From assembly GCA_026984675.1 (NCBI GenBank), contig JALSRQ010000098.1:1-48669 (forward strand): DNA of 48,669 nt. The letters are read 5' to 3'. The notes under the pieces are model-generated. The model saw nothing but the letters and a program-made list of their open reading frames with translations. It was not told where the DNA came from and ran no database searches. Shown here piece after piece: positions 1 to 48,669 of the stretch; positions within the stretch are counted from its first letter, which is position 1, and every line of letters begins with the position of its first letter. Position numbers and translations under genes: made by a program. The stretch comes from Thermaceae bacterium (GTDB taxonomy: Bacteria; Deinococcota; Deinococci; Deinococcales; Marinithermaceae).

Positions 1-277
1 CGGTGCCGAACTTCTTCCGAAACTCGGCGACCTTGGCGTCGGAGAGGGGGGCGTCGGAGGCCCCGAAGTGGACGGTCTGGGCAAAGAGCTGCCGGACGCC
101 GCCGCCGGAGCCGATCGACTGGTAGTTGACCCGCACCCCGGTCTGCTGGTGGTAGACCGCGAAGTACTTGGCGTAGAGGGGGTAGGGGAAGGTGGCCCCG
201 GCCCCGTTCAGCTGGACCGGACGGGCCGCCGCCAGCCCCAGCAGCAAAAACCCCAAGAGGAGGATCCCTTTACGCAT
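1..277 (-). CDS. pstS: Phosphate ABC transporter substrate-binding protein PstS (N-terminal part)
   Basis: Only the first 92 codons lie in the window; the rest runs off the left edge. The protein starts with a Sec signal peptide ([10 protein letters not shown], then a Leu/Ala core ending in LAAA). The mature part begins [17 protein letters not shown] and goes on to [12 protein letters not shown] and [10 protein letters not shown]. These are the phosphate-binding loops typical of PstS, which catches inorganic phosphate outside the membrane and hands it to PstCAB. The ATG at 277 is preceded by GGAGGTGA. Upstream lies a tandem direct repeat with a -10 box (298-330), fitting control by a PhoB-type regulator. 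It diverges from the beta-CASP RNase gene. pstC, pstA and pstB would be expected beyond the edge but are not visible. Confidence 0.9.
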
Positions 278-297
278 GCACCATCACCTCCACGACC

Positions 298-330
298 AGG
301 CTAGCCCCCCAACGTCAGGGGAAGGTCAGG
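298..330 (-). promoter_or_regulatory. Pho-box-like tandem repeat and -10 box of pstS
   Basis: Read on the minus strand: CCTGAC (330-325), five bases, CCTGAC (319-314), ten bases, then TAGCCT (303-298) as the -10 box. The ATG follows 20 bases later after a good ribosome site. Exact hexamer repeats with an 11-base period are the classic target of OmpR/PhoB-family regulators, and position upstream of pstS suggests PhoB. The site lies directly beside the -10 box (333-338) of the divergent RNase gene, so binding could also affect that gene. Regulator identity is inferred. Confidence 0.6.
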
Positions 331-332
331 GC

Positions 333-338
333 TAAACT
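333..338 (+). promoter_or_regulatory. Leaderless-type -10 box for the beta-CASP RNase gene
   Basis: TAAACT ends six bases before the ATG at 345 and no Shine-Dalgarno sequence is present. This implies that transcription starts at or next to the start codon. No convincing -35 box is seen. Confidence 0.5.
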
Positions 339-344
339 CGGACC

Positions 345-1694
345 ATGGAACCGATGTTCATCCCCCAGGGTGCCGCCGGCACCGTGACCGGGAGCTGCCA
401 CCTGCTCGCCTACCGGGGCTACCGCCTGCTGGTGGAGTGCGGGATGTACCAGGGCGAGGCCGAGCCCAAGAACTACACCCCCTTCGGCTTCGACCCCGCC
501 CGGGTCGACGCGGTGGTGGTCACCCACGCCCACCTCGACCACATCGGCCGGCTCCCCCGTCTGGTCCGCGAGGGCTACCGGGGGCCGGTCTTCGCCACCG
601 AGCCCACCCTGCTGCTCATGCGGCCGATCCTCGAGGACGCCCTCAAGATCATGAACGAGGAGATCGCCCGCGCCCGCAGGAAGGGCCTGCCGGTTCCCGA
701 GCCGCTCTGGGACGAGGACGACCTGGCCGAGCTCTACCGCCGGCTCCAACCCCTCCCCTACTACCGGCCCCGCCGGTTCGGCCCCTTCTCGGTCGAGCTG
801 CAAAACGCCGGCCACCTGCCGGGCTCGGCCTTCGTGGTGGTCGAGGTGGAGGCCAAACGGCTGGTCTTCTCCGGCGACCTCGGCCACCGCCGCAAGGAGG
901 TGCTCCCCGACCCCGACTACCCCCCAAAGGCCAACCTGGTAGTCAGCGAGGGCACCTACGGCGACCGCCCCCACAAGCCGCTGGCGGCCACCCTCGACGA
1001 GTTCGCCCAGGTGGTGGGCGCGACCCTGGGCCGGGGCGGGAAGGTGATCGTCCCCGCCTTCGCCCTGGAGCGGGCCCAGGAGATCCTCTACTACCTGCGG
1101 GAGTTCGAGGAGCGGCGGCGGATCCCGGTGGCCCCGGTCTTCGTCGACTCTCCCCTCACCACCCGGGTGAGCGCGGTCTACGAGCGGGTCCGGGACGCCT
1201 TCTCGTTGAAGGTGCAGGCGCTCTTCAAGGCGGGCAAGGACCCCTTCCGCCCCCAAAGGCTCCGCTACACCGCCGACGTCGAGGAGTCCAAGCGCCTCAA
1301 CGAGCTCGAGGGCCCAGCCACCATCATCGCCGGCAGCGGCATGCTCACCGGCGGCCGCATCCTCCACCACCTCCGCCACCACCTCGGCGAGCCCGAGTCG
1401 GCGGTGCTCTTCGTCGGCTACCAGCCCCGCGGCGGGCTGGGGCGAAGGCTCTTGGAGGGGGCCCGCCGGGTCCGCATCCACGGCCACGAGGTCCCGGTGC
1501 GGGCCCGGGTGGTCGGGCTGGGGGGCTTCTCCGGCCACGCCGGGCAGGACGAGCTCCTCGACTGGCTCGCCGGCGAGCCCCGGGTCCTCCTGGTCCACGG
1601 CGAGCCCGACAAACTCAAGGCGCTCCAGAAAAAGCTCCGCGAACGGGGCCAGCGGGCCGAGCTCGCCCGCCTGGGCCAGGGCTACCCCTTCTGA
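345..1694 (+). CDS. Beta-CASP metallo-beta-lactamase-fold RNase
   Basis: A 449-residue protein of the beta-CASP family (CPSF-73/RNase J superfamily), closest in length and layout to TTHA0252-type RNases of Thermus. The metallo-beta-lactamase core carries the zinc-binding HAHLDH motif at residues 61-66. The segments GHLPGSAF, FSGDLGH, VSEGTYGDR, then VIVPAFALERAQEILYYL and IIAGSGMLTGGRILHHL are the beta-CASP insert and motif region. The closing GFSGHAGQDELLDWL and LLVHGEP supply the last metal ligands. The expected role is endo- or exonucleolytic RNA processing or decay in the cytoplasm. It is monocistronic and divergent from pstS, with a leaderless-type start at ATG 345. Confidence 0.88.
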   Translation: MEPMFIPQGAAGTVTGSCHLLAYRGYRLLVECGMYQGEAEPKNYTPFGFDPARVDAVVVTHAHLDHIGRLPRLVREGYRGPVFATEPTLLLMRPILEDALKIMNEEIARARRKGLPVPEPLWDEDDLAELYRRLQPLPYYRPRRFGPFSVELQNAGHLPGSAFVVVEVEAKRLVFSGDLGHRRKEVLPDPDYPPKANLVVSEGTYGDRPHKPLAATLDEFAQVVGATLGRGGKVIVPAFALERAQEILYYLREFEERRRIPVAPVFVDSPLTTRVSAVYERVRDAFSLKVQALFKAGKDPFRPQRLRYTADVEESKRLNELEGPATIIAGSGMLTGGRILHHLRHHLGEPESAVLFVGYQPRGGLGRRLLEGARRVRIHGHEVPVRARVVGLGGFSGHAGQDELLDWLAGEPRVLLVHGEPDKLKALQKKLRERGQRAELARLGQGYPF

Positions 1695-1700
1695 CCCTGA

Positions 1701-1746
1701 TTAGGGCAAATGCCCCTAACCGCCGAACCTCCGAGCGGGCGATAAT
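1701..1746 (+). promoter_or_regulatory. Promoter region of the formate dehydrogenase operon with inverted repeat
   Basis: The inverted repeat TTAGGG (1701-1706), seven bases, CCCTAA (1714-1719) lies 21 bases upstream of a GATAAT -10 box (1741-1746). A start point near 1753 would place the repeat centre at about -43, the position of a class II activator. No good -35 box is visible, which also fits an activated promoter. The repeat starts only seven bases after the stop codon of the preceding gene, so it could instead be a weak terminator stem. Confidence 0.45.
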
Positions 1747-1788
1747 ACACCAAATATCCTCGCGTCGTCCGCGAAAAGGAGGTGAGGC

Positions 1789-4700
1789 ATGCTCACGCGA
1801 AGGCAGGTCTTGAAGCTTGGGACCCTTTCCTCCAGCGTTTTCTTGCTCCGGGGGAGGGCCCAGCCCTCGGCCGGCACCCGGCTCCACAAGCCGGTCGGCG
1901 AGCACCCGGTGATCTGCCCCTACTGCGCCACCGGCTGCGGGATGATCGCGGCCGCCCAGGGGGGGCGACTGGTCAACCTCGAGGGCGACCCCGACCACCC
2001 CATCAACCGCGGCCGGCTCTGCCCCAAGGGGGAGGCCGCCCGGGGCTTCGCCGAGAGCCCCTTCCGGATGACCGAGGTCCTCTACCGGGCCCCGGGCTCG
2101 GACAAGTGGGAGAAGAAGGACCTCGACTGGGTCATCGACAGGGTGGCCCGCCGCATCAAGGCCACCCGCGACAAGACCTGGCAGGCCACCGACAGCGAGG
2201 GGCGGACCCTGAACCGCACCGAGGCGATCGCCTTCCTGGGCGGGAGCTCCAACGGCAACGAGGAGTGCTACCTCTTCGTCAAGCTGGCCCGGGCCCTCGG
2301 GCTCAGCTACATCGAGCACCAGGCCCGGATCTGCCACTCCTCCACCGTTCCCGCCCTGGGCGAGAGCTTCGGCCGGGGGGCGATGACCAACCACCCGATC
2401 GACTTCAAAAACGCCGACGTGATCCTGGTCGAGGGCGGCAACCCCGCCGAGCAGCACCCCCTCACCTTCCACTGGATCATGGAGGCCAAGAAGCGGGGCG
2501 CCAAGCTGATCGTGGTCGACCCCCGCTTCAACCGCACCGCCTCCCGGGCCGACCTCTTCGCCCAGATCCGGGTGGGCACCGACATCGCCTTCATGGGCGG
2601 GCTGATCCACTACATCCTGGAGCACGGGCTCTACGACGAGTACTACGTCAAGAACTACACCAACGCGAGCTTCCTGATCCACCCCGACTTCAAGACCGCC
2701 ACCGACCTCGACGGGGTCTTCAGCGGCTTCCAGCCCACCCCGGAAAACCCCGAGCAGGAGGGGGTCTACGACCGCAGCACCTGGACCTACCAGCTCGACG
2801 AGCAGGGCTACGTCAAGCGCGACCCCACGCTTCAAGACCCCCACACCGTCTTCCAGCTTTTGAAAAAGCACTATTCCCGCTACGATCTTAAGACCGTCTC
2901 CGACATCACCGGCATCCCGGTCAAGAAGCTGGAGAAGATCTACGCCACCTACGCCTCCACCGGCCGCCCCGGCCGGGTGGGCACGATCACCTACGCAATG
3001 GGGGCCACCCAGCACTCCTACGGCACCCAGCACATCCGCACCTACGCCATCGTTCAGCTCCTGCTCGGCAACATCGGGGTGGCGGGCGGCGGGGTGAACG
3101 CCCTCCGGGGCCACTCCAACGTCCAGGGCTCCACCGACCACGCGATCCTCTTCCACATCCTCCCCGGCTACATGCCGACCCCCAAGGCCCACCAGCAGAG
3201 CCTGGAGACCTACCTCGCCGAGTCGACCCCGAAACGCCTCCTCCCCAACGCCCCCAACTGGTGGGAGAACCTCCCCAAGTACTTCGTTAGCCTGCTCAAG
3301 GCCTGGTGGCCGGAGATCGACCCCAAGATCAGCTACCACTACCTCGCCAAGCTCGCCCCCCACAAAGACGGCAAGCCCGACGCCTCCACCGACTTCTCCC
3401 ACCACGCCCTTTTGCACGCGGCCCTCTCCGGGGTGCTCAAGGGGATGGTGGTGCTCGGCCAGAACCCGGCGATGAGCGCGGCCAACGTCCACATGGCCCG
3501 TAAGGCGCTCGACGCCCTGGAGTGGATGGTCGTGCTCGACCCCTTCGAGACCGAGACCGCCGCCCACTGGAAGCGGCCGGGGGTGAACCCCGCCGACGTC
3601 CAGACCGAGGTCTTCTTCATCCCCACCCCGGTCTGGATCGAGAAGACCGGTTCGATCACCAACACCGGGCTTTGGGCCCAGTGGTCGGAGAAGGCGGTGG
3701 ACCCGCCCGAGGGCACGGTCGACGAGATGTACTTCTTCACCCGGCTGGTGGAGAAGCTCAAAGAGCTCTACCAAAAGGAGGGCGGGGCCTTCCCCGACCC
3801 GATCCTCCACCTCTCCTGGCCCCAGTACTCGGAGAAGCAGGCCGAGGCCTGGGCCAAGGAGATCAACGGCTACGACCTCACCACCGGCAAGCAGGTGGCG
3901 AGCTTCACCCACCTCAAGGCCGACGGCACCACCGCCGCCGGCAACTGGCTCTACTCCGGCTCCTGGACCGAGGCCGGCAACATGATGGCCCGCCGCGACT
4001 CCAAGACCGACCACCCGGCGGGGATCGGAATCTACCCCAACTGGGCCTGGTGCTGGCCGGTCAACCGGCGGATCCGCTACAACCGGGCCTCGGTCTGGTT
4101 CGACACCGGCCAGCCCCGGGACCCAAAGCGCTGGGTCATCCGCTGGGACCCCGAGAAGAAGAAGTGGCTGGGCGACGTGCCCGACGGCGGCTGGGCTCCG
4201 GGCACCGTGCTCCCCTTCATCATGAAGCCCGACGGGGTCGGCCACATCTTCGCCACCAAGCTCAAGGACGGCCCCTTCCCCGAGCACTACGAGCCCTGGG
4301 AGAGCCTGGTCCTAAACCCCATGGGCCACCAGAACGACCCCGTCTGCAAGGTCTGGAAGTTCAAAGACCTCGACGTCTACGGCGACCCCGAGGCCTACCC
4401 CATCATCGCCACCACCTACCGGCTCACCGAGCACTGGCACACCGGCATGATGAGCCGGAACGTCCCCTGGCTCCTGGAGCTCCAGCCCGATCCCTTCGTC
4501 GAGATCGGCACCGCGCTGGCCCAGGACCTGGGGATTAAGAACGGCGACTGGGTCCTGGTCGAGTCCGCTCGCGGCTCGGTGGAGGCGGTGGCCATCGTCA
4601 CCCAGCGCATCCAGCCGATGAAGATCGAGGACGCCAAGGGGGTGCGCACCGTCCACCAGGTCGGCCTGCCCTGGCACTGGGGCTACATGGGCGGCGGCGC

Positions 4701-4881
4701 CCGACCCAACTCGGCCGGGAACGCCCTCACCCCCAGCGTCCACGACCCCAACGCCTTCATCCCGGAAACCAAGGCGATGCTGGTCCGGATCAAGAAGCTC
4801 GCCCGACCGCCCAAGAAGATCGACCTCGACTACAAGCGGCTCTCGCGCGAGCAAAAGCTCCGCTTGGCGGAGAAGCTCTAG
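1789..4881 (+). CDS. fdhA: Formate dehydrogenase, molybdopterin catalytic subunit (Cys type, Tat-exported)
   Basis: A 1030-residue molybdopterin oxidoreductase of the FdnG/FdoG type that oxidises formate to CO2. The N-terminus has a twin-arginine signal (TRRQVLKLG), so the enzyme should be exported folded. A 4Fe-4S cluster is bound by C43, C46, C50 and C78. The active-site segment QARICHSSTVPALGESFGRG matches the region where E. coli FdnG has selenocysteine; here it is an ordinary Cys182 (TGC), and the next His is kept. Downstream FGRGAMTNH and GGNPAEQHP are typical of formate dehydrogenases. The ATG is preceded by AAGGAGGTGA. It is the first gene of an operon with the Fe-S and NrfD-type subunits. 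Formate as substrate is inferred from the family and from fdhD/fdhE next door. Confidence 0.9.
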   Translation: MLTRRQVLKLGTLSSSVFLLRGRAQPSAGTRLHKPVGEHPVICPYCATGCGMIAAAQGGRLVNLEGDPDHPINRGRLCPKGEAARGFAESPFRMTEVLYRAPGSDKWEKKDLDWVIDRVARRIKATRDKTWQATDSEGRTLNRTEAIAFLGGSSNGNEECYLFVKLARALGLSYIEHQARICHSSTVPALGESFGRGAMTNHPIDFKNADVILVEGGNPAEQHPLTFHWIMEAKKRGAKLIVVDPRFNRTASRADLFAQIRVGTDIAFMGGLIHYILEHGLYDEYYVKNYTNASFLIHPDFKTATDLDGVFSGFQPTPENPEQEGVYDRSTWTYQLDEQGYVKRDPTLQDPHTVFQLLKKHYSRYDLKTVSDITGIPVKKLEKIYATYASTGRPGRVGTITYAMGATQHSYGTQHIRTYAIVQLLLGNIGVAGGGVNALRGHSNVQGSTDHAILFHILPGYMPTPKAHQQSLETYLAESTPKRLLPNAPNWWENLPKYFVSLLKAWWPEIDPKISYHYLAKLAPHKDGKPDASTDFSHHALLHAALSGVLKGMVVLGQNPAMSAANVHMARKALDALEWMVVLDPFETETAAHWKRPGVNPADVQTEVFFIPTPVWIEKTGSITNTGLWAQWSEKAVDPPEGTVDEMYFFTRLVEKLKELYQKEGGAFPDPILHLSWPQYSEKQAEAWAKEINGYDLTTGKQVASFTHLKADGTTAAGNWLYSGSWTEAGNMMARRDSKTDHPAGIGIYPNWAWCWPVNRRIRYNRASVWFDTGQPRDPKRWVIRWDPEKKKWLGDVPDGGWAPGTVLPFIMKPDGVGHIFATKLKDGPFPEHYEPWESLVLNPMGHQNDPVCKVWKFKDLDVYGDPEAYPIIATTYRLTEHWHTGMMSRNVPWLLELQPDPFVEIGTALAQDLGIKNGDWVLVESARGSVEAVAIVTQRIQPMKIEDAKGVRTVHQVGLPWHWGYMGGGARPNSAGNALTPSVHDPNAFIPETKAMLVRIKKLARPPKKIDLDYKRLSREQKLRLAEKL

Positions 4882-4890
4882 GGAGGGAGC

Positions 4891-5661
4891 ATGCCAAGGT
4901 CCAGCGATTTTGCCATCCTCTTCGACGCCTCCTACTGCATCGGCTGCCGGGCCTGCCAGGTCGGCTGCAAGCAGTGGAACGACCTCCCGGCAACCGAGAC
5001 CCAAAACACCGGGTCCTACGACCCACTGGTCCTCTCGGCCCAGACCTGGCTCAAGATGAGCTACCACGAGGGGCTGGATAAGCAGGGCGAGGTCTACTGG
5101 GACTTCACCCGCACCTCCTGCATGCACTGCAGCGAGGCGGCCTGCGTCGAGGCCTGCCCCACCGGGGCGATGAACTACCGCCCCGGCGGGGTGGTGACGG
5201 TGGACCAGGACTGGTGCATCGGCTGCCGCAACTGCGTGCAGGCCTGCCCCTACGACGCGGTGCACTACGACGAGGAAAAGGGCGTGGTGCAAAAGTGCAC
5301 CCTCTGCCACGACCGGATCGCCAACGGACTGGAACCGGCCTGCGTCAAGGCCTGCCCCACCGGGGCGCTCCGCTTCGGGACCTACGGGGCCATGCGGCGG
5401 GCCGCCCGGGAGCGGGTCGAGGCGCTCAAGGCCGAGGGCTACGACGAGGCCAACGTCTACGGCCTCAAGGAGATGGGCGGCACCCACGTGATCTACGTGC
5501 TGCTCCGCCACCCCTCGACCTACGGCCTGCCGATCGAGCCGATGACCCAGCGCCACAAGGTGGCGGTCGACTGGCTCTCCGCCGGCATCGCCGCCGCCAC
5601 CCTGGGCACGCTGGGCTGGGTGATCGCCCGTCGCGAGGAGGTCTCGGGAGGTGAATCATGA
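4891..5661 (+). CDS. fdhB: Formate dehydrogenase iron-sulfur subunit
   Basis: A 256-residue electron-transfer subunit with four ferredoxin-like cysteine groups for four 4Fe-4S clusters: CIGCRACQVGC, CMHCSEAACVEAC, CIGCRNCVQAC, and CTLC with ACVKACP. A single hydrophobic helix near the C-terminus (WLSAGIAAATLGTLGWVIA) anchors it in the membrane, as in FdnH. It passes electrons from the catalytic subunit to the NrfD-type membrane protein. The ATG follows GGGAGGGAG and lies nine bases after the fdhA stop. Its stop overlaps the next start by four bases (ATGA), so the two are translationally coupled. Confidence 0.92.
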   Translation: MPRSSDFAILFDASYCIGCRACQVGCKQWNDLPATETQNTGSYDPLVLSAQTWLKMSYHEGLDKQGEVYWDFTRTSCMHCSEAACVEACPTGAMNYRPGGVVTVDQDWCIGCRNCVQACPYDAVHYDEEKGVVQKCTLCHDRIANGLEPACVKACPTGALRFGTYGAMRRAARERVEALKAEGYDEANVYGLKEMGGTHVIYVLLRHPSTYGLPIEPMTQRHKVAVDWLSAGIAAATLGTLGWVIARREEVSGGES

Positions 5662-6419
5662 GCGGCGGCGAGTGGGGCATCTACATCGTCCTCTACTTCT
5701 GGCTGGCAGGCTTCGGCGGGGGGGCGTTCCTCCTCGCCCTGAGCCAGCGGGACCGCTGGCTGGAACGGGTCGGGGCCTGGCTCGCCTTCCTCGGCGTGGT
5801 GGTCGGCGCCCTCCTCCTGGTCATCGACCTCGGCCAGCCTCTCCGGTTCTGGCACCTCTTGGCGAGCTTCCGGCCAATCTCGGTGATGTGGCTGGGCTCG
5901 GCCTTCCTCTTCCTCGACGGGATCGCGCTCTTTATCCTGCTGTTTTTGCGGGAGTGGCCGCCCCTCCTGGTCTGGGTGGCGGCGATCCTGACCCTCTTGG
6001 TGGTGGGCTACACCGGGGTCTTGCTCACCGCCACCGCCAAGCCCTTCTGGTCGGCGAGCCCCTTGATCCCCTGGATCTTCCTGGCCTCGGCCGGCACCAC
6101 CGGGGCCGCCGTGCTCGCCCTCTTTGGAGCGAGCGAGGGCGTCCACCGGGCGGCCTACTGGCTGGCCTGGGTCGAGGGGGCCCTGATCCTCCTGCACCTG
6201 GTCTGGACCTACCCCAGCGCCGAGACCGCCGTGCGGGCGCTGCTCTCGGGCCCGCTGGCCTGGGCGTTCTGGGGCTTCGTGGCCTTTGGCTTTGGCCTCC
6301 CCCTCTGGCTGGAGACCCGCAAAAAGGGGCTCTGGCTGGCCGCCCTGTTGGTCCTGGTGGGGGGGTTCCTGCTCCGCTACTTCGTGGTCTACGCCGGTCA
6401 GATAGGGTACGTGATCTAA
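5658..6419 (+). CDS. NrfD/PsrC-type membrane subunit of formate dehydrogenase
   Basis: A 253-residue integral membrane protein with about eight hydrophobic helices, starting GIYIVLYFWLAGFGGGAFLL. The segment DLGQPLRFWHLL and the overall layout fit the NrfD/PsrC family of quinone-interacting subunits. It should pass electrons from the Fe-S subunit to, or from, the menaquinone pool. It takes the place of the cytochrome b subunit (FdnI) of the E. coli enzyme, so no heme is expected here. Its start overlaps the fdhB stop by four bases. A strong GC hairpin follows the gene. Confidence 0.85.
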   Translation: MSGGEWGIYIVLYFWLAGFGGGAFLLALSQRDRWLERVGAWLAFLGVVVGALLLVIDLGQPLRFWHLLASFRPISVMWLGSAFLFLDGIALFILLFLREWPPLLVWVAAILTLLVVGYTGVLLTATAKPFWSASPLIPWIFLASAGTTGAAVLALFGASEGVHRAAYWLAWVEGALILLHLVWTYPSAETAVRALLSGPLAWAFWGFVAFGFGLPLWLETRKKGLWLAALLVLVGGFLLRYFVVYAGQIGYVI

Positions 6420-6423
6420 AGAA

Positions 6424-6445
6424 GGGGCCGCCTCCGGGCGGCCCC
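6424..6445 (+). terminator. GC-rich hairpin after the NrfD-type subunit gene
   Basis: GGGGCCGCC (6424-6432), loop TCCG, GGCGGCCCC (6437-6445): a perfect nine-base-pair stem five bases after the stop codon. No long T run follows, so it may be a partial terminator or an mRNA-stabilising stem separating the enzyme subunits from fdhE and fdhD. Confidence 0.5.
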
Positions 6446-6461
6446 GTTCGGGGAGACTTCC

Positions 6462-7085
6462 ATGACGCTGGCCGAACTCTACCGGGAACTCGACGCGATC
6501 CCCGCCCCCGACTGGACGCCGGGGGCCCCCTTCAGGGAGGCCGGGGCGGTGCTCCGGGCGGTGGTCGAGAGGCTTCGGGCCTACGACCCCGAGCTGGCGG
6601 AAGAGGCCGCCGGGCTCCTCGGGCTGGAGGCCGGGGAACTCGAGGCCCTCCTGGCCGAGGCCTACGCCGGCGAGCTTGGGGACCGGCCGGAGGCCGAGCG
6701 CTTCGCCCTCCTCGCCGCCCTCCGGGCCTACGCCCGGGGAATGGGCCGGGAGGCCGAGGGGGAGGACGCCCGCTGCCCGGTCTGCGGGGGCGAGGCCGAC
6801 GTCGCCTACCTCGACGAGGAGGGGTTCCGGCACCTGGTCTGCGGGGTTTGCGACAGCCGCTGGACGGTGCCCCGCATCGCCTGCCCCTACTGCGGCGAGA
6901 CCCGCCACGAAAGGCTCCGCTACTACCCCTACGACCCCCACTACCGGCTCTACCAGTGCCTCACCTGCGGCGCCACCCTGCCGGCGGTGGACCTAAGGGA
7001 GGCGGGGCGGCTCGACCTCCCTTCGCTCCGGGCGGCGGGGGTCGAGATGCGCTACCTGCTCGAGACCCAGCGGGTGGAGGGCTAG
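6462..7085 (+). CDS. fdhE: Formate dehydrogenase accessory protein FdhE
   Basis: A 207-residue cytoplasmic protein with an N-terminal helical domain and a C-terminal rubredoxin-like part. The latter holds four CxxC pairs: CPVC, CGVCDSRW, CPYCG and CLTCGA. This is the signature of FdhE, which assists maturation of formate dehydrogenase and binds iron through these cysteines. It is shorter than E. coli FdhE (about 309 residues). A GGGGAG sequence precedes the ATG. It follows the structural genes after a hairpin and is separated from fdhD by two bases. Confidence 0.88.
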   Translation: MTLAELYRELDAIPAPDWTPGAPFREAGAVLRAVVERLRAYDPELAEEAAGLLGLEAGELEALLAEAYAGELGDRPEAERFALLAALRAYARGMGREAEGEDARCPVCGGEADVAYLDEEGFRHLVCGVCDSRWTVPRIACPYCGETRHERLRYYPYDPHYRLYQCLTCGATLPAVDLREAGRLDLPSLRAAGVEMRYLLETQRVEG

Positions 7086-7087
7086 CC

Positions 7088-7882
7088 GTGTACCGCTACC
7101 AAAAGGGCGAGCTGGTCCCCGCCGAGTTCCCCCTTCCCCCCGAGGACGAGCTCGAGGTGGTGGTCAACGACCGGGTGCTGGTCCGGCTCGCCTACACCCC
7201 CGGCGCCGAGGCCGCGCTGGGGCTCGGCTACCTCTGGAACCAGGGGTTTTTTGACCGGCTCGACCAGGTGGCCTGGGTCTACGACCCTGACCGGCGGCGC
7301 TTTTGCTTGCGGGTGGAACGGGTTCCCGAGGCCGAGGTCGGCCTCCGGAGCTCGGCCTGCGTCGGCGGGCTGAGCTACGGCCGCCGCCCGTTGAGGCCGC
7401 TGCCCGAGGCCGCCGTCGAGCCCGAGCTCCCCTTCCTGCTCCACCGAAAGCTGCAGGCGGCCTCCCGGCTTTACAAAAGGACCCGCGGGGTGCACGCGGC
7501 AGCGCTCTTTGACCTCGAGGGCCGCCTCCTCCTCCACTTCGAAGACGTCGGCCGCCACAACGCCCTCGACCGGCTGGCAGGGGCGGCGCTCCTCGAGGGC
7601 CTCTCGGGGCCCTTCGCCCTCGCAGCCACCGGCCGGTTCTCCCGCGAGATGGCCGAGAAGGCGATCCACCTGGGGGCGGTGGTGGCGGTCACCCGCACCG
7701 GGGCCACCGACCGGGCGGTGCGCCTGGCCCGGGCCTTCGGGCTCACCGTGGTGGCCTACGTCCGGCCCGGGAGCTACCGGGTCTACGCCCACCCCGAGAG
7801 GCTCTCGAGGTCCTCGGGCCGGTTGACGTTGGCGAAGATCGAAGACCCGAAGCGGTCCCGCACCTCCCGCCAGGGGAGGTAG
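7088..7882 (+). CDS. fdhD: Formate dehydrogenase accessory sulfurtransferase FdhD
   Basis: A 264-residue protein starting at GTG 7088, two bases after the fdhE stop. FdhD transfers sulfur to the molybdenum cofactor of formate dehydrogenase and is needed for activity. Family segments include RSSACVGGLSYG, TRGVHAAALFD, FEDVGRHNALDRL, ATGRFSREMAEKA and TRTGATDRAVRLA. The family normally ends near RVYAHPERL. Here a 25-residue tail follows whose DNA is the antisense of the end of mobA, giving a 100-base convergent overlap. The usual Cys-x2-Cys loop appears as a single cysteine in SSACVGG. Confidence 0.9.
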   Translation: MYRYQKGELVPAEFPLPPEDELEVVVNDRVLVRLAYTPGAEAALGLGYLWNQGFFDRLDQVAWVYDPDRRRFCLRVERVPEAEVGLRSSACVGGLSYGRRPLRPLPEAAVEPELPFLLHRKLQAASRLYKRTRGVHAAALFDLEGRLLLHFEDVGRHNALDRLAGAALLEGLSGPFALAATGRFSREMAEKAIHLGAVVAVTRTGATDRAVRLARAFGLTVVAYVRPGSYRVYAHPERLSRSSGRLTLAKIEDPKRSRTSRQGR

Positions 7883-8361
7883 CGGGCCCCGCCCTCGTCG
7901 AGCAGGCGGCGGATAAAGTAGTCGCCGCTTTTGAGCAGGCGCTCGGCCAGGGGCAAAAGCGCCTTGGTGTAGACCGCCGCCAGCGGCTCGGGCCAGTCCT
8001 CCGGGCCCATCGCCACCACCGCCGGGGCGTCCTCCAACCGCTCGAGCAGAAAGGCCCAGTACCCCGGGGTGAGGTTCGGCAGGTCGCAGGCGGCCACCGC
8101 CACCGCCCGGTTTCGAGCGTGGAAGAGGGCGGCGTGGATCCCCGAGAGGCTGTCGCCGCCGGGGATCACGTCGGGGTAGACCGGCACCCCGAACCCGGGG
8201 TAGGGGCGGTTCGCCACGACGAAGCTCTCGTCGGCCTCGCTCAGGCTGTCGAGCACGTGCCCCAGGAGGGGCTTGCCGCGCCAGACGAAGCGGGCCTTGT
8301 CCCGCCCGAAGCGCCGGGAGCGCCCGCCGGCCAGCACCGCGGCGGAAAAGGGGGGGACCAC
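7783..8361 (-). CDS. mobA: Molybdenum cofactor guanylyltransferase MobA
   Basis: A 192-residue nucleotidyltransferase that joins GMP from GTP to molybdopterin, making the MGD form of the cofactor required by formate dehydrogenase. It opens with the glycine-rich loop AAVLAGGRSRRFGRDKARF, with the conserved Lys. AACDLPNLTPGYWAFL holds the metal-binding Asp, and FANVNRPEDL is the usual C-terminal end. The start is GTG 8361: the conserved domain begins four residues later and a TATGGT -10 box sits six bases upstream. A longer reading frame upstream has no similarity to the family. It faces fdhD and overlaps its end by 100 bases. Confidence 0.88.
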   Translation of the reverse strand: MVPPFSAAVLAGGRSRRFGRDKARFVWRGKPLLGHVLDSLSEADESFVVANRPYPGFGVPVYPDVIPGGDSLSGIHAALFHARNRAVAVAACDLPNLTPGYWAFLLERLEDAPAVVAMGPEDWPEPLAAVYTKALLPLAERLLKSGDYFIRRLLDEGGARYLPWREVRDRFGSSIFANVNRPEDLESLSGWA

Positions 8362-8367
8362 GGCCCC

Positions 8368-8373
8368 ACCATA
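8368..8373 (-). promoter_or_regulatory. Leaderless-type -10 box of mobA
   Basis: On the minus strand TATGGT lies six bases before the GTG start. It directly follows the T-rich tail of the upstream terminator, so termination and a new start are almost fused. Confidence 0.5.
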
Positions 8374-8404
8374 CAAAAGGCGGGGGCCCCTAGGGGCCCC
8401 CGCC
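8374..8404 (-). terminator. Rho-independent terminator of the 8418 gene
   Basis: A perfect 12-base-pair stem, GGCGGGGGCCCC (8379-8390) and GGGGCCCCCGCC (8393-8404), followed on the minus strand by TTTTG. It stands 13 bases after the stop of the minus-strand gene at 8418. Confidence 0.75.
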
Positions 8405-8417
8405 GCGGCCACGCCGG

Positions 8418-8891
8418 CTACTTCAGGTCCAAGTAGAACCGCGGGCCAAAGCTCAGGTAAACGAAAGGCCGGCTGGCCCCGAAGGTGTAGTAGACCCGCG
8501 CCCAAGTCAGGAACGAGACGTTCCCGGCAAAGGCAGGCCGCCACTCGTAGCCGGCGCTGAGCCGCGTGTGGAAGTAAAACCGGCTACCCCCGTAGTGGGC
8601 GCCCAGGCCAAGCCGAGCCAGGGCGCTCCCCTGCTCGGACTTCAGGAAGGGGTACTCGACGAACCCGGTGAACCAGGCGTTTTGCCACGAACCCACGTGG
8701 AAGGAGAACGAGGCGCCGGCCGAAAGGGGCCCGATCGCCTCGGGAACGCCGGCGGCGATACCTGCCCCCAGTCCGAAGCTGGGGTAGAAGTCGAGACCCG
8801 CCCAGGTCGTGTCCACGAAGACGGTGCGGGCCTGGGCCCAACCCAACGCCAACGCCAGACCGAGGAACCACGCCAAATACCGCTTCTTCAT
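8418..8891 (-). CDS. Small exported protein, possibly a beta-barrel; function unknown
   Basis: A 157-residue protein with a Sec signal peptide (MKKRYLAWFLGLALALGWAQA). The mature part is rich in alternating aromatic and small residues, for example FSFHVGSWQNAWFTGFVEYP, GGSRFYFHTRLSAGYEW and FVYLSFGPRFYLDLK. This pattern and the aromatic residues close to the C-terminus suggest an outer-membrane beta-barrel or beta-sandwich of six to eight strands. No named family was recognised. A GGAGGTGA ribosome site precedes the ATG, and a clear terminator follows the gene, so it is probably a single-gene unit. Confidence 0.7.
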   Translation of the reverse strand: MKKRYLAWFLGLALALGWAQARTVFVDTTWAGLDFYPSFGLGAGIAAGVPEAIGPLSAGASFSFHVGSWQNAWFTGFVEYPFLKSEQGSALARLGLGAHYGGSRFYFHTRLSAGYEWRPAFAGNVSFLTWARVYYTFGASRPFVYLSFGPRFYLDLK

Positions 8892-8954
8892 CGCATCACC
8901 TCCGCCGCCATGGTACCGTCGGGAGCGGACGGAGCCTGTGACAAACCGACACGG

Positions 8955-10544
8955 CTAGGCCGGCACCTCGGCGACGATGCGGGTCCCCCGGCCGGGGGCG
9001 CTCTCGATGGCCAGCCGCCCGCCCCGGGCCTGCACCCGCTCCCGCATCTGGGCCAGGCCGAAGTGCCCCTCCCGGGGGGCCGCCCGGGGGTCGAAGCCGA
9101 CCCCGTCGTCGGCCACCTCGAGGCGGGCCCCCCGGGGGTTCTCGGCCACCAGCCGGACCTCGACCCGCCGGGCGCGGGCGTGCTTGGCCACGTTGTTGAG
9201 GGCCTCCTGCAGCACCCGGAAGAGGGCCAGCTCGGAGGCCTGGGTGAGAGCGGGCTCGCCCTCGACCGCTACCGCCACCCGGAACCCGGCCTGCTCGGCG
9301 AAGGCCTGGGCGTAGCGGCGCACCGACTCGACGAAGCCGTAGCGCTCGAGGTCGATCGGCCGCAGCGCGAAGATCGAGCGCCGCACCTCGCGGATCTGGG
9401 CCCGGAGCACCTTGCGAACCCGGGCGAGCTCCTCCTCGGCGCGGTCGGGATCCTTCCTAAGGAGCCGGGCGGCGAGGTCGAGCTTTAAGGCCATGAAGGC
9501 CAGGGCCTGGGCGATGCCGTCGTGGATCTCGCGGGCGATCCGGGTGCGCTCCTCGTGGATGGCGAGCTCCTCGGCCCGAAGGTAGGCCTGGGCATTCCGA
9601 ACCGCCAGGGTCACCTGGGAGGCGAGCAGCTTGAGGAAGGCGAGCTCGCCCCGAAGCCGCTCGTGTTCGCCGATTAAGAGCAGCACCCCCACCGGGGTCT
9701 TGTCCCCCAGCGGGACCGCCAGCCAGCCGGTGCCCAGGAAGACCGGTTTCTTGAGGGCGTCGCGCCAGGCCCCCTCGGGGAGGAAGGCCCGCCGGCTCGG
9801 GGCCTCGCCGCGGAAGGCCCAGAGCTTTAGGACCCCGCCCTCGTCAAGCAGGTAGACCGCCCCGCCCTCGGCCCCGGCCCAGGCCACGATCCGCTCGAGC
9901 AGGCGCTCCAGCAGCTTGCCGAGGTTGGCCTCGGCGCGGAGGGCCTCGTCGACCTCGAAGAGGGTGAGGAGGTCGCGGGTGCGGGCCTCGGCGGCCTCCA
10001 GGACCGAGTCGACCTCGCCGGCGAGGACCTCGAGGAACCCCTTCTCGACCTGGCCGAAAAAGCAGAGCCGCCCCCCGCTCCGGGGCAGCTCGACCGCCAC
10101 CAACCCCTCGGCCCGACAGCCGGCGGAGGGAAAACCGGCGGTGCTGTAGCGGTACTCGCCGAGCTTGAGCGCCACCTCGCCCCCCAGCGTCTCCCGGATC
10201 GCCTCGGCCACCGCCCGCATCACCTCGTCGAGGTTCTCGGCCTCCAGCGCCCGGTGCACCACCGTGCGCACCGCCGAGAGGCGGCGGTTGGCCTCCAGGA
10301 GCGCCCGCTCGGCCTCGGCCCGGGCCTCCAGCTCGTCGGAGATCCAGTCCAGGGTGAGGTAGACGATGAACGGCCCCAGCAGCCCGTAGAAGGCGAGCTG
10401 GAGCCAGAAGGCGTGGGGGTCGGGAAGGCTCGCCCGGATGCCGAACTGGAAGAGGACCACGAAGAGGACGATCAGCAGGGGCAGGAAGACCCGCGCCGAG
10501 CGCACCCGGCGGGCCAGCCCGCCGACCCCGGTCCCTAGCGCCAC
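8955..10544 (-). CDS. NarX-like membrane sensor histidine kinase with GAF-type domain
   Basis: A 529-residue kinase. Two hydrophobic helices near residues 18-70 hold it in the membrane with almost no outside sensor loop. A coiled linker leads to two GAF-like regions, roughly residues 95-200 and 215-330 (GGAVYLLDEGG, GWLAVPLGDKTPVGVLLL). The HisKA_3 dimerisation helix ERTRIAREIHDGIAQAL carries the phosphorylated His341. The ATPase domain has ALNNVAKHARA and VADDGVGFDP and ends GRGTRIVAEVPA. Such kinases usually pair with a NarL-type regulator, but none is encoded beside it here. The GTG start at 10544 overlaps the preceding methyltransferase gene by 10 bases. Its signal is unknown; an intracellular redox or small-molecule cue is possible. 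Confidence 0.88.
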   Translation of the reverse strand: MALGTGVGGLARRVRSARVFLPLLIVLFVVLFQFGIRASLPDPHAFWLQLAFYGLLGPFIVYLTLDWISDELEARAEAERALLEANRRLSAVRTVVHRALEAENLDEVMRAVAEAIRETLGGEVALKLGEYRYSTAGFPSAGCRAEGLVAVELPRSGGRLCFFGQVEKGFLEVLAGEVDSVLEAAEARTRDLLTLFEVDEALRAEANLGKLLERLLERIVAWAGAEGGAVYLLDEGGVLKLWAFRGEAPSRRAFLPEGAWRDALKKPVFLGTGWLAVPLGDKTPVGVLLLIGEHERLRGELAFLKLLASQVTLAVRNAQAYLRAEELAIHEERTRIAREIHDGIAQALAFMALKLDLAARLLRKDPDRAEEELARVRKVLRAQIREVRRSIFALRPIDLERYGFVESVRRYAQAFAEQAGFRVAVAVEGEPALTQASELALFRVLQEALNNVAKHARARRVEVRLVAENPRGARLEVADDGVGFDPRAAPREGHFGLAQMRERVQARGGRLAIESAPGRGTRIVAEVPA

Positions 10545-11260
10545 CGCTCGGCCTCCCGGCGGATCGCCCAGCGGCTCTGGCGGATCAGCCCCCGCAGCAT
10601 CGAGAGCTCCCCGGCGGTGGGGGCGGCCCGGTGGAAGATCCGGCGGAACGCCCGCATCACGTGGGGGAGGCGGCGCTCGTCGGTGTAGCCGATCTCCAGG
10701 AGGAAGCCCTCGAGGTCCCGAAAGAACCCCTCGACCTGCTCGGCCGGCGCCGGGGTGGGGGCCTCGGTGGTCCCCGGCCGGGCCAAGAAGAGCTCGTAGG
10801 CCAGGACCAGCACCGCCTGGGCCAGGTTCAGGCTCTTAAACCCCGGGTCGGTGGGGATCCGCACGACGAAGTGGGCCCGGTCGAGCTCGGCGTTGGTGAG
10901 GCCCGAGCGCTCGCGCCCGAAGACCAGGGCCACCCCCTGGCCGGCCTCGAGCGCCGCCCTCAGAAAGGGGGCGACCTCCCGGGGGGTGGTGGGCTCGCCG
11001 GGGTACTCCTCGCGGGGCCGGGCGGTGGCCGCCGCCACCCAGTGCACCCCGGCCAGCGCCTCGTCGAGGGTGGCCACGGTCCGGGCCCCCTCCAGCACGT
11101 CCCGGGCCCCGACCGCGAACTTAAAGGACTCGGGGCCGATCGCCGCCTGGGGGGCGGTCAGCACCAGCTCGCGGAGCCCGAAGTTCTTCATCGCCCGGGC
11201 CACCATGCCGATGTTCCCGGACTCCTGAACCCCCACCAGCACCACCCGCGCGCCCGGCAT
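10535..11260 (-). CDS. trmJ: TrmJ-like SPOUT RNA 2'-O-methyltransferase
   Basis: A 241-residue member of the SpoU/TrmH superfamily, group TrmJ/LasT, expected to methylate ribose 2'-OH in tRNA (position 32 in E. coli). Family motifs are ESGNIGMVARAMKNFGL near the N-terminus, LVFGRERSGLTNAEL in the middle, and IPTDPGFKSLNLAQAV, which forms the SAM-binding trefoil knot. The C-terminal helical extension (residues about 175-241) is as in TrmJ. A TAAGAT -10 box lies eight bases before the ATG. The stop overlaps the start of the histidine kinase gene. The exact RNA target is inferred only. Confidence 0.85.
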   Translation of the reverse strand: MPGARVVLVGVQESGNIGMVARAMKNFGLRELVLTAPQAAIGPESFKFAVGARDVLEGARTVATLDEALAGVHWVAAATARPREEYPGEPTTPREVAPFLRAALEAGQGVALVFGRERSGLTNAELDRAHFVVRIPTDPGFKSLNLAQAVLVLAYELFLARPGTTEAPTPAPAEQVEGFFRDLEGFLLEIGYTDERRLPHVMRAFRRIFHRAAPTAGELSMLRGLIRQSRWAIRREAERWR

Positions 11261-11268
11261 CGCCCCCC

Positions 11269-11274
11269 ATCTTA
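11269..11274 (-). promoter_or_regulatory. Leaderless-type -10 box of trmJ
   Basis: TAAGAT on the minus strand, eight bases before the ATG at 11260, with no ribosome site between. Confidence 0.4.
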
Positions 11275-11289
11275 CGGCCGGGCGGGGGG

Positions 11290-12729
11290 TTATTCCTTAA
11301 GCCAGCGGGCCAGGGTGCGCACCCCGAAGCCGGTGCCCCCGGCCGGCCCGAGCTCCCAGGCCTCGGGCAGGAACGCCGGCCCGGCGATGTCGAGGTGGGC
11401 GTAGGGCCCCTTCGCGAACTCGGTCAAAAACAGCGCCGCCTGGATCGCCCCGCCGTGACGGGTGCCGACGTTGGCGAGATCGGCGACCTGGCTCCTCAAA
11501 AGCTTCTTGTAGCTCGGCTCCAGCGGCATCGGCCAGACCTTTTCGCCCTCCTGGGCCGCCGCCCGCTCGATCCCCTCGCGGAGGCGGGGGTCGGTGGCGA
11601 AGAGGGCGGCGATCTTGCGCCCCAGGGCCACCACCGCCGAGCCGGTAAGGGTGGCGATCGAGACCACCGCGTCGGGGGCCTGCCGGGAAGCGTAGGCCAG
11701 GGCGTCGGCCAGGGTGAGCCGGCCCTCGGCGTCGGTGTTCCCCACCTCGATCGTCTTGCCGTTCATCGCCCGGACCACCTCGTCGACCACGTAGGCCCCT
11801 CCGCTGATCTTGTTCTCGGCGGCGGCGATGACCCCGTGGACCTCGACCTCGGGCCGGAGTTCGGCCAGCGCCCGGAAGACCCCCAGCACCGCCGCCGCCC
11901 CCGCCATGTCGGCCTTCATGTGGCGCATGCTCTCGGTGGGCTTGAGCGAGTAGCCCCCGGTGTCGAAGCAAAGCCCCTTGCCCACCAGGGCCACCCGGCG
12001 CCGGGGCTTTTCCGGCCGGTAGACGAGGTGCACCAGCCGGGGCGGGTTGGCCGAGCCCCGGGCCACCGCCAGGAAGGCCCCCATGCCGAGCGCCTCGATC
12101 TGCTGGGGTCCGAGCACCTCGGCCTCGAGGCCGGCCTCCCCGGCCAGGCTCCGGGCCTCCTCGGCCAGCCGTTCGGGGGTCATCCGGTTGGGGGGCTCGT
12201 TGACCAGATCGCGGGCGTAGAGGGTGGCCCCCGCCAAAACGGCGGCCTCGGCCACCGCCCGCCCCCGACCCCGGGCGATCCAGTACCGCACCCGGGGCGG
12301 CCTCTCCCCGCTTCGGTACTTCACGAAGCGGTAGCTGCCGAGGTGGAGCCCCTCGGCCACCGCGTAGCTGGCCGCCTCCCGGCCCAGCCGATCGGCCCAG
12401 AAGTTCTCCACCGCGACCTCGCGCACCCCCAGCCGGAGGGCCTCGCCGGCCACCCGGGCGGCGGCCTCCCGGGCCCGATCGGGGGTCACCCCCCGCTTGC
12501 CGCCCAGGCCGACCAGCAAAAGGTAGCGCTCCCCCTCCCAAAGGAGCAGGGTCTCGCCCTCCTCCCCCCGGAACCGGCCCTTTTTTAGCGCCTTGGAAAG
12601 CATCCCACCGGCGGCGGCGTCGAGGGCCTCGCCGGCCTCGGTGAGCGCCCCCGAAACCACCCCAACCGCGCGCAGCTGACCCGGCAGCTCGGCCACCGGA
12701 CGGCGCGCCGACCTTAGATCAATCTTCAT
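11290..12729 (-). CDS. pepA: Leucyl aminopeptidase (M17 family)
   Basis: A 479-residue cytosolic M17 aminopeptidase that removes N-terminal residues, typically leucine, using two metal ions. The metal-binding and catalytic part shows LVGKGLCFDTGGYSLKPTES, HMKADMAGAAAVLG and the family signature NTDAEGRLTLADAL. GGAIQAALFLTEF and HLDIAGPAF close the domain. The N-terminal 160 residues form the macro-like domain. The ATG at 12729 has a TAGGCT box ten bases upstream with a purine-rich stretch between, so leader status is unclear. It diverges from the DUF1385 gene. Confidence 0.93.
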   Translation of the reverse strand: MKIDLRSARRPVAELPGQLRAVGVVSGALTEAGEALDAAAGGMLSKALKKGRFRGEEGETLLLWEGERYLLLVGLGGKRGVTPDRAREAAARVAGEALRLGVREVAVENFWADRLGREAASYAVAEGLHLGSYRFVKYRSGERPPRVRYWIARGRGRAVAEAAVLAGATLYARDLVNEPPNRMTPERLAEEARSLAGEAGLEAEVLGPQQIEALGMGAFLAVARGSANPPRLVHLVYRPEKPRRRVALVGKGLCFDTGGYSLKPTESMRHMKADMAGAAAVLGVFRALAELRPEVEVHGVIAAAENKISGGAYVVDEVVRAMNGKTIEVGNTDAEGRLTLADALAYASRQAPDAVVSIATLTGSAVVALGRKIAALFATDPRLREGIERAAAQEGEKVWPMPLEPSYKKLLRSQVADLANVGTRHGGAIQAALFLTEFAKGPYAHLDIAGPAFLPEAWELGPAGGTGFGVRTLARWLKE

Positions 12730-12759
12730 AACGCTTCCCAGCCTACCACACGCGCGGCC

Positions 12760-12788
12760 TCGACTTTCTCATTGAAAACAGCCAGAAT
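12760..12788 (+). promoter_or_regulatory. Putative promoter of the DUF1385 gene
   Basis: TCGACT (12760-12765), 17 bases, CAGAAT (12783-12788), seven bases before GTG 12796. Spacing is ideal although both boxes are imperfect. It supports GTG 12796 as the start rather than ATG 12787, which would lie inside the -10 box. Confidence 0.35.
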
Positions 12789-12795
12789 GGAGGGC

Positions 12796-13677
12796 GTGAA
12801 GACGCCGACCATCGGTGGCAGCGCGGCGTTGGAGGGCGTGATGATGAAGGCCCCCGGGGCCTGGGCCCTGGCGGTCCGGCTGTCCTCCGGCGAGATCCAC
12901 GTCGAGCGCCACCCCGACCCGGCCGACTGGACCCGCCGCCCCTGGGCCCGCTGGCCGCTGGTGCGGGGGCTGGTCGCCCTCATCGACGCCCTCCGGGTCT
13001 CCTACCTGGCGCTCGCGCGCAGCGCCCAGCTCGTCGAGGGCGAGGAGGAACCGATCGGCCGGGGGGCGCTCTGGGCCACCATGGCGGTCAGCACGCTGGT
13101 CGGGATCCTCTTCTTCATCGTGCTCCCGGCCTACCTGGCGGGGTTCGCCGCCGACGCCCGCGCCCACCCGGTGCTGTTTAACGCCCTGGCCGGAACCCTG
13201 AAGGCCGCCGTGCTGGTGGGCTACCTCTGGTTCCTCCGGCGCTTTCCCGATACCCGGCGGTTCTTCATGTACCACGGCGCCGAGCACAAGGCGATCCACG
13301 CCTTTGAGAAGGGGCTTCCGCTCACGGTCGCCAACGTGCGCGCCCAGCCCCGCTTCCACCCCCGCTGCGGCACCACCTTCATCGCCTTCGTGATCCTGGC
13401 CTCGATCCTCGTCTACAGCTTCCTGCCCCGGGCCGACCTGCTCTGGTGGCGCCTGCTGGGCCGGGTGGTCTTCCTGCCGCTGGTCGCCGGGGTGGCCTTC
13501 GAGCTGCTGCGGTTTTCCGCCAGCCACCAAGACCCCCTCTCCCGCGCCCTCCGCTGGCTGGGCTTTCGCTTCCAGGGTCTCACCGTCGACGAACCCACCG
13601 ACGCGATGATCGAGGTCGCGATCCAGAGCACCCAGGCGGCGGTGGCGGATCATGAGGCCGCCCCCCTGGTGGCCTGA
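12796..13677 (+). CDS. DUF1385 (YqhQ-like) membrane protein
   Basis: A polytopic protein of the DUF1385/YqhQ family, 293 residues from GTG 12796 (296 from ATG 12787; TTG 12772 is also possible). It starts with the conserved TIGGSAALEGVMMKAPGAWA. Hydrophobic helices lie near residues 95-120, 128-155, 200-225 and 230-255. YHGAEHKAIHAFEKG and PRFHPRCGTTF contain the conserved His, Glu and Cys typical of the family, which has been predicted to be metal-dependent. Function is not established. It precedes mnmA by 67 bases; mnmA has its own -10 box. Confidence 0.85.
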   Translation: MKTPTIGGSAALEGVMMKAPGAWALAVRLSSGEIHVERHPDPADWTRRPWARWPLVRGLVALIDALRVSYLALARSAQLVEGEEEPIGRGALWATMAVSTLVGILFFIVLPAYLAGFAADARAHPVLFNALAGTLKAAVLVGYLWFLRRFPDTRRFFMYHGAEHKAIHAFEKGLPLTVANVRAQPRFHPRCGTTFIAFVILASILVYSFLPRADLLWWRLLGRVVFLPLVAGVAFELLRFSASHQDPLSRALRWLGFRFQGLTVDEPTDAMIEVAIQSTQAAVADHEAAPLVA

Positions 13678-13730
13678 ACCGCCGGGCCCCGATCGGAACC
13701 CCGCTCGCCAACCGGTCTACGCCTTCCTGC

Positions 13731-13736
13731 TAAACT
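13731..13736 (+). promoter_or_regulatory. Leaderless-type -10 box of mnmA
   Basis: TAAACT eight bases before GTG 13745. The same hexamer occurs before the genes at 345 and 24428. Confidence 0.45.
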
Positions 13737-13744
13737 TTTGCCTC

Positions 13745-14827
13745 GTGAAGCCGCGGGTGGTGCTGGGGCTTTCCGGCGGGGTGGACTCGGCGGTGGCCGC
13801 CCTCCTCCTGCTCGAGGAGGGCTACCAGGTGGTCGGGGTCATGCTCCGCCTCGAGGCCGGCCAGGCCGAGAACTCCTGCTGCAACGCCGCCGCCCAGGCC
13901 CGGGCCGCCGAGGTCGCCCGGCGGCTGGCCATCCCCTTCGTGGTCAAGGGCGAGGAGGACCGCTTCCGCCGGGCGGTGGTGGCGGCCTACCTCGAGGCCC
14001 ACCGGGCCGGCCGCACCCCCAACCCCTGCGTCCGCTGCAACCCCTTCGTCAAGTTCGCCGGGCTCTTCGAGGTGGCCGACCGGGTGGGCGCCGCGTTCGT
14101 CGCCACCGGCCACTACGCCCGGCGGGAGGGGGATCGCCTGCTCCGGGGGCGGGACCCGGCCAAGGACCAGAGCTACTTCCTGTGGGGCCTGGATCCCGCC
14201 CGGCTCGGCCGCCTCCTCTTCCCCCTGGGGGGGCGCACCAAGCCCGAGGTCCGGGCCCTGGCCGAGGACGCCGGCCTGGCGGTGGCCCGGGCCCCCGAGA
14301 GCCAGAACCTCTGCTTCGTCGAGAACGACCCCAAGGGCTTCCTGAAGGCCCGGCTCGGGGCCCGGCCGGGGCCGGTGGTCGACGCGACCACCGGCGAGGT
14401 AGTGGGGGCACACCCCGGGGCGATCTTCTTCACGGTGGGCCAAAAGCGCGGGCTGGGGCTGTTTAAGAGCCACCAACCCCGCTACGTGGTCGCCACCGAC
14501 CCGGCCACCAACACCGTCTACGTGGGACCCCGGGAGGCGGCGACGGCCCGGGGGCTGGCGGCCGAGCGCCCCAACTACCTCGTGCCCCCCGAGGACTGGC
14601 CCGAGCGGGTCGAGGTTCAGGTCCGCCACCGCGCCCGCCCGGTGCCCGCCCGGGTGCGCCGGGCCGACCGGGAGGGCCTGGTGCTCGACCTAGAGGAGCC
14701 CGCCTTCGCGGTCGCCCCCGGGCAGTCGGCGGCGGTCTACGCCGGCGAGGTCCTGCTCGGCGGGGGCGAGATCAGGGCGGCGATGGGAACCCCGCTAGAA
14801 AGCCGGGTTCCCGCCGCGGCCGGCTAG
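13745..14827 (+). CDS. mnmA: tRNA-specific 2-thiouridylase MnmA
   Basis: A 360-residue enzyme that makes 2-thiouridine at wobble position 34 of tRNA-Lys, -Glu and -Gln. The PP-loop LGLSGGVDSAVA stands at the N-terminus, so GTG 13745 is preferred over starts further upstream. GRTPNPCVRCNPFVKF contains C95 and C98; C98 corresponds to the E. coli nucleophile and C95 replaces its Asp. ESQNLCFVENDPKGFL has the second catalytic cysteine, C190. FTVGQKRGLG and the C-terminal beta-barrel are present. This three-cysteine arrangement differs from the E. coli DxxC type. The last 56 bases overlap the convergent transglycosylase gene. Confidence 0.93.
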   Translation: MKPRVVLGLSGGVDSAVAALLLLEEGYQVVGVMLRLEAGQAENSCCNAAAQARAAEVARRLAIPFVVKGEEDRFRRAVVAAYLEAHRAGRTPNPCVRCNPFVKFAGLFEVADRVGAAFVATGHYARREGDRLLRGRDPAKDQSYFLWGLDPARLGRLLFPLGGRTKPEVRALAEDAGLAVARAPESQNLCFVENDPKGFLKARLGARPGPVVDATTGEVVGAHPGAIFFTVGQKRGLGLFKSHQPRYVVATDPATNTVYVGPREAATARGLAAERPNYLVPPEDWPERVEVQVRHRARPVPARVRRADREGLVLDLEEPAFAVAPGQSAAVYAGEVLLGGGEIRAAMGTPLESRVPAAAG

Positions 14828-16394
14828 CCAGGGCGCGGTAGATCGCCCAGTCCCGGGCCACCCGGCCGAGGTAGCGGCGGGGTTCGTCGCGGGGCTGGAA
14901 CCGCCAGAAGTCCTCGAAGTTGCGGTAGCGCCTGAGCCCCCGGGCGACGTAACCGGGCCCGCCGTTGTAGGCGATGAGGGCCAGGCGAACGTCGCCGAAC
15001 CGGCGCAGGAGGGCCCCCAGGTAGTAGGCCCCGTAGCGGATCGCCGCCCGGGGGTCCCGGGGGTCGGCGGGGGCCTCCCCCAACCGGGCGGCGACCTCGC
15101 GCCAGGTGGCGTCGGTGAACTGGAGGAGCCCTTGCGCCCCGGTGGGGCTCACCGCCCGGGGGTCGAAGGCGCTCTCGACCCGGATCACCGCGTAGAGGAG
15201 CCAGGGGTCGAGCCCGGCGCGTTGGGCCCGGGCCAAGACCCAGGCCCGCCAGGGGGTGGGGTAGCGGAGCCGGGGCCCGCCGTAGCGGGCGGCCGCGGGG
15301 TAGTCGCCGAGGCGATAGAGGACCCAGGCCCAGGCCCGCGCCTCCGCGCCCCGGGCGGCGGCTGCCCGGTAGCGGGCCTCGCCCCGGGCCCAGTCCCAGC
15401 GCCCGGCCCGGGCCAGCGCCCGCACCACCCGAAGGCCCCGGGGGGCGGGGGGAAGGGGCTTAAAGGAAAGCCGCCCCAGGGGCTTTCCGGCGAGCGCGGC
15501 ATAGCCCCCCCGGAGCGCCCGGTAGGCCCGCTCGACGAGCGCCCCGTCGCCCCGGCGGCGGGCCAGCTGGTAGGCGCGGTAGGCGGCCGCGTCGCCGAGC
15601 TCCCCGGCCCGCCCGGCCAGGCGGAGGTAGAGGGCGACCGCCCGGGCAGGCTCGGCCTTTTCCAAAGCCCCGGCGGCCTCCCACAGCCCCCGGTCGCTGG
15701 CCTTTAGGAAGGCCGCCACCGCCGCCGCCCTCCGCCCCTCGGCGAGGAGGGCCCGGCCCAGCCCCAGGAAGTCCCCGGCCTGCCGGAAGGCGGCCGCCGC
15801 CTGGGGGGAGCGGCCGAGGGCCAAAAGCGCCCGGCCCCGGTCCTCGGGATCCGCCAGCAGGCTGAGCGCCTCCCGGTAGCGCCCCAGGCCCAAAAGCGCG
15901 CGGCCCCGGTCCTCGGGGCGGCGGAGGTAGGGGAGCACCGCCCGGTAGCGGCCGGCCCTGAACAGGGCCTCGATCGCGGCGGCGTTCCCCTCCCGGGCCA
16001 GGCGCACCAGGGCGGCCCGGGCGGCGGGCTCGCCGATCGCCCGCCGGTAGTAGGAAACGGCCAGGTCGGGCGCCCCCAACCGCACCAGAAGCTCCGCCCC
16101 CCAAAGGAGCGCCGGCCGCCCCTCGAAGGCCACCGCCGCCCGCACCCACCGGACCCGTTCGGCGGCCGGAACCCGGGGGTCCTCGGCCAGCGCCCGGGCG
16201 GCCACCACCGCGGCGTAGCCGGGCCGCTCGGCGAGGGCGCGGAGGGCCGCCAGGTCGCCGGCGGCGAGGGCGGCCGCAAGCCGCCCCCAGGGGGCGGGCA
16301 GGGCGGGGGTCGGGGCCGGGCGGGGGCGGAAAACCAGCAGCCAAAGCCCCAAAAGGAACAACACCCAAAGCCCCGCCCCGACGATCCTTCGCAC
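14772..16394 (-). CDS. Membrane-anchored lytic transglycosylase (SLT domain)
   Basis: A 540-residue protein with an N-terminal hydrophobic segment (IVGAGLWVLFLLGLWLLVF), a long Ala/Leu/Arg-rich helical-repeat region like the superhelix of Slt70, and a C-terminal SLT domain. That domain shows AVIRVESAFDPRAVSPTGAQ with catalytic Glu407, GLLQFTDATW and LIAYNGGPGYV. It should cleave peptidoglycan between N-acetylmuramic acid and N-acetylglucosamine, forming 1,6-anhydro ends, during wall growth. The GTG start at 16394 follows a purine-rich GGGGGAAGG. Its 3' end overlaps mnmA by 56 bases. Confidence 0.88.
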   Translation of the reverse strand: MRRIVGAGLWVLFLLGLWLLVFRPRPAPTPALPAPWGRLAAALAAGDLAALRALAERPGYAAVVAARALAEDPRVPAAERVRWVRAAVAFEGRPALLWGAELLVRLGAPDLAVSYYRRAIGEPAARAALVRLAREGNAAAIEALFRAGRYRAVLPYLRRPEDRGRALLGLGRYREALSLLADPEDRGRALLALGRSPQAAAAFRQAGDFLGLGRALLAEGRRAAAVAAFLKASDRGLWEAAGALEKAEPARAVALYLRLAGRAGELGDAAAYRAYQLARRRGDGALVERAYRALRGGYAALAGKPLGRLSFKPLPPAPRGLRVVRALARAGRWDWARGEARYRAAAARGAEARAWAWVLYRLGDYPAAARYGGPRLRYPTPWRAWVLARAQRAGLDPWLLYAVIRVESAFDPRAVSPTGAQGLLQFTDATWREVAARLGEAPADPRDPRAAIRYGAYYLGALLRRFGDVRLALIAYNGGPGYVARGLRRYRNFEDFWRFQPRDEPRRYLGRVARDWAIYRALASRPRREPGFLAGFPSPP

Positions 16395-16410
16395 CCTTCC
16401 CCCACCCTAC

Positions 16411-16439
16411 TGGACAAACCCCGGGGCCGGGATTAGCAT
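16411..16439 (+). promoter_or_regulatory. Promoter of tRNA-Ala
   Basis: TGGACA (16411-16416), 17 bases, TAGCAT (16434-16439), then 16 bases to the mature tRNA 5' end. Spacing is ideal for the housekeeping sigma factor. Confidence 0.65.
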
Positions 16440-16455
16440 GATGAACGCGGCGCGT

Positions 16456-16531
16456 GGGGCCGTGGCGCAGCTGGGAGCGCGCCTGAATCGCACTCAGGAG
16501 GTCAGGGGTTCGAATCCCCTCGGCTCCACCA
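16456..16531 (+). tRNA. tRNA-Ala (anticodon CGC)
   Basis: A complete 76-base cloverleaf including an encoded CCA. The acceptor arms GGGGCCG and CGGCTCC pair with a G3:U70 wobble, the identity element of alanine tRNA. The anticodon stem CCTGA/TCAGG closes the loop ATCGCAC, so the anticodon is CGC and reads GCG codons, which are frequent in this GC-rich genome. The T arm GGTTCGAATCC is canonical. Confidence 0.96.
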
Positions 16532-16534
16532 GCC

Positions 16535-16564
16535 AAAAAGGGGGGCGGCCACCGGCCGCCCCCC
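16535..16564 (-). terminator. Strong terminator of the 16580-17243 gene
   Basis: A perfect 11-base-pair stem, GGGGGGCGGCC (16540-16550) and GGCCGCCCCCC (16554-16564), followed on the minus strand by five T (AAAAA at 16535-16539). It lies between the tRNA and the convergent minus-strand gene and may also end the tRNA transcript. Confidence 0.8.
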
Positions 16565-16579
16565 AGCGCGTTGGTCCGG

Positions 16580-17243
16580 TTACTCGTTCTCACCCAAGAA
16601 GACCCCGTGCCAGGTGTGCACCCAGACCTCGCCGGAGTAGGCGTTGACCGAGAGCATCCCCTCGATCTTCCCACGGCCGAAGTCGAAGGTGTAGTAGCCG
16701 TCGAAGGCCTGCCGTTCGAAGATGCGGCTGCCCGGGAGGTAGCCCTTTAAGAACTCCCGGGCCAGCTTCTCGGCCCCCTCGAGGTCGTAACGCGGCTGGG
16801 CCCCCAGGAAGCGGCCTTGGCCCCGCCACATCATGTTGGGGCCGGGCTCGGGGAAGACCACGCCGGAGTAACGATCCACCAGCACCTCGGCGAGGCCGCG
16901 ACCCTCCTGATCCACGATCTGGGCGTAAGTAGTTCTGGCTAAAGGCCATCACATCCTTGACCTGGGCTCCCGGGGCCACCCGGGCGGCGAAGTCGGCAAA
17001 CCGACGGCGGGCCTCGTCTTCGGAGATGGGGCGGGCGCTGGGGGGGTAGATCCCCATCATCCCGGACATCCCGGGGCCCCCCATCCCCATGCCGGGCCCA
17101 CCCATCATCCCGCCGTAGCCCGGACCGCCGTAGCCGGATCCCGGGCCGCCCATCATCCCCTGACCGAGGGCCACCGCCAACCCCAGCACCAAGACCGCTC
17201 CCGCCAAAAGCCCCGCGTTCTTCCTACCGATTCCCTTCTTCAT
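16580..17243 (-). pseudogene. Met/Gly-rich exported PepSY-like protein, broken by a one-base frameshift
   Basis: The N-terminal frame starts at ATG 17243 after GGAGGTGA, with a signal peptide (AGLLAGAVLVLGLAVALGQG). A Met/Gly/Pro-rich stretch follows with repeats like MMGGPG and GMGMGGPGM, then a domain beginning ISEDEARRRFADFAARV. Near 16927-16928 one extra T on the minus strand (TACTTACG instead of TACTACG) shifts the frame. Skipping it joins FSQNYY to AQIVDQEGRGLAEVLVD, and the other frame runs to GVFLGENE and a stop at 16580. Together the parts give a protein of about 220 residues resembling periplasmic PepSY-like proteins. Upstream it has the CTTTAC box shared by the metal island, and a strong terminator follows. 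Real mutation, sequencing error or programmed shift cannot be told apart here. Confidence 0.72.
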
Positions 17244-17260
17244 CGTTCACCTCCAAGGGT

Positions 17261-17293
17261 AGGATCGGCGCCCCGTGTAAAGTCCGCATAAAG
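17261..17293 (-). promoter_or_regulatory. CTTTAC tandem box and -10 of the Met/Gly-rich protein gene
   Basis: Minus strand: CTTTAT (17293-17288), five bases, CTTTAC (17282-17277), ten bases, GATCCT (17266-17261) as -10. The geometry is identical to the three other boxes of the island. The ribosome site and ATG follow 17 bases later. Confidence 0.65.
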
Positions 17294-17296
17294 GAA

Positions 17297-17322
17297 GCGG
17301 CCCCCGCACCTACGGGGGCCGC
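17297..17322 (-). terminator. Terminator of the DUF302-to-rhodanese operon
   Basis: GCGGCCCCCG (17297-17306), loop CACCTA, CGGGGGCCGC (17313-17322): a perfect ten-base-pair stem followed on the minus strand by TTCCTTTA. It lies 12 bases after the rhodanese stop. Confidence 0.7.
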
Positions 17323-17334
17323 GGTCGGCGGTTG

Positions 17335-17766
17335 CTAGCGCGATCGGTACGCGAGCTTCAAGCCGGCGGCCTGCCAGGCGTTCATGCCCCCGGTGAGGTC
17401 GTAGACCCGGGTGTAGCCAAGGCGCACCAGCGTCGCGGTCGCCACCCGGCTCATCGCCCCGCTCCGGCAGTAGACCACCAGCGGGCTGTCCTTGTCCTTG
17501 GGCAGCTTGGCGGCGAGCTCGGCGACGCGGTCGTAGGGGAGGAAGAGGTCGGTGCCCGGGATCTCGCCGGCGTAGGGCACGTGGACGTTGATCAACAGGA
17601 AGCCCTTCTCCTTCCGAACGAGGAGGGGCAGCAACGTCCGCACGTCGATGGGAACGACGCGGCCGCTCGTCGCGGCGGGCAGGCCCCCGTGACCGGTGTG
17701 GGCCAGCCCCGCCCCCGAAAACGCGGTCAGAAAGGCGGCCAGGGCGAAGACGGCAAGCCCCCTCAT
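17335..17766 (-). CDS. Exported rhodanese-domain protein
   Basis: A 143-residue protein with a signal peptide (MRGLAVFALAAFLTAFSGAG) and one rhodanese domain. The active-site loop is VVYCRSGAMSRVA with the catalytic Cys; IDVRTLLPLL and YDLTGGMNAWQAAG are the usual flanks. Rhodaneses carry sulfur as a persulfide; this one should act outside the cytoplasmic membrane. HTGHGG just after the signal peptide could be a weak metal site. It is the last gene of the DUF302-SHOCT-PspA operon; its ATG overlaps the pspA stop (ATGA). A link to metal or redox stress is inferred from context. Confidence 0.85.
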   Translation of the reverse strand: MRGLAVFALAAFLTAFSGAGLAHTGHGGLPAATSGRVVPIDVRTLLPLLVRKEKGFLLINVHVPYAGEIPGTDLFLPYDRVAELAAKLPKDKDSPLVVYCRSGAMSRVATATLVRLGYTRVYDLTGGMNAWQAAGLKLAYRSR

Positions 17767-18428
17767 CCTTCGACCTCCTCCCCCTTCAACCGGGCCAACT
17801 CGGCCTCGAGCGCCTCCTCCTCGCCGAGCTCGGCGAAGGCCTCCGAGAGGCCCTCCTCGGCGTCCAGGGCGGCCATCGCCTGATGCCGGTCGGCCATCGC
17901 CTCGATCCGCTCGGCCATCGCGTCGAACGCTTCGGCGGCCGGGTGGGCGTCGGTGCGGGACCTTAGCCGGCGCACCGACTCGGCGGCTTGGTAGGTTCGC
18001 CGCCTGGCCAAAAGAACCCGCTTCTTGGCCTCGGCCTCGGCGATCTTGGCCCTCAGGGCCTCGAGCTGGGTCTTGAGCCGCTCCGAGGTGACGCGCTCCT
18101 CCTTTAGCTGGCGGTCGAGCTCCTCGGCCAGGGCCTCGGCCCGACGGGCCTTCCTAAGGGCTTCCCGGGCCAGGTCGTCGCGGTCGGCCTTCACCGCCTC
18201 GCGGGCCCGCACCCGCCAGGTCTCGGCCATGGCGCGGTAGGCCCGCACCTCCCGGGCAAGCCGCGCCTCTTCAGCAAGGACGGCGGCGACCTCCTCCTTG
18301 GCCTCGCGGTAGGCCGCCTTCATGTCCAAAAGGGCCTGGTTGAGGATCTTCTCGGGGTCCTCGACCCGTGCGATCAGGTCGTTCAAGTTGGCGCGCAAAA
18401 GGCGCCCAATCCGGTCCAAAAGGGTCAT
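17763..18428 (-). CDS. pspA: PspA/IM30 (ESCRT-III-like) membrane-stress protein
   Basis: A 221-residue, almost wholly alpha-helical protein. It begins with the amphipathic helix LLDRIGRLLRANLNDLIARV and EDPEKILNQALLDM, the hallmark of PspA/Vipp1. Long charged coiled-coil helices follow (EEARLAREVRAYRAMAETW). Family members polymerise on the inner face of the cytoplasmic membrane to limit proton leak under envelope stress. Here it sits in an operon with SHOCT proteins, DUF302 and rhodanese inside a metal-resistance island, without pspF, pspB or pspC. It overlaps both neighbours by four bases. Confidence 0.9.
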   Translation of the reverse strand: MTLLDRIGRLLRANLNDLIARVEDPEKILNQALLDMKAAYREAKEEVAAVLAEEARLAREVRAYRAMAETWRVRAREAVKADRDDLAREALRKARRAEALAEELDRQLKEERVTSERLKTQLEALRAKIAEAEAKKRVLLARRRTYQAAESVRRLRSRTDAHPAAEAFDAMAERIEAMADRHQAMAALDAEEGLSEAFAELGEEEALEAELARLKGEEVEG

Positions 18429-18913
18429 CGTCCGCCTCCTTCCAAGCGGGCCACCCGGGCGGCGGCGGCCTCGGCCTCGAGGCTCGCCACCAGCGCCTCC
18501 AGCTTCAAAAGCGCCCGCTCGCTGCTCCGGAGGGCCTTCTCGGTGTTCCTAAGGGCGTCCTCCAGGGCGAGTTTCTCCTCGAACCGCTCGTGGGCTTCGA
18601 GCCCGAGCTCGTCCAGGGCGGCGGCGGTGCCCTCCTCGAGAACCGCCAGCCGGGCCTTGAGCCGGCCCCGCTCCTCCCGGAGCGAGGAAACCCGGTTCCT
18701 AAGGTTCACCAGCTCCTTCCGGGCGGCCTCGAGCTCGGAAGCGAGCCCCGGCTCGCCGGCCGGCGGGGAAACGAGCCGTCCCTTGGCGGCCAGGTAGGCC
18801 TCCCGGTCGAGCTCCCCCCGGGCGTACTGGAGGTCGATGGGGTCCCGGCGGATCGCCGGCACCCGTTCCTCCCTTTCCTCGCGATGACGACGGCTTCCGT
18901 GACCGCAACCCAT
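18425..18913 (-). CDS. SHOCT-like coiled-coil protein
   Basis: A 162-residue protein. The N-terminal 20 residues are short and charged (MGCGHGSRRHREEREER). A SHOCT-like motif follows near residues 24-48 (DLQYARGELDREAYLAAKGR), resembling the motifs of the proteins at 18916 and 24093. The rest, about residues 58-155, is a continuous coiled coil (ELEAARKELVNLRNRVSSL and onwards). No membrane helix is seen, unlike the other two SHOCT proteins. It may interact with PspA, whose gene overlaps it by four bases. GGAGGG precedes the ATG. Confidence 0.72.
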   Translation of the reverse strand: MGCGHGSRRHREEREERVPAIRRDPIDLQYARGELDREAYLAAKGRLVSPPAGEPGLASELEAARKELVNLRNRVSSLREERGRLKARLAVLEEGTAAALDELGLEAHERFEEKLALEDALRNTEKALRSSERALLKLEALVASLEAEAAAARVARLEGGGR

Positions 18914-18915
18914 GA

Positions 18916-19128
18916 TCAGCCCTCCAGGTCCTGAATCAACCGGCGGTAGGTCTCGCGGTCGATCTCGCCCCGGGCGTAGCGCTCGCGGGCGGCCTCCACC
19001 GCGCTGCGGTCGCCGTTTTGGGAGCGGCCCGAGGGACGCTCGGGCCCCCGCAAGAGGTAGCCAAAGAGCACGACCGGCACCAGCAGCAAGAGGATCATCC
19101 AGAAGAACCCAAACCCCATGAACCCCAT
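18916..19128 (-). CDS. Small membrane SHOCT-domain protein
   Basis: A 70-residue protein with one N-terminal membrane helix (FFWMILLLLVPVVLFGYLL), a polar linker and a C-terminal SHOCT motif (RERYARGEIDRETYRRL). SHOCT motifs are short helix pairs found at the ends of small membrane proteins, thought to act in oligomer formation or regulation. The ATG at 19128 overlaps the DUF302 stop by one base (TGATG); GTG 19131 is an alternative. The SHOCT part is nearly identical to that of the protein at 24093, suggesting duplication. Confidence 0.8.
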   Translation of the reverse strand: MGFMGFGFFWMILLLLVPVVLFGYLLRGPERPSGRSQNGDRSAVEAARERYARGEIDRETYRRLIQDLEG

Positions 19129-19520
19129 CACGCGAACCCCTCCAATCGTCCTATTGCCCGCTCCAGCCGTTCCCGTACCGCCCCGGCGAGCTCGGGGTCG
19201 GGCCGCTCGGTGGCCCCCGCCAGGGCCACCGCGGGATCCTGGTAAAGCACCGCCACCCGGCCCTCCCCCTCGTCCCGCACCACCAGCGCACACGGAAGCA
19301 CGACCCCCACATCGGGATGGCGCTTCAACGCCTCCTCGGCCAGGGCCGGATGGCATACTCCGAGCCGCACATAGGCCGGCATCTCGACGTTCCGCTTTTC
19401 CTTGAGCACCTGGTGAAGCGCCACCCGGGTCAAAAGACCGAACCCCTCGTCCTTGAGCGCCGCCAGGAGTCGGGTTTCGACCTCCTCGGGGATGCCCGCC
19501 AGGTAGGTTTTGTGAACCAT
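19128..19520 (-). CDS. DUF302 protein
   Basis: A 130-residue protein of the DUF302 family, recognised by EEVETRLLAALKDEGFGLLTR, the central VCHPALAEEALKRHPDVGVV and LPCALVVRD. Conserved Cys and His residues sit in VCHP and LPC. There is no signal peptide, so it is probably cytoplasmic. DUF302 proteins often lie near copper or sulfur-stress genes, but their biochemical role is not firmly known. It is the first gene of the five-gene operon, with a CTTTAC box and -10 upstream and GGAGGTGG before the ATG. Confidence 0.85.
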   Translation of the reverse strand: MVHKTYLAGIPEEVETRLLAALKDEGFGLLTRVALHQVLKEKRNVEMPAYVRLGVCHPALAEEALKRHPDVGVVLPCALVVRDEGEGRVAVLYQDPAVALAGATERPDPELAGAVRERLERAIGRLEGFA

Positions 19521-19537
19521 GTTCCACCTCCGTCCTT

Positions 19538-19570
19538 AGGAAACCGGGGTTCGGTAAAGTTCCCGTAAAG
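19538..19570 (-). promoter_or_regulatory. CTTTAC tandem box and -10 of the DUF302-to-rhodanese operon
   Basis: Minus strand: CTTTAC (19570-19565), GGGAA, CTTTAC (19559-19554), ten bases, TTTCCT (19543-19538) as -10, then 17 bases with GGAGGTGG to the ATG. Confidence 0.65.
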
Positions 19571-19574
19571 CCCC

Positions 19575-21677
19575 CTAGGCCAGCCGGACCCGACGGAGGA
19601 GCATCGCGTTGACCGCCACGATGACGGTGGAGAGGCTCATGAAGAGCGCCCCCACCGCCGGATTCAGCACGATCCCCAGGGGGTAGGCCACCCCCGCCGC
19701 CAGGGGAATCGCCACCACGTTGTAGCCGCTGGCCCAGAGAAGGTTCTGCACCATCTTGGCGTAGGTCGCCCGGGCCAACTTGAGCGCCCGGACCACGTCG
19801 AGGGGGTCGTTCTCGACGAGGACCAGGTCCGCCGACTCGATGGCCACGTGGGTGCCGGCCCCGATCGCGATCCCAAGGTCGGCCTCGACCAGGGCGGGGG
19901 CGTCGTTGATGCCGTCGCCCACGAAGGCCACCCGCCCGCGCCCGGCCAACTCCCGCTTGAGCTCGGCGACGATCCTCGCCTTATCGGCGGGGAGCACGCG
20001 GGCGAAGTACCGGCGGATGCCGAGCTCGGGGGCCACCGTGCGGGCCACCGCCTCGGCGTCCCCGGTCACCATCACCGGCTCGATCCCCATGGCGAGCAGC
20101 CGGCGCACCGCGGCCCGGGCGCTCTCCCGCACCCGGTCGGCCAGCGAGAGGAGGCCCAAGACGCGCCCTTCCTCGAAGAGCAAAACGGCGCTCTCTCCCC
20201 GGGACTCCGTCTCCTTGAGGGCCGATGCCAGCTCCCCCGGCTCCAGCCCGAAATCGGCAAGCCACTCGGGACGGCCCAGGTAGATCCGCCGGTCCTCGAC
20301 CTCGCCGACCACGCCCTGGCCCGGAACCGCCCTGGCCTCCTTGACCTCGGGAAGCTCAAGCCCTCGTTCGCGGGCGGCCTCGACGATCGCCTCGGCCAGG
20401 GGGTGGCTGCTGGCGGCCTCGAGGGCGGCCGCCAAGCGGAGCACTTCCTCTTCCGAAAGCCCGGCACCGACCACCCGGCGCACCGCGAACCGCCCCTCGG
20501 TCAGGGTTCCGGTCTTGTCGAAGGCCACCGCCCGCACGTTCCAGGCCCGTTCAAAGGCCTCCCGGTTCCGGACCAGAATGCCGTTTCGGGCCGCGATCGC
20601 GGTGGCGTTGGTGGTCACCAGGGGAATGGCAAGCCCCAGGGCGTGGGGGCAGGCGATCACCAGGGTGGTCACCGCCAGCGCCAAGGCAAAGTTGAACCCC
20701 TGGCCGAGCGCCAGCCAGACCCCAAAGGCCATCGTCCCCGCCGCCACCGCCACGAAAAACAGCCAGCCGGCGGCGCGGTCGGCCAGGGCCTGGAACCGGC
20801 TCCGGGCCGCCTGGGCCTCCTTCACCAGCCGCACGATCTGGGAAAGCGTGGTGGCCTCGCCGGTGCGAAGCACCCGGACCTTGAGCACCCCCTCGTGGTT
20901 GATCGAACCGGCCACCACCTCGTCGCCCGGCTTCTTGGTCACCGGCTTGGACTCGCCGGTGAGAAAAGCCTCGTTTACGCTGCTGGTCCCCTCGACCACC
21001 TCGCCGTCAGCGGGGACCTGCTCCCCGGGCAGCACCAGGATGAGGTCGCCCTCCTTGAGTTCGCTGGCCGGCACGTCCTTGGCCTCGCCGTTTTCCAGGC
21101 GATGGGCCACCCGGGGCAAAAGCTCGGCCAGGGCCTCCAGGGCCCGGCCGGCCTGCTGCACGCTGGTCATCTCCAGCCAGTGGCCCAGGAGCATCACGTC
21201 GATCAGGGTGGCGAGCTCCCAGTAAAAGGGCCGCCCCGGGAACCCCAACGAGACCGCCAGGCTGTAGAGGTAGGCCACCGAGATCGCCAGCGCGATCAGG
21301 CTCATCATCCCGGGCCGGCGGATCCGGAACTCACGAAGGGCGCCCACCAGGAAGGGCTTGCCCCCATAGAAGTAGAGCACCGTGCCCAGCACCGGCCCCA
21401 CCCACGCGGTCCCGGGGGCCTGGTAGGCGCGGTAGCCGAGCCAGGACTGGAGCTGGGTGGAGAAGTAAAGGACGGGAACGGTGAGCAAAACGCTCACCCA
21501 AAACCGACGCAAGAAGTCCTTGGGGTCGTGGCCCTCGTGCTTATCGTGGCCCTCGTGACCCCCGTGACCTCCATGGCCCTCGTGACCCCGGTGGCCCGAA
21601 TCCTGCCCCGAAGGAGGATGCGGTGGGTGGGTGGCTCCTTCCATGCCGTGCCGGTGGTGTTCGTGTTCGTTTTTCAT
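19575..21677 (-). CDS. copB: CopB-type P1B heavy-metal ATPase (CPH motif, His-rich N-terminus)
   Basis: A 700-residue P-type ATPase expected to pump copper (or silver) out of the cytoplasm. The first 52 residues are very rich in His and Gly (for example GHEGHGGHGGHEGH), a cytosolic metal-binding tail; no CxxC metal-binding domain is present. The transport motif is C343-P344-H345, which marks the CopB subgroup (P1B-3), rather than the CPC of CopA. The catalytic Asp is D387 in DKTGTLTEG. TGES and GDGINDAP are intact, and about eight membrane helices are seen. It is three bases downstream of the DUF3105 gene in an operon led by a CTTTAC box. Confidence 0.93.
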   Translation of the reverse strand: MKNEHEHHRHGMEGATHPPHPPSGQDSGHRGHEGHGGHGGHEGHDKHEGHDPKDFLRRFWVSVLLTVPVLYFSTQLQSWLGYRAYQAPGTAWVGPVLGTVLYFYGGKPFLVGALREFRIRRPGMMSLIALAISVAYLYSLAVSLGFPGRPFYWELATLIDVMLLGHWLEMTSVQQAGRALEALAELLPRVAHRLENGEAKDVPASELKEGDLILVLPGEQVPADGEVVEGTSSVNEAFLTGESKPVTKKPGDEVVAGSINHEGVLKVRVLRTGEATTLSQIVRLVKEAQAARSRFQALADRAAGWLFFVAVAAGTMAFGVWLALGQGFNFALALAVTTLVIACPHALGLAIPLVTTNATAIAARNGILVRNREAFERAWNVRAVAFDKTGTLTEGRFAVRRVVGAGLSEEEVLRLAAALEAASSHPLAEAIVEAARERGLELPEVKEARAVPGQGVVGEVEDRRIYLGRPEWLADFGLEPGELASALKETESRGESAVLLFEEGRVLGLLSLADRVRESARAAVRRLLAMGIEPVMVTGDAEAVARTVAPELGIRRYFARVLPADKARIVAELKRELAGRGRVAFVGDGINDAPALVEADLGIAIGAGTHVAIESADLVLVENDPLDVVRALKLARATYAKMVQNLLWASGYNVVAIPLAAGVAYPLGIVLNPAVGALFMSLSTVIVAVNAMLLRRVRLA

Positions 21678-21680
21678 CGC

Positions 21681-22286
21681 TTACCTCACCTTCCGTTCGG
21701 GGCCGCGCCCCCGGAAACGATCGATGAACGCGGCCGCCAGCTCGGCGTCGAAGGGCGCCAGGTCGAGCCGCTGTCCCCAGGCGGTCAGCACCACCTTGGA
21801 ACCCAGCCCGGCCAGCGGCACCGCCACGACTCCCTGGAAAGGAACCTCGAAAAGCCGCGCCCAGCGCTTGAGGGTGGCGATCGCCCGGGGGCCCGGACGG
21901 TCGTAGTAGACCACCACCTCGCCGTGCTCCAGGCTATGGACCAGCTGGGTAAAGGAGGGACGCTCGCGGTAGAAGCCGGGACCTACGTCGAGGGGGCTGT
22001 GGGGCCCCGAGGTCGGGGGGAGGGAGGCGTAGCGGATCTCCCTTCCCAGCGGGAGGTGGCTTCGGTCGGTGAGGGCGGGTGCCTCGGTGTCGGGCAGGCG
22101 GGGCGCCCCGGCCCGGGCGAGCGCCTGGAAGGCCGACGCCTCGCCGCCGGTGCGGACCTTCCAAAGACCGTAGCCGCCGAGGAGCGCCAGGGCCAAAATC
22201 CAGGGAAGGTAGCGCCGGGGGGCCGGGGCCCTCCCGGCGCCCCGGTTCGGAAAACCGCGGGTGCGGGGATCGGGTTTCGGACGCAT
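21681..22286 (-). CDS. DUF3105 membrane-anchored protein
   Basis: A 201-residue protein. A basic, Pro/Arg-rich N-terminus is followed by one membrane helix (YLPWILALALLGGYGLW). The extracytoplasmic DUF3105 domain contains YASLPPTSGPHSPLDVG and LVHSLEHGEVVVYYD. The conserved His residues in these two segments could bind a metal. Function is unknown. It leads the operon with the CopB ATPase, three bases downstream, so a role in handling exported metal is plausible. The ATG is six bases after the TAGCCT -10 box, making this the one leaderless unit of the island. Confidence 0.82.
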   Translation of the reverse strand: MRPKPDPRTRGFPNRGAGRAPAPRRYLPWILALALLGGYGLWKVRTGGEASAFQALARAGAPRLPDTEAPALTDRSHLPLGREIRYASLPPTSGPHSPLDVGPGFYRERPSFTQLVHSLEHGEVVVYYDRPGPRAIATLKRWARLFEVPFQGVVAVPLAGLGSKVVLTAWGQRLDLAPFDAELAAAFIDRFRGRGPERKVR

Positions 22287-22292
22287 GCCGCC

Positions 22293-22325
22293 AGGCTAGA
22301 GGCGGCCTGTAAAGCTCAGGTAAAG
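22293..22325 (-). promoter_or_regulatory. CTTTAC tandem box and -10 of the DUF3105-copB operon
   Basis: Minus strand: CTTTAC (22325-22320), CTGAG, CTTTAC (22314-22309), ten bases, TAGCCT (22298-22293) as -10, six bases to ATG 22286. The distal repeat overlaps the last codons of the kinase gene. Confidence 0.7.
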
Positions 22326-23425
22326 CCCACCGCCGGCAGGGTGAAGCAGAAGGTGGCCCCGGGGCCTTCGGCCTCCTCCAGCCAGAGCCGGCCGCCCATC
22401 GCCTCGACCAAGCCGCGGGCGATGGTGAGCCCGACCCCGCTCCCGCCGGCGCGCCCCCGGGCGGCGTCGCCGCGGAAGAAGCGTTCGAAGATGCGGTCCC
22501 GGATGGCCTCGGGCACGCCAGGGCCGGTGTCGCTCACGCAAAACCGCACCGCCCCGTCCCGGAGCGCCAAGGCCAACCGCACCCGCCCCCCCTCGGGGGT
22601 AAAGCGCAGGGCGTTGGCCAGGAGATTCGCGAGCACCTGCGCTACCCGCTCGGCGTCGGCCCGCACCGGGGGAAGGGGGTCGGGGGGGAGGACGAGGGAA
22701 AGTTCGACCCCCTTTTCCTGGAAGGCGGGGGCGAACCGTTCGACCGCCCGCCGGGCCAGGGACTCGGGCTCGTAGGCGGCCAGGTCGAGGGGGACCGTCC
22801 CCACCTCGACCCGGGAGACCCGGGCCAGGTCCTCGACCAGGCGGGCCATCGCCTTGACCTCGCGCCCGATCTTGGCGGCGGCCTCGTCCGGCGGCATCAC
22901 CCCGTCGGCCATGGCCTCGGCGTACCCCTGGAGGGCGGCCAGCGGGGTCCTGAGCTCGTGGGCCACGTTGCCGATCAGCTCGGCCCGGGTCTGCTCGATC
23001 CGGGCCAACGCCTCGGCCAGCCGGTTGAAGTGCACCGCCAGCTCGGAGAGCTCGTCGTTCCCCAAAACCGGCAACCGCACCCGGTAGTTCCCGGCCGCCA
23101 CCTTGCGGCTCGCCTCGGCGAGCATCTCGGCGGTGCGGGTGAACTTACGGCTGGTGAAGAAGGCGATCACCCCGGAGACCCCGAGGGCCAGCGGCAGCGA
23201 GGCCAGAAAGGCCGAGTTCAAGGTGGAGTAGAGGCTCCTCTGCAGGTCCTCCTTGAGGGCCTCGGCCATGACCCCGCCCCCCATCATCGAGACCATGTGA
23301 ACCATCCGGGCGACGTGGCCCTGGAAGAACCGGGGGGCGAAGCTCTCGACCAGGACCACCACCAACAGCTCGGCGAAGAAGACGACCAGCAGGTAGCTGA
23401 AGAAGAGCTTGAGGAAAAGCCTCAC
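22316..23425 (-). CDS. Sensor histidine kinase with Met/His-rich sensor loop
   Basis: A 369-residue HisKA kinase from GTG 23425. A first membrane helix (LFFSYLLVVFFAELLVVVLV) and a second (SLPLALGVSGVIAFF) flank an outside loop of about 45 residues containing HVARMVHMVSMMGGGVM. This density of Met and His suggests sensing of a soft metal such as Cu(I) or Ag(I). A HAMP domain follows, then the phosphorylation site NVAHELRTPLAAL with H156. The ATPase domain has the N box NLLANALRFTPEGG, SDTGPGVP and GGSGVGLTIARGL. Its start overlaps the regulator stop by four bases. The metal is inferred from the loop and from the neighbouring CopB pump. Confidence 0.9.
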   Translation of the reverse strand: MRLFLKLFFSYLLVVFFAELLVVVLVESFAPRFFQGHVARMVHMVSMMGGGVMAEALKEDLQRSLYSTLNSAFLASLPLALGVSGVIAFFTSRKFTRTAEMLAEASRKVAAGNYRVRLPVLGNDELSELAVHFNRLAEALARIEQTRAELIGNVAHELRTPLAALQGYAEAMADGVMPPDEAAAKIGREVKAMARLVEDLARVSRVEVGTVPLDLAAYEPESLARRAVERFAPAFQEKGVELSLVLPPDPLPPVRADAERVAQVLANLLANALRFTPEGGRVRLALALRDGAVRFCVSDTGPGVPEAIRDRIFERFFRGDAARGRAGGSGVGLTIARGLVEAMGGRLWLEEAEGPGATFCFTLPAVGFT

Positions 23426-24093
23426 GAGGCGTCCCCCAAAAAGCGGTAGCCGACCCCCCGCACGGTCTCGATGAAGCGGGGGTGCTCGGGGTCGTCGCCG
23501 AGCTTTTTGCGCAGGGCGGCGACGTGGACGTCGACCACCCGGTCGACCCCGTAGAAGTCGCCGCCCCAAACCCGGTCCAAAAGGCGCTCCCGGCTGTAGA
23601 CCAGGCCGGGGTGCTGGGCCAGGGTGAGGAGGAGGTCGAACTCGAGCTTGGAAAGCGCCATGGGACGGCCCTCGAGGAAGACCTTCCGCTCCTGGGGCCG
23701 GATCTCCAGGGGGCCGTAGACCAGCCGGTCGCGGTGGCCGAAGCGGCGGAGCAGGGCCCGCACCCGGGCCACCACCTCCCGGGGGGAAAACGGCTTGGTC
23801 ACGTAGTCGTCGGCCCCGAGCTCGAAGCCCTTGACCCGCTCCTCCTCCTCGCCGCGGGCGGTGAGCATCAGGATCGGCACCTCGCTCCCGGCCTCCCGGA
23901 GCCGCCGGGCCACCTGCCAGCCGTCGAGCTCCGGCAGCATCAGGTCGAGCACCACCAGGTCGGCCTCGCCGGCCTTTTCCAGGGCCTCGGCCCCGGTGGC
24001 GGCCTCGAGGACCCGGTGCCCCTCCCGCCTGAGGTAGGCCCCGAGGATCTCCCGGATCGCCGGGTCGTCGTCGACCAGGAGAACGCTCGCCAT
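23422..24093 (-). CDS. OmpR-family response regulator
   Basis: A 223-residue regulator. The receiver domain (residues 1-118) has the acidic pocket DDD (8-10), the phosphorylated D50 in VVLDLMLPELDG, and the conserved Lys in TKPFSP. The winged-helix DNA-binding domain shows LSKLEFDLLLTLAQHPG, VVDVHVAALRKKLGDD and the C-terminal hairpin FIETVRGVGYRF. Such regulators bind tandem repeats with an 11-base period. The four CTTTAC boxes in this island, including the one before its own operon, are its probable targets. The ATG overlaps the SHOCT stop by one base (TGATG). Confidence 0.93.
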   Translation of the reverse strand: MASVLLVDDDPAIREILGAYLRREGHRVLEAATGAEALEKAGEADLVVLDLMLPELDGWQVARRLREAGSEVPILMLTARGEEEERVKGFELGADDYVTKPFSPREVVARVRALLRRFGHRDRLVYGPLEIRPQERKVFLEGRPMALSKLEFDLLLTLAQHPGLVYSRERLLDRVWGGDFYGVDRVVDVHVAALRKKLGDDPEHPRFIETVRGVGYRFLGDAS

Positions 24094-24332
24094 CAGCCTC
24101 CCAGATCCCGTTTCATTCGCTCGAAGGTCTCCTTATCGATCTCGCCCCGAGCATACCGCTCCCTGAGGATCGAGAGCGCCCGGTCGGTTCCGTCCCGCTC
24201 GGGCCCCCTCGGCGGCGGACTCACCGCCCGGAAAAGGGCGTAGATCGCCCACGCGATCAGGAGGAACCAGAGCAACCCGAAGACCCATCCGCCGATCCCG
24301 TATCCGTAGCCGCACCAAGGGCAACCCCACAT
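24093..24332 (-). CDS. Small membrane SHOCT-domain protein, first gene of the two-component operon
   Basis: A 79-residue protein. Its first residues are MWGCPWCGYGYGIGG, a possible CxxC metal or redox site outside the membrane. One membrane helix (WVFGLLWFLLIAWAIYALF), a charged linker and a SHOCT motif (RERYARGEIDKETFERM) follow. Starting the regulator-kinase operon, it may help the kinase sense its signal, but this is inference. GGAGGTGG precedes the ATG; the leader is about 16 bases, fed by the CTTTAC box at 24355-24387. Confidence 0.8.
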   Translation of the reverse strand: MWGCPWCGYGYGIGGWVFGLLWFLLIAWAIYALFRAVSPPPRGPERDGTDRALSILRERYARGEIDKETFERMKRDLGG

Positions 24333-24354
24333 CCAAAGCCACCTCCTCGTCCAT

Positions 24355-24387
24355 AGCCTGATCGGGCTCGGTAAAGCTTGGGTAAAG
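24355..24387 (-). promoter_or_regulatory. CTTTAC tandem box and -10 of the SHOCT-regulator-kinase operon
   Basis: Minus strand: CTTTAC (24387-24382), CCAAG, CTTTAC (24376-24371), ten bases, CAGGCT (24360-24355) as -10, then 22 bases to ATG 24332. This implies that the two-component system controls itself. Confidence 0.68.
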
Positions 24388-24415
24388 ATCGCCGCCCCGG
24401 TCCCGCCGCCCCGGC

Positions 24416-24421
24416 TAAACT
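24416..24421 (+). promoter_or_regulatory. Leaderless-type -10 box of the VanW gene
   Basis: TAAACT six bases before GTG 24428. It lies 28 bases beyond the divergent CTTTAC box. Confidence 0.45.
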
Positions 24422-24427
24422 GGAACC

Positions 24428-25522
24428 GTGCTCAAGCGGGGGCTTTCGCTCGGGGTGCTCCTGGGGCTCGCCCTGGCCCAGGTCGAGGCCCGTTTCGTGG
24501 TCTACGATCGCCTGCTGGTCGGCGGCGAGCTCAGGGAGTACGTGGGCACCCGCATCTTCCCGGTCGCCACCGAGGACGAACTCAGGGCCCTGGTGGCCCG
24601 GCTCAACCGCCGGCCTAAGGACGCCCGCTTCGTCTACCAAAAGGACCGGGGCTGGTACGGGGTCGAGAAGGTCGGCTACCGGATCGAGGTCGGCAAGGCC
24701 CTGGCCGCCTACCGCCGGGCGCTGGCCTACGGCCGGTCGAGCTTCTACCTGCCCGAGGCGGTGGTGCCGCCCCGGCGGAGCCTGGAGTCCCTCTACCGCC
24801 GGGGGATCCGCCAGCTGGTCGGCGAGGGGGTCACCGACTTCCGGGGGTCCTCGAGGAACCGGGTCTGGAACCTCCGCCTGGCCGCCCGCAAGCTCGACGG
24901 CCTGGTCATCCCGAGGGGCGCCACCTTCTCCTTCCTCAAGGCCCTGGGTCCGGTGGACGAGAAGGCCGGTTACCGGCAGGGCTACGTGATCCTCGGCGAC
25001 CGCACCGAGAAGGGGGTGGGGGGCGGGGTCTGCCAGGTCTCGACCACCGTCTTCCGGGCCGCCTTCTTCGCCGGGCTGCCCATCCTCGAGCGCCACCCCC
25101 ACTCCTACCAGCTCCGCTACTACCGCCCAAGCGGCCTCGACGCCACCGTTTACGGCCCCTGGGTGGACCTCAAGTTCCAAAACGACACCCCCGGGGACCT
25201 GCTGCTCCGCACCTACGTCCGGGGCACCCGGCTCTACGTGCGGCTCTTCGGAACCAAGGACCGGGAGGTCGGCTGGCGGGGACCGATCTTCCTGGAAAGG
25301 ACCCCGCCCCTCCCCCCCCGCGTCATCGAGGACCCCACCCTGCCGGCGGGGACCCGCAAGCAGGTCGACTGGCCGGCGCCGGGGGCCCGGGTGCGGGTGG
25401 TCCGGACCGTCCGCTACGCCGACGGACGCCAGGTTCAAAGGGCCTTCACCAGCGTCTACAAACCCTGGGGGGCGATCTACCTGATCGGCCCGCCGGCGGC
25501 GCCCCCCGAGGCCCGCCGCTAG
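24428..25522 (+). CDS. VanW-family exported protein
   Basis: A 364-residue protein with a signal peptide (LKRGLSLGVLLGLALAQVEA). The central part has low similarity to known domains. The VanW domain, about residues 140-280, shows NLRLAARKLDGLVIPRGATF, VGGGVCQVSTTVF with the invariant Cys, and HSYQLRYYRPSGLDATV. VanW was first seen in vancomycin-resistance clusters, but most members have no link to glycopeptides and may act at the cell wall. It diverges from the two-component operon and its stop TAG shares the palindromic CTAG with the stop of the facing apgM gene. Confidence 0.87.
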   Translation: MLKRGLSLGVLLGLALAQVEARFVVYDRLLVGGELREYVGTRIFPVATEDELRALVARLNRRPKDARFVYQKDRGWYGVEKVGYRIEVGKALAAYRRALAYGRSSFYLPEAVVPPRRSLESLYRRGIRQLVGEGVTDFRGSSRNRVWNLRLAARKLDGLVIPRGATFSFLKALGPVDEKAGYRQGYVILGDRTEKGVGGGVCQVSTTVFRAAFFAGLPILERHPHSYQLRYYRPSGLDATVYGPWVDLKFQNDTPGDLLLRTYVRGTRLYVRLFGTKDREVGWRGPIFLERTPPLPPRVIEDPTLPAGTRKQVDWPAPGARVRVVRTVRYADGRQVQRAFTSVYKPWGAIYLIGPPAAPPEARR

Positions 25523-26757
25523 GCCCCGTACTTCTGGAGCTTGCCGGCCTGGGCCAGCATGAGCGGCAGGAGCACCGGCCCGAGGAGCGACCCGAGCGAG
25601 CCCCGGGCGGCCTCGTCCTCGGTGAAGCGGCGGGCGGCGTCGGCCCGCAGGTAGGGGCCCTTCAGGAGCACCGGCACCGGGTGCCAGGAGTGGGCCCGGT
25701 AGACCGCCGGGGTCGAGTGGTCGCCGGTGATCAGGAGCACGTCGGGGGCCAGCGCCAACAGCTCGGGGAGCAACCGGTCGAAGAGCTCGATCCGCTCCAC
25801 CTTGCCCTCGAAGTCGCCGTCCTCCCCCTTGGAGTCGGTCTTCTTGAAGTGGAGGTAGAAGAAGTCGTGGGCCCGCCAGTGGGCCCGGAGGGCCCGGAGC
25901 TTGGCCTGGGGCCGGTCCGGGTCGTCCTCGTCCTCCTCCAGCGGCAGGGCCTCCATCCCCACCAACTCGGCGACCCCCCGGTACATCGGGTAGCTGGCGA
26001 TCGCCGCCGGGGCGAGCCCGGCGACCTCGGCGAGCGAGGGGAAGTCGGGCCGCTTCGAGGCCCCCCGGAGCAGCACCCCGTTGATCACCGGCTCGTCCTT
26101 CAGCACCTCGCGGGCGAGCTCGGCGAAGCGGTTCAGGATCCGGGCGGTCTTGGCACTGCCGGCGTCGGCGGGGTCCTCGGGCTCGGCCTTCCGGGGGGGA
26201 ACGCCGGCGACCTGGGGGTCGGTGTCGGTGACCCGGTCGCCGAGGCCGGGGCCCCGGAGGACCAGGGCGAAGCGGTGCTCGCTCTCGGTGTAGAGCTCCA
26301 CCCGCACGTCCTCGATGGTGGAAATCGCGGCCTTCAGCTTGGCCAGCACCCGCCGGTTCTCCTCGGTCGGGGGGCGGCCGGCCCGGCGGTCCTTGACGGT
26401 CCCGTCGGGGTTCAGGGTGGCGAAGTTGCCCCGCACCGCGACGTCGTCGGGCCCCAGCGGCACCCCCAGCCCCAGCGCCGAGAGCACCCCCCGCCCCACC
26501 CGGTACTTGAGGGGGTCGTAGCCGAAGATCGCGAGGTGGCCGGGGCCCGAGCCCGGGGCGATGCCCGGGGCCACCGGGGTGAAGAGGCCGAGGGCCGACT
26601 CAGCGGCCAGCCGGTCGAGGTTGGGGGTCCGCGCGGCGGCGAGCTCGGTGGGGCCGCCGGGCTCCCGGGGCAGGCCCCCGACGCCGTCGAGCACCACCAG
26701 GAGGATCTTGCTCGGGGTCCGTTTGTGGATCTCCTTGAGCTCCAAAAGCAGGTCCAT
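25519..26757 (-). CDS. apgM: 2,3-bisphosphoglycerate-independent phosphoglycerate mutase, archaeal type
   Basis: A 412-residue enzyme that interconverts 3- and 2-phosphoglycerate in glycolysis and gluconeogenesis using two metal ions, of the alkaline phosphatase superfamily. The first metal site is ILLVVLDGVGGLP; SGPGHLAIFGYDPLKYRVGR is the signature of the archaeal-type ApgM; FFYLHFKKTDSKGEDGDFEG and LLITGDHSTP provide the other ligands. About 400 residues is the usual length. The ATG is six bases after a CATAAT box that is half of a perfect palindrome shared with the divergent ModE-like gene. Confidence 0.92.
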   Translation of the reverse strand: MDLLLELKEIHKRTPSKILLVVLDGVGGLPREPGGPTELAAARTPNLDRLAAESALGLFTPVAPGIAPGSGPGHLAIFGYDPLKYRVGRGVLSALGLGVPLGPDDVAVRGNFATLNPDGTVKDRRAGRPPTEENRRVLAKLKAAISTIEDVRVELYTESEHRFALVLRGPGLGDRVTDTDPQVAGVPPRKAEPEDPADAGSAKTARILNRFAELAREVLKDEPVINGVLLRGASKRPDFPSLAEVAGLAPAAIASYPMYRGVAELVGMEALPLEEDEDDPDRPQAKLRALRAHWRAHDFFYLHFKKTDSKGEDGDFEGKVERIELFDRLLPELLALAPDVLLITGDHSTPAVYRAHSWHPVPVLLKGPYLRADAARRFTEDEAARGSLGSLLGPVLLPLMLAQAGKLQKYGA

Positions 26758-26760
26758 GGA

Positions 26761-26783
26761 CCCATTATGCGCGCCATAATGGG
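26761..26783. promoter_or_regulatory. Perfect palindrome forming twin divergent -10 boxes (apgM / ModE-like gene)
   Basis: CCCATTATG (26761-26769), CGCGC, CATAATGGG (26775-26783): a perfect nine-base inverted repeat. Read either way, CATAAT lies exactly six bases before an ATG (26757 on minus, 26787 on plus). The palindrome therefore contains the -10 boxes of both leaderless genes. A dimeric regulator binding here would control both at once; the small DNA-binding protein encoded at 26787 is the obvious candidate. Confidence 0.6.
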
Positions 26784-26786
26784 GGC

Positions 26787-27128
26787 ATGCGCCCCCGCGC
26801 CAAGTTCTGGCTGGAGGCCGAGGACGGCCGCTACCTGATGGGCCCCCGCACCCACCGGCTGCTGCGGGCGATCGAGGCCACCGGCAGCCTCAAGGCCGCC
26901 GCCCGGTCGGCGGGGTTTTCCTACCGGGCGGCCTGGAGCCGGGTGCGGGAGGTCGAGGCGGCGCTGGGGTTCCCCCTGGTGGCCTCGAGGAGCGGGGGCG
27001 AGCGGGGCGGGGGGAGCCGGCTCACCCCCGAGGGCCGGGCCTTCCTGGAGGCCTACGAACGCTTCCTCGCCGAGGCCGAGCGGGGCCTCGCCCGCGCTTT
27101 CCAGCGGGCCTTCGGTGGGGAAGAATAG
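26787..27128 (+). CDS. Single-domain ModE-like winged-helix regulator
   Basis: A 113-residue protein with only the N-terminal DNA-binding domain of ModE/LysR type. KFWLEAEDGRYLMGPRTHRL is followed by the helix-turn-helix IEATGSLKAAARSAGFSYR and AWSRVREVEAALGF. The wing SRSGGERGGGSRLTPEG is typical of ModE. The molybdate-binding MOP domains of full ModE are absent, so it may sense something else or act with a partner. A molybdenum theme exists in the window (formate dehydrogenase, mobA). It starts at ATG 26787 next to the palindrome, and the phosphatase gene follows four bases after its stop. Confidence 0.85.
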   Translation: MRPRAKFWLEAEDGRYLMGPRTHRLLRAIEATGSLKAAARSAGFSYRAAWSRVREVEAALGFPLVASRSGGERGGGSRLTPEGRAFLEAYERFLAEAERGLARAFQRAFGGEE

Positions 27129-27132
27129 GCCC

Positions 27133-27621
27133 ATGGAAAGGATCCACGTCCTCTTCGTCTGCCTCGGCAACATCTGCCGCAGCCCCATCGCCGAGGGGAT
27201 TTTCCGCAAGCGGGTGGCCGAGCGGGGCCTGGAGGGGCGCCTGGAGGCCGACTCGGCGGCCACCGGCCCCTGGCACGCCGGCGAGCCCATGGACCCCCGG
27301 GCCGCCGAGATGCTCAGACGCCACGGCGCCTACTTCGAGCACACCGCCCGGCCGATCGCTCCCGAGGACTTCGAGCGCTTCGACCTGATCCTGGCCGCCG
27401 ACCGCGAGGTCGAGCGCGACCTCCTCCGCCTGGCCGGCCGCCACCGGGGGAAGGTGCGCCTTCTAACCGAGCCCTGGGGCGGCGGCGAGATCACCGACCC
27501 CTGGGAGGGGGACCTCGCCGCCTGCGAGGCGACCTACCTCGAGATCGAGGACCTGGTCGACCGCTGGCTGGAGCGGATCGTCGGTGAACCCGAGGGCGAT
27601 CCTCAAGCGGGCCGGGCTTAG
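27133..27621 (+). CDS. Low-molecular-weight tyrosine-phosphatase-family protein
   Basis: A 162-residue enzyme of the LMW-PTP family from ATG 27133 (GTG 27115 is less likely because MERIHVLFVCLGNICRSP begins the domain). The phosphate loop is C10LGNICR16S with nucleophile C10. The general acid is in EITDPWEGD near the C-terminus. Some family members next to ketosamine kinases, including in Thermus, act on sugar 5-phosphates bound to amines rather than on phosphotyrosine. The ketosamine kinase gene overlaps its 3' end by 38 bases, which favours a joint role in protein deglycation. Confidence 0.88.
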   Translation: MERIHVLFVCLGNICRSPIAEGIFRKRVAERGLEGRLEADSAATGPWHAGEPMDPRAAEMLRRHGAYFEHTARPIAPEDFERFDLILAADREVERDLLRLAGRHRGKVRLLTEPWGGGEITDPWEGDLAACEATYLEIEDLVDRWLERIVGEPEGDPQAGRA

Positions 27622-28381
27622 GGCCGACGCCGTCGTCCCCCTGGCCGGCGGCGACGTGGCCCGGGTCTACCGGGCCGGCGCCTACGTGGTGAAGACCCAC
27701 GCAGGGCCCCCGCCGGGGATGTTCCCCGCCGAGGCCGAGGGGCTTAAGGCCCTGGCCGCCGCCGGGGTGCGGGTGCCGGAGGTCCTCTGGGTCGGGGAGG
27801 AGGGGATCGTGCTCGAGTACCTCCCCCCGGGACCGCCCGACTGGGAGGGGCTGGCGGCGATGCTGGCCGGCCTTCACCGCACCCGGCGGCCCCGCTACGG
27901 CTGGCCCCGGCCCGGCTACCTCGGCACCTTTCCCCTCCCCGCCGGGGAGGACGACGCCTGGGGGCGGTACTTCCGGGAACGGCGGCTCGGGCCCCTGCTG
28001 GCCGCCACCCGGGGGGCCCTTGGCGAGCTCGTCCACCGCATCGAGCGCCTGCTCGCCGCCTACGCCCCGCCGACCGAGGGGCCGACCCTCCTCCACGGCG
28101 ACCTCTGGCAGGGCAACCTCCACATGAGCCAGGCGGGCCCCGCCCTCCTCGACCCCTCGGTCTGGGTCGGCGAGCGGGGGATGGACCTGGCGATGATGCG
28201 GCTTTTCGGCGGCTTTCCCGAGCGCTTCTGGGCGGCCTACCGGGAGCGGCTTCCGATCCCGCCCGAGGTCGAGGCCGCCCTGCCCTTCTACCAGCTCTAC
28301 TACCTGCTGGTCCACGTGCGCTTTTTTGGCTCCGGCTACCTGCCGGCGGTGCGGCGGGTCCTGGAGCGCTATGGCGGGTAA
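27584..28381 (+). CDS. Fructosamine/ketosamine-3-kinase family protein
   Basis: A 265-residue kinase of the fructosamine-3-kinase family with an aminoglycoside-phosphotransferase fold. It phosphorylates the sugar of glycated amines, making them unstable so that the protein is freed. YVVKTH holds the ATP-binding Lys; LLHGDLWQGNLHM is the catalytic loop with Asp and Asn; LLDPSVWVGERGMDLAMM is the metal-binding region. Bacterial members mostly prefer ribulosamine or erythrulosamine adducts. The GTG start at 27584 lies inside the phosphatase gene, with GGAGCGG upstream, so translation is coupled. Confidence 0.88.
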   Translation: MNPRAILKRAGLRADAVVPLAGGDVARVYRAGAYVVKTHAGPPPGMFPAEAEGLKALAAAGVRVPEVLWVGEEGIVLEYLPPGPPDWEGLAAMLAGLHRTRRPRYGWPRPGYLGTFPLPAGEDDAWGRYFRERRLGPLLAATRGALGELVHRIERLLAAYAPPTEGPTLLHGDLWQGNLHMSQAGPALLDPSVWVGERGMDLAMMRLFGGFPERFWAAYRERLPIPPEVEAALPFYQLYYLLVHVRFFGSGYLPAVRRVLERYGG

Positions 28382-28390
28382 AACCCCCGG

Positions 28391-28406
28391 GGGCCCCGAG
28401 GGGCCC
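28391..28406. terminator. GC hairpin between convergent genes
   Basis: GGGCCCC (28391-28397), GA, GGGGCCC (28400-28406): a perfect stem between the kinase stop at 28381 and the lipoprotein stop at 28408. It could serve both strands; there is no T run. Confidence 0.45.
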
Positions 28407-28407
28407 G

Positions 28408-29373
28408 CTAGAACTCGACCTCGATCCGCATGTCGCCGCAGGCCGCGAAGGTCACGGTGATCCGCTTGACCACCTCGCCGTTTCGTTCCTTTTGGTAGAC
28501 CACGGTGCCGTCGTCGAAGCCAGGGGCGTCGGGGTGGGCGTCGGCGCATGCGCGCGAGAAGTGGAGGGGGTCGTCGGGGTCGGTGTGCACGCTGAGCACC
28601 GCCTGATCGCCGTCGCGGTCTACGGTCACCGTGCCGCTAAGCGCAAGCGTCCCCGCCAGGCGAGGGTTCGCCGGGTCGTCGGGGGTGTAGGTGCCGGTGC
28701 GGTCCAAGGTGGTGGTGGTGGTGCGGGTCACCTGGCCGCGGGTGGTGGTCACGGTCAGGGTGAACCGCTTGGTCAGGGTGACCGAGGCGAGCCCGCCGTC
28801 CTGGTTCCGCACCGGGCTCAGCTGGATCGTGCCGTCGAGGGTGCGCTCGCGCTTGGTGTAGATACCGTTTTTGCCGGTGCCCTCCACCTTGACGTAGAAG
28901 TTATCGAACGCCAGCGTACGGGAGATCACCGCCGGGTCGCGGTCGTCGTCGTCGCCGTAGGTCACCCGACCCTCAAGGACGAAATCGTTTCCGCTCGGGG
29001 TCGTACCCGCGCAGTCGAACTCGGCGGCGAATCCCCCGAGAACCCCATCGCCGTCGTTATCGGTACCGGAAGCGATCTGGATGTGGCAGCTCCCGCTGGC
29101 CCCCGGGCGGGGCAGGTGCACCCCCCAGTGTCGGAGGGCGCGGACCACCGGGCGGGGCAGGTTCCAGCCCCAGCCCTCGGCCGCGAGGCCCTCGGTGCTC
29201 ATCGCCCCGGTGTCGGTGAGGTCGCTGAGCATCGCGCTATCGAGGGCGAGCTCGTCGGCCACCGCGACCGCGGGGCCGTCGTCGTCGACGGCCGGCGGCG
29301 CCCCGGTGGTCGAACAGGCAGCCAGCAGCAAAACGCCCAACCCCATCGCCAAAAGACCCTTGCCGTATCCCAT
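28408..29373 (-). CDS. Lipoprotein of unknown function
   Basis: A 321-residue protein with a lipoprotein signal: MGYGKGLLAMGLGVLLLAAC, lipobox LAAC at residues 17-20. An acidic stretch (VDDDGPAVAVADELAL) follows. The rest is mostly beta-like and polar, with a calcium-loop-like TDNDGDGVLGG, the acidic YGDDDDRDP, and Thr-rich strands (LTVTTTRGQVTRTTTTTL). Four extra cysteines could form disulfides. No family was recognised. GGAGGTGA precedes the ATG. Upstream are two nearly identical 11-base direct repeats (29422-29443), suggesting control by an OmpR/PhoB-type regulator. Confidence 0.72.
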   Translation of the reverse strand: MGYGKGLLAMGLGVLLLAACSTTGAPPAVDDDGPAVAVADELALDSAMLSDLTDTGAMSTEGLAAEGWGWNLPRPVVRALRHWGVHLPRPGASGSCHIQIASGTDNDGDGVLGGFAAEFDCAGTTPSGNDFVLEGRVTYGDDDDRDPAVISRTLAFDNFYVKVEGTGKNGIYTKRERTLDGTIQLSPVRNQDGGLASVTLTKRFTLTVTTTRGQVTRTTTTTLDRTGTYTPDDPANPRLAGTLALSGTVTVDRDGDQAVLSVHTDPDDPLHFSRACADAHPDAPGFDDGTVVYQKERNGEVVKRITVTFAACGDMRIEVEF

Positions 29374-29393
29374 ACCGAATCACCTCCACCCCC

Positions 29394-29447
29394 AGCCTGC
29401 CGCGCGAGGGGCGGGCCTCGTTTAATGAACGCTTAATGAACCTTAAG
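29394..29447 (-). promoter_or_regulatory. Tandem direct repeat and possible -10 of the lipoprotein gene
   Basis: On the minus strand TTCATTAAGCG and TTCATTAAACG stand in tandem (11-base period, ten of eleven bases alike), preceded by CTTAAGG. A CAGGCT hexamer (29394-29399) may be the -10 box, 22 bases downstream. That is one helical turn further than in the CTTTAC and pstS boxes. Confidence 0.5.
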
Positions 29448-29450
29448 CGA

Positions 29451-29476
29451 GGGGCCGGGCCTTCTGGCCCGGCCCC
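29451..29476. terminator. Strong GC hairpin after the CoA-disulfide reductase gene
   Basis: GGGGCCGGGCC (29451-29461), TTCT, GGCCCGGCCCC (29466-29476): a perfect 11-base-pair stem, 15 bases beyond the minus-strand stop at 29492. The T tract is weak. Confidence 0.55.
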
Positions 29477-29491
29477 CTTTCCGACGGGGGG

Positions 29492-30820
29492 CTACTTCGC
29501 CTGGTTGGCGGCCACCAGCAGGGGGTCCCAGACCGGGCTAAAGGGCGGGGCGTAGGCGAGGTCGAGGGCGCGGAGGTCCTCGACGGTGGCGCCCTTATGG
29601 ATCAGGGCGGCCACCGCGTCGATCCGCAGCGCGTCGTTCCCGTGGCCCACGATCTGGGCCCCGAGGAGCCGCCCGGAAGCGGCCTGGTAGACCAGCTTGA
29701 CGAAGAGGGGGTGCCCCCCCGGCATGTAGTGGGCCCGGTCACGGGAACGGATCGCCGCGGTGCCGACCTCGAGGCCCCGCTTCCGGGCCGCCTGCTCGGT
29801 GAGGCCGGTCATCGCCACCGTGCGGTCGAAGACCTTGGTGATCGCGGTGCCGAGCACCCCCTTAAAGGCCGCCCGCCCGCCCCCGATCACCGTGCCGGCG
29901 GTGCGGCCGTGCTTGTTGGCCACGTCGCCGAGGGGGAGCCAGTAGGGCTCGTTGGTGAGGAGGTGGCGGCTTTCGGCCACGTCGCCGGCGGCGTAGACGT
30001 CCTCGAGGTTGGTCCTCTGCTGCTCGTCGACCCGGATCGCCCCGGTGGGGCCGAGGGCGACCCCGAAGCTTTTGGCCAGGTCGGCGTTGGGCCGGATCCC
30101 CACCGAGATCAGCACCAGCTCGGCCTCGACCCGGCCGGCGGTGGTCTCCACCGCGGCCACCCGCTCCTCGCCCAGAAGGGCGGTCACCCGGGTGCCGGTG
30201 GCCACCTCGACCCCGTTCTTGGCGAGCGCCTCGGCGAGCTGGTCGCTCACCTCGGGGTCGGCCATCGGCATCACCCGGTCCTCGGCCTCGATCAGGGTCA
30301 CCGCCAGCCCCAGCCGGCGGAAGGCCTCGGCCATCTCCAGCCCCACGTAGCCGGCCCCCACGATCGCCGCCCGGCGGGCCCGGGCGGCCCACTCGCGCAC
30401 GGCCACCCCGTCCTCGGGGACGCGGAGGGTGAAGACGCCCGCAAGACCGACCCCGGGGAGGTCGGGCACCACCGGCCGGGCCCCGGTGGCCACCACCAGG
30501 TGGTCGAAGCGGTCGGTGAAGGTGCGCCCCTCGTCGAGGGCGCGCACGGTGAGGGTGCGGTTGGGGTAGTCGACCTCGACCACCTCGTGCCGGGGCAGGG
30601 CGAGGATCCCCTGCTTCTTGAACTGCTCCGGGGTCCGGGCCACCAGGTCCTCGACCCGGGGAACCTCGCCGGCGACGAAGTAGGGCAGGCCGCAGGCACC
30701 GTAGGAGACGAAGTGGGTCCGCTCGTAGGCGACGACCTCGAGGTCGGGGTTGGTGCGCTTGGCCTTGGCCGCGGCGCTCATCCCGGCGGCCACCCCTCCG
30801 ATCACGACGAGTCGGCTCAT
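29492..30820 (-). CDS. CoA-disulfide reductase / NADH oxidase family flavoprotein
   Basis: A 442-residue FAD-dependent pyridine nucleotide-disulfide oxidoreductase. The FAD-binding fold is RLVVIGGVAAGMSAAAKAKR. The single active-site Cys43 lies in SYGACGLPYFV, the hallmark of CoA-disulfide reductases and NADH oxidases. The NAD(P)H-binding fold is AAIVGAGYVGLEMAEAFRRL, and VYAAGDVAE is the second FAD motif. It could keep CoA thiols reduced or act as NADH oxidase or persulfide reductase; the sequence alone does not decide. The ATG 30820 has both AGGAG and a TATAAA box close upstream, in a promoter region shared with pepF. Confidence 0.88.
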   Translation of the reverse strand: MSRLVVIGGVAAGMSAAAKAKRTNPDLEVVAYERTHFVSYGACGLPYFVAGEVPRVEDLVARTPEQFKKQGILALPRHEVVEVDYPNRTLTVRALDEGRTFTDRFDHLVVATGARPVVPDLPGVGLAGVFTLRVPEDGVAVREWAARARRAAIVGAGYVGLEMAEAFRRLGLAVTLIEAEDRVMPMADPEVSDQLAEALAKNGVEVATGTRVTALLGEERVAAVETTAGRVEAELVLISVGIRPNADLAKSFGVALGPTGAIRVDEQQRTNLEDVYAAGDVAESRHLLTNEPYWLPLGDVANKHGRTAGTVIGGGRAAFKGVLGTAITKVFDRTVAMTGLTEQAARKRGLEVGTAAIRSRDRAHYMPGGHPLFVKLVYQAASGRLLGAQIVGHGNDALRIDAVAALIHKGATVEDLRALDLAYAPPFSPVWDPLLVAANQAK

Positions 30821-30827
30821 GGCTCCT

Positions 30828-30844
30828 TTTATACCGCGTATAGT
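30828..30844. promoter_or_regulatory. Overlapping divergent promoters of the CoA-disulfide reductase gene and pepF
   Basis: On plus, TATAGT (30839-30844) lies six bases before GTG 30851. On minus, TATAAA (30833-30828) lies seven bases before ATG 30820. Only five bases separate the two -10 boxes, so polymerase probably cannot use both at once. Confidence 0.5.
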
Positions 30845-30850
30845 GAACCC

Positions 30851-32602
30851 GTGAGCGCGACCTACCGCTGGGACTACACCGCCCTCTTCCCCACCCCCGA
30901 GGCCTACCGGGCGGCCCTCGAGGAACTCAAGAGCCGCGCCGAGGCCATCGCCGCCTGGCGCGAAAGGCTGCCCTCGCTCGACGAAAAGGGGTTTTTGGAG
31001 CTGGTGGCCGCGATCGAGGCCTTCACCGAGCTCGCCCACCGGGCCCGGGCCTACGCCCTGCTCCACTTCTACGAGGACTCGGGCTCGGAGACCGCCCAGG
31101 CCGAGGCCGCCCGGGTCAACAACCTGCTCGGCGAGCTGGGCACCAAGACCCTCTTCTTCGAGCTGTGGTGGCAGGGCCTCGAGGACGACCGGGCGGCGGC
31201 CTTCCTGGCGGCGGCCGGCGAGCGCTACCGCTACTGGCTGGAGGAGCTCCGGGCCTGGCGCCCTTACACCCTCTCCGAGGAGGCCGAGCGGGCGATCCAG
31301 CTCAAGAACGTCGCCGCCCGCGCCCACGCCCGGACCTACAGCGTCCTCAACGACCGCTACCGCATCGCCTTCGAGGTCGAGGGCCGGCGGGTCGAGATCC
31401 AAAAGAGCGAGCTCGGCCGGTACACCCACGACCCCCGCCCCGAGGTCCGCCGGGCCGCCTACGACGCCGCCCTCGGGCTCTACGAGGGCGAGGCCCTGGT
31501 CCTCGGGGAGCTCTACCGGCTGGTGGTCCAGGACTGGCAGAACGAGTACGTCAAGCTCCGGGGCTTCGCCGCCCCCATCGCCGCCCGCAACAAGATGAAC
31601 GACCTCCCCGACCCGGTGGTCGAGGCCCTGCTGGCGGCGGTGCGGGCGGAGGCCGCCACCTTCGCCCCCTACTTCGCCCTCAAGGCCCGCGCCCTGGGCA
31701 CCGACCGCCTCGCCCGCTACGACCTCTACGCCCCACTGGCCGCCAGCGAGCGGCGGTTCGACTTCGAGGAGGCCCGGGCGCTGGTCGCCCGCGCCTACCG
31801 CGCCTTCGACCCCGAGTTCGCCGAGCTCGCCGAGCGGGTGGTGGCCGAGCGCCACGTCGACGTCTTCCCCCGCCCCGGCAAGCGGGCGGGGGCGTTCTCC
31901 TACGGCCCGGTGCCGGGGGTCACCCCCTACCTCCTCCTCAACTTCCAGAGCGAGGCCCGCGACGTGGCCACCCTCGCCCACGAGCTCGGGCACGCGATCC
32001 ACGCCCTGCTGGCGGCCGAACACCCGGTCTTCACCTTCCACGCCCCCCTGCCCCTCGCCGAGATGGCCTCGACCTTCGGCGAGATCCTCCTCACCGACCG
32101 GCTCCTGGAGGAGGAGCAGGACCCCGCCCTCAAGGCCCAGGTCCTGGCCCACCAGCTCGACCACGCCTACGCCACCGTGGTGCGCCAGGCCTTCTTCGCC
32201 CTCTTCGAGATCGAGGCCCACCGGCTCCTCGCCGAGGGGGCCCCGCTCTCCCAGGCCCACGCCGCCTACCTGGCGACCCTAAGGGAGCAGTTCGGCGGGG
32301 CGGTGGAGGTGCCCGAGGCCTTCCGTTACGAGTGGCTGATGGTGCCCCACTTCTACCACACCCCCTTCTACGTCTACGCCTACGCCTTCGGCCAGCTTCT
32401 GGTCTACGCCCTCTACCGCCGCTACCAGGAGGAGGGCCCGGCGTTCGTGCCCCGCTTGAAGCGGCTCCTCCGCGCCGGCGGCTCGGTTCCCCCGGTCGAG
32501 CTCCTGGCCCGGGAGGGCTTCGACGTCGCCGACCCCGGCTTCTGGAAACAGGGCTTCCGCTTCCTCTCCGAGCGGATCGAGGCGCTAGAACGCCTCGTCT
32601 GA
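30851..32602 (+). CDS. pepF: Oligoendopeptidase F family M3 metallopeptidase
   Basis: A 583-residue cytosolic zinc peptidase of family M3B that cuts short peptides. The zinc motif is H377-E-L-G-H381 in LAHELGHAIHALL, with the third ligand expected in MASTFGEILL downstream. FSYGPVPGVTPYLLLNFQ and the C-terminal PHFYHTPFYVYAYAFGQLL are typical of the family. The start is GTG 30851, where the similarity begins (YRWDYTALFP), with a TATAGT -10 box six bases upstream. A weak hairpin follows the stop. Confidence 0.9.
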   Translation: MSATYRWDYTALFPTPEAYRAALEELKSRAEAIAAWRERLPSLDEKGFLELVAAIEAFTELAHRARAYALLHFYEDSGSETAQAEAARVNNLLGELGTKTLFFELWWQGLEDDRAAAFLAAAGERYRYWLEELRAWRPYTLSEEAERAIQLKNVAARAHARTYSVLNDRYRIAFEVEGRRVEIQKSELGRYTHDPRPEVRRAAYDAALGLYEGEALVLGELYRLVVQDWQNEYVKLRGFAAPIAARNKMNDLPDPVVEALLAAVRAEAATFAPYFALKARALGTDRLARYDLYAPLAASERRFDFEEARALVARAYRAFDPEFAELAERVVAERHVDVFPRPGKRAGAFSYGPVPGVTPYLLLNFQSEARDVATLAHELGHAIHALLAAEHPVFTFHAPLPLAEMASTFGEILLTDRLLEEEQDPALKAQVLAHQLDHAYATVVRQAFFALFEIEAHRLLAEGAPLSQAHAAYLATLREQFGGAVEVPEAFRYEWLMVPHFYHTPFYVYAYAFGQLLVYALYRRYQEEGPAFVPRLKRLLRAGGSVPPVELLAREGFDVADPGFWKQGFRFLSERIEALERLV

Positions 32603-32607
32603 CCCGT

Positions 32608-32628
32608 GAGGGCGGGCCTCCGCCCCTC
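32608..32628 (+). terminator. Weak hairpin after pepF
   Basis: GAGGGCGG (32608-32615), GCCT, then CCGCCCCTC, with one bulged C. It lies between the pepF stop and the livK promoter, without a T run. Confidence 0.35.
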
Positions 32629-32635
32629 GCATTGT

Positions 32636-32641
32636 TATAAT
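32636..32641 (+). promoter_or_regulatory. -10 box of the liv operon
   Basis: A perfect TATAAT, 30 bases before the livK ATG, with GGAAGGAGG just upstream of the start. No good -35 box is seen, so an activator or extended -10 contact may be needed. Confidence 0.6.
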
Positions 32642-32671
32642 GGCCCCGACCGGTAAGGGAAGGAGGTAGGT

Positions 32672-33853
32672 ATGAAGCGGGTCTGGTTTTTGGTGCTCGG
32701 CCTCCTGGGTTTCGCCCTCGCCGCCGAGCCGATCAAAATCGGGGCGCTCTACATCCTCTCCGGCAACTTCGCCAACTACGGACAGGCCTCCAAGGAAGGG
32801 GCCAGCCTCGCCGCCGAGGAGATCAACGCCGCCGGCGGACTCCTGGGCCGCCCCGTCCAGCTCATCTTCGTGGACCACGGCAAGCCTGACCAGGCGGTTC
32901 GGGAGGCCAAGCGGTTGATCCTCGAGGAAAAGGTCGACTTCCTTTTCGGCATCGACTCGAGCTCGGTCAGCCTGGCGGTGGCGCCGGTGGCCAACGAGCA
33001 CAGGGTGCCGCTCATCGTCACCCACGCCGCCACCCCGCGGCTCACCGAGATGTGCCTCCCCTACGTCTTCCGAACCTCGAACAACGCCCGCATGGACTCC
33101 TGGGCGGCGGCCGCCTTCGCCGCCAAGAAACCCTTCAAGCGCTGGGCCAACATCGGCCCCGACTACGAGTTCGGCCGGGTTTCCTGGGACGACTTCATTT
33201 CCCGTCTCAAGGAACTTAAACCCGATGTTCAAGTGGTCAGCGAGCAGTGGCCAAAATTCGGGTCCTCCGACTACTCCTCCTACATCACCGCGGTCATGCG
33301 GGCCCGACCCGAGGCGGTGTTTAGCTCGCTCTGGGGCGGGGACTTTGTTAGCTTTGCCAAGCAGGCCATCCCCTACGGCTTCTTCAAGACGATCAAGTTC
33401 TACGTCAACCCCACCGGGGGCGCTCTTCAGGCGCTCGAGCCCCTGGGCCGGAACGCCCCCGAGGGGCTGCTGGTCGGAACCCGCTACTGGTTCCTCTACC
33501 CCAAGACCGAAAAGAACCGGGCCTTCGTCAAGAAGTACCACGAAAAGTACGGTCACTACCCTTCCTACAACGCCGGCGAGGCCTACTCCGGCCTAATGAT
33601 GCTGGCGGCGGCGGTGAAGAAAGCCGGTTCCACCGACCCCGACGCGGTGAAGGCCGCCTTCGAGGCGGACGGCGGGCTCAAGTTCGAGTCCATCGAGGGC
33701 ACCAAGTGGATGCGGCCCGCCGACCACCAGGTCTTCGAGGACCTGCTCTGGGGCTACACCAAGCTCACCCCCGACTACCCCTTCGCCATACTCGACCCCA
33801 TCATCGTGGTGCCGGCCAAGGACACGATCTACCCCACCAAGTGCCAACAGTAG
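32672..33853 (+). CDS. livK: Branched-chain amino acid type ABC transporter substrate-binding protein
   Basis: A 393-residue periplasmic binding protein of the LivK/AmiC class (type I fold). The signal peptide is KRVWFLVLGLLGFALA. The mature part starts EPIKIGALYILSGNFANYG and contains GASLAAEEINAAGGLLGRPV, typical of this class. It binds an amino acid or amide for uptake; branched-chain amino acids are the default guess, but amides or urea cannot be excluded. It has a strong ribosome site (GGAAGGAGG) and is followed by a perfect 12-base-pair hairpin before livH. Confidence 0.9.
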   Translation: MKRVWFLVLGLLGFALAAEPIKIGALYILSGNFANYGQASKEGASLAAEEINAAGGLLGRPVQLIFVDHGKPDQAVREAKRLILEEKVDFLFGIDSSSVSLAVAPVANEHRVPLIVTHAATPRLTEMCLPYVFRTSNNARMDSWAAAAFAAKKPFKRWANIGPDYEFGRVSWDDFISRLKELKPDVQVVSEQWPKFGSSDYSSYITAVMRARPEAVFSSLWGGDFVSFAKQAIPYGFFKTIKFYVNPTGGALQALEPLGRNAPEGLLVGTRYWFLYPKTEKNRAFVKKYHEKYGHYPSYNAGEAYSGLMMLAAAVKKAGSTDPDAVKAAFEADGGLKFESIEGTKWMRPADHQVFEDLLWGYTKLTPDYPFAILDPIIVVPAKDTIYPTKCQQ

Positions 33854-33855
33854 CC

Positions 33856-33884
33856 GGAAGGGCGGGGTCCGCCCCCGCCCTTCC
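33856..33884 (+). other. Intercistronic hairpin between livK and livH
   Basis: GGAAGGGCGGGG (33856-33867), TCCGC, CCCCGCCCTTCC (33873-33884): a perfect 12-base-pair stem. With no T run after it, it probably protects the livK mRNA 3' end or weakens read-through, so that the binding protein is made in excess over the membrane subunits. Confidence 0.55.
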
Positions 33885-33899
33885 CCCCAGCCCGTCGCC

Positions 33900-34787
33900 A
33901 TGAACCTCGACCTCGGCTTTCTCCTACAACAGTTTCTCACCGGCCTGGCCACCGCCAGCACGTTGTTTCTCCTGGCGGTGGGGCTGTCCTTGATATTCGG
34001 GGCGCTCGGCATCGTCAACTTCGCCCACGGCTCCTTCTACATGCTGGGCGCCTACCTCCTCTACTGGGCGGTGAGGGGCAACCCGGAAGGGCTCTGGTGG
34101 GGCCTGGTCGAGGTCGCCGCGATCGGCCTTACCCTTGGCGCCCTGGTCGAACGCGCTCTGCTCCGACCGGTGTACCCACGACCCGAACACCACCAGATCC
34201 TCCTCACCTACGCCCTGTTGCTGGTGATCGAGGACGGGGTAAAGCTCCTCTTCGGCGCCGCGTACAAGTCGCTCGGCCCCCCCCAGGCCCTCGCCCATCC
34301 GGTCTGGATCGCCGGCGCCCCGTTCCCCGCCTACTACCTGGTGCAGATCCTTCTGGCCGCGCTGGTGGCGGTCCTGCTTTGGCTGTTTTTAAAGCGCACC
34401 CGGATGGGCCTGTGGATCCGGGCGATCACCCAGGACCGGGCGATGCTCGAGGCCCTCGGGGTACCGGTGCCCCGACTCCTCACCGCAGTTTTTGCCCTGG
34501 GCATCGCGCTGGCGGCCCTCGGTGGCGGGGTGACCCTTCCCATGCAGACGGTGAGCCCGGGAGCGGCGGTGGAGGCGGTCATCAACGCTTTCATCGTGGT
34601 GGTGGTGGGGGGCCTTGGAAGCATCTGGGGCTCGCTGCTCGGGGCCTTCCTGATCGGCGAGATCCAGGCCTTTGGGGTGATGCTCTGGCCCGAATTCTCC
34701 ATCGCCTTCGTCTACCTCCTGATGGCGGGCGTCCTGCTGATCCGGCCCTGGGGGCTCCTCGGACGCCCCCCGGCGCTGCGGACCTAG
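33900..34787 (+). CDS. livH: Branched-chain amino acid ABC transporter permease LivH
   Basis: A 295-residue inner-membrane permease with about eight helices. Family segments are LIFGALGIVNFAHGSFYMLG near the N-terminus, IRAITQDRAMLEALGV, which contacts the ATPase, and VVVVGGLGSIWGSLLGA. With LivM it forms the channel through which the substrate passes. The ATG at 33900 has no clear ribosome site and follows the hairpin. The livM gene begins three bases after its stop. Confidence 0.92.
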   Translation: MNLDLGFLLQQFLTGLATASTLFLLAVGLSLIFGALGIVNFAHGSFYMLGAYLLYWAVRGNPEGLWWGLVEVAAIGLTLGALVERALLRPVYPRPEHHQILLTYALLLVIEDGVKLLFGAAYKSLGPPQALAHPVWIAGAPFPAYYLVQILLAALVAVLLWLFLKRTRMGLWIRAITQDRAMLEALGVPVPRLLTAVFALGIALAALGGGVTLPMQTVSPGAAVEAVINAFIVVVVGGLGSIWGSLLGAFLIGEIQAFGVMLWPEFSIAFVYLLMAGVLLIRPWGLLGRPPALRT

Positions 34788-34790
34788 GGG

Positions 34791-35705
34791 GTGGCGGTGC
34801 GCGCGATTCCCCTCGCCCTGCTCATACTCTTGGCCCTTCTTCTCGCCCCTCTGGGCCTCTCGCGGTACGCCACCGAGATCCTTACCCAGGGTTTCATCCT
34901 GGCCCTGTTCGCCAGCGCGTTTAACCTCGTTTTCCACGCCCTCGGTCTGCTCTCCTTCGGCCACGCCGCCTTCTTCGGAGCGGGCGCCTACACCGCCGCC
35001 CTGCTGGCGGCCCGGGCCGGCTGGCCCTACCTGGCCACCCTTCCCCTGGCGGTGCTGGCATCCGCCACCCTCGCCCTGGTCCTCGGTTTTTTCTCGGTGC
35101 GCACCAGCCGCATCTACTTCACCATGTTGACGCTGGCCTTCGCCCAGCTGGTTTGGGCCGTGGTCCACAAGTGGTACGGCTTCACCGGCGGCGACAACGG
35201 CATCACCGGCCTCGAGGTAGGGGTCCTGGCCGACCCGCGGTGGCTTTACTACCTGGCGCTTTCGCTGCTGGGGGTTGGGCTCGGGCTCCTTTGGCTGGTG
35301 GAGCGGGCACCCCTCGGCTACGCCCTCCGGGCCACCCGGGACAACGAGGCCCGGGCCGAGGCGATCGGTCTTTCCCCGTTTTGGCTGCGGCTGACAGGGT
35401 TCGTACTCTCGGGTGCGATCGCTGGAGCGGCCGGGTTCTTGCAGGCCGCCTGGCAGCGCTCGGCCTTCCCGGACTTTCTCTATTGGACCAAATCGGCCGA
35501 GGCGATCATCGCCGCCATCCTGGGAGGAAGCGGCCACCTGCTCGGCCCCGGTCTGGGCGCGCTCGCCTTCATCGAACTGGGCGCCTTCGTCCAGGCAAGA
35601 ACCGAGTACTGGCCGATGGTGTTGGGCCTCGTGCTGCTCTTCCTGGTGCTCTTCCTCCCGCGAGGACTGGCCGGGCTGTTGGGGGGGCGCGGTGCTCGAG
35701 GTTAG
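34791..35705 (+). CDS. livM: Branched-chain amino acid ABC transporter permease LivM
   Basis: A 304-residue permease with eight to nine hydrophobic helices, partner of LivH. Recognised by FNLVFHALGLLSFGHAAFFG, YFTMLTLAFAQLVWAVV, FTGGDNGITGL and ALRATRDNEARAEAIGL, the ATPase-coupling loop. GTG 34791 is the start, three bases after livH. Its 3' end overlaps the livG start by 14 bases, showing translational coupling. Confidence 0.92.
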   Translation: MAVRAIPLALLILLALLLAPLGLSRYATEILTQGFILALFASAFNLVFHALGLLSFGHAAFFGAGAYTAALLAARAGWPYLATLPLAVLASATLALVLGFFSVRTSRIYFTMLTLAFAQLVWAVVHKWYGFTGGDNGITGLEVGVLADPRWLYYLALSLLGVGLGLLWLVERAPLGYALRATRDNEARAEAIGLSPFWLRLTGFVLSGAIAGAAGFLQAAWQRSAFPDFLYWTKSAEAIIAAILGGSGHLLGPGLGALAFIELGAFVQARTEYWPMVLGLVLLFLVLFLPRGLAGLLGGRGARG

Positions 35706-36435
35706 GGAGGTTACCAAAAGCTTCGGCGGCTTTCGGGCGCTAAGCAGCGTTTCGCTCCAGGTAGAGCCAGGGCGTTTCCACGCCCTGGTGGGCCCCAACG
35801 GAGCCGGGAAGACCACCCTGTTCAACGTTGTGGTCGGCCGCCTGAAGCCCGACCGGGGGACGGTCTACTTTCGCGGCCAGCCGATCAGCGGGCTGCCCAC
35901 CCCGAGGATCGTCCGCCTGGGGATCGGAATCGCGTTCCAGCGCGCCCAGGCCTTTCTCAGCATGACTCCGTTAGAAAACGTGGCCCTCGCGGTCCTGTCG
36001 CTTCGTCGGGGTACCGGGGGTTTCAGGGCGCTTTTGTCCGATCGGGTGGCGGTGGAGCGAGCCCGTGCGTTGCTTTCATGGGTGGGGCTGACGGGGGCCG
36101 CCGATCGGCCCGCCGGTGAACTCCCCCTGGGGGACCTTAAGCGCCTCGACATCGCCATGGCCCTTGCCGGCGATCCCGCGCTGTTGCTCCTCGACGAACC
36201 CCTGGCCGGCCTTTCCCGCGCCGAGCGGCGGCAGATGGTGACCTTCATCGAAAAGCTCCTGCGCCGGCTCGGTCTTACCCTCTTGTTTACCGAGCATGAC
36301 ACCGACGCCGTGCTTCGCCTCGCCGACCGAATCACCGTGCTGCACCAGGGCGAGGTGCTGGCTGAGGGCGAACCCGAGGAGGTTAAGCGCGACGCCCGGG
36401 TGGTCGAGGCCTTTCTGGGGGGCGGCGATGCTTAG
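35692..36435 (+). CDS. livG: ABC transporter ATPase LivG with altered signature motif
   Basis: A 247-residue ATP-binding subunit from GTG 35692. Walker A is GPNGAGKTT, the Q-loop FQRAQAF, Walker B LLLLDEPLAGL, and the switch His is in LLFTEHDTDAV. The ABC signature, normally close to LSYGQQRRLEIA in LivG proteins, is here ELPLGDLKRLDIAMAL. The Ser/Ala, Tyr and Gln positions are changed, so one of the two ATP sites may be weak. It overlaps livM by 14 and livF by 8 bases. Confidence 0.9.
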   Translation: MLEVREVTKSFGGFRALSSVSLQVEPGRFHALVGPNGAGKTTLFNVVVGRLKPDRGTVYFRGQPISGLPTPRIVRLGIGIAFQRAQAFLSMTPLENVALAVLSLRRGTGGFRALLSDRVAVERARALLSWVGLTGAADRPAGELPLGDLKRLDIAMALAGDPALLLLDEPLAGLSRAERRQMVTFIEKLLRRLGLTLLFTEHDTDAVLRLADRITVLHQGEVLAEGEPEEVKRDARVVEAFLGGGDA

Positions 36436-37114
36436 GGTCGAGGAACTCGTCGCCGGGTACGGGCGGATCCGGGTCCTGCACGGGTTGGACCTGCGGCTTG
36501 ACCAAGGGGAGGTAGTGGCGCTTTTGGGACGGAACGGGGCCGGTAAGAGCACCCTCCTCAAGGCGATCATCGGCCTGGTTCCGGTCCGCTCTGGGCGCAT
36601 TCGCCTCGAGGACCGCCCCATCGAACACCTCCCCGCCTACCGGCGGGCCGCCCTTGGCCTTGGCTACGTCCCCGAGGAGCGCAGAATCTTCCCCGAGCTT
36701 ACCGTGCGGGAGAACCTCGAGCTGGCGGCCCGTCCCGGCGGACCCTGGTCCATCGAGCGGGTCTACGCCCTCTTCCCCCGCCTCGCCGAGATCGAGCATC
36801 GCCCGGGCGGCTACCTCTCCGGCGGCGAGCAGCAGATGCTCACCCTCGCCCGCACCCTGGTGACGAACCCGAAAATCCTCCTCCTCGACGAGCCCACCGA
36901 GGGGCTTGCGCCCATCCTGGTGCGGGCCATCGCGGCCACCATCGAGCGGCTCAAGGGCGAGGGGATGCCCATCCTCCTCGCCGAGCAAAACCTTGCCTTC
37001 ACCGGCGGGCTGGCCGACCGCGCCTATGTGCTGGAGACCGGCGAGGTGCGGCTGGCCGGCCCGATGAACGCGCTCGTCCAAGACCCCCGGGTCAGGGAGC
37101 TCCTCGCCCTCTAG
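36428..37114 (+). CDS. livF: ABC transporter ATPase LivF
   Basis: A 228-residue ATP-binding subunit from ATG 36428, inside the end of livG. Walker A is GRNGAGKST, the signature YLSGGEQQMLTLARTL is normal, Walker B is LLLDEPTEGLAP, and AEQNLAF holds the usual switch region of LivF. It pairs with LivG to drive uptake. The last 23 bases overlap the convergent FetB-like gene; no hairpin is seen after it. Confidence 0.93.
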   Translation: MLRVEELVAGYGRIRVLHGLDLRLDQGEVVALLGRNGAGKSTLLKAIIGLVPVRSGRIRLEDRPIEHLPAYRRAALGLGYVPEERRIFPELTVRENLELAARPGGPWSIERVYALFPRLAEIEHRPGGYLSGGEQQMLTLARTLVTNPKILLLDEPTEGLAPILVRAIAATIERLKGEGMPILLAEQNLAFTGGLADRAYVLETGEVRLAGPMNALVQDPRVRELLAL

Positions 37115-37790
37115 CGGCGAGGAGGAAGAGCGCCGCGCTCAGTCCCGCGGCGGCGTAGACCATCAGCATCACCAGGATCTGGTAGCGCACCGCGATCAAG
37201 GGGCTCACCCCAGCCAGGATCTGGCCGGTCATCAGCCCCGGGATCGAGACCACCCCGACCGCGTAGAGGGCGTTGGTGGCGGGAATCAGCGCGGCCTTGT
37301 AGGCCGCGGCCCGGGCCGAGGGCGGGGGCGCGCCCCCGCCGAGCTCGGAGAAGAACCGCTCGGCGGCCAGGCTCACCGCGTTCATCGCGTTGGAAAAGGC
37401 CATCCCCCCGAGGGGGATCCAGACCGCGGGGGCGTACCAGGGCTGGGGCCGGAGCACCAGCGCCACCGCCACCAAGAGGGCGCTCCCGGCCCCCAGGAGG
37501 ATGGAAAAAAGCGCCCTCGGGTAGAGCCGCCGGCGCTCGGCGAGGACGGTCCGGAGCCCGATCCAGCCGGCGGCGGCGGCCATCAGGAGGAGCACCCCGA
37601 AGACCACCCCGGCGCTCCTCGTCCGGAAGATAGCGGCCAGGACGTAGCCGACGAGCAGGAGCTGAACCAGCATCCGCCCGATCGCCACCCAGGGGGTGCG
37701 GCGGTCGGCGCTTAGGCGTACGTAGAGGACGGCGACCAAAAGGGCCGGAACCAGGGCGAAAAGAAGCCGCGGGAGGGGGATCTCCACCAT
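37092..37790 (-). CDS. FetB/UPF0014-family membrane protein
   Basis: A 232-residue membrane protein with six to seven helices of the UPF0014 family, which includes E. coli FetB, the permease of an iron exporter. Recognised by LVQLLLVGYVLAAIF, IPLGGMAFSNAMNAVSLAAE and GVVSIPGLMTGQILAGVSPL. No partner ATPase (FetA) lies beside it, so what it transports is open. The ATG 37790 is six bases after a TAGGCT -10 box. It converges on livF with a 23-base overlap and diverges from the TauE-like gene. Confidence 0.85.
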   Translation of the reverse strand: MVEIPLPRLLFALVPALLVAVLYVRLSADRRTPWVAIGRMLVQLLLVGYVLAAIFRTRSAGVVFGVLLLMAAAAGWIGLRTVLAERRRLYPRALFSILLGAGSALLVAVALVLRPQPWYAPAVWIPLGGMAFSNAMNAVSLAAERFFSELGGGAPPPSARAAAYKAALIPATNALYAVGVVSIPGLMTGQILAGVSPLIAVRYQILVMLMVYAAAGLSAALFLLAARGRGAP

Positions 37791-37796
37791 GCCCCC

Positions 37797-37825
37797 AGCC
37801 TACGCCGGGGGTAACCTACCCCCGG
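37797..37825. promoter_or_regulatory. Divergent promoter region with perfect inverted repeat (FetB-like / TauE-like)
   Basis: On minus, TAGGCT (37802-37797) lies six bases before ATG 37790. On plus, TAACCT (37812-37817) lies seven bases before GTG 37825. A perfect inverted repeat, CCGGGGGTA (37805-37813), ACC, TACCCCCGG (37817-37825), covers the plus -10 box and could be an operator for both genes. Confidence 0.5.
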
Positions 37826-38553
37826 TGGCGGCGCTTTTGAACCTGGTGGCCCTCCTCGCCTTCTTCGTCAAGGGGGTGGCGGGGTTCGGACCGGCGCTCT
37901 TCCTGGTGCCGCTTTGGTCGCTTTTCCTGCCGCTCAAGACGGGGATCCCGGCGACCGCCTTCCTGCTCTTTCTGGCCAACCTGCCGATGCTGGCCCTGGT
38001 CCGCCGGCACCTCGATGCCCGCCGCGACCTCGCCGCCGCCCTGCCCTACGCCCTGGGGATCGTGCTCGGCACCCGGCTCCTCCTGGTGCTGCCGGAGGCG
38101 GCCTTGAGGCGGGTGCTGGGCGGGGTGCTGCTCGCTTTCGCGGGGTGGATCCTCCTCCGGCCGGCGGCCCCCGAACGGCCCCCGGCGCCGGGGGGCGGGG
38201 AGGCTCTTCGGCTCGCGCTGGTGGGGTTTTCCGGCGGGTTCTTGGTGGGGATGGTGGGGGCCGGAGCGCTCCCCTTTCTGATCTACACCCCGCTCCGCTA
38301 CCCCAAGGACCAGGCCCGGGCCCTCTTCACCGCGGTCTTCGCCCTGGGCACCCTGGTCTGGACCGCGACCTACGCCGCGGTGGGGCTCCTGGGACGGGCG
38401 GAGGTGGGCCTCGCCCTCTCGGCCCTCCCCGGCACCCTGGCCGGCCTGGTCCTTGGTCAGCGGGTGGCCGAGCGGCTCTCGCCGGAGGGGTTCGCCCGGC
38501 TGGTGGGCCTCCTCCTCGTCTACCCCGCGCTCCGGATGCTCGGGGTCGTTTGA
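37825..38553 (+). CDS. TauE/SafE-family membrane transporter
   Basis: A 242-residue protein with seven to eight hydrophobic helices of the TauE/SafE family (sulfite, sulfoacetate and related exporters). ALLAFFVKGVAGFGPALFLV and the repeated GFSGGFLVGMVGAGALPFLI are the two family half-motifs. GTG 37825 is chosen over the ATG at 37789 because a TAACCT box lies seven bases upstream and the first helix begins right after it. The substrate is not known. Confidence 0.83.
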   Translation: MAALLNLVALLAFFVKGVAGFGPALFLVPLWSLFLPLKTGIPATAFLLFLANLPMLALVRRHLDARRDLAAALPYALGIVLGTRLLLVLPEAALRRVLGGVLLAFAGWILLRPAAPERPPAPGGGEALRLALVGFSGGFLVGMVGAGALPFLIYTPLRYPKDQARALFTAVFALGTLVWTATYAAVGLLGRAEVGLALSALPGTLAGLVLGQRVAERLSPEGFARLVGLLLVYPALRMLGVV

Positions 38554-38559
38554 TATGCT
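38554..38559 (+). promoter_or_regulatory. Leaderless-type -10 box of the metallophosphatase gene
   Basis: TATGCT seven bases before GTG 38567. The in-frame ATG at 38555 falls inside this box and is therefore an unlikely start. Confidence 0.45.
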
Positions 38560-38566
38560 TTTTCGC

Positions 38567-39307
38567 GTGCGCTACCTCCTCCTCTCCGACATCCACGGCA
38601 ACCTGCCGGCGTTCCGTGCGGTGATGGAGGACGCGCTCCGCCGGGGCTTCGACCGGGTGCTCTTCCTGGGCGACGCGGTCGGCTACTACCCCGACGGCGA
38701 GGCGGTGCTCACCGCCCTCAGGAAGCTGGGCGCCGAGGCGGTGCTCGGCAACCACGACGCCTGGCTCTTGGCCGGGGAGTTCCTCGAGGACGGCGGCCTG
38801 ATCGCCGAGATCCTCGCCTGGCAGGCCGAGCGGCTCTCCGAGGCGAACCTCGCTTACCTGAAGAGCTGGCCCTGGCAGCGCAAGACCGAGGCCTACCACC
38901 AGGTCCACGGCAGCCCCTGCGACCCCTTCGTCTACGTCGACGACCTGGAGCCGGCCCGCGAGGCGCTCGCCTGCAGCGACCGGCCCTGGGTCTTCTTCGG
39001 CCACACCCATCTGGCCGGCGCCTACATGGCGATCGAGGGCCCCAAGGGCCCCTGGATCCGCTACAAGCCCTTTAGCGAGGAGGAGAACGCCCTGACCCTG
39101 GGGCCCAAGGCCCGGGCGCTGGTCAATCCGGGCTCGGTGGGGCAGCCCCGGGACGGAATCCCCCTGGCGGGGTACGCGATCTGGGAACCCGAGCGCCGGC
39201 GGGTCGAGGCCTACCGGGTGCCCTTCGACCTCCTCGAGGTCCGCCGGCGGATCCAGGAGGAGGGGTTCCCCAAGGTGCTCTACGAGCGGCTCCGGGTGGG
39301 ACGATGA
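38567..39307 (+). CDS. Calcineurin-like metallophosphoesterase
   Basis: A 246-residue phosphoesterase with a two-metal site. Metal-binding motifs in order: LLLSDIHGNLPA, VLFLGDAVGYYPDG, VLGNHDAWL, then QVHGSP and FFGHTHLA, and the closing VNPGSVGQPRDG. This resembles the YfcE/MJ0936 type of small phosphodiesterases. The natural substrate cannot be read from the sequence. The start is GTG 38567. Its stop overlaps the holB start (ATGA). Confidence 0.87.
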   Translation: MRYLLLSDIHGNLPAFRAVMEDALRRGFDRVLFLGDAVGYYPDGEAVLTALRKLGAEAVLGNHDAWLLAGEFLEDGGLIAEILAWQAERLSEANLAYLKSWPWQRKTEAYHQVHGSPCDPFVYVDDLEPAREALACSDRPWVFFGHTHLAGAYMAIEGPKGPWIRYKPFSEEENALTLGPKARALVNPGSVGQPRDGIPLAGYAIWEPERRRVEAYRVPFDLLEVRRRIQEEGFPKVLYERLRVGR

Positions 39308-40197
39308 GGGAACCGATCGGCCACGACCGGGCCAAGGCCCTCCTGGCCCGGCTCCGCCCCCAGGCCCTCCTGCTCACCGGCCCCGAGGGGGTGGGGCGGC
39401 GGACCCTGGCCCGCTGGTTCGCCTACGGCCTCAACTGCGAGCGCGGCTTTCCCCCTTGCGGGGCGTGCAGAAGCTGCCGGCTCGACCCCCACCCCGACCA
39501 CCTCGAGATCGCCCCCCAGACCGGCGAGCGGCAGCGGCCGGTGATCCCGGTGGAACGGATCGTGCCCCGGGAGGGCGGGGGCGCGAACCTCCTGGAGTGG
39601 ATCGAGGCCGCCCCCCGCTTCCGGAGGAAGGTGGCGGTGATCGACGGCGCCGAACGGCTCACCGAGGCGGCCGCCAACGCCCTCTTGAAGACCCTCGAGG
39701 AGCCCCCCGGCCACGCCCACCTGGTGCTGGTGGCGGGGAGCCGCGACGCGGTGCTGCCCACGCTGGCCTCGAGGAGCCTCGAGGTCCGCCTGAGCCCCCT
39801 CCCCGAGGCCGAGCTCCGGGCCATCCGCGACGACCCCGACCTCCTGGCCTTCGCCGAGGGGGCCCCGGGCCGGCTGTTCTGGGCGATCGAGCACCCCGAG
39901 GAGGTGCGGGCCTTGGTGCGGCTGGTGGACGACCTGCTGCTCGGCCTCGACGACGGCACCGCCAGCGCCGAGCGGCTTAAAGAGCTTCTCTCCCGGGCCC
40001 AAAGCGGGCTCCCGCCCTGGCCGTTCCTGCGGCGGGCCTTCGCCAAGCTCCCCCCCGACGCCCGGACCGAGGCGCTCGGGTTCCTGGTTAAGCTTGAGGA
40101 AGCCCTGGCCGCCTTCGTCGCCCCCGACCTGCTGGCGGCCTGGGGGGTGCACGAGCTTAGGAGGATCTATGGAACCCTGCGTCCCCGTGCGCTTTGA
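39304..40197 (+). CDS. holB: DNA polymerase III delta' subunit
   Basis: A 297-residue AAA+ protein of the clamp loader. The P-loop is TGPEGVGRRTLAR, with Arg in place of the usual Lys, so it probably does not hydrolyse ATP, as known for delta'. A zinc module follows (NCERGFPPCGACRSC). AVIDGAERLTEAAANALLKT is the degenerate Walker B and LEEPPGHAHLVLVA the next conserved strand. It acts as the rigid partner in loading the sliding clamp. The 3' end overlaps ricT by 29 bases. Confidence 0.88.
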   Translation: MREPIGHDRAKALLARLRPQALLLTGPEGVGRRTLARWFAYGLNCERGFPPCGACRSCRLDPHPDHLEIAPQTGERQRPVIPVERIVPREGGGANLLEWIEAAPRFRRKVAVIDGAERLTEAAANALLKTLEEPPGHAHLVLVAGSRDAVLPTLASRSLEVRLSPLPEAELRAIRDDPDLLAFAEGAPGRLFWAIEHPEEVRALVRLVDDLLLGLDDGTASAERLKELLSRAQSGLPPWPFLRRAFAKLPPDARTEALGFLVKLEEALAAFVAPDLLAAWGVHELRRIYGTLRPRAL

Positions 40198-40963
40198 TCA
40201 CGGGCCCAAGCACCACCTGGCGGCCTTCCGGGGTCCGCCCCCCGAGCCCGACGCCCGGGTGGTGGTGGCCACCCGCAAGGGCCCCCGGCTGGCCCGGGTC
40301 CGGGGCGGACCCCGGCCGGGACGGGCCGAGGTCGAGGTGCTCCGCCCGGCCACCGAGGAGGACCTCAGCCAGCACCGCCGGCAGACCGAGCGGGCGGTGC
40401 GGCTCAAGTGGCGGCTCAAGCCCTACTTCCGAAAGCGCCTGCCCCGCTTCAAGCTGGTGGCGGTGGAGTACACCCTGGACGGGCGGGTGGCCTTCCTCTA
40501 CCTGAAGGGCGAGCGCCGCGCCCGCCTGGGCGGCGAGGTGCGGGAGCTGGCCCGCCTGGCCGAGGCCCGGGTCGAGGCGGTGATGGTCGGCGAGCGCGAC
40601 GAGGTCGCCCTCCTGGGGGCGATCGGCGCCTGCGGCCTGGAGACCTGCTGCAGCACCTGGCTCCAGCAGTTCGGCCCCACCACCATCCGGATGGCCCGCG
40701 ACCAGCAGCTCCCGCTCTCGCCGGAGAAGATCAGCGGGCCGTGCGGCCGGCTGCTCTGCTGCATCGCCTACGAGCACCCGATCTACCAGGAGCTCCTCGC
40801 CAAGCTGCCCCGGAAGAACGCCCGGGTCTGCACCAAGGAGGGGGTGTGCGGCAAGGTCGCCAAGCACTTTCCGCTCAAGATGGAGGTCGAGATCAAGACC
40901 CCCTCGGGGGGGCGGGTGGTGGCCCCGGCCGAGGAGCTCGTGCCCTGGAAGGAGGAGGCGTGA
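40169..40963 (+). CDS. ricT: PSP1-domain protein (RicT/YaaT family)
   Basis: A 264-residue PSP1 protein. In Bacillus the homologue YaaT (RicT) works with RicA and RicF in a complex binding 4Fe-4S clusters and aids RNase Y-dependent mRNA processing. The Cys-rich segments ACGLETCCSTWL, SGPCGRLLCCIAYEH and CTKEGVCGKV are typical. The ATG at 40169 follows TTAGGAGG inside the end of holB, a neighbour in many other bacteria too. The 3' end overlaps the flavin reductase start (GTGA). No ricA or ricF homologue is visible in the window. Confidence 0.88.
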   Translation: MEPCVPVRFDHGPKHHLAAFRGPPPEPDARVVVATRKGPRLARVRGGPRPGRAEVEVLRPATEEDLSQHRRQTERAVRLKWRLKPYFRKRLPRFKLVAVEYTLDGRVAFLYLKGERRARLGGEVRELARLAEARVEAVMVGERDEVALLGAIGACGLETCCSTWLQQFGPTTIRMARDQQLPLSPEKISGPCGRLLCCIAYEHPIYQELLAKLPRKNARVCTKEGVCGKVAKHFPLKMEVEIKTPSGGRVVAPAEELVPWKEEA

Positions 40964-41526
40964 AGGCCTACCGCGTGGGCGAAAAACTCCGGCGGTTCTA
41001 CCACTACTACCCCGGCACCGTGGCCGTGATCGGGGTCCGGGACCCCCGCCACGGCGCCAACTTCATGCCGGCGGTATGGAACGCCGGGCTCTCGTTCGAG
41101 CCCCCGCTGTTCGGGGTGGCGGTGAGCCCCAAGCGGCACACCTACGCCGCCCTCGAGGCCGGCGAACCCTTTAGCGTGAGCTTCTTTCCCTACCGGCAGG
41201 CCGAGCTGGTGGCCCGGCTGGGCAGCGTCTCGGGGCGGGAGGTGAACAAGGTCGAGGCCTTCGGGCTGAAGGTCCATTGGGGGGAGGCACTCCGGGTGCC
41301 CCTGCTCGAGGGCGCCTTCGCCGCCTACGAGCTCGAACCCTACGACCGCTTCCCCACCGGGGACCACACCCTCTTCGTGGGCCGGGTGCGGGCCGTCTGG
41401 GAGGACGAGGCCGCCTTCGACCCGGACGGTGTCCCCACCCCCGACCGGGCCGACGCCCTGCTCTACTACGGCCGCTTCCTCTACGGCCGGCCCGCGCCCG
41501 AGACCCGGCGCCTCAAGTTCCGGTGA
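40960..41526 (+). CDS. Flavin reductase-like FMN-binding protein
   Basis: A 188-residue split-barrel protein of the flavin reductase-like family. FYHYYPGTVAVIGVRDPRHG, NFMPAVWNAGLSFEPPLFGV and SFFPYRQAELVARLGSVSG are the FMN-binding regions. Such proteins bind FMN and reduce it or use it in oxidoreduction; the partner is not known. The GTG start overlaps the ricT stop by four bases. Its own stop overlaps the next small gene by four bases, so the three form one operon. Confidence 0.85.
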   Translation: MKAYRVGEKLRRFYHYYPGTVAVIGVRDPRHGANFMPAVWNAGLSFEPPLFGVAVSPKRHTYAALEAGEPFSVSFFPYRQAELVARLGSVSGREVNKVEAFGLKVHWGEALRVPLLEGAFAAYELEPYDRFPTGDHTLFVGRVRAVWEDEAAFDPDGVPTPDRADALLYYGRFLYGRPAPETRRLKFR

Positions 41527-41819
41527 CCGCCGAGATCCTCCGCCGGCAGGTGCGCGGCTTCCGGCTCAACCGGCCCCGCACCGAGGCCCAGCTGGTCTTC
41601 GAGGCCGGGATCTGGCACTTCCGCTCCGACGGGCACGCCCACTGGTGGCGGGCCGGCGGCGCGCCCCCCAAGGCCCCCCTCCAGGCCTTCTGGCTGGTGC
41701 CCGAACGGCGGCTTTTGGTGGTGGTCTTCGCCGACGGCTCGGCCCTGCTGGCCCGGAAGACCTGGCTCGGCCCCCGGATCCGGGCCCGGCCTAGCGCACC
41801 AGAAGGACCGGGGCGTTAG
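41523..41819 (+). CDS. Small protein of unknown function
   Basis: A 98-residue basic protein starting at GTG 41523, overlapping the flavin reductase stop (GTGA). It is rich in Arg and Trp: LRRQVRGFRLNRPRTEAQ, then IWHFRSDGHAHWWRAGG and AFWLVPERRLLVVVFADGSA. The layout suggests a small beta-sheet domain. No family was recognised. The last 29 bases overlap the convergent universal stress gene, so the C-terminal tail may be unconstrained. The coupled start and lack of internal stops support a real gene. Confidence 0.6.
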   Translation: MTAEILRRQVRGFRLNRPRTEAQLVFEAGIWHFRSDGHAHWWRAGGAPPKAPLQAFWLVPERRLLVVVFADGSALLARKTWLGPRIRARPSAPEGPGR

Positions 41820-42207
41820 CCAGGGCGACCACCTTCTGGCTCTGGCTGCCGAGCAGGGTCCCGGCCACCCCCCCGAGGCCCCGGGTGCCCATCACGATGA
41901 GGTCGGCCCCGCGGGCCTCGGCGACCCGCAGGATGGCCGAGGCCGGGGGGCCCTCGAGGACCTCGACCTCCAGCCCCGGCACCTCGCCGATGCGCCCCTT
42001 GGCCTCCTCGACCACCCTCTGGGCGTGGGTGACCCGCCGGGCCAGGGCCTCCTCAAAAAGCGGCTCCCCCAGCCACTCGGGGACCGGGTCGTAGGCGTAG
42101 ACCACCACCAGGGCGGCGCCGTGGACCCGGGCCTCCTCGCCGGCGAGGGCGGCCGCCTTCTGGGCGTGCGGCGAACCGTCGTAGGCCAGAAGAATCGTCT
42201 TGTACAT
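41791..42207 (-). CDS. Universal stress protein (UspA family)
   Basis: A 138-residue protein of one Usp domain. It starts YKTILLAYDGSPHAQKA and has the ATP-binding loop GTRGLGGVAGTLLGS, so it belongs to the nucleotide-binding subgroup. It ends ANAPVLLVR as usual. Such proteins build up under stress and bind ATP or AMP. The ATG at 42207 is six bases after a TAGGCT -10 box. It diverges from the MFS gene. Confidence 0.92.
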   Translation of the reverse strand: MYKTILLAYDGSPHAQKAAALAGEEARVHGAALVVVYAYDPVPEWLGEPLFEEALARRVTHAQRVVEEAKGRIGEVPGLEVEVLEGPPASAILRVAEARGADLIVMGTRGLGGVAGTLLGSQSQKVVALANAPVLLVR

Positions 42208-42213
42208 GCCCCG

Positions 42214-42262
42214 AGCCTACCAAAACCGGGGGCTGACCGGCGGGTCAGTTCTGGGCTAGACT
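42214..42262. promoter_or_regulatory. Divergent promoter region of the universal stress and MFS genes
   Basis: On minus, TAGGCT (42219-42214) is six bases before ATG 42207. On plus, TAGACT (42257-42262) is six bases before GTG 42269. Midway lies the inverted repeat CTGACC (42233-42238), GGCG, GGTCAG (42243-42248), a possible operator. The CTGACC half also sits 18 bases before the plus -10, where a -35 box would be. Confidence 0.5.
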
Positions 42263-42268
42263 GGCGGG

Positions 42269-44840
<2,572 letters not shown>

Positions 44841-44844
44841 CGCG

Positions 44845-45501
44845 GTGGCCTGCCCCGAGGAATCCCCCTCCGCCCGGAGGCGCCGCGCCCGGGCGATCCT
44901 GAGGGCGCTCAAGGCGGCCTACCCGGGGGCCCGCACCGAGCTCGCCCACCGGAACCCCTTCGAGCTGCTGGTGGCCACCGTCCTCTCGGCCCAGTCCACC
45001 GACAAGGGGGTGAACCGGGTCACCCCCGCCCTCTTCGCCCGCTGGCCGACCCCCGAGGCGCTGGCCGCCGCCGACCCCGAGGAGGTCGGCGAGGTGATCC
45101 GGAGCCTGGGGCTTTGGCGGACCAAGGCGCGGAACCTGGTGGCGCTGGCCCGCCGGCTGGTCGAGGAGCACGGGGGGCGGGTGCCCGCCGACCCCGAGGC
45201 CCTGCGCCGGCTGCCCGGGGTCGGCTGGAAGACCGCCACCGTGGTGGCCGGGGCCGCCTTCGGGGTGCCGGGGATCGCGGTGGACACCCACGTCGCCCGG
45301 GTGGCCCGGCGGCTCTGCCTCTCCACCGCCGGCACCCCGGAACGGATCGCCCGCGACCTCGAGGCCCTCTTCCCCAAGCGGGACTGGATCTTCCTCCACC
45401 ACGCCCTGGTGCTCCACGGCCGCTACCTCTGCACCGCCCGCCGGCCGAACTGCCCCGCCTGCCCGCTGGCCGACTACTGCCCCAGCGCCCGGCGGGGGTA
45501 G
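44845..45501 (+). CDS. nth: Endonuclease III
   Basis: A 218-residue DNA glycosylase/AP lyase that removes oxidised pyrimidines. The helix-hairpin-helix LPGVGWKTATVVAG carries the catalytic Lys, and IAVDTHVARVARRL has the catalytic Asp. A C-terminal 4Fe-4S cluster is bound by CTARRPNCPACPLADYC (spacing Cx6Cx2Cx5C). LSAQSTDKGVN is the substrate-contact region. The GTG start lies four bases after proS, so they share a transcript. The 3' end overlaps the convergent NAGPA gene by 28 bases. Confidence 0.94.
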   Translation: MACPEESPSARRRRARAILRALKAAYPGARTELAHRNPFELLVATVLSAQSTDKGVNRVTPALFARWPTPEALAAADPEEVGEVIRSLGLWRTKARNLVALARRLVEEHGGRVPADPEALRRLPGVGWKTATVVAGAAFGVPGIAVDTHVARVARRLCLSTAGTPERIARDLEALFPKRDWIFLHHALVLHGRYLCTARRPNCPACPLADYCPSARRG

Positions 45502-46946
45502 AGGGCGAGGCCGCTGACCACGTCGCGGGCGCGCCGGGGGTAGACCCGCCGGCCCCCGGCCCAGAGCTGGGCCGAGCCGCCCGAGTCCATGCGGATCGCC
45601 CCCCAGGCCCCCAACCCGGCGAGCGCCCGGGCCAGGACGCCGGGGGTGGTCTTCTCGCTGACCACCAGCCAGAGCCCCCCCTCCCGGGTCCAGGCCACCG
45701 CCGACTGGTAGGTGACCTTGGTGAGGAGCCGGGCGTCGGGGTCGAAGCCGTCCCGCTTGGGGTCGTAGGCCACCCGGCCGCGGTCGACGAGCCGGGGGCC
45801 GGCCTCGAGGGCGTAGCGGACCGGCGGCACCAGCTCGACCCGGAGGGCGATGGGGGCCCCCAGCGGCACCTTGTCGAGGAGGGGGTCGGGGGGGCGGTAG
45901 CCGAGCGCCCAGGCGCCGGCGGGGAGGCGGTAGGGGGCGGGCCGGCGGGCCGCCACCCGGTCGCCCCGCACCACCAGGAGCACCTCGCCCGCCCGCCCCA
46001 CCGGCCCCGGCCCGGTGTAGGCGGTGTACCCCGCCGGGGTCCAGTTGACCCCCACCGGGATCCGCCGGCCCGAGAGCCGGACGTGGGCCCGGAAGCGGGG
46101 CCGTCCGGCGAAGACCCGCCCCCCGTCCCAGAGCAGGGCGGGCCGGCCGGTGGGGTAGGAGCGGGCGACCCCGTCCACCACCCACAGGCCCACCGGGGTC
46201 GCCGTCCTGGGGTCGAAGTAGCCCCCGTTCAGGAGGGCGGCGGCGTCGGGGGCCAGGCGGTCGAGCCGGTGGCGCTCGCCGGGCCGGCCCACCGGCACCA
46301 GCCGGTAGCGGCCGGGGGCGGCCTCGACCAGGTAGAGCTTGAGGGGGTAGGGGACGTAGGCGTAGCGGAGCCGGAGGACGATGCCGGGGGCGAGCGGCTC
46401 GCTCCGCTCCGGCTCCCGGGCGTAGAGATCGACGACCCAGCGGGGCGGGTCCGCCAGCGGGAAGGCGTGGAGGAAGCCGAGCCGCCCCTCGGGGGGGCGG
46501 TAGACGAGGCGGGTGCCCCGCCGGCCGTAGGCGAGGGCGAGGCCGGGGAGGCGGGGGGGGTTCTCGACGAAGTAGGGCAGCTCCAGCGCCAGGGGGGCCC
46601 TTCGGGCCACCGGGGCCCCCTCGGGCGGGGCCTTAAGGTCGAGCACCAGCCGCAGCCGCTCGGGGTAGCGGGCGTAGCGGAGCCGGGCCGGCGCCACCCC
46701 GGGCCCGACCAACCCGACCGCCCGCACCACCGGGTAGGCGAGCGCGTGGCGGGGGCCCTCGGGGGGCGGGAGGCCGGGGTCGAGGGGCGGGGCCCAGCCC
46801 ACCCCGGGCACGTAGGCGAAGCGGACCCCCCGCCCCTGGTAGACCCAGGCGCCCCCCTGGCGGCGGAGGTCGAGCCCCAAAAGCCCGGGGGGCACCGCCG
46901 CCAGGGCCAGGCCGAGGAGGGCGAGGAGGCTAAGCAGGCGGCCCAC
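45474..46946 (-). CDS. Exported phosphodiester glycosidase (NAGPA) family protein
   Basis: A 490-residue protein with a signal peptide (GRLLSLLALLGLALAAVPP). The N-terminal half (about residues 30-225) is a Pro/Leu/Arg-rich region of unknown type. The C-terminal half is the NAGPA-like phosphodiester glycosidase domain: LNGGYFDPRTATPVGLWVVD, ALLWDGG, and AIRMDSGGSAQLWAGG, the glycine-rich region near the active site. Bacterial members act on cell-surface polymers or glycans; the exact substrate is unknown. The GTG start at 46946 overlaps the preceding gene by 17 bases. It closes the YvcK operon. Confidence 0.85.
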   Translation of the reverse strand: MGRLLSLLALLGLALAAVPPGLLGLDLRRQGGAWVYQGRGVRFAYVPGVGWAPPLDPGLPPPEGPRHALAYPVVRAVGLVGPGVAPARLRYARYPERLRLVLDLKAPPEGAPVARRAPLALELPYFVENPPRLPGLALAYGRRGTRLVYRPPEGRLGFLHAFPLADPPRWVVDLYAREPERSEPLAPGIVLRLRYAYVPYPLKLYLVEAAPGRYRLVPVGRPGERHRLDRLAPDAAALLNGGYFDPRTATPVGLWVVDGVARSYPTGRPALLWDGGRVFAGRPRFRAHVRLSGRRIPVGVNWTPAGYTAYTGPGPVGRAGEVLLVVRGDRVAARRPAPYRLPAGAWALGYRPPDPLLDKVPLGAPIALRVELVPPVRYALEAGPRLVDRGRVAYDPKRDGFDPDARLLTKVTYQSAVAWTREGGLWLVVSEKTTPGVLARALAGLGAWGAIRMDSGGSAQLWAGGRRVYPRRARDVVSGLALYPRRALGQ

Positions 46947-47667
46947 GCCGGGCCTCCCTCCGCGCCCGAACCGCCCCGACCCCGCCCCAGGCCACCAGCA
47001 CCCCCGAGAGCCCGGCCAAGAGCCCCACCGCCAGGCGGCGGGGGGAGGGGCCTGGGGGGCGGGCGGGGCGGAGCCAGCCCCGGCGGTAGGCCCCGGGGTC
47101 GAAAACGTCCACCGCGTTGGGGCTTTGGGGCGGGGCCCGGATCGCCCAGATCCCCCCGCCCACCTGGGTCCGCCGGAAGCCGTAGGGGGCGAAGGGGTCG
47201 TAGAGCCCGCTCACCGGGTAGTAGCGGTCGCGTCCGGGGGGGAGGGGGGTTTGAACCACGATCCAGTCCCCCTGGCGCCGGGCGGGCACCGGCACCGCCC
47301 GGCCGGTCTTCAGGTCGTAGAGGAGGGCCCCCCAGCCGCTCACCACCACCGCCCGATCGGCGGCGGCGTCCTCGGCGACCGGGAACCCCGCCCCGGGGAG
47401 CACCGCCAGGCCGCCGGGGCCGGTGTCGAGGTAGACCGCCAGCACCGCCAGGGAAAAGCCAAGCGGCGCCCGACCGGGGTTGGGGGTGCGGTCGAGGCGG
47501 AAGCCGAAGGCCAGCCCCTCCTGCTTCTTCTCGACCCTGAACCCCACCAGGTCGGCGAACCCCACCTCCTGGTAGACCGCCGCCTGGGGCCAGGCGTAGC
47601 CGGGCGGGGGCACGTCGCCGGCGGGGTCGGTGAGGAGGAGGGCGGTGGCCAGGGCCAGGAGGATCAC
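46930..47667 (-). CDS. Exported protein with glucodextranase C-terminal-like (DOMON-type) domain
   Basis: A 245-residue protein. A signal peptide (ILLALATALLLTDPAGD) leads into a beta-sandwich domain like the C-terminal binding module of glucodextranase: DPAGDVPPPGYAWPQ, ADLVGFRVEKKQEGLAFGF and LAVYLDTGPGG. Near the end is one membrane helix (LAVGLLAGLSGVLVAWGGV) with a basic tail. It may bind sugars at the cell surface beside the glycosidase encoded next. The GTG start overlaps the yvcK stop by four bases (GTGA). Confidence 0.75.
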   Translation of the reverse strand: MILLALATALLLTDPAGDVPPPGYAWPQAAVYQEVGFADLVGFRVEKKQEGLAFGFRLDRTPNPGRAPLGFSLAVLAVYLDTGPGGLAVLPGAGFPVAEDAAADRAVVVSGWGALLYDLKTGRAVPVPARRQGDWIVVQTPLPPGRDRYYPVSGLYDPFAPYGFRRTQVGGGIWAIRAPPQSPNAVDVFDPGAYRRGWLRPARPPGPSPRRLAVGLLAGLSGVLVAWGGVGAVRARREARRGPPA

Positions 47668-48669
47668 GGCAGCAATCCTACCAACGCCCGGATGAGCTTT
47701 TTAGGGTCGTGCTGGGCCAGCGGGCCGGCCTCGAGGAAGTCCCCCTCGACGACCCGGATCCCCCGGGCCTGGAAGGGGGCGGGGTCGTAGGGCACCGGGT
47801 GCTGGCCCTCGGCGGCGTAGCGGGCGAGCACCCCCTCGGGGAATCCGGCGGTGTGGACCAGCGCGACCTCGGGCCAGCGGCCCAGGTGACGGGCCACCGC
47901 CTCGACGTGGGCGAAGGCGTCCATCCCGTCGGTCTCGCCGGGCTCGCTCATCAGGTTGACCACCTGGACCAGCCGTCCCGGGCTCGCCCGCACCGCCGCC
48001 CGCACCTTGGGGGGCAGGAGGCTGGCCACGATGCTGGTGAAGAGGCTTCCCGGCCCCAGCACCACCAGCTCGGCCCGTTCCAGGGCCGCCACCGCCTCGG
48101 GCATCGCCGCCACCTCGGGGGGGTCGAGGGCGACCCGGGCCACCCGGCCGCCGGCCTGGCGCAGCCGGCACTCCCCGGCGACCCGGCGACCGTCGTCGAG
48201 TTCGGCGACCAGCACCGCCGATTCCGGGGTGCTGGGCCAGACCGCCCCCAACAGCGCCAGCATGCGGTTGGCGCTGCGGATCGCCTCGGCGAAGTCGCCG
48301 GTGAGTTCGTAGAGGCTGACCAGGAAGAGGTTCCCGAAGGTGTGGCCGGCGAGCTCGCCGCCCCGGGCGAAGCGGTAGCGCATCAGCTCGGGGGTGCGGG
48401 CGGCCGGGGAGAGGGCGGCCATGCAGTCCACCAGGTCGCCGACCGCAGGGACCCCGAAGGCCGCCCGCAGCCGGCCGGTGGAACCGCCGTCGTCGGTGGC
48501 GGCGACGACCGCGGTGGTGTGGGCGGTGACCGACTTGAGCCCGGAAAGCAGCCGCCCGAGCCCGGTCCCGCCCCCCAGCGCCACCACCCGGGGGCCGGCC
48601 TCCAGCCGCCGGCGGCGGTAGACCAGGGCGGGGACCCGGTCGGGGTCGGTGAGGGCCGAGAGGATGCTC
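47664..48669 (-). CDS. yvcK: YvcK/CofD-like gluconeogenesis factor (5' end outside window)
   Basis: At least 334 codons; the frame stays open to the right edge, so the start is missing. The Rossmann-type nucleotide loop RVVALGGGTGLGRLLSG is followed by VVAATDDGGSTGRLR, VPAVGDLVDCMAAL, VLGPGSLFTSIVASLLPP and NLMSEPGETDGM, all typical of YvcK. YvcK binds UDP-sugars and is needed for growth on gluconeogenic carbon and for normal cell-wall synthesis in Bacillus. The stretch before the loop (ALTDPDRVPALVYRRRRLEA) shows that the protein has an N-terminal extension, common in this family. It leads the operon with two exported glycan-related proteins. Confidence 0.9.
   Translation of the reverse strand, partial: SILSALTDPDRVPALVYRRRRLEAGPRVVALGGGTGLGRLLSGLKSVTAHTTAVVAATDDGGSTGRLRAAFGVPAVGDLVDCMAALSPAARTPELMRYRFARGGELAGHTFGNLFLVSLYELTGDFAEAIRSANRMLALLGAVWPSTPESAVLVAELDDGRRVAGECRLRQAGGRVARVALDPPEVAAMPEAVAALERAELVVLGPGSLFTSIVASLLPPKVRAAVRASPGRLVQVVNLMSEPGETDGMDAFAHVEAVARHLGRWPEVALVHTAGFPEGVLARYAAEGQHPVPYDPAPFQARGIRVVEGDFLEAGPLAQHDPKKLIRALVGLLP

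What the first reader, a model, noticed from the sequence alone, without database searches (positions are those of the whole stretch)
17335..19520. Unusual five-gene operon: DUF302, two SHOCT proteins, PspA and an exported rhodanese
All genes overlap or nearly touch and share one CTTTAC promoter. PspA repairs membranes, rhodanese moves sulfur, DUF302 often occurs near copper or sulfur genes, and SHOCT proteins are small regulators. No pspF/B/C is present. The combination suggests an envelope-repair and thiol-repair module switched on by metal, which I do not recognise as a described system.
Basis: partly seen in the sequence, partly recalled or inferred. Interest (0 to 1): 0.6.

Follow-up and report, generated by a model that had tools for sequence, protein, structure and literature searches.

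The report
Copper regulon that recruited PspA
In heat-loving relatives of Thermus, a membrane-repair protein (PspA), an unnamed coiled-coil partner and an exported rhodanese appear to be wired, through a repeated DNA switch site, into the two-component system that turns on copper-defence genes; this gives a testable link between copper toxicity and membrane repair.

Summary
The five genes are real and tightly coupled (17335-19520, minus strand), but they are one arm of a larger 7.7-kb locus (16580-24332): SHOCT protein, OmpR-type response regulator (RR), histidine kinase (HK), DUF3105, CopB-type copper ATPase, DUF302, small SHOCT-like protein, 162-aa coiled-coil protein, PspA, exported rhodanese, PepSY-like protein. 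It occurs exactly four times in the 2.08-Mb genome, all in this locus (expected about 0.02). The same site, or the variant CTTTAY-N5-CTTAAY, marks the orthologous RR/HK copper loci of Oceanithermus and Thermus, which also hold CueP and multicopper oxidase. DUF302, SHOCT and PepSY belong to that older regulon. PspA plus the coiled-coil protein, with the rhodanese, are added in the window's genus, in Oceanithermus (including O. profundus) and in one genome of another family. Thermus PspA sits elsewhere without the operator. The coiled-coil protein occurs in 9 of 111 Deinococcota genomes, always beside PspA. Best reading: a CopRS-like copper regulon that recruited PspA for membrane protection. 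Regulon membership is well supported by sequence; copper induction, RR binding and the PspA partnership are inferred. I found no published description.

The parts
24371..24387 (-). operator 1, CTTTACCCAAGCTTTAC, in front of the SHOCT-RR-HK genes
24093..24332 (-). 79-aa SHOCT protein with one hydrophobic segment and an N-terminal CPWC
   Evidence: PF09851 38.3 bits, above cut-off; conserved first gene of the locus
23422..24093 (-). OmpR/PhoB-type response regulator, proposed activator at the four operators
   Evidence: PF00072 and PF00486; closest NCBIfam PhoB/MtrA, all below cut-off
22316..23425 (-). sensor histidine kinase with short His/Met-rich periplasmic loop
   Evidence: PF02518, PF00512, PF00672; loop conserved in relatives
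22309..22325 (-). operator 2, CTTTACCTGAGCTTTAC, overlapping the HK stop codon, in front of DUF3105-CopB
   Evidence: an operator at the 3' end of HK also occurs in G001 and, in front of CueP, in Thermus
21681..22286 (-). DUF3105 protein
   Evidence: PF11303 83 bits
19575..21677 (-). copper-translocating P-type ATPase, CopB type (His-rich N-terminus, CPH motif)
   Evidence: TIGR01511 600.7 bits, cut-off 397; ACPHALG read in the sequence
19554..19570 (-). operator 3, CTTTACGGGAACTTTAC, in front of the five-gene operon
19128..19520 (-). DUF302 protein with two cysteines (C56, C77) conserved in every aligned relative
   Evidence: PF03625; PDB 1j3m TT1751, E 1.9e-21; alignment
18916..19128 (-). 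70-aa SHOCT-like protein with one hydrophobic segment
   Evidence: PF09851 23.8 bits, below cut-off 27; hydropathy
18425..18913 (-). 162-aa coiled-coil protein: MGC N-terminus, two short helices, then long helical hairpin; unnamed family
   Evidence: AlphaFold model pLDDT 81; 9 of 111 Deinococcota genomes, all beside PspA
17763..18428 (-). PspA, the only copy found in the genome
   Evidence: PF04012 153.5 bits; single match in G000
17335..17766 (-). rhodanese with N-terminal signal or membrane segment and active-site CRSGAMS
   Evidence: PF00581; hydropathy, single Cys100
17277..17293 (-). operator 4, CTTTATGCGGACTTTAC, in front of the PepSY-like gene
16580..17243 (-). exported PepSY-like protein with Gly/Met-rich N-terminus; frame broken near 16927 by one extra base relative to the intact gene in G001
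   Evidence: intact relative has a weak PepSY hit and best fold match YpeB, E 3.3e-4

Best explanation
The five genes are one of four transcription units of a copper-responsive two-component regulon. Proposed working: the HK at 22316-23425 senses excess copper with its His/Met-rich periplasmic loop and phosphorylates the OmpR-type RR at 23422-24093. The RR binds the CTTTAC-N5-CTTTAC tandem repeats, whose 11-bp period suits an OmpR-type dimer and whose second half-site lies where a -35 box would be. It thereby activates its own operon, CopB, the PspA operon and the PepSY gene. CopB exports copper. DUF302 (two invariant cysteines) and the PepSY protein handle copper or copper-damaged thiols. PspA, assisted by the membrane-anchored SHOCT-like protein and the coiled-coil protein, stabilises the inner membrane against copper damage, and the exported rhodanese protects or repairs sulfur chemistry outside the cytoplasm. 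Shown by sequence: gene content and order, operators, their exclusiveness, and their conservation with copper genes. Inferred: RR binding, copper as the signal, activation rather than repression, and the roles of PspA, coiled-coil protein, rhodanese and DUF302.
For: Operator four times in 2.08 Mb, all in this locus, about 0.02 expected. Exact CTTTAC pairs at spacings 1-25 occur in this genome only at spacing 5. Same in G001 (4 of 4 hits in the locus), G007 and G009 (3 of 3 each); G009's chromosome length 2,303,940 matches O. profundus 506T (PMC3111992). Thermus: 28 of 30 hits of CTTTAY-N5-CTTAAY in nine genomes lie in the orthologous HK/RR locus, control none. Relatives' loci hold CueP (PF21172, 103.9 bits) and multicopper oxidase. 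CopB passes the copper-ATPase cut-off. HK loop His/Met-rich and conserved. Close relatives of the rhodanese lie in copper gene islands of Deinococcus and Rubrobacter plasmids; G025's copy lies directly at an operator next to HK/RR and multicopper oxidase. Coiled-coil protein only beside PspA.
Against: No expression data; copper is inferred from neighbours. The window genome has no multicopper oxidase, and no CueP was seen in its locus. No PSP signalling partner is present, so PspA activity here is assumed from the family. Thermus and Marinithermus keep PspA away from copper genes, so the link is not universal. The coiled-coil protein shows no significant homology to PspA (hhalign probability 10.6).
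Confidence: 0.72

Rival explanations
1. The HK/RR pair is an envelope-stress sensor of Lia or Psp type: membrane damage from any cause switches on PspA, and copper efflux is only one branch of the response.
For: [quoted passage not shown] The RR scores best against PhoB/MtrA-type models, not copper ones.
Against: The orthologous HK/RR in Thermus controls copper genes without PspA, CueP and multicopper oxidase among them. The HK loop is short and His/Met-rich. No PspC, LiaI or Toastrack partner appeared among the locus proteins scanned.
Confidence: 0.13
2. PspA is a relocated housekeeping gene: the ancestral dxs-linked copy was lost and the only PspA happens to sit in the copper operon, with no copper-specific function.
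For: It is the only PspA found in this genome and in Oceanithermus, while Thermus, Meiothermus-like genomes and Marinithermus carry PspA near dxs.
Against: The arrangement is kept across two genera with a dedicated co-occurring coiled-coil gene. G015 has a dxs-linked PspA and a second PspA in the module, behind its own operator. A sole essential PspA would hardly be placed only behind a stress operator.
Confidence: 0.13
3. The operon is mainly a sulfur or persulfide stress module (DUF302 plus rhodanese), with copper genes as neighbours.
For: The rhodanese keeps its active-site cysteine. Some rhodanese relatives lie near TlpA-like and TauE genes.
Against: Four operators tie it to copper genes. 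The sulfur-oxidation regulator described in Thermus, TTHA1953, is of the unrelated CsoR family (PMC10318464).
Confidence: 0.07

Closest known systems
CopRS/CusRS-type copper two-component regulons
   Same: HK plus OmpR-type RR beside a copper ATPase; in relatives also CueP and multicopper oxidase; repeated operator before each unit.
   Different: RR does not pass the cztR_silR_copR model (169.5 against cut-off 279.2); operator is an 11-bp-period direct repeat; PspA, coiled-coil protein, SHOCT proteins, DUF302 and PepSY are targets, which I do not know from described copper regulons.
Phage shock protein (Psp/Lia) systems
   Same: PspA homologue in a stress-regulated operon; E. coli pspABCDE also ends in an exported rhodanese, PspE (own knowledge); SHOCT-like partners and two-component systems occur in PSP contexts (PMC11237479).
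   Different: No PspF, PspB, PspC, LiaI/F or Toastrack found; rhodanese far below the PspE cut-off (24.2 against 102). That survey's main text mentions neither copper nor Deinococcota.
Thermus copper locus (HK/RR, CueP, SHOCT, PepSY, DUF302, multicopper oxidase, CopB)
   Same: Orthologous HK/RR, related operator CTTTAC-N5-CTTAAC, DUF302, SHOCT and PepSY genes.
   Different: Lacks PspA, the coiled-coil protein and the exported rhodanese in the locus.

Membership tests
Copper two-component regulon (CopRS-like) | HK and OmpR-family RR encoded beside copper effectors | tested here: met
Copper two-component regulon (CopRS-like) | shared specific operator before RR/HK and effector units | tested here: met
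   4 of 4 genome-wide hits in the locus; same logic in Thermus
Copper two-component regulon (CopRS-like) | RR passes curated copper/silver RR model | tested here: not met
   TIGR01387 169.5 bits against 279.2; NF007346 141.9 against 420
Copper two-component regulon (CopRS-like) | induction by copper | not testable with these tools
   no expression data
Phage shock protein system | PspA/IM30 homologue | tested here: met
   PF04012 153.5 bits; Vipp1/PspA chains in PDB, E 2.8e-29 and weaker
Phage shock protein system | PspF/B/C, LiaI/F or Toastrack partner in the locus | tested here: not met
   no such Pfam hit among locus proteins
PspE | passes PspE model | tested here: not met
   NF007627 24.2 bits against 102
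SHOCT family, 162-aa protein | Pfam SHOCT match | tested here: not met
   no hit; short two-helix element in the model
ESCRT-III/PspA superfamily, 162-aa protein | significant fold or profile match to PspA or Snf7 | tested here: not met
   Foldseek best E 0.085; Vipp1 and Snf7 chains at 0.14 and above; hhalign probability 10.6
Copper P-type ATPase (CopB) | passes copper ATPase model and has CPH motif | tested here: met
   TIGR01511 600.7 bits against 397; ACPHALG in translation

The most novel reading that the evidence does not exclude
Copper damage to the inner membrane is met by a dedicated repair complex, in which PspA polymers are nucleated or steered by the lineage-specific SHOCT/coiled-coil protein at copper-exporting membrane sites, all under a copper two-component switch: a PSP-type system whose trigger is a metal ion rather than membrane stress.
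Probability: 0.3. Interest if true: 0.75.

Novelty: new variant of a known kind. Interest (0 to 1): 0.52.

Why it matters
PspA/ESCRT-III-like membrane repair is usually understood as triggered by membrane stress itself. A PspA under a dedicated copper operator would mean that these bacteria anticipate membrane damage by sensing the metal. It makes the unclear lethal target of copper, membrane against iron-sulfur enzymes, testable in an organism with a small, sharply marked regulon. The operator also gives a ready tool to chart copper regulons and unknown genes (DUF302, SHOCT, PepSY, DUF3105) across Deinococcota.

Tried and rejected
Coiled-coil protein as a PspA paralogue or ESCRT-III protein: rejected as unproven; long helical hairpins match many coiled coils, no significant hit. 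Module on plasmids: no relative of the coiled-coil protein or PspA in PLSDB at the limits used. PspA module in other phyla: the neighbourhoods of 60 further PspA loci showed no DUF302, SHOCT, rhodanese or coiled-coil relative at E 0.01, and only one CopB-like hit. Sulfur regulon: the Thermus sulfur paper mentions neither DUF302 nor PspA. Copper transcriptome of Synechocystis: no mention of vipp1 or PspA.

Full report
WHAT IS THERE. The five ORFs exist as described on the minus strand, with overlaps of 1 or 4 bases and one 2-base gap. Pfam supports DUF302, PspA and rhodanese above cut-off; the 70-aa SHOCT-like protein is just below cut-off; the 162-aa protein has no meaningful Pfam hit. The finding is cut too narrowly. 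Upstream on the same strand lie a SHOCT protein, an OmpR-type response regulator, a histidine kinase, DUF3105 and a CopB-type copper ATPase; downstream lies an exported PepSY-like protein.

THE SWITCH SITE. It occurs four times in the window, in front of the SHOCT-RR-HK genes, DUF3105-CopB, the five-gene operon and the PepSY gene, and nowhere else in the 2.08-Mb genome. About 0.02 sites are expected from base composition. Exact CTTTAC pairs at any spacing from 1 to 25 occur in this genome only at spacing 5. The second half-site is followed by a short A/T-containing stretch about 15-20 bases on and then by the ribosome-binding site in most sites, as expected for an activator binding over the -35 region; this is inference.

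CONSERVATION. In the sister genome G001, 4 of 4 genome-wide hits lie in the locus; in two Oceanithermus genomes (G007, G009) 3 of 3. The order DUF302-SHOCT-coiled coil-PspA-rhodanese is kept in G001, G004, G005 and G006. In Oceanithermus a DOMON protein is inserted before PspA, and CueP plus a multicopper oxidase sit between HK and DUF3105. G015, from another family, has DUF302-SHOCT-PepSY-coiled coil-PspA-rhodanese with an operator directly before the coiled-coil gene, plus a second PspA next to dxs. The coiled-coil family is found in 9 of 111 Deinococcota genomes, every time beside PspA.

THE OLDER REGULON. The closest HK relatives in Thermus sit in loci with SHOCT, RR, CueP, SHOCT, PepSY, DUF302, multicopper oxidase and copper ATPases. 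There the operator reads CTTTAY-N5-CTTAAY; of 30 genome-wide hits in nine Thermus genomes, 28 lie in that locus and the reversed control gives none. In a Deinococcus wulumuqiensis plasmid copper island, six sites of the form CTTTAC-N5-CTGAAY stand among CueP, DUF305, rhodanese and copper-binding genes. So DUF302, SHOCT, PepSY and CueP are core members, and PspA with the coiled-coil protein is an addition. The rhodanese subfamily is a copper-island gene more widely. No operator was found at the dxs-linked PspA of Thermus. In a PspA tree the module copies of the window genus and Oceanithermus form one group (97/94), while G015's module copy branches near the Thermaceae PspA and away from its own dxs-linked copy, suggesting transfer (one long branch, moderate support).

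THE PROTEINS. The HK periplasmic loop is short and carries conserved His and Met residues in most Thermaceae members, fitting copper sensing. DUF302 has two cysteines conserved in every aligned relative; a structure of a Thermus homologue exists (1j3m, TT1751). The rhodanese keeps its single active-site cysteine. The PepSY-like protein's model has two helix-plus-three-strand units and its best fold match is YpeB. The coiled-coil protein is modelled as two short helices and a long helical hairpin; resemblance to ESCRT-III or Vipp1 is not significant.

LIMITS. Copper is inferred from neighbours and not measured. The genome is a draft (93% complete), so absence of other operators or of a second PspA is not final. 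The 20 regions were chosen by eye; the unbiased evidence is the genome-wide counts. I found no paper describing the operator or a PspA in a copper regulon, within a library of open-access papers only.

Noticed in passing
16580-17243: The PepSY-like gene is split by one extra base near 16927 relative to the intact gene in G001: sequencing or assembly error, or a recent frameshift.
   Followed up: partly
L166 3658-9685: Deinococcus wulumuqiensis plasmid pDrdI copper island carries six CTTTAC-N5-CTGAAY sites, a third form of the operator with a changed second half-site.
   Followed up: partly
L148 5845 and 5865; also L146, L152, L154: In several Thermus genomes two operators face away from each other before the SHOCT-PepSY-DUF302 genes, suggesting divergent control.
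   Followed up: no
L096 10800-20000: In Oceanithermus the locus goes on with DUF5666-like, YceI-like and multihaem cytochrome-like genes, a second RR/HK pair, PepSY with its own operator and a second metal ATPase.
   Followed up: no
L099 5672-14267: In G015 the module is followed by a YncE-like propeller, a MerR regulator, TauE, a MerA-like reductase and a MerE-like gene: possible multi-metal island.
   Followed up: partly
L135 3934-3983: Genome G026 has five CTTTAC units in tandem at 11-bp spacing; neighbours not identified.
   Followed up: no
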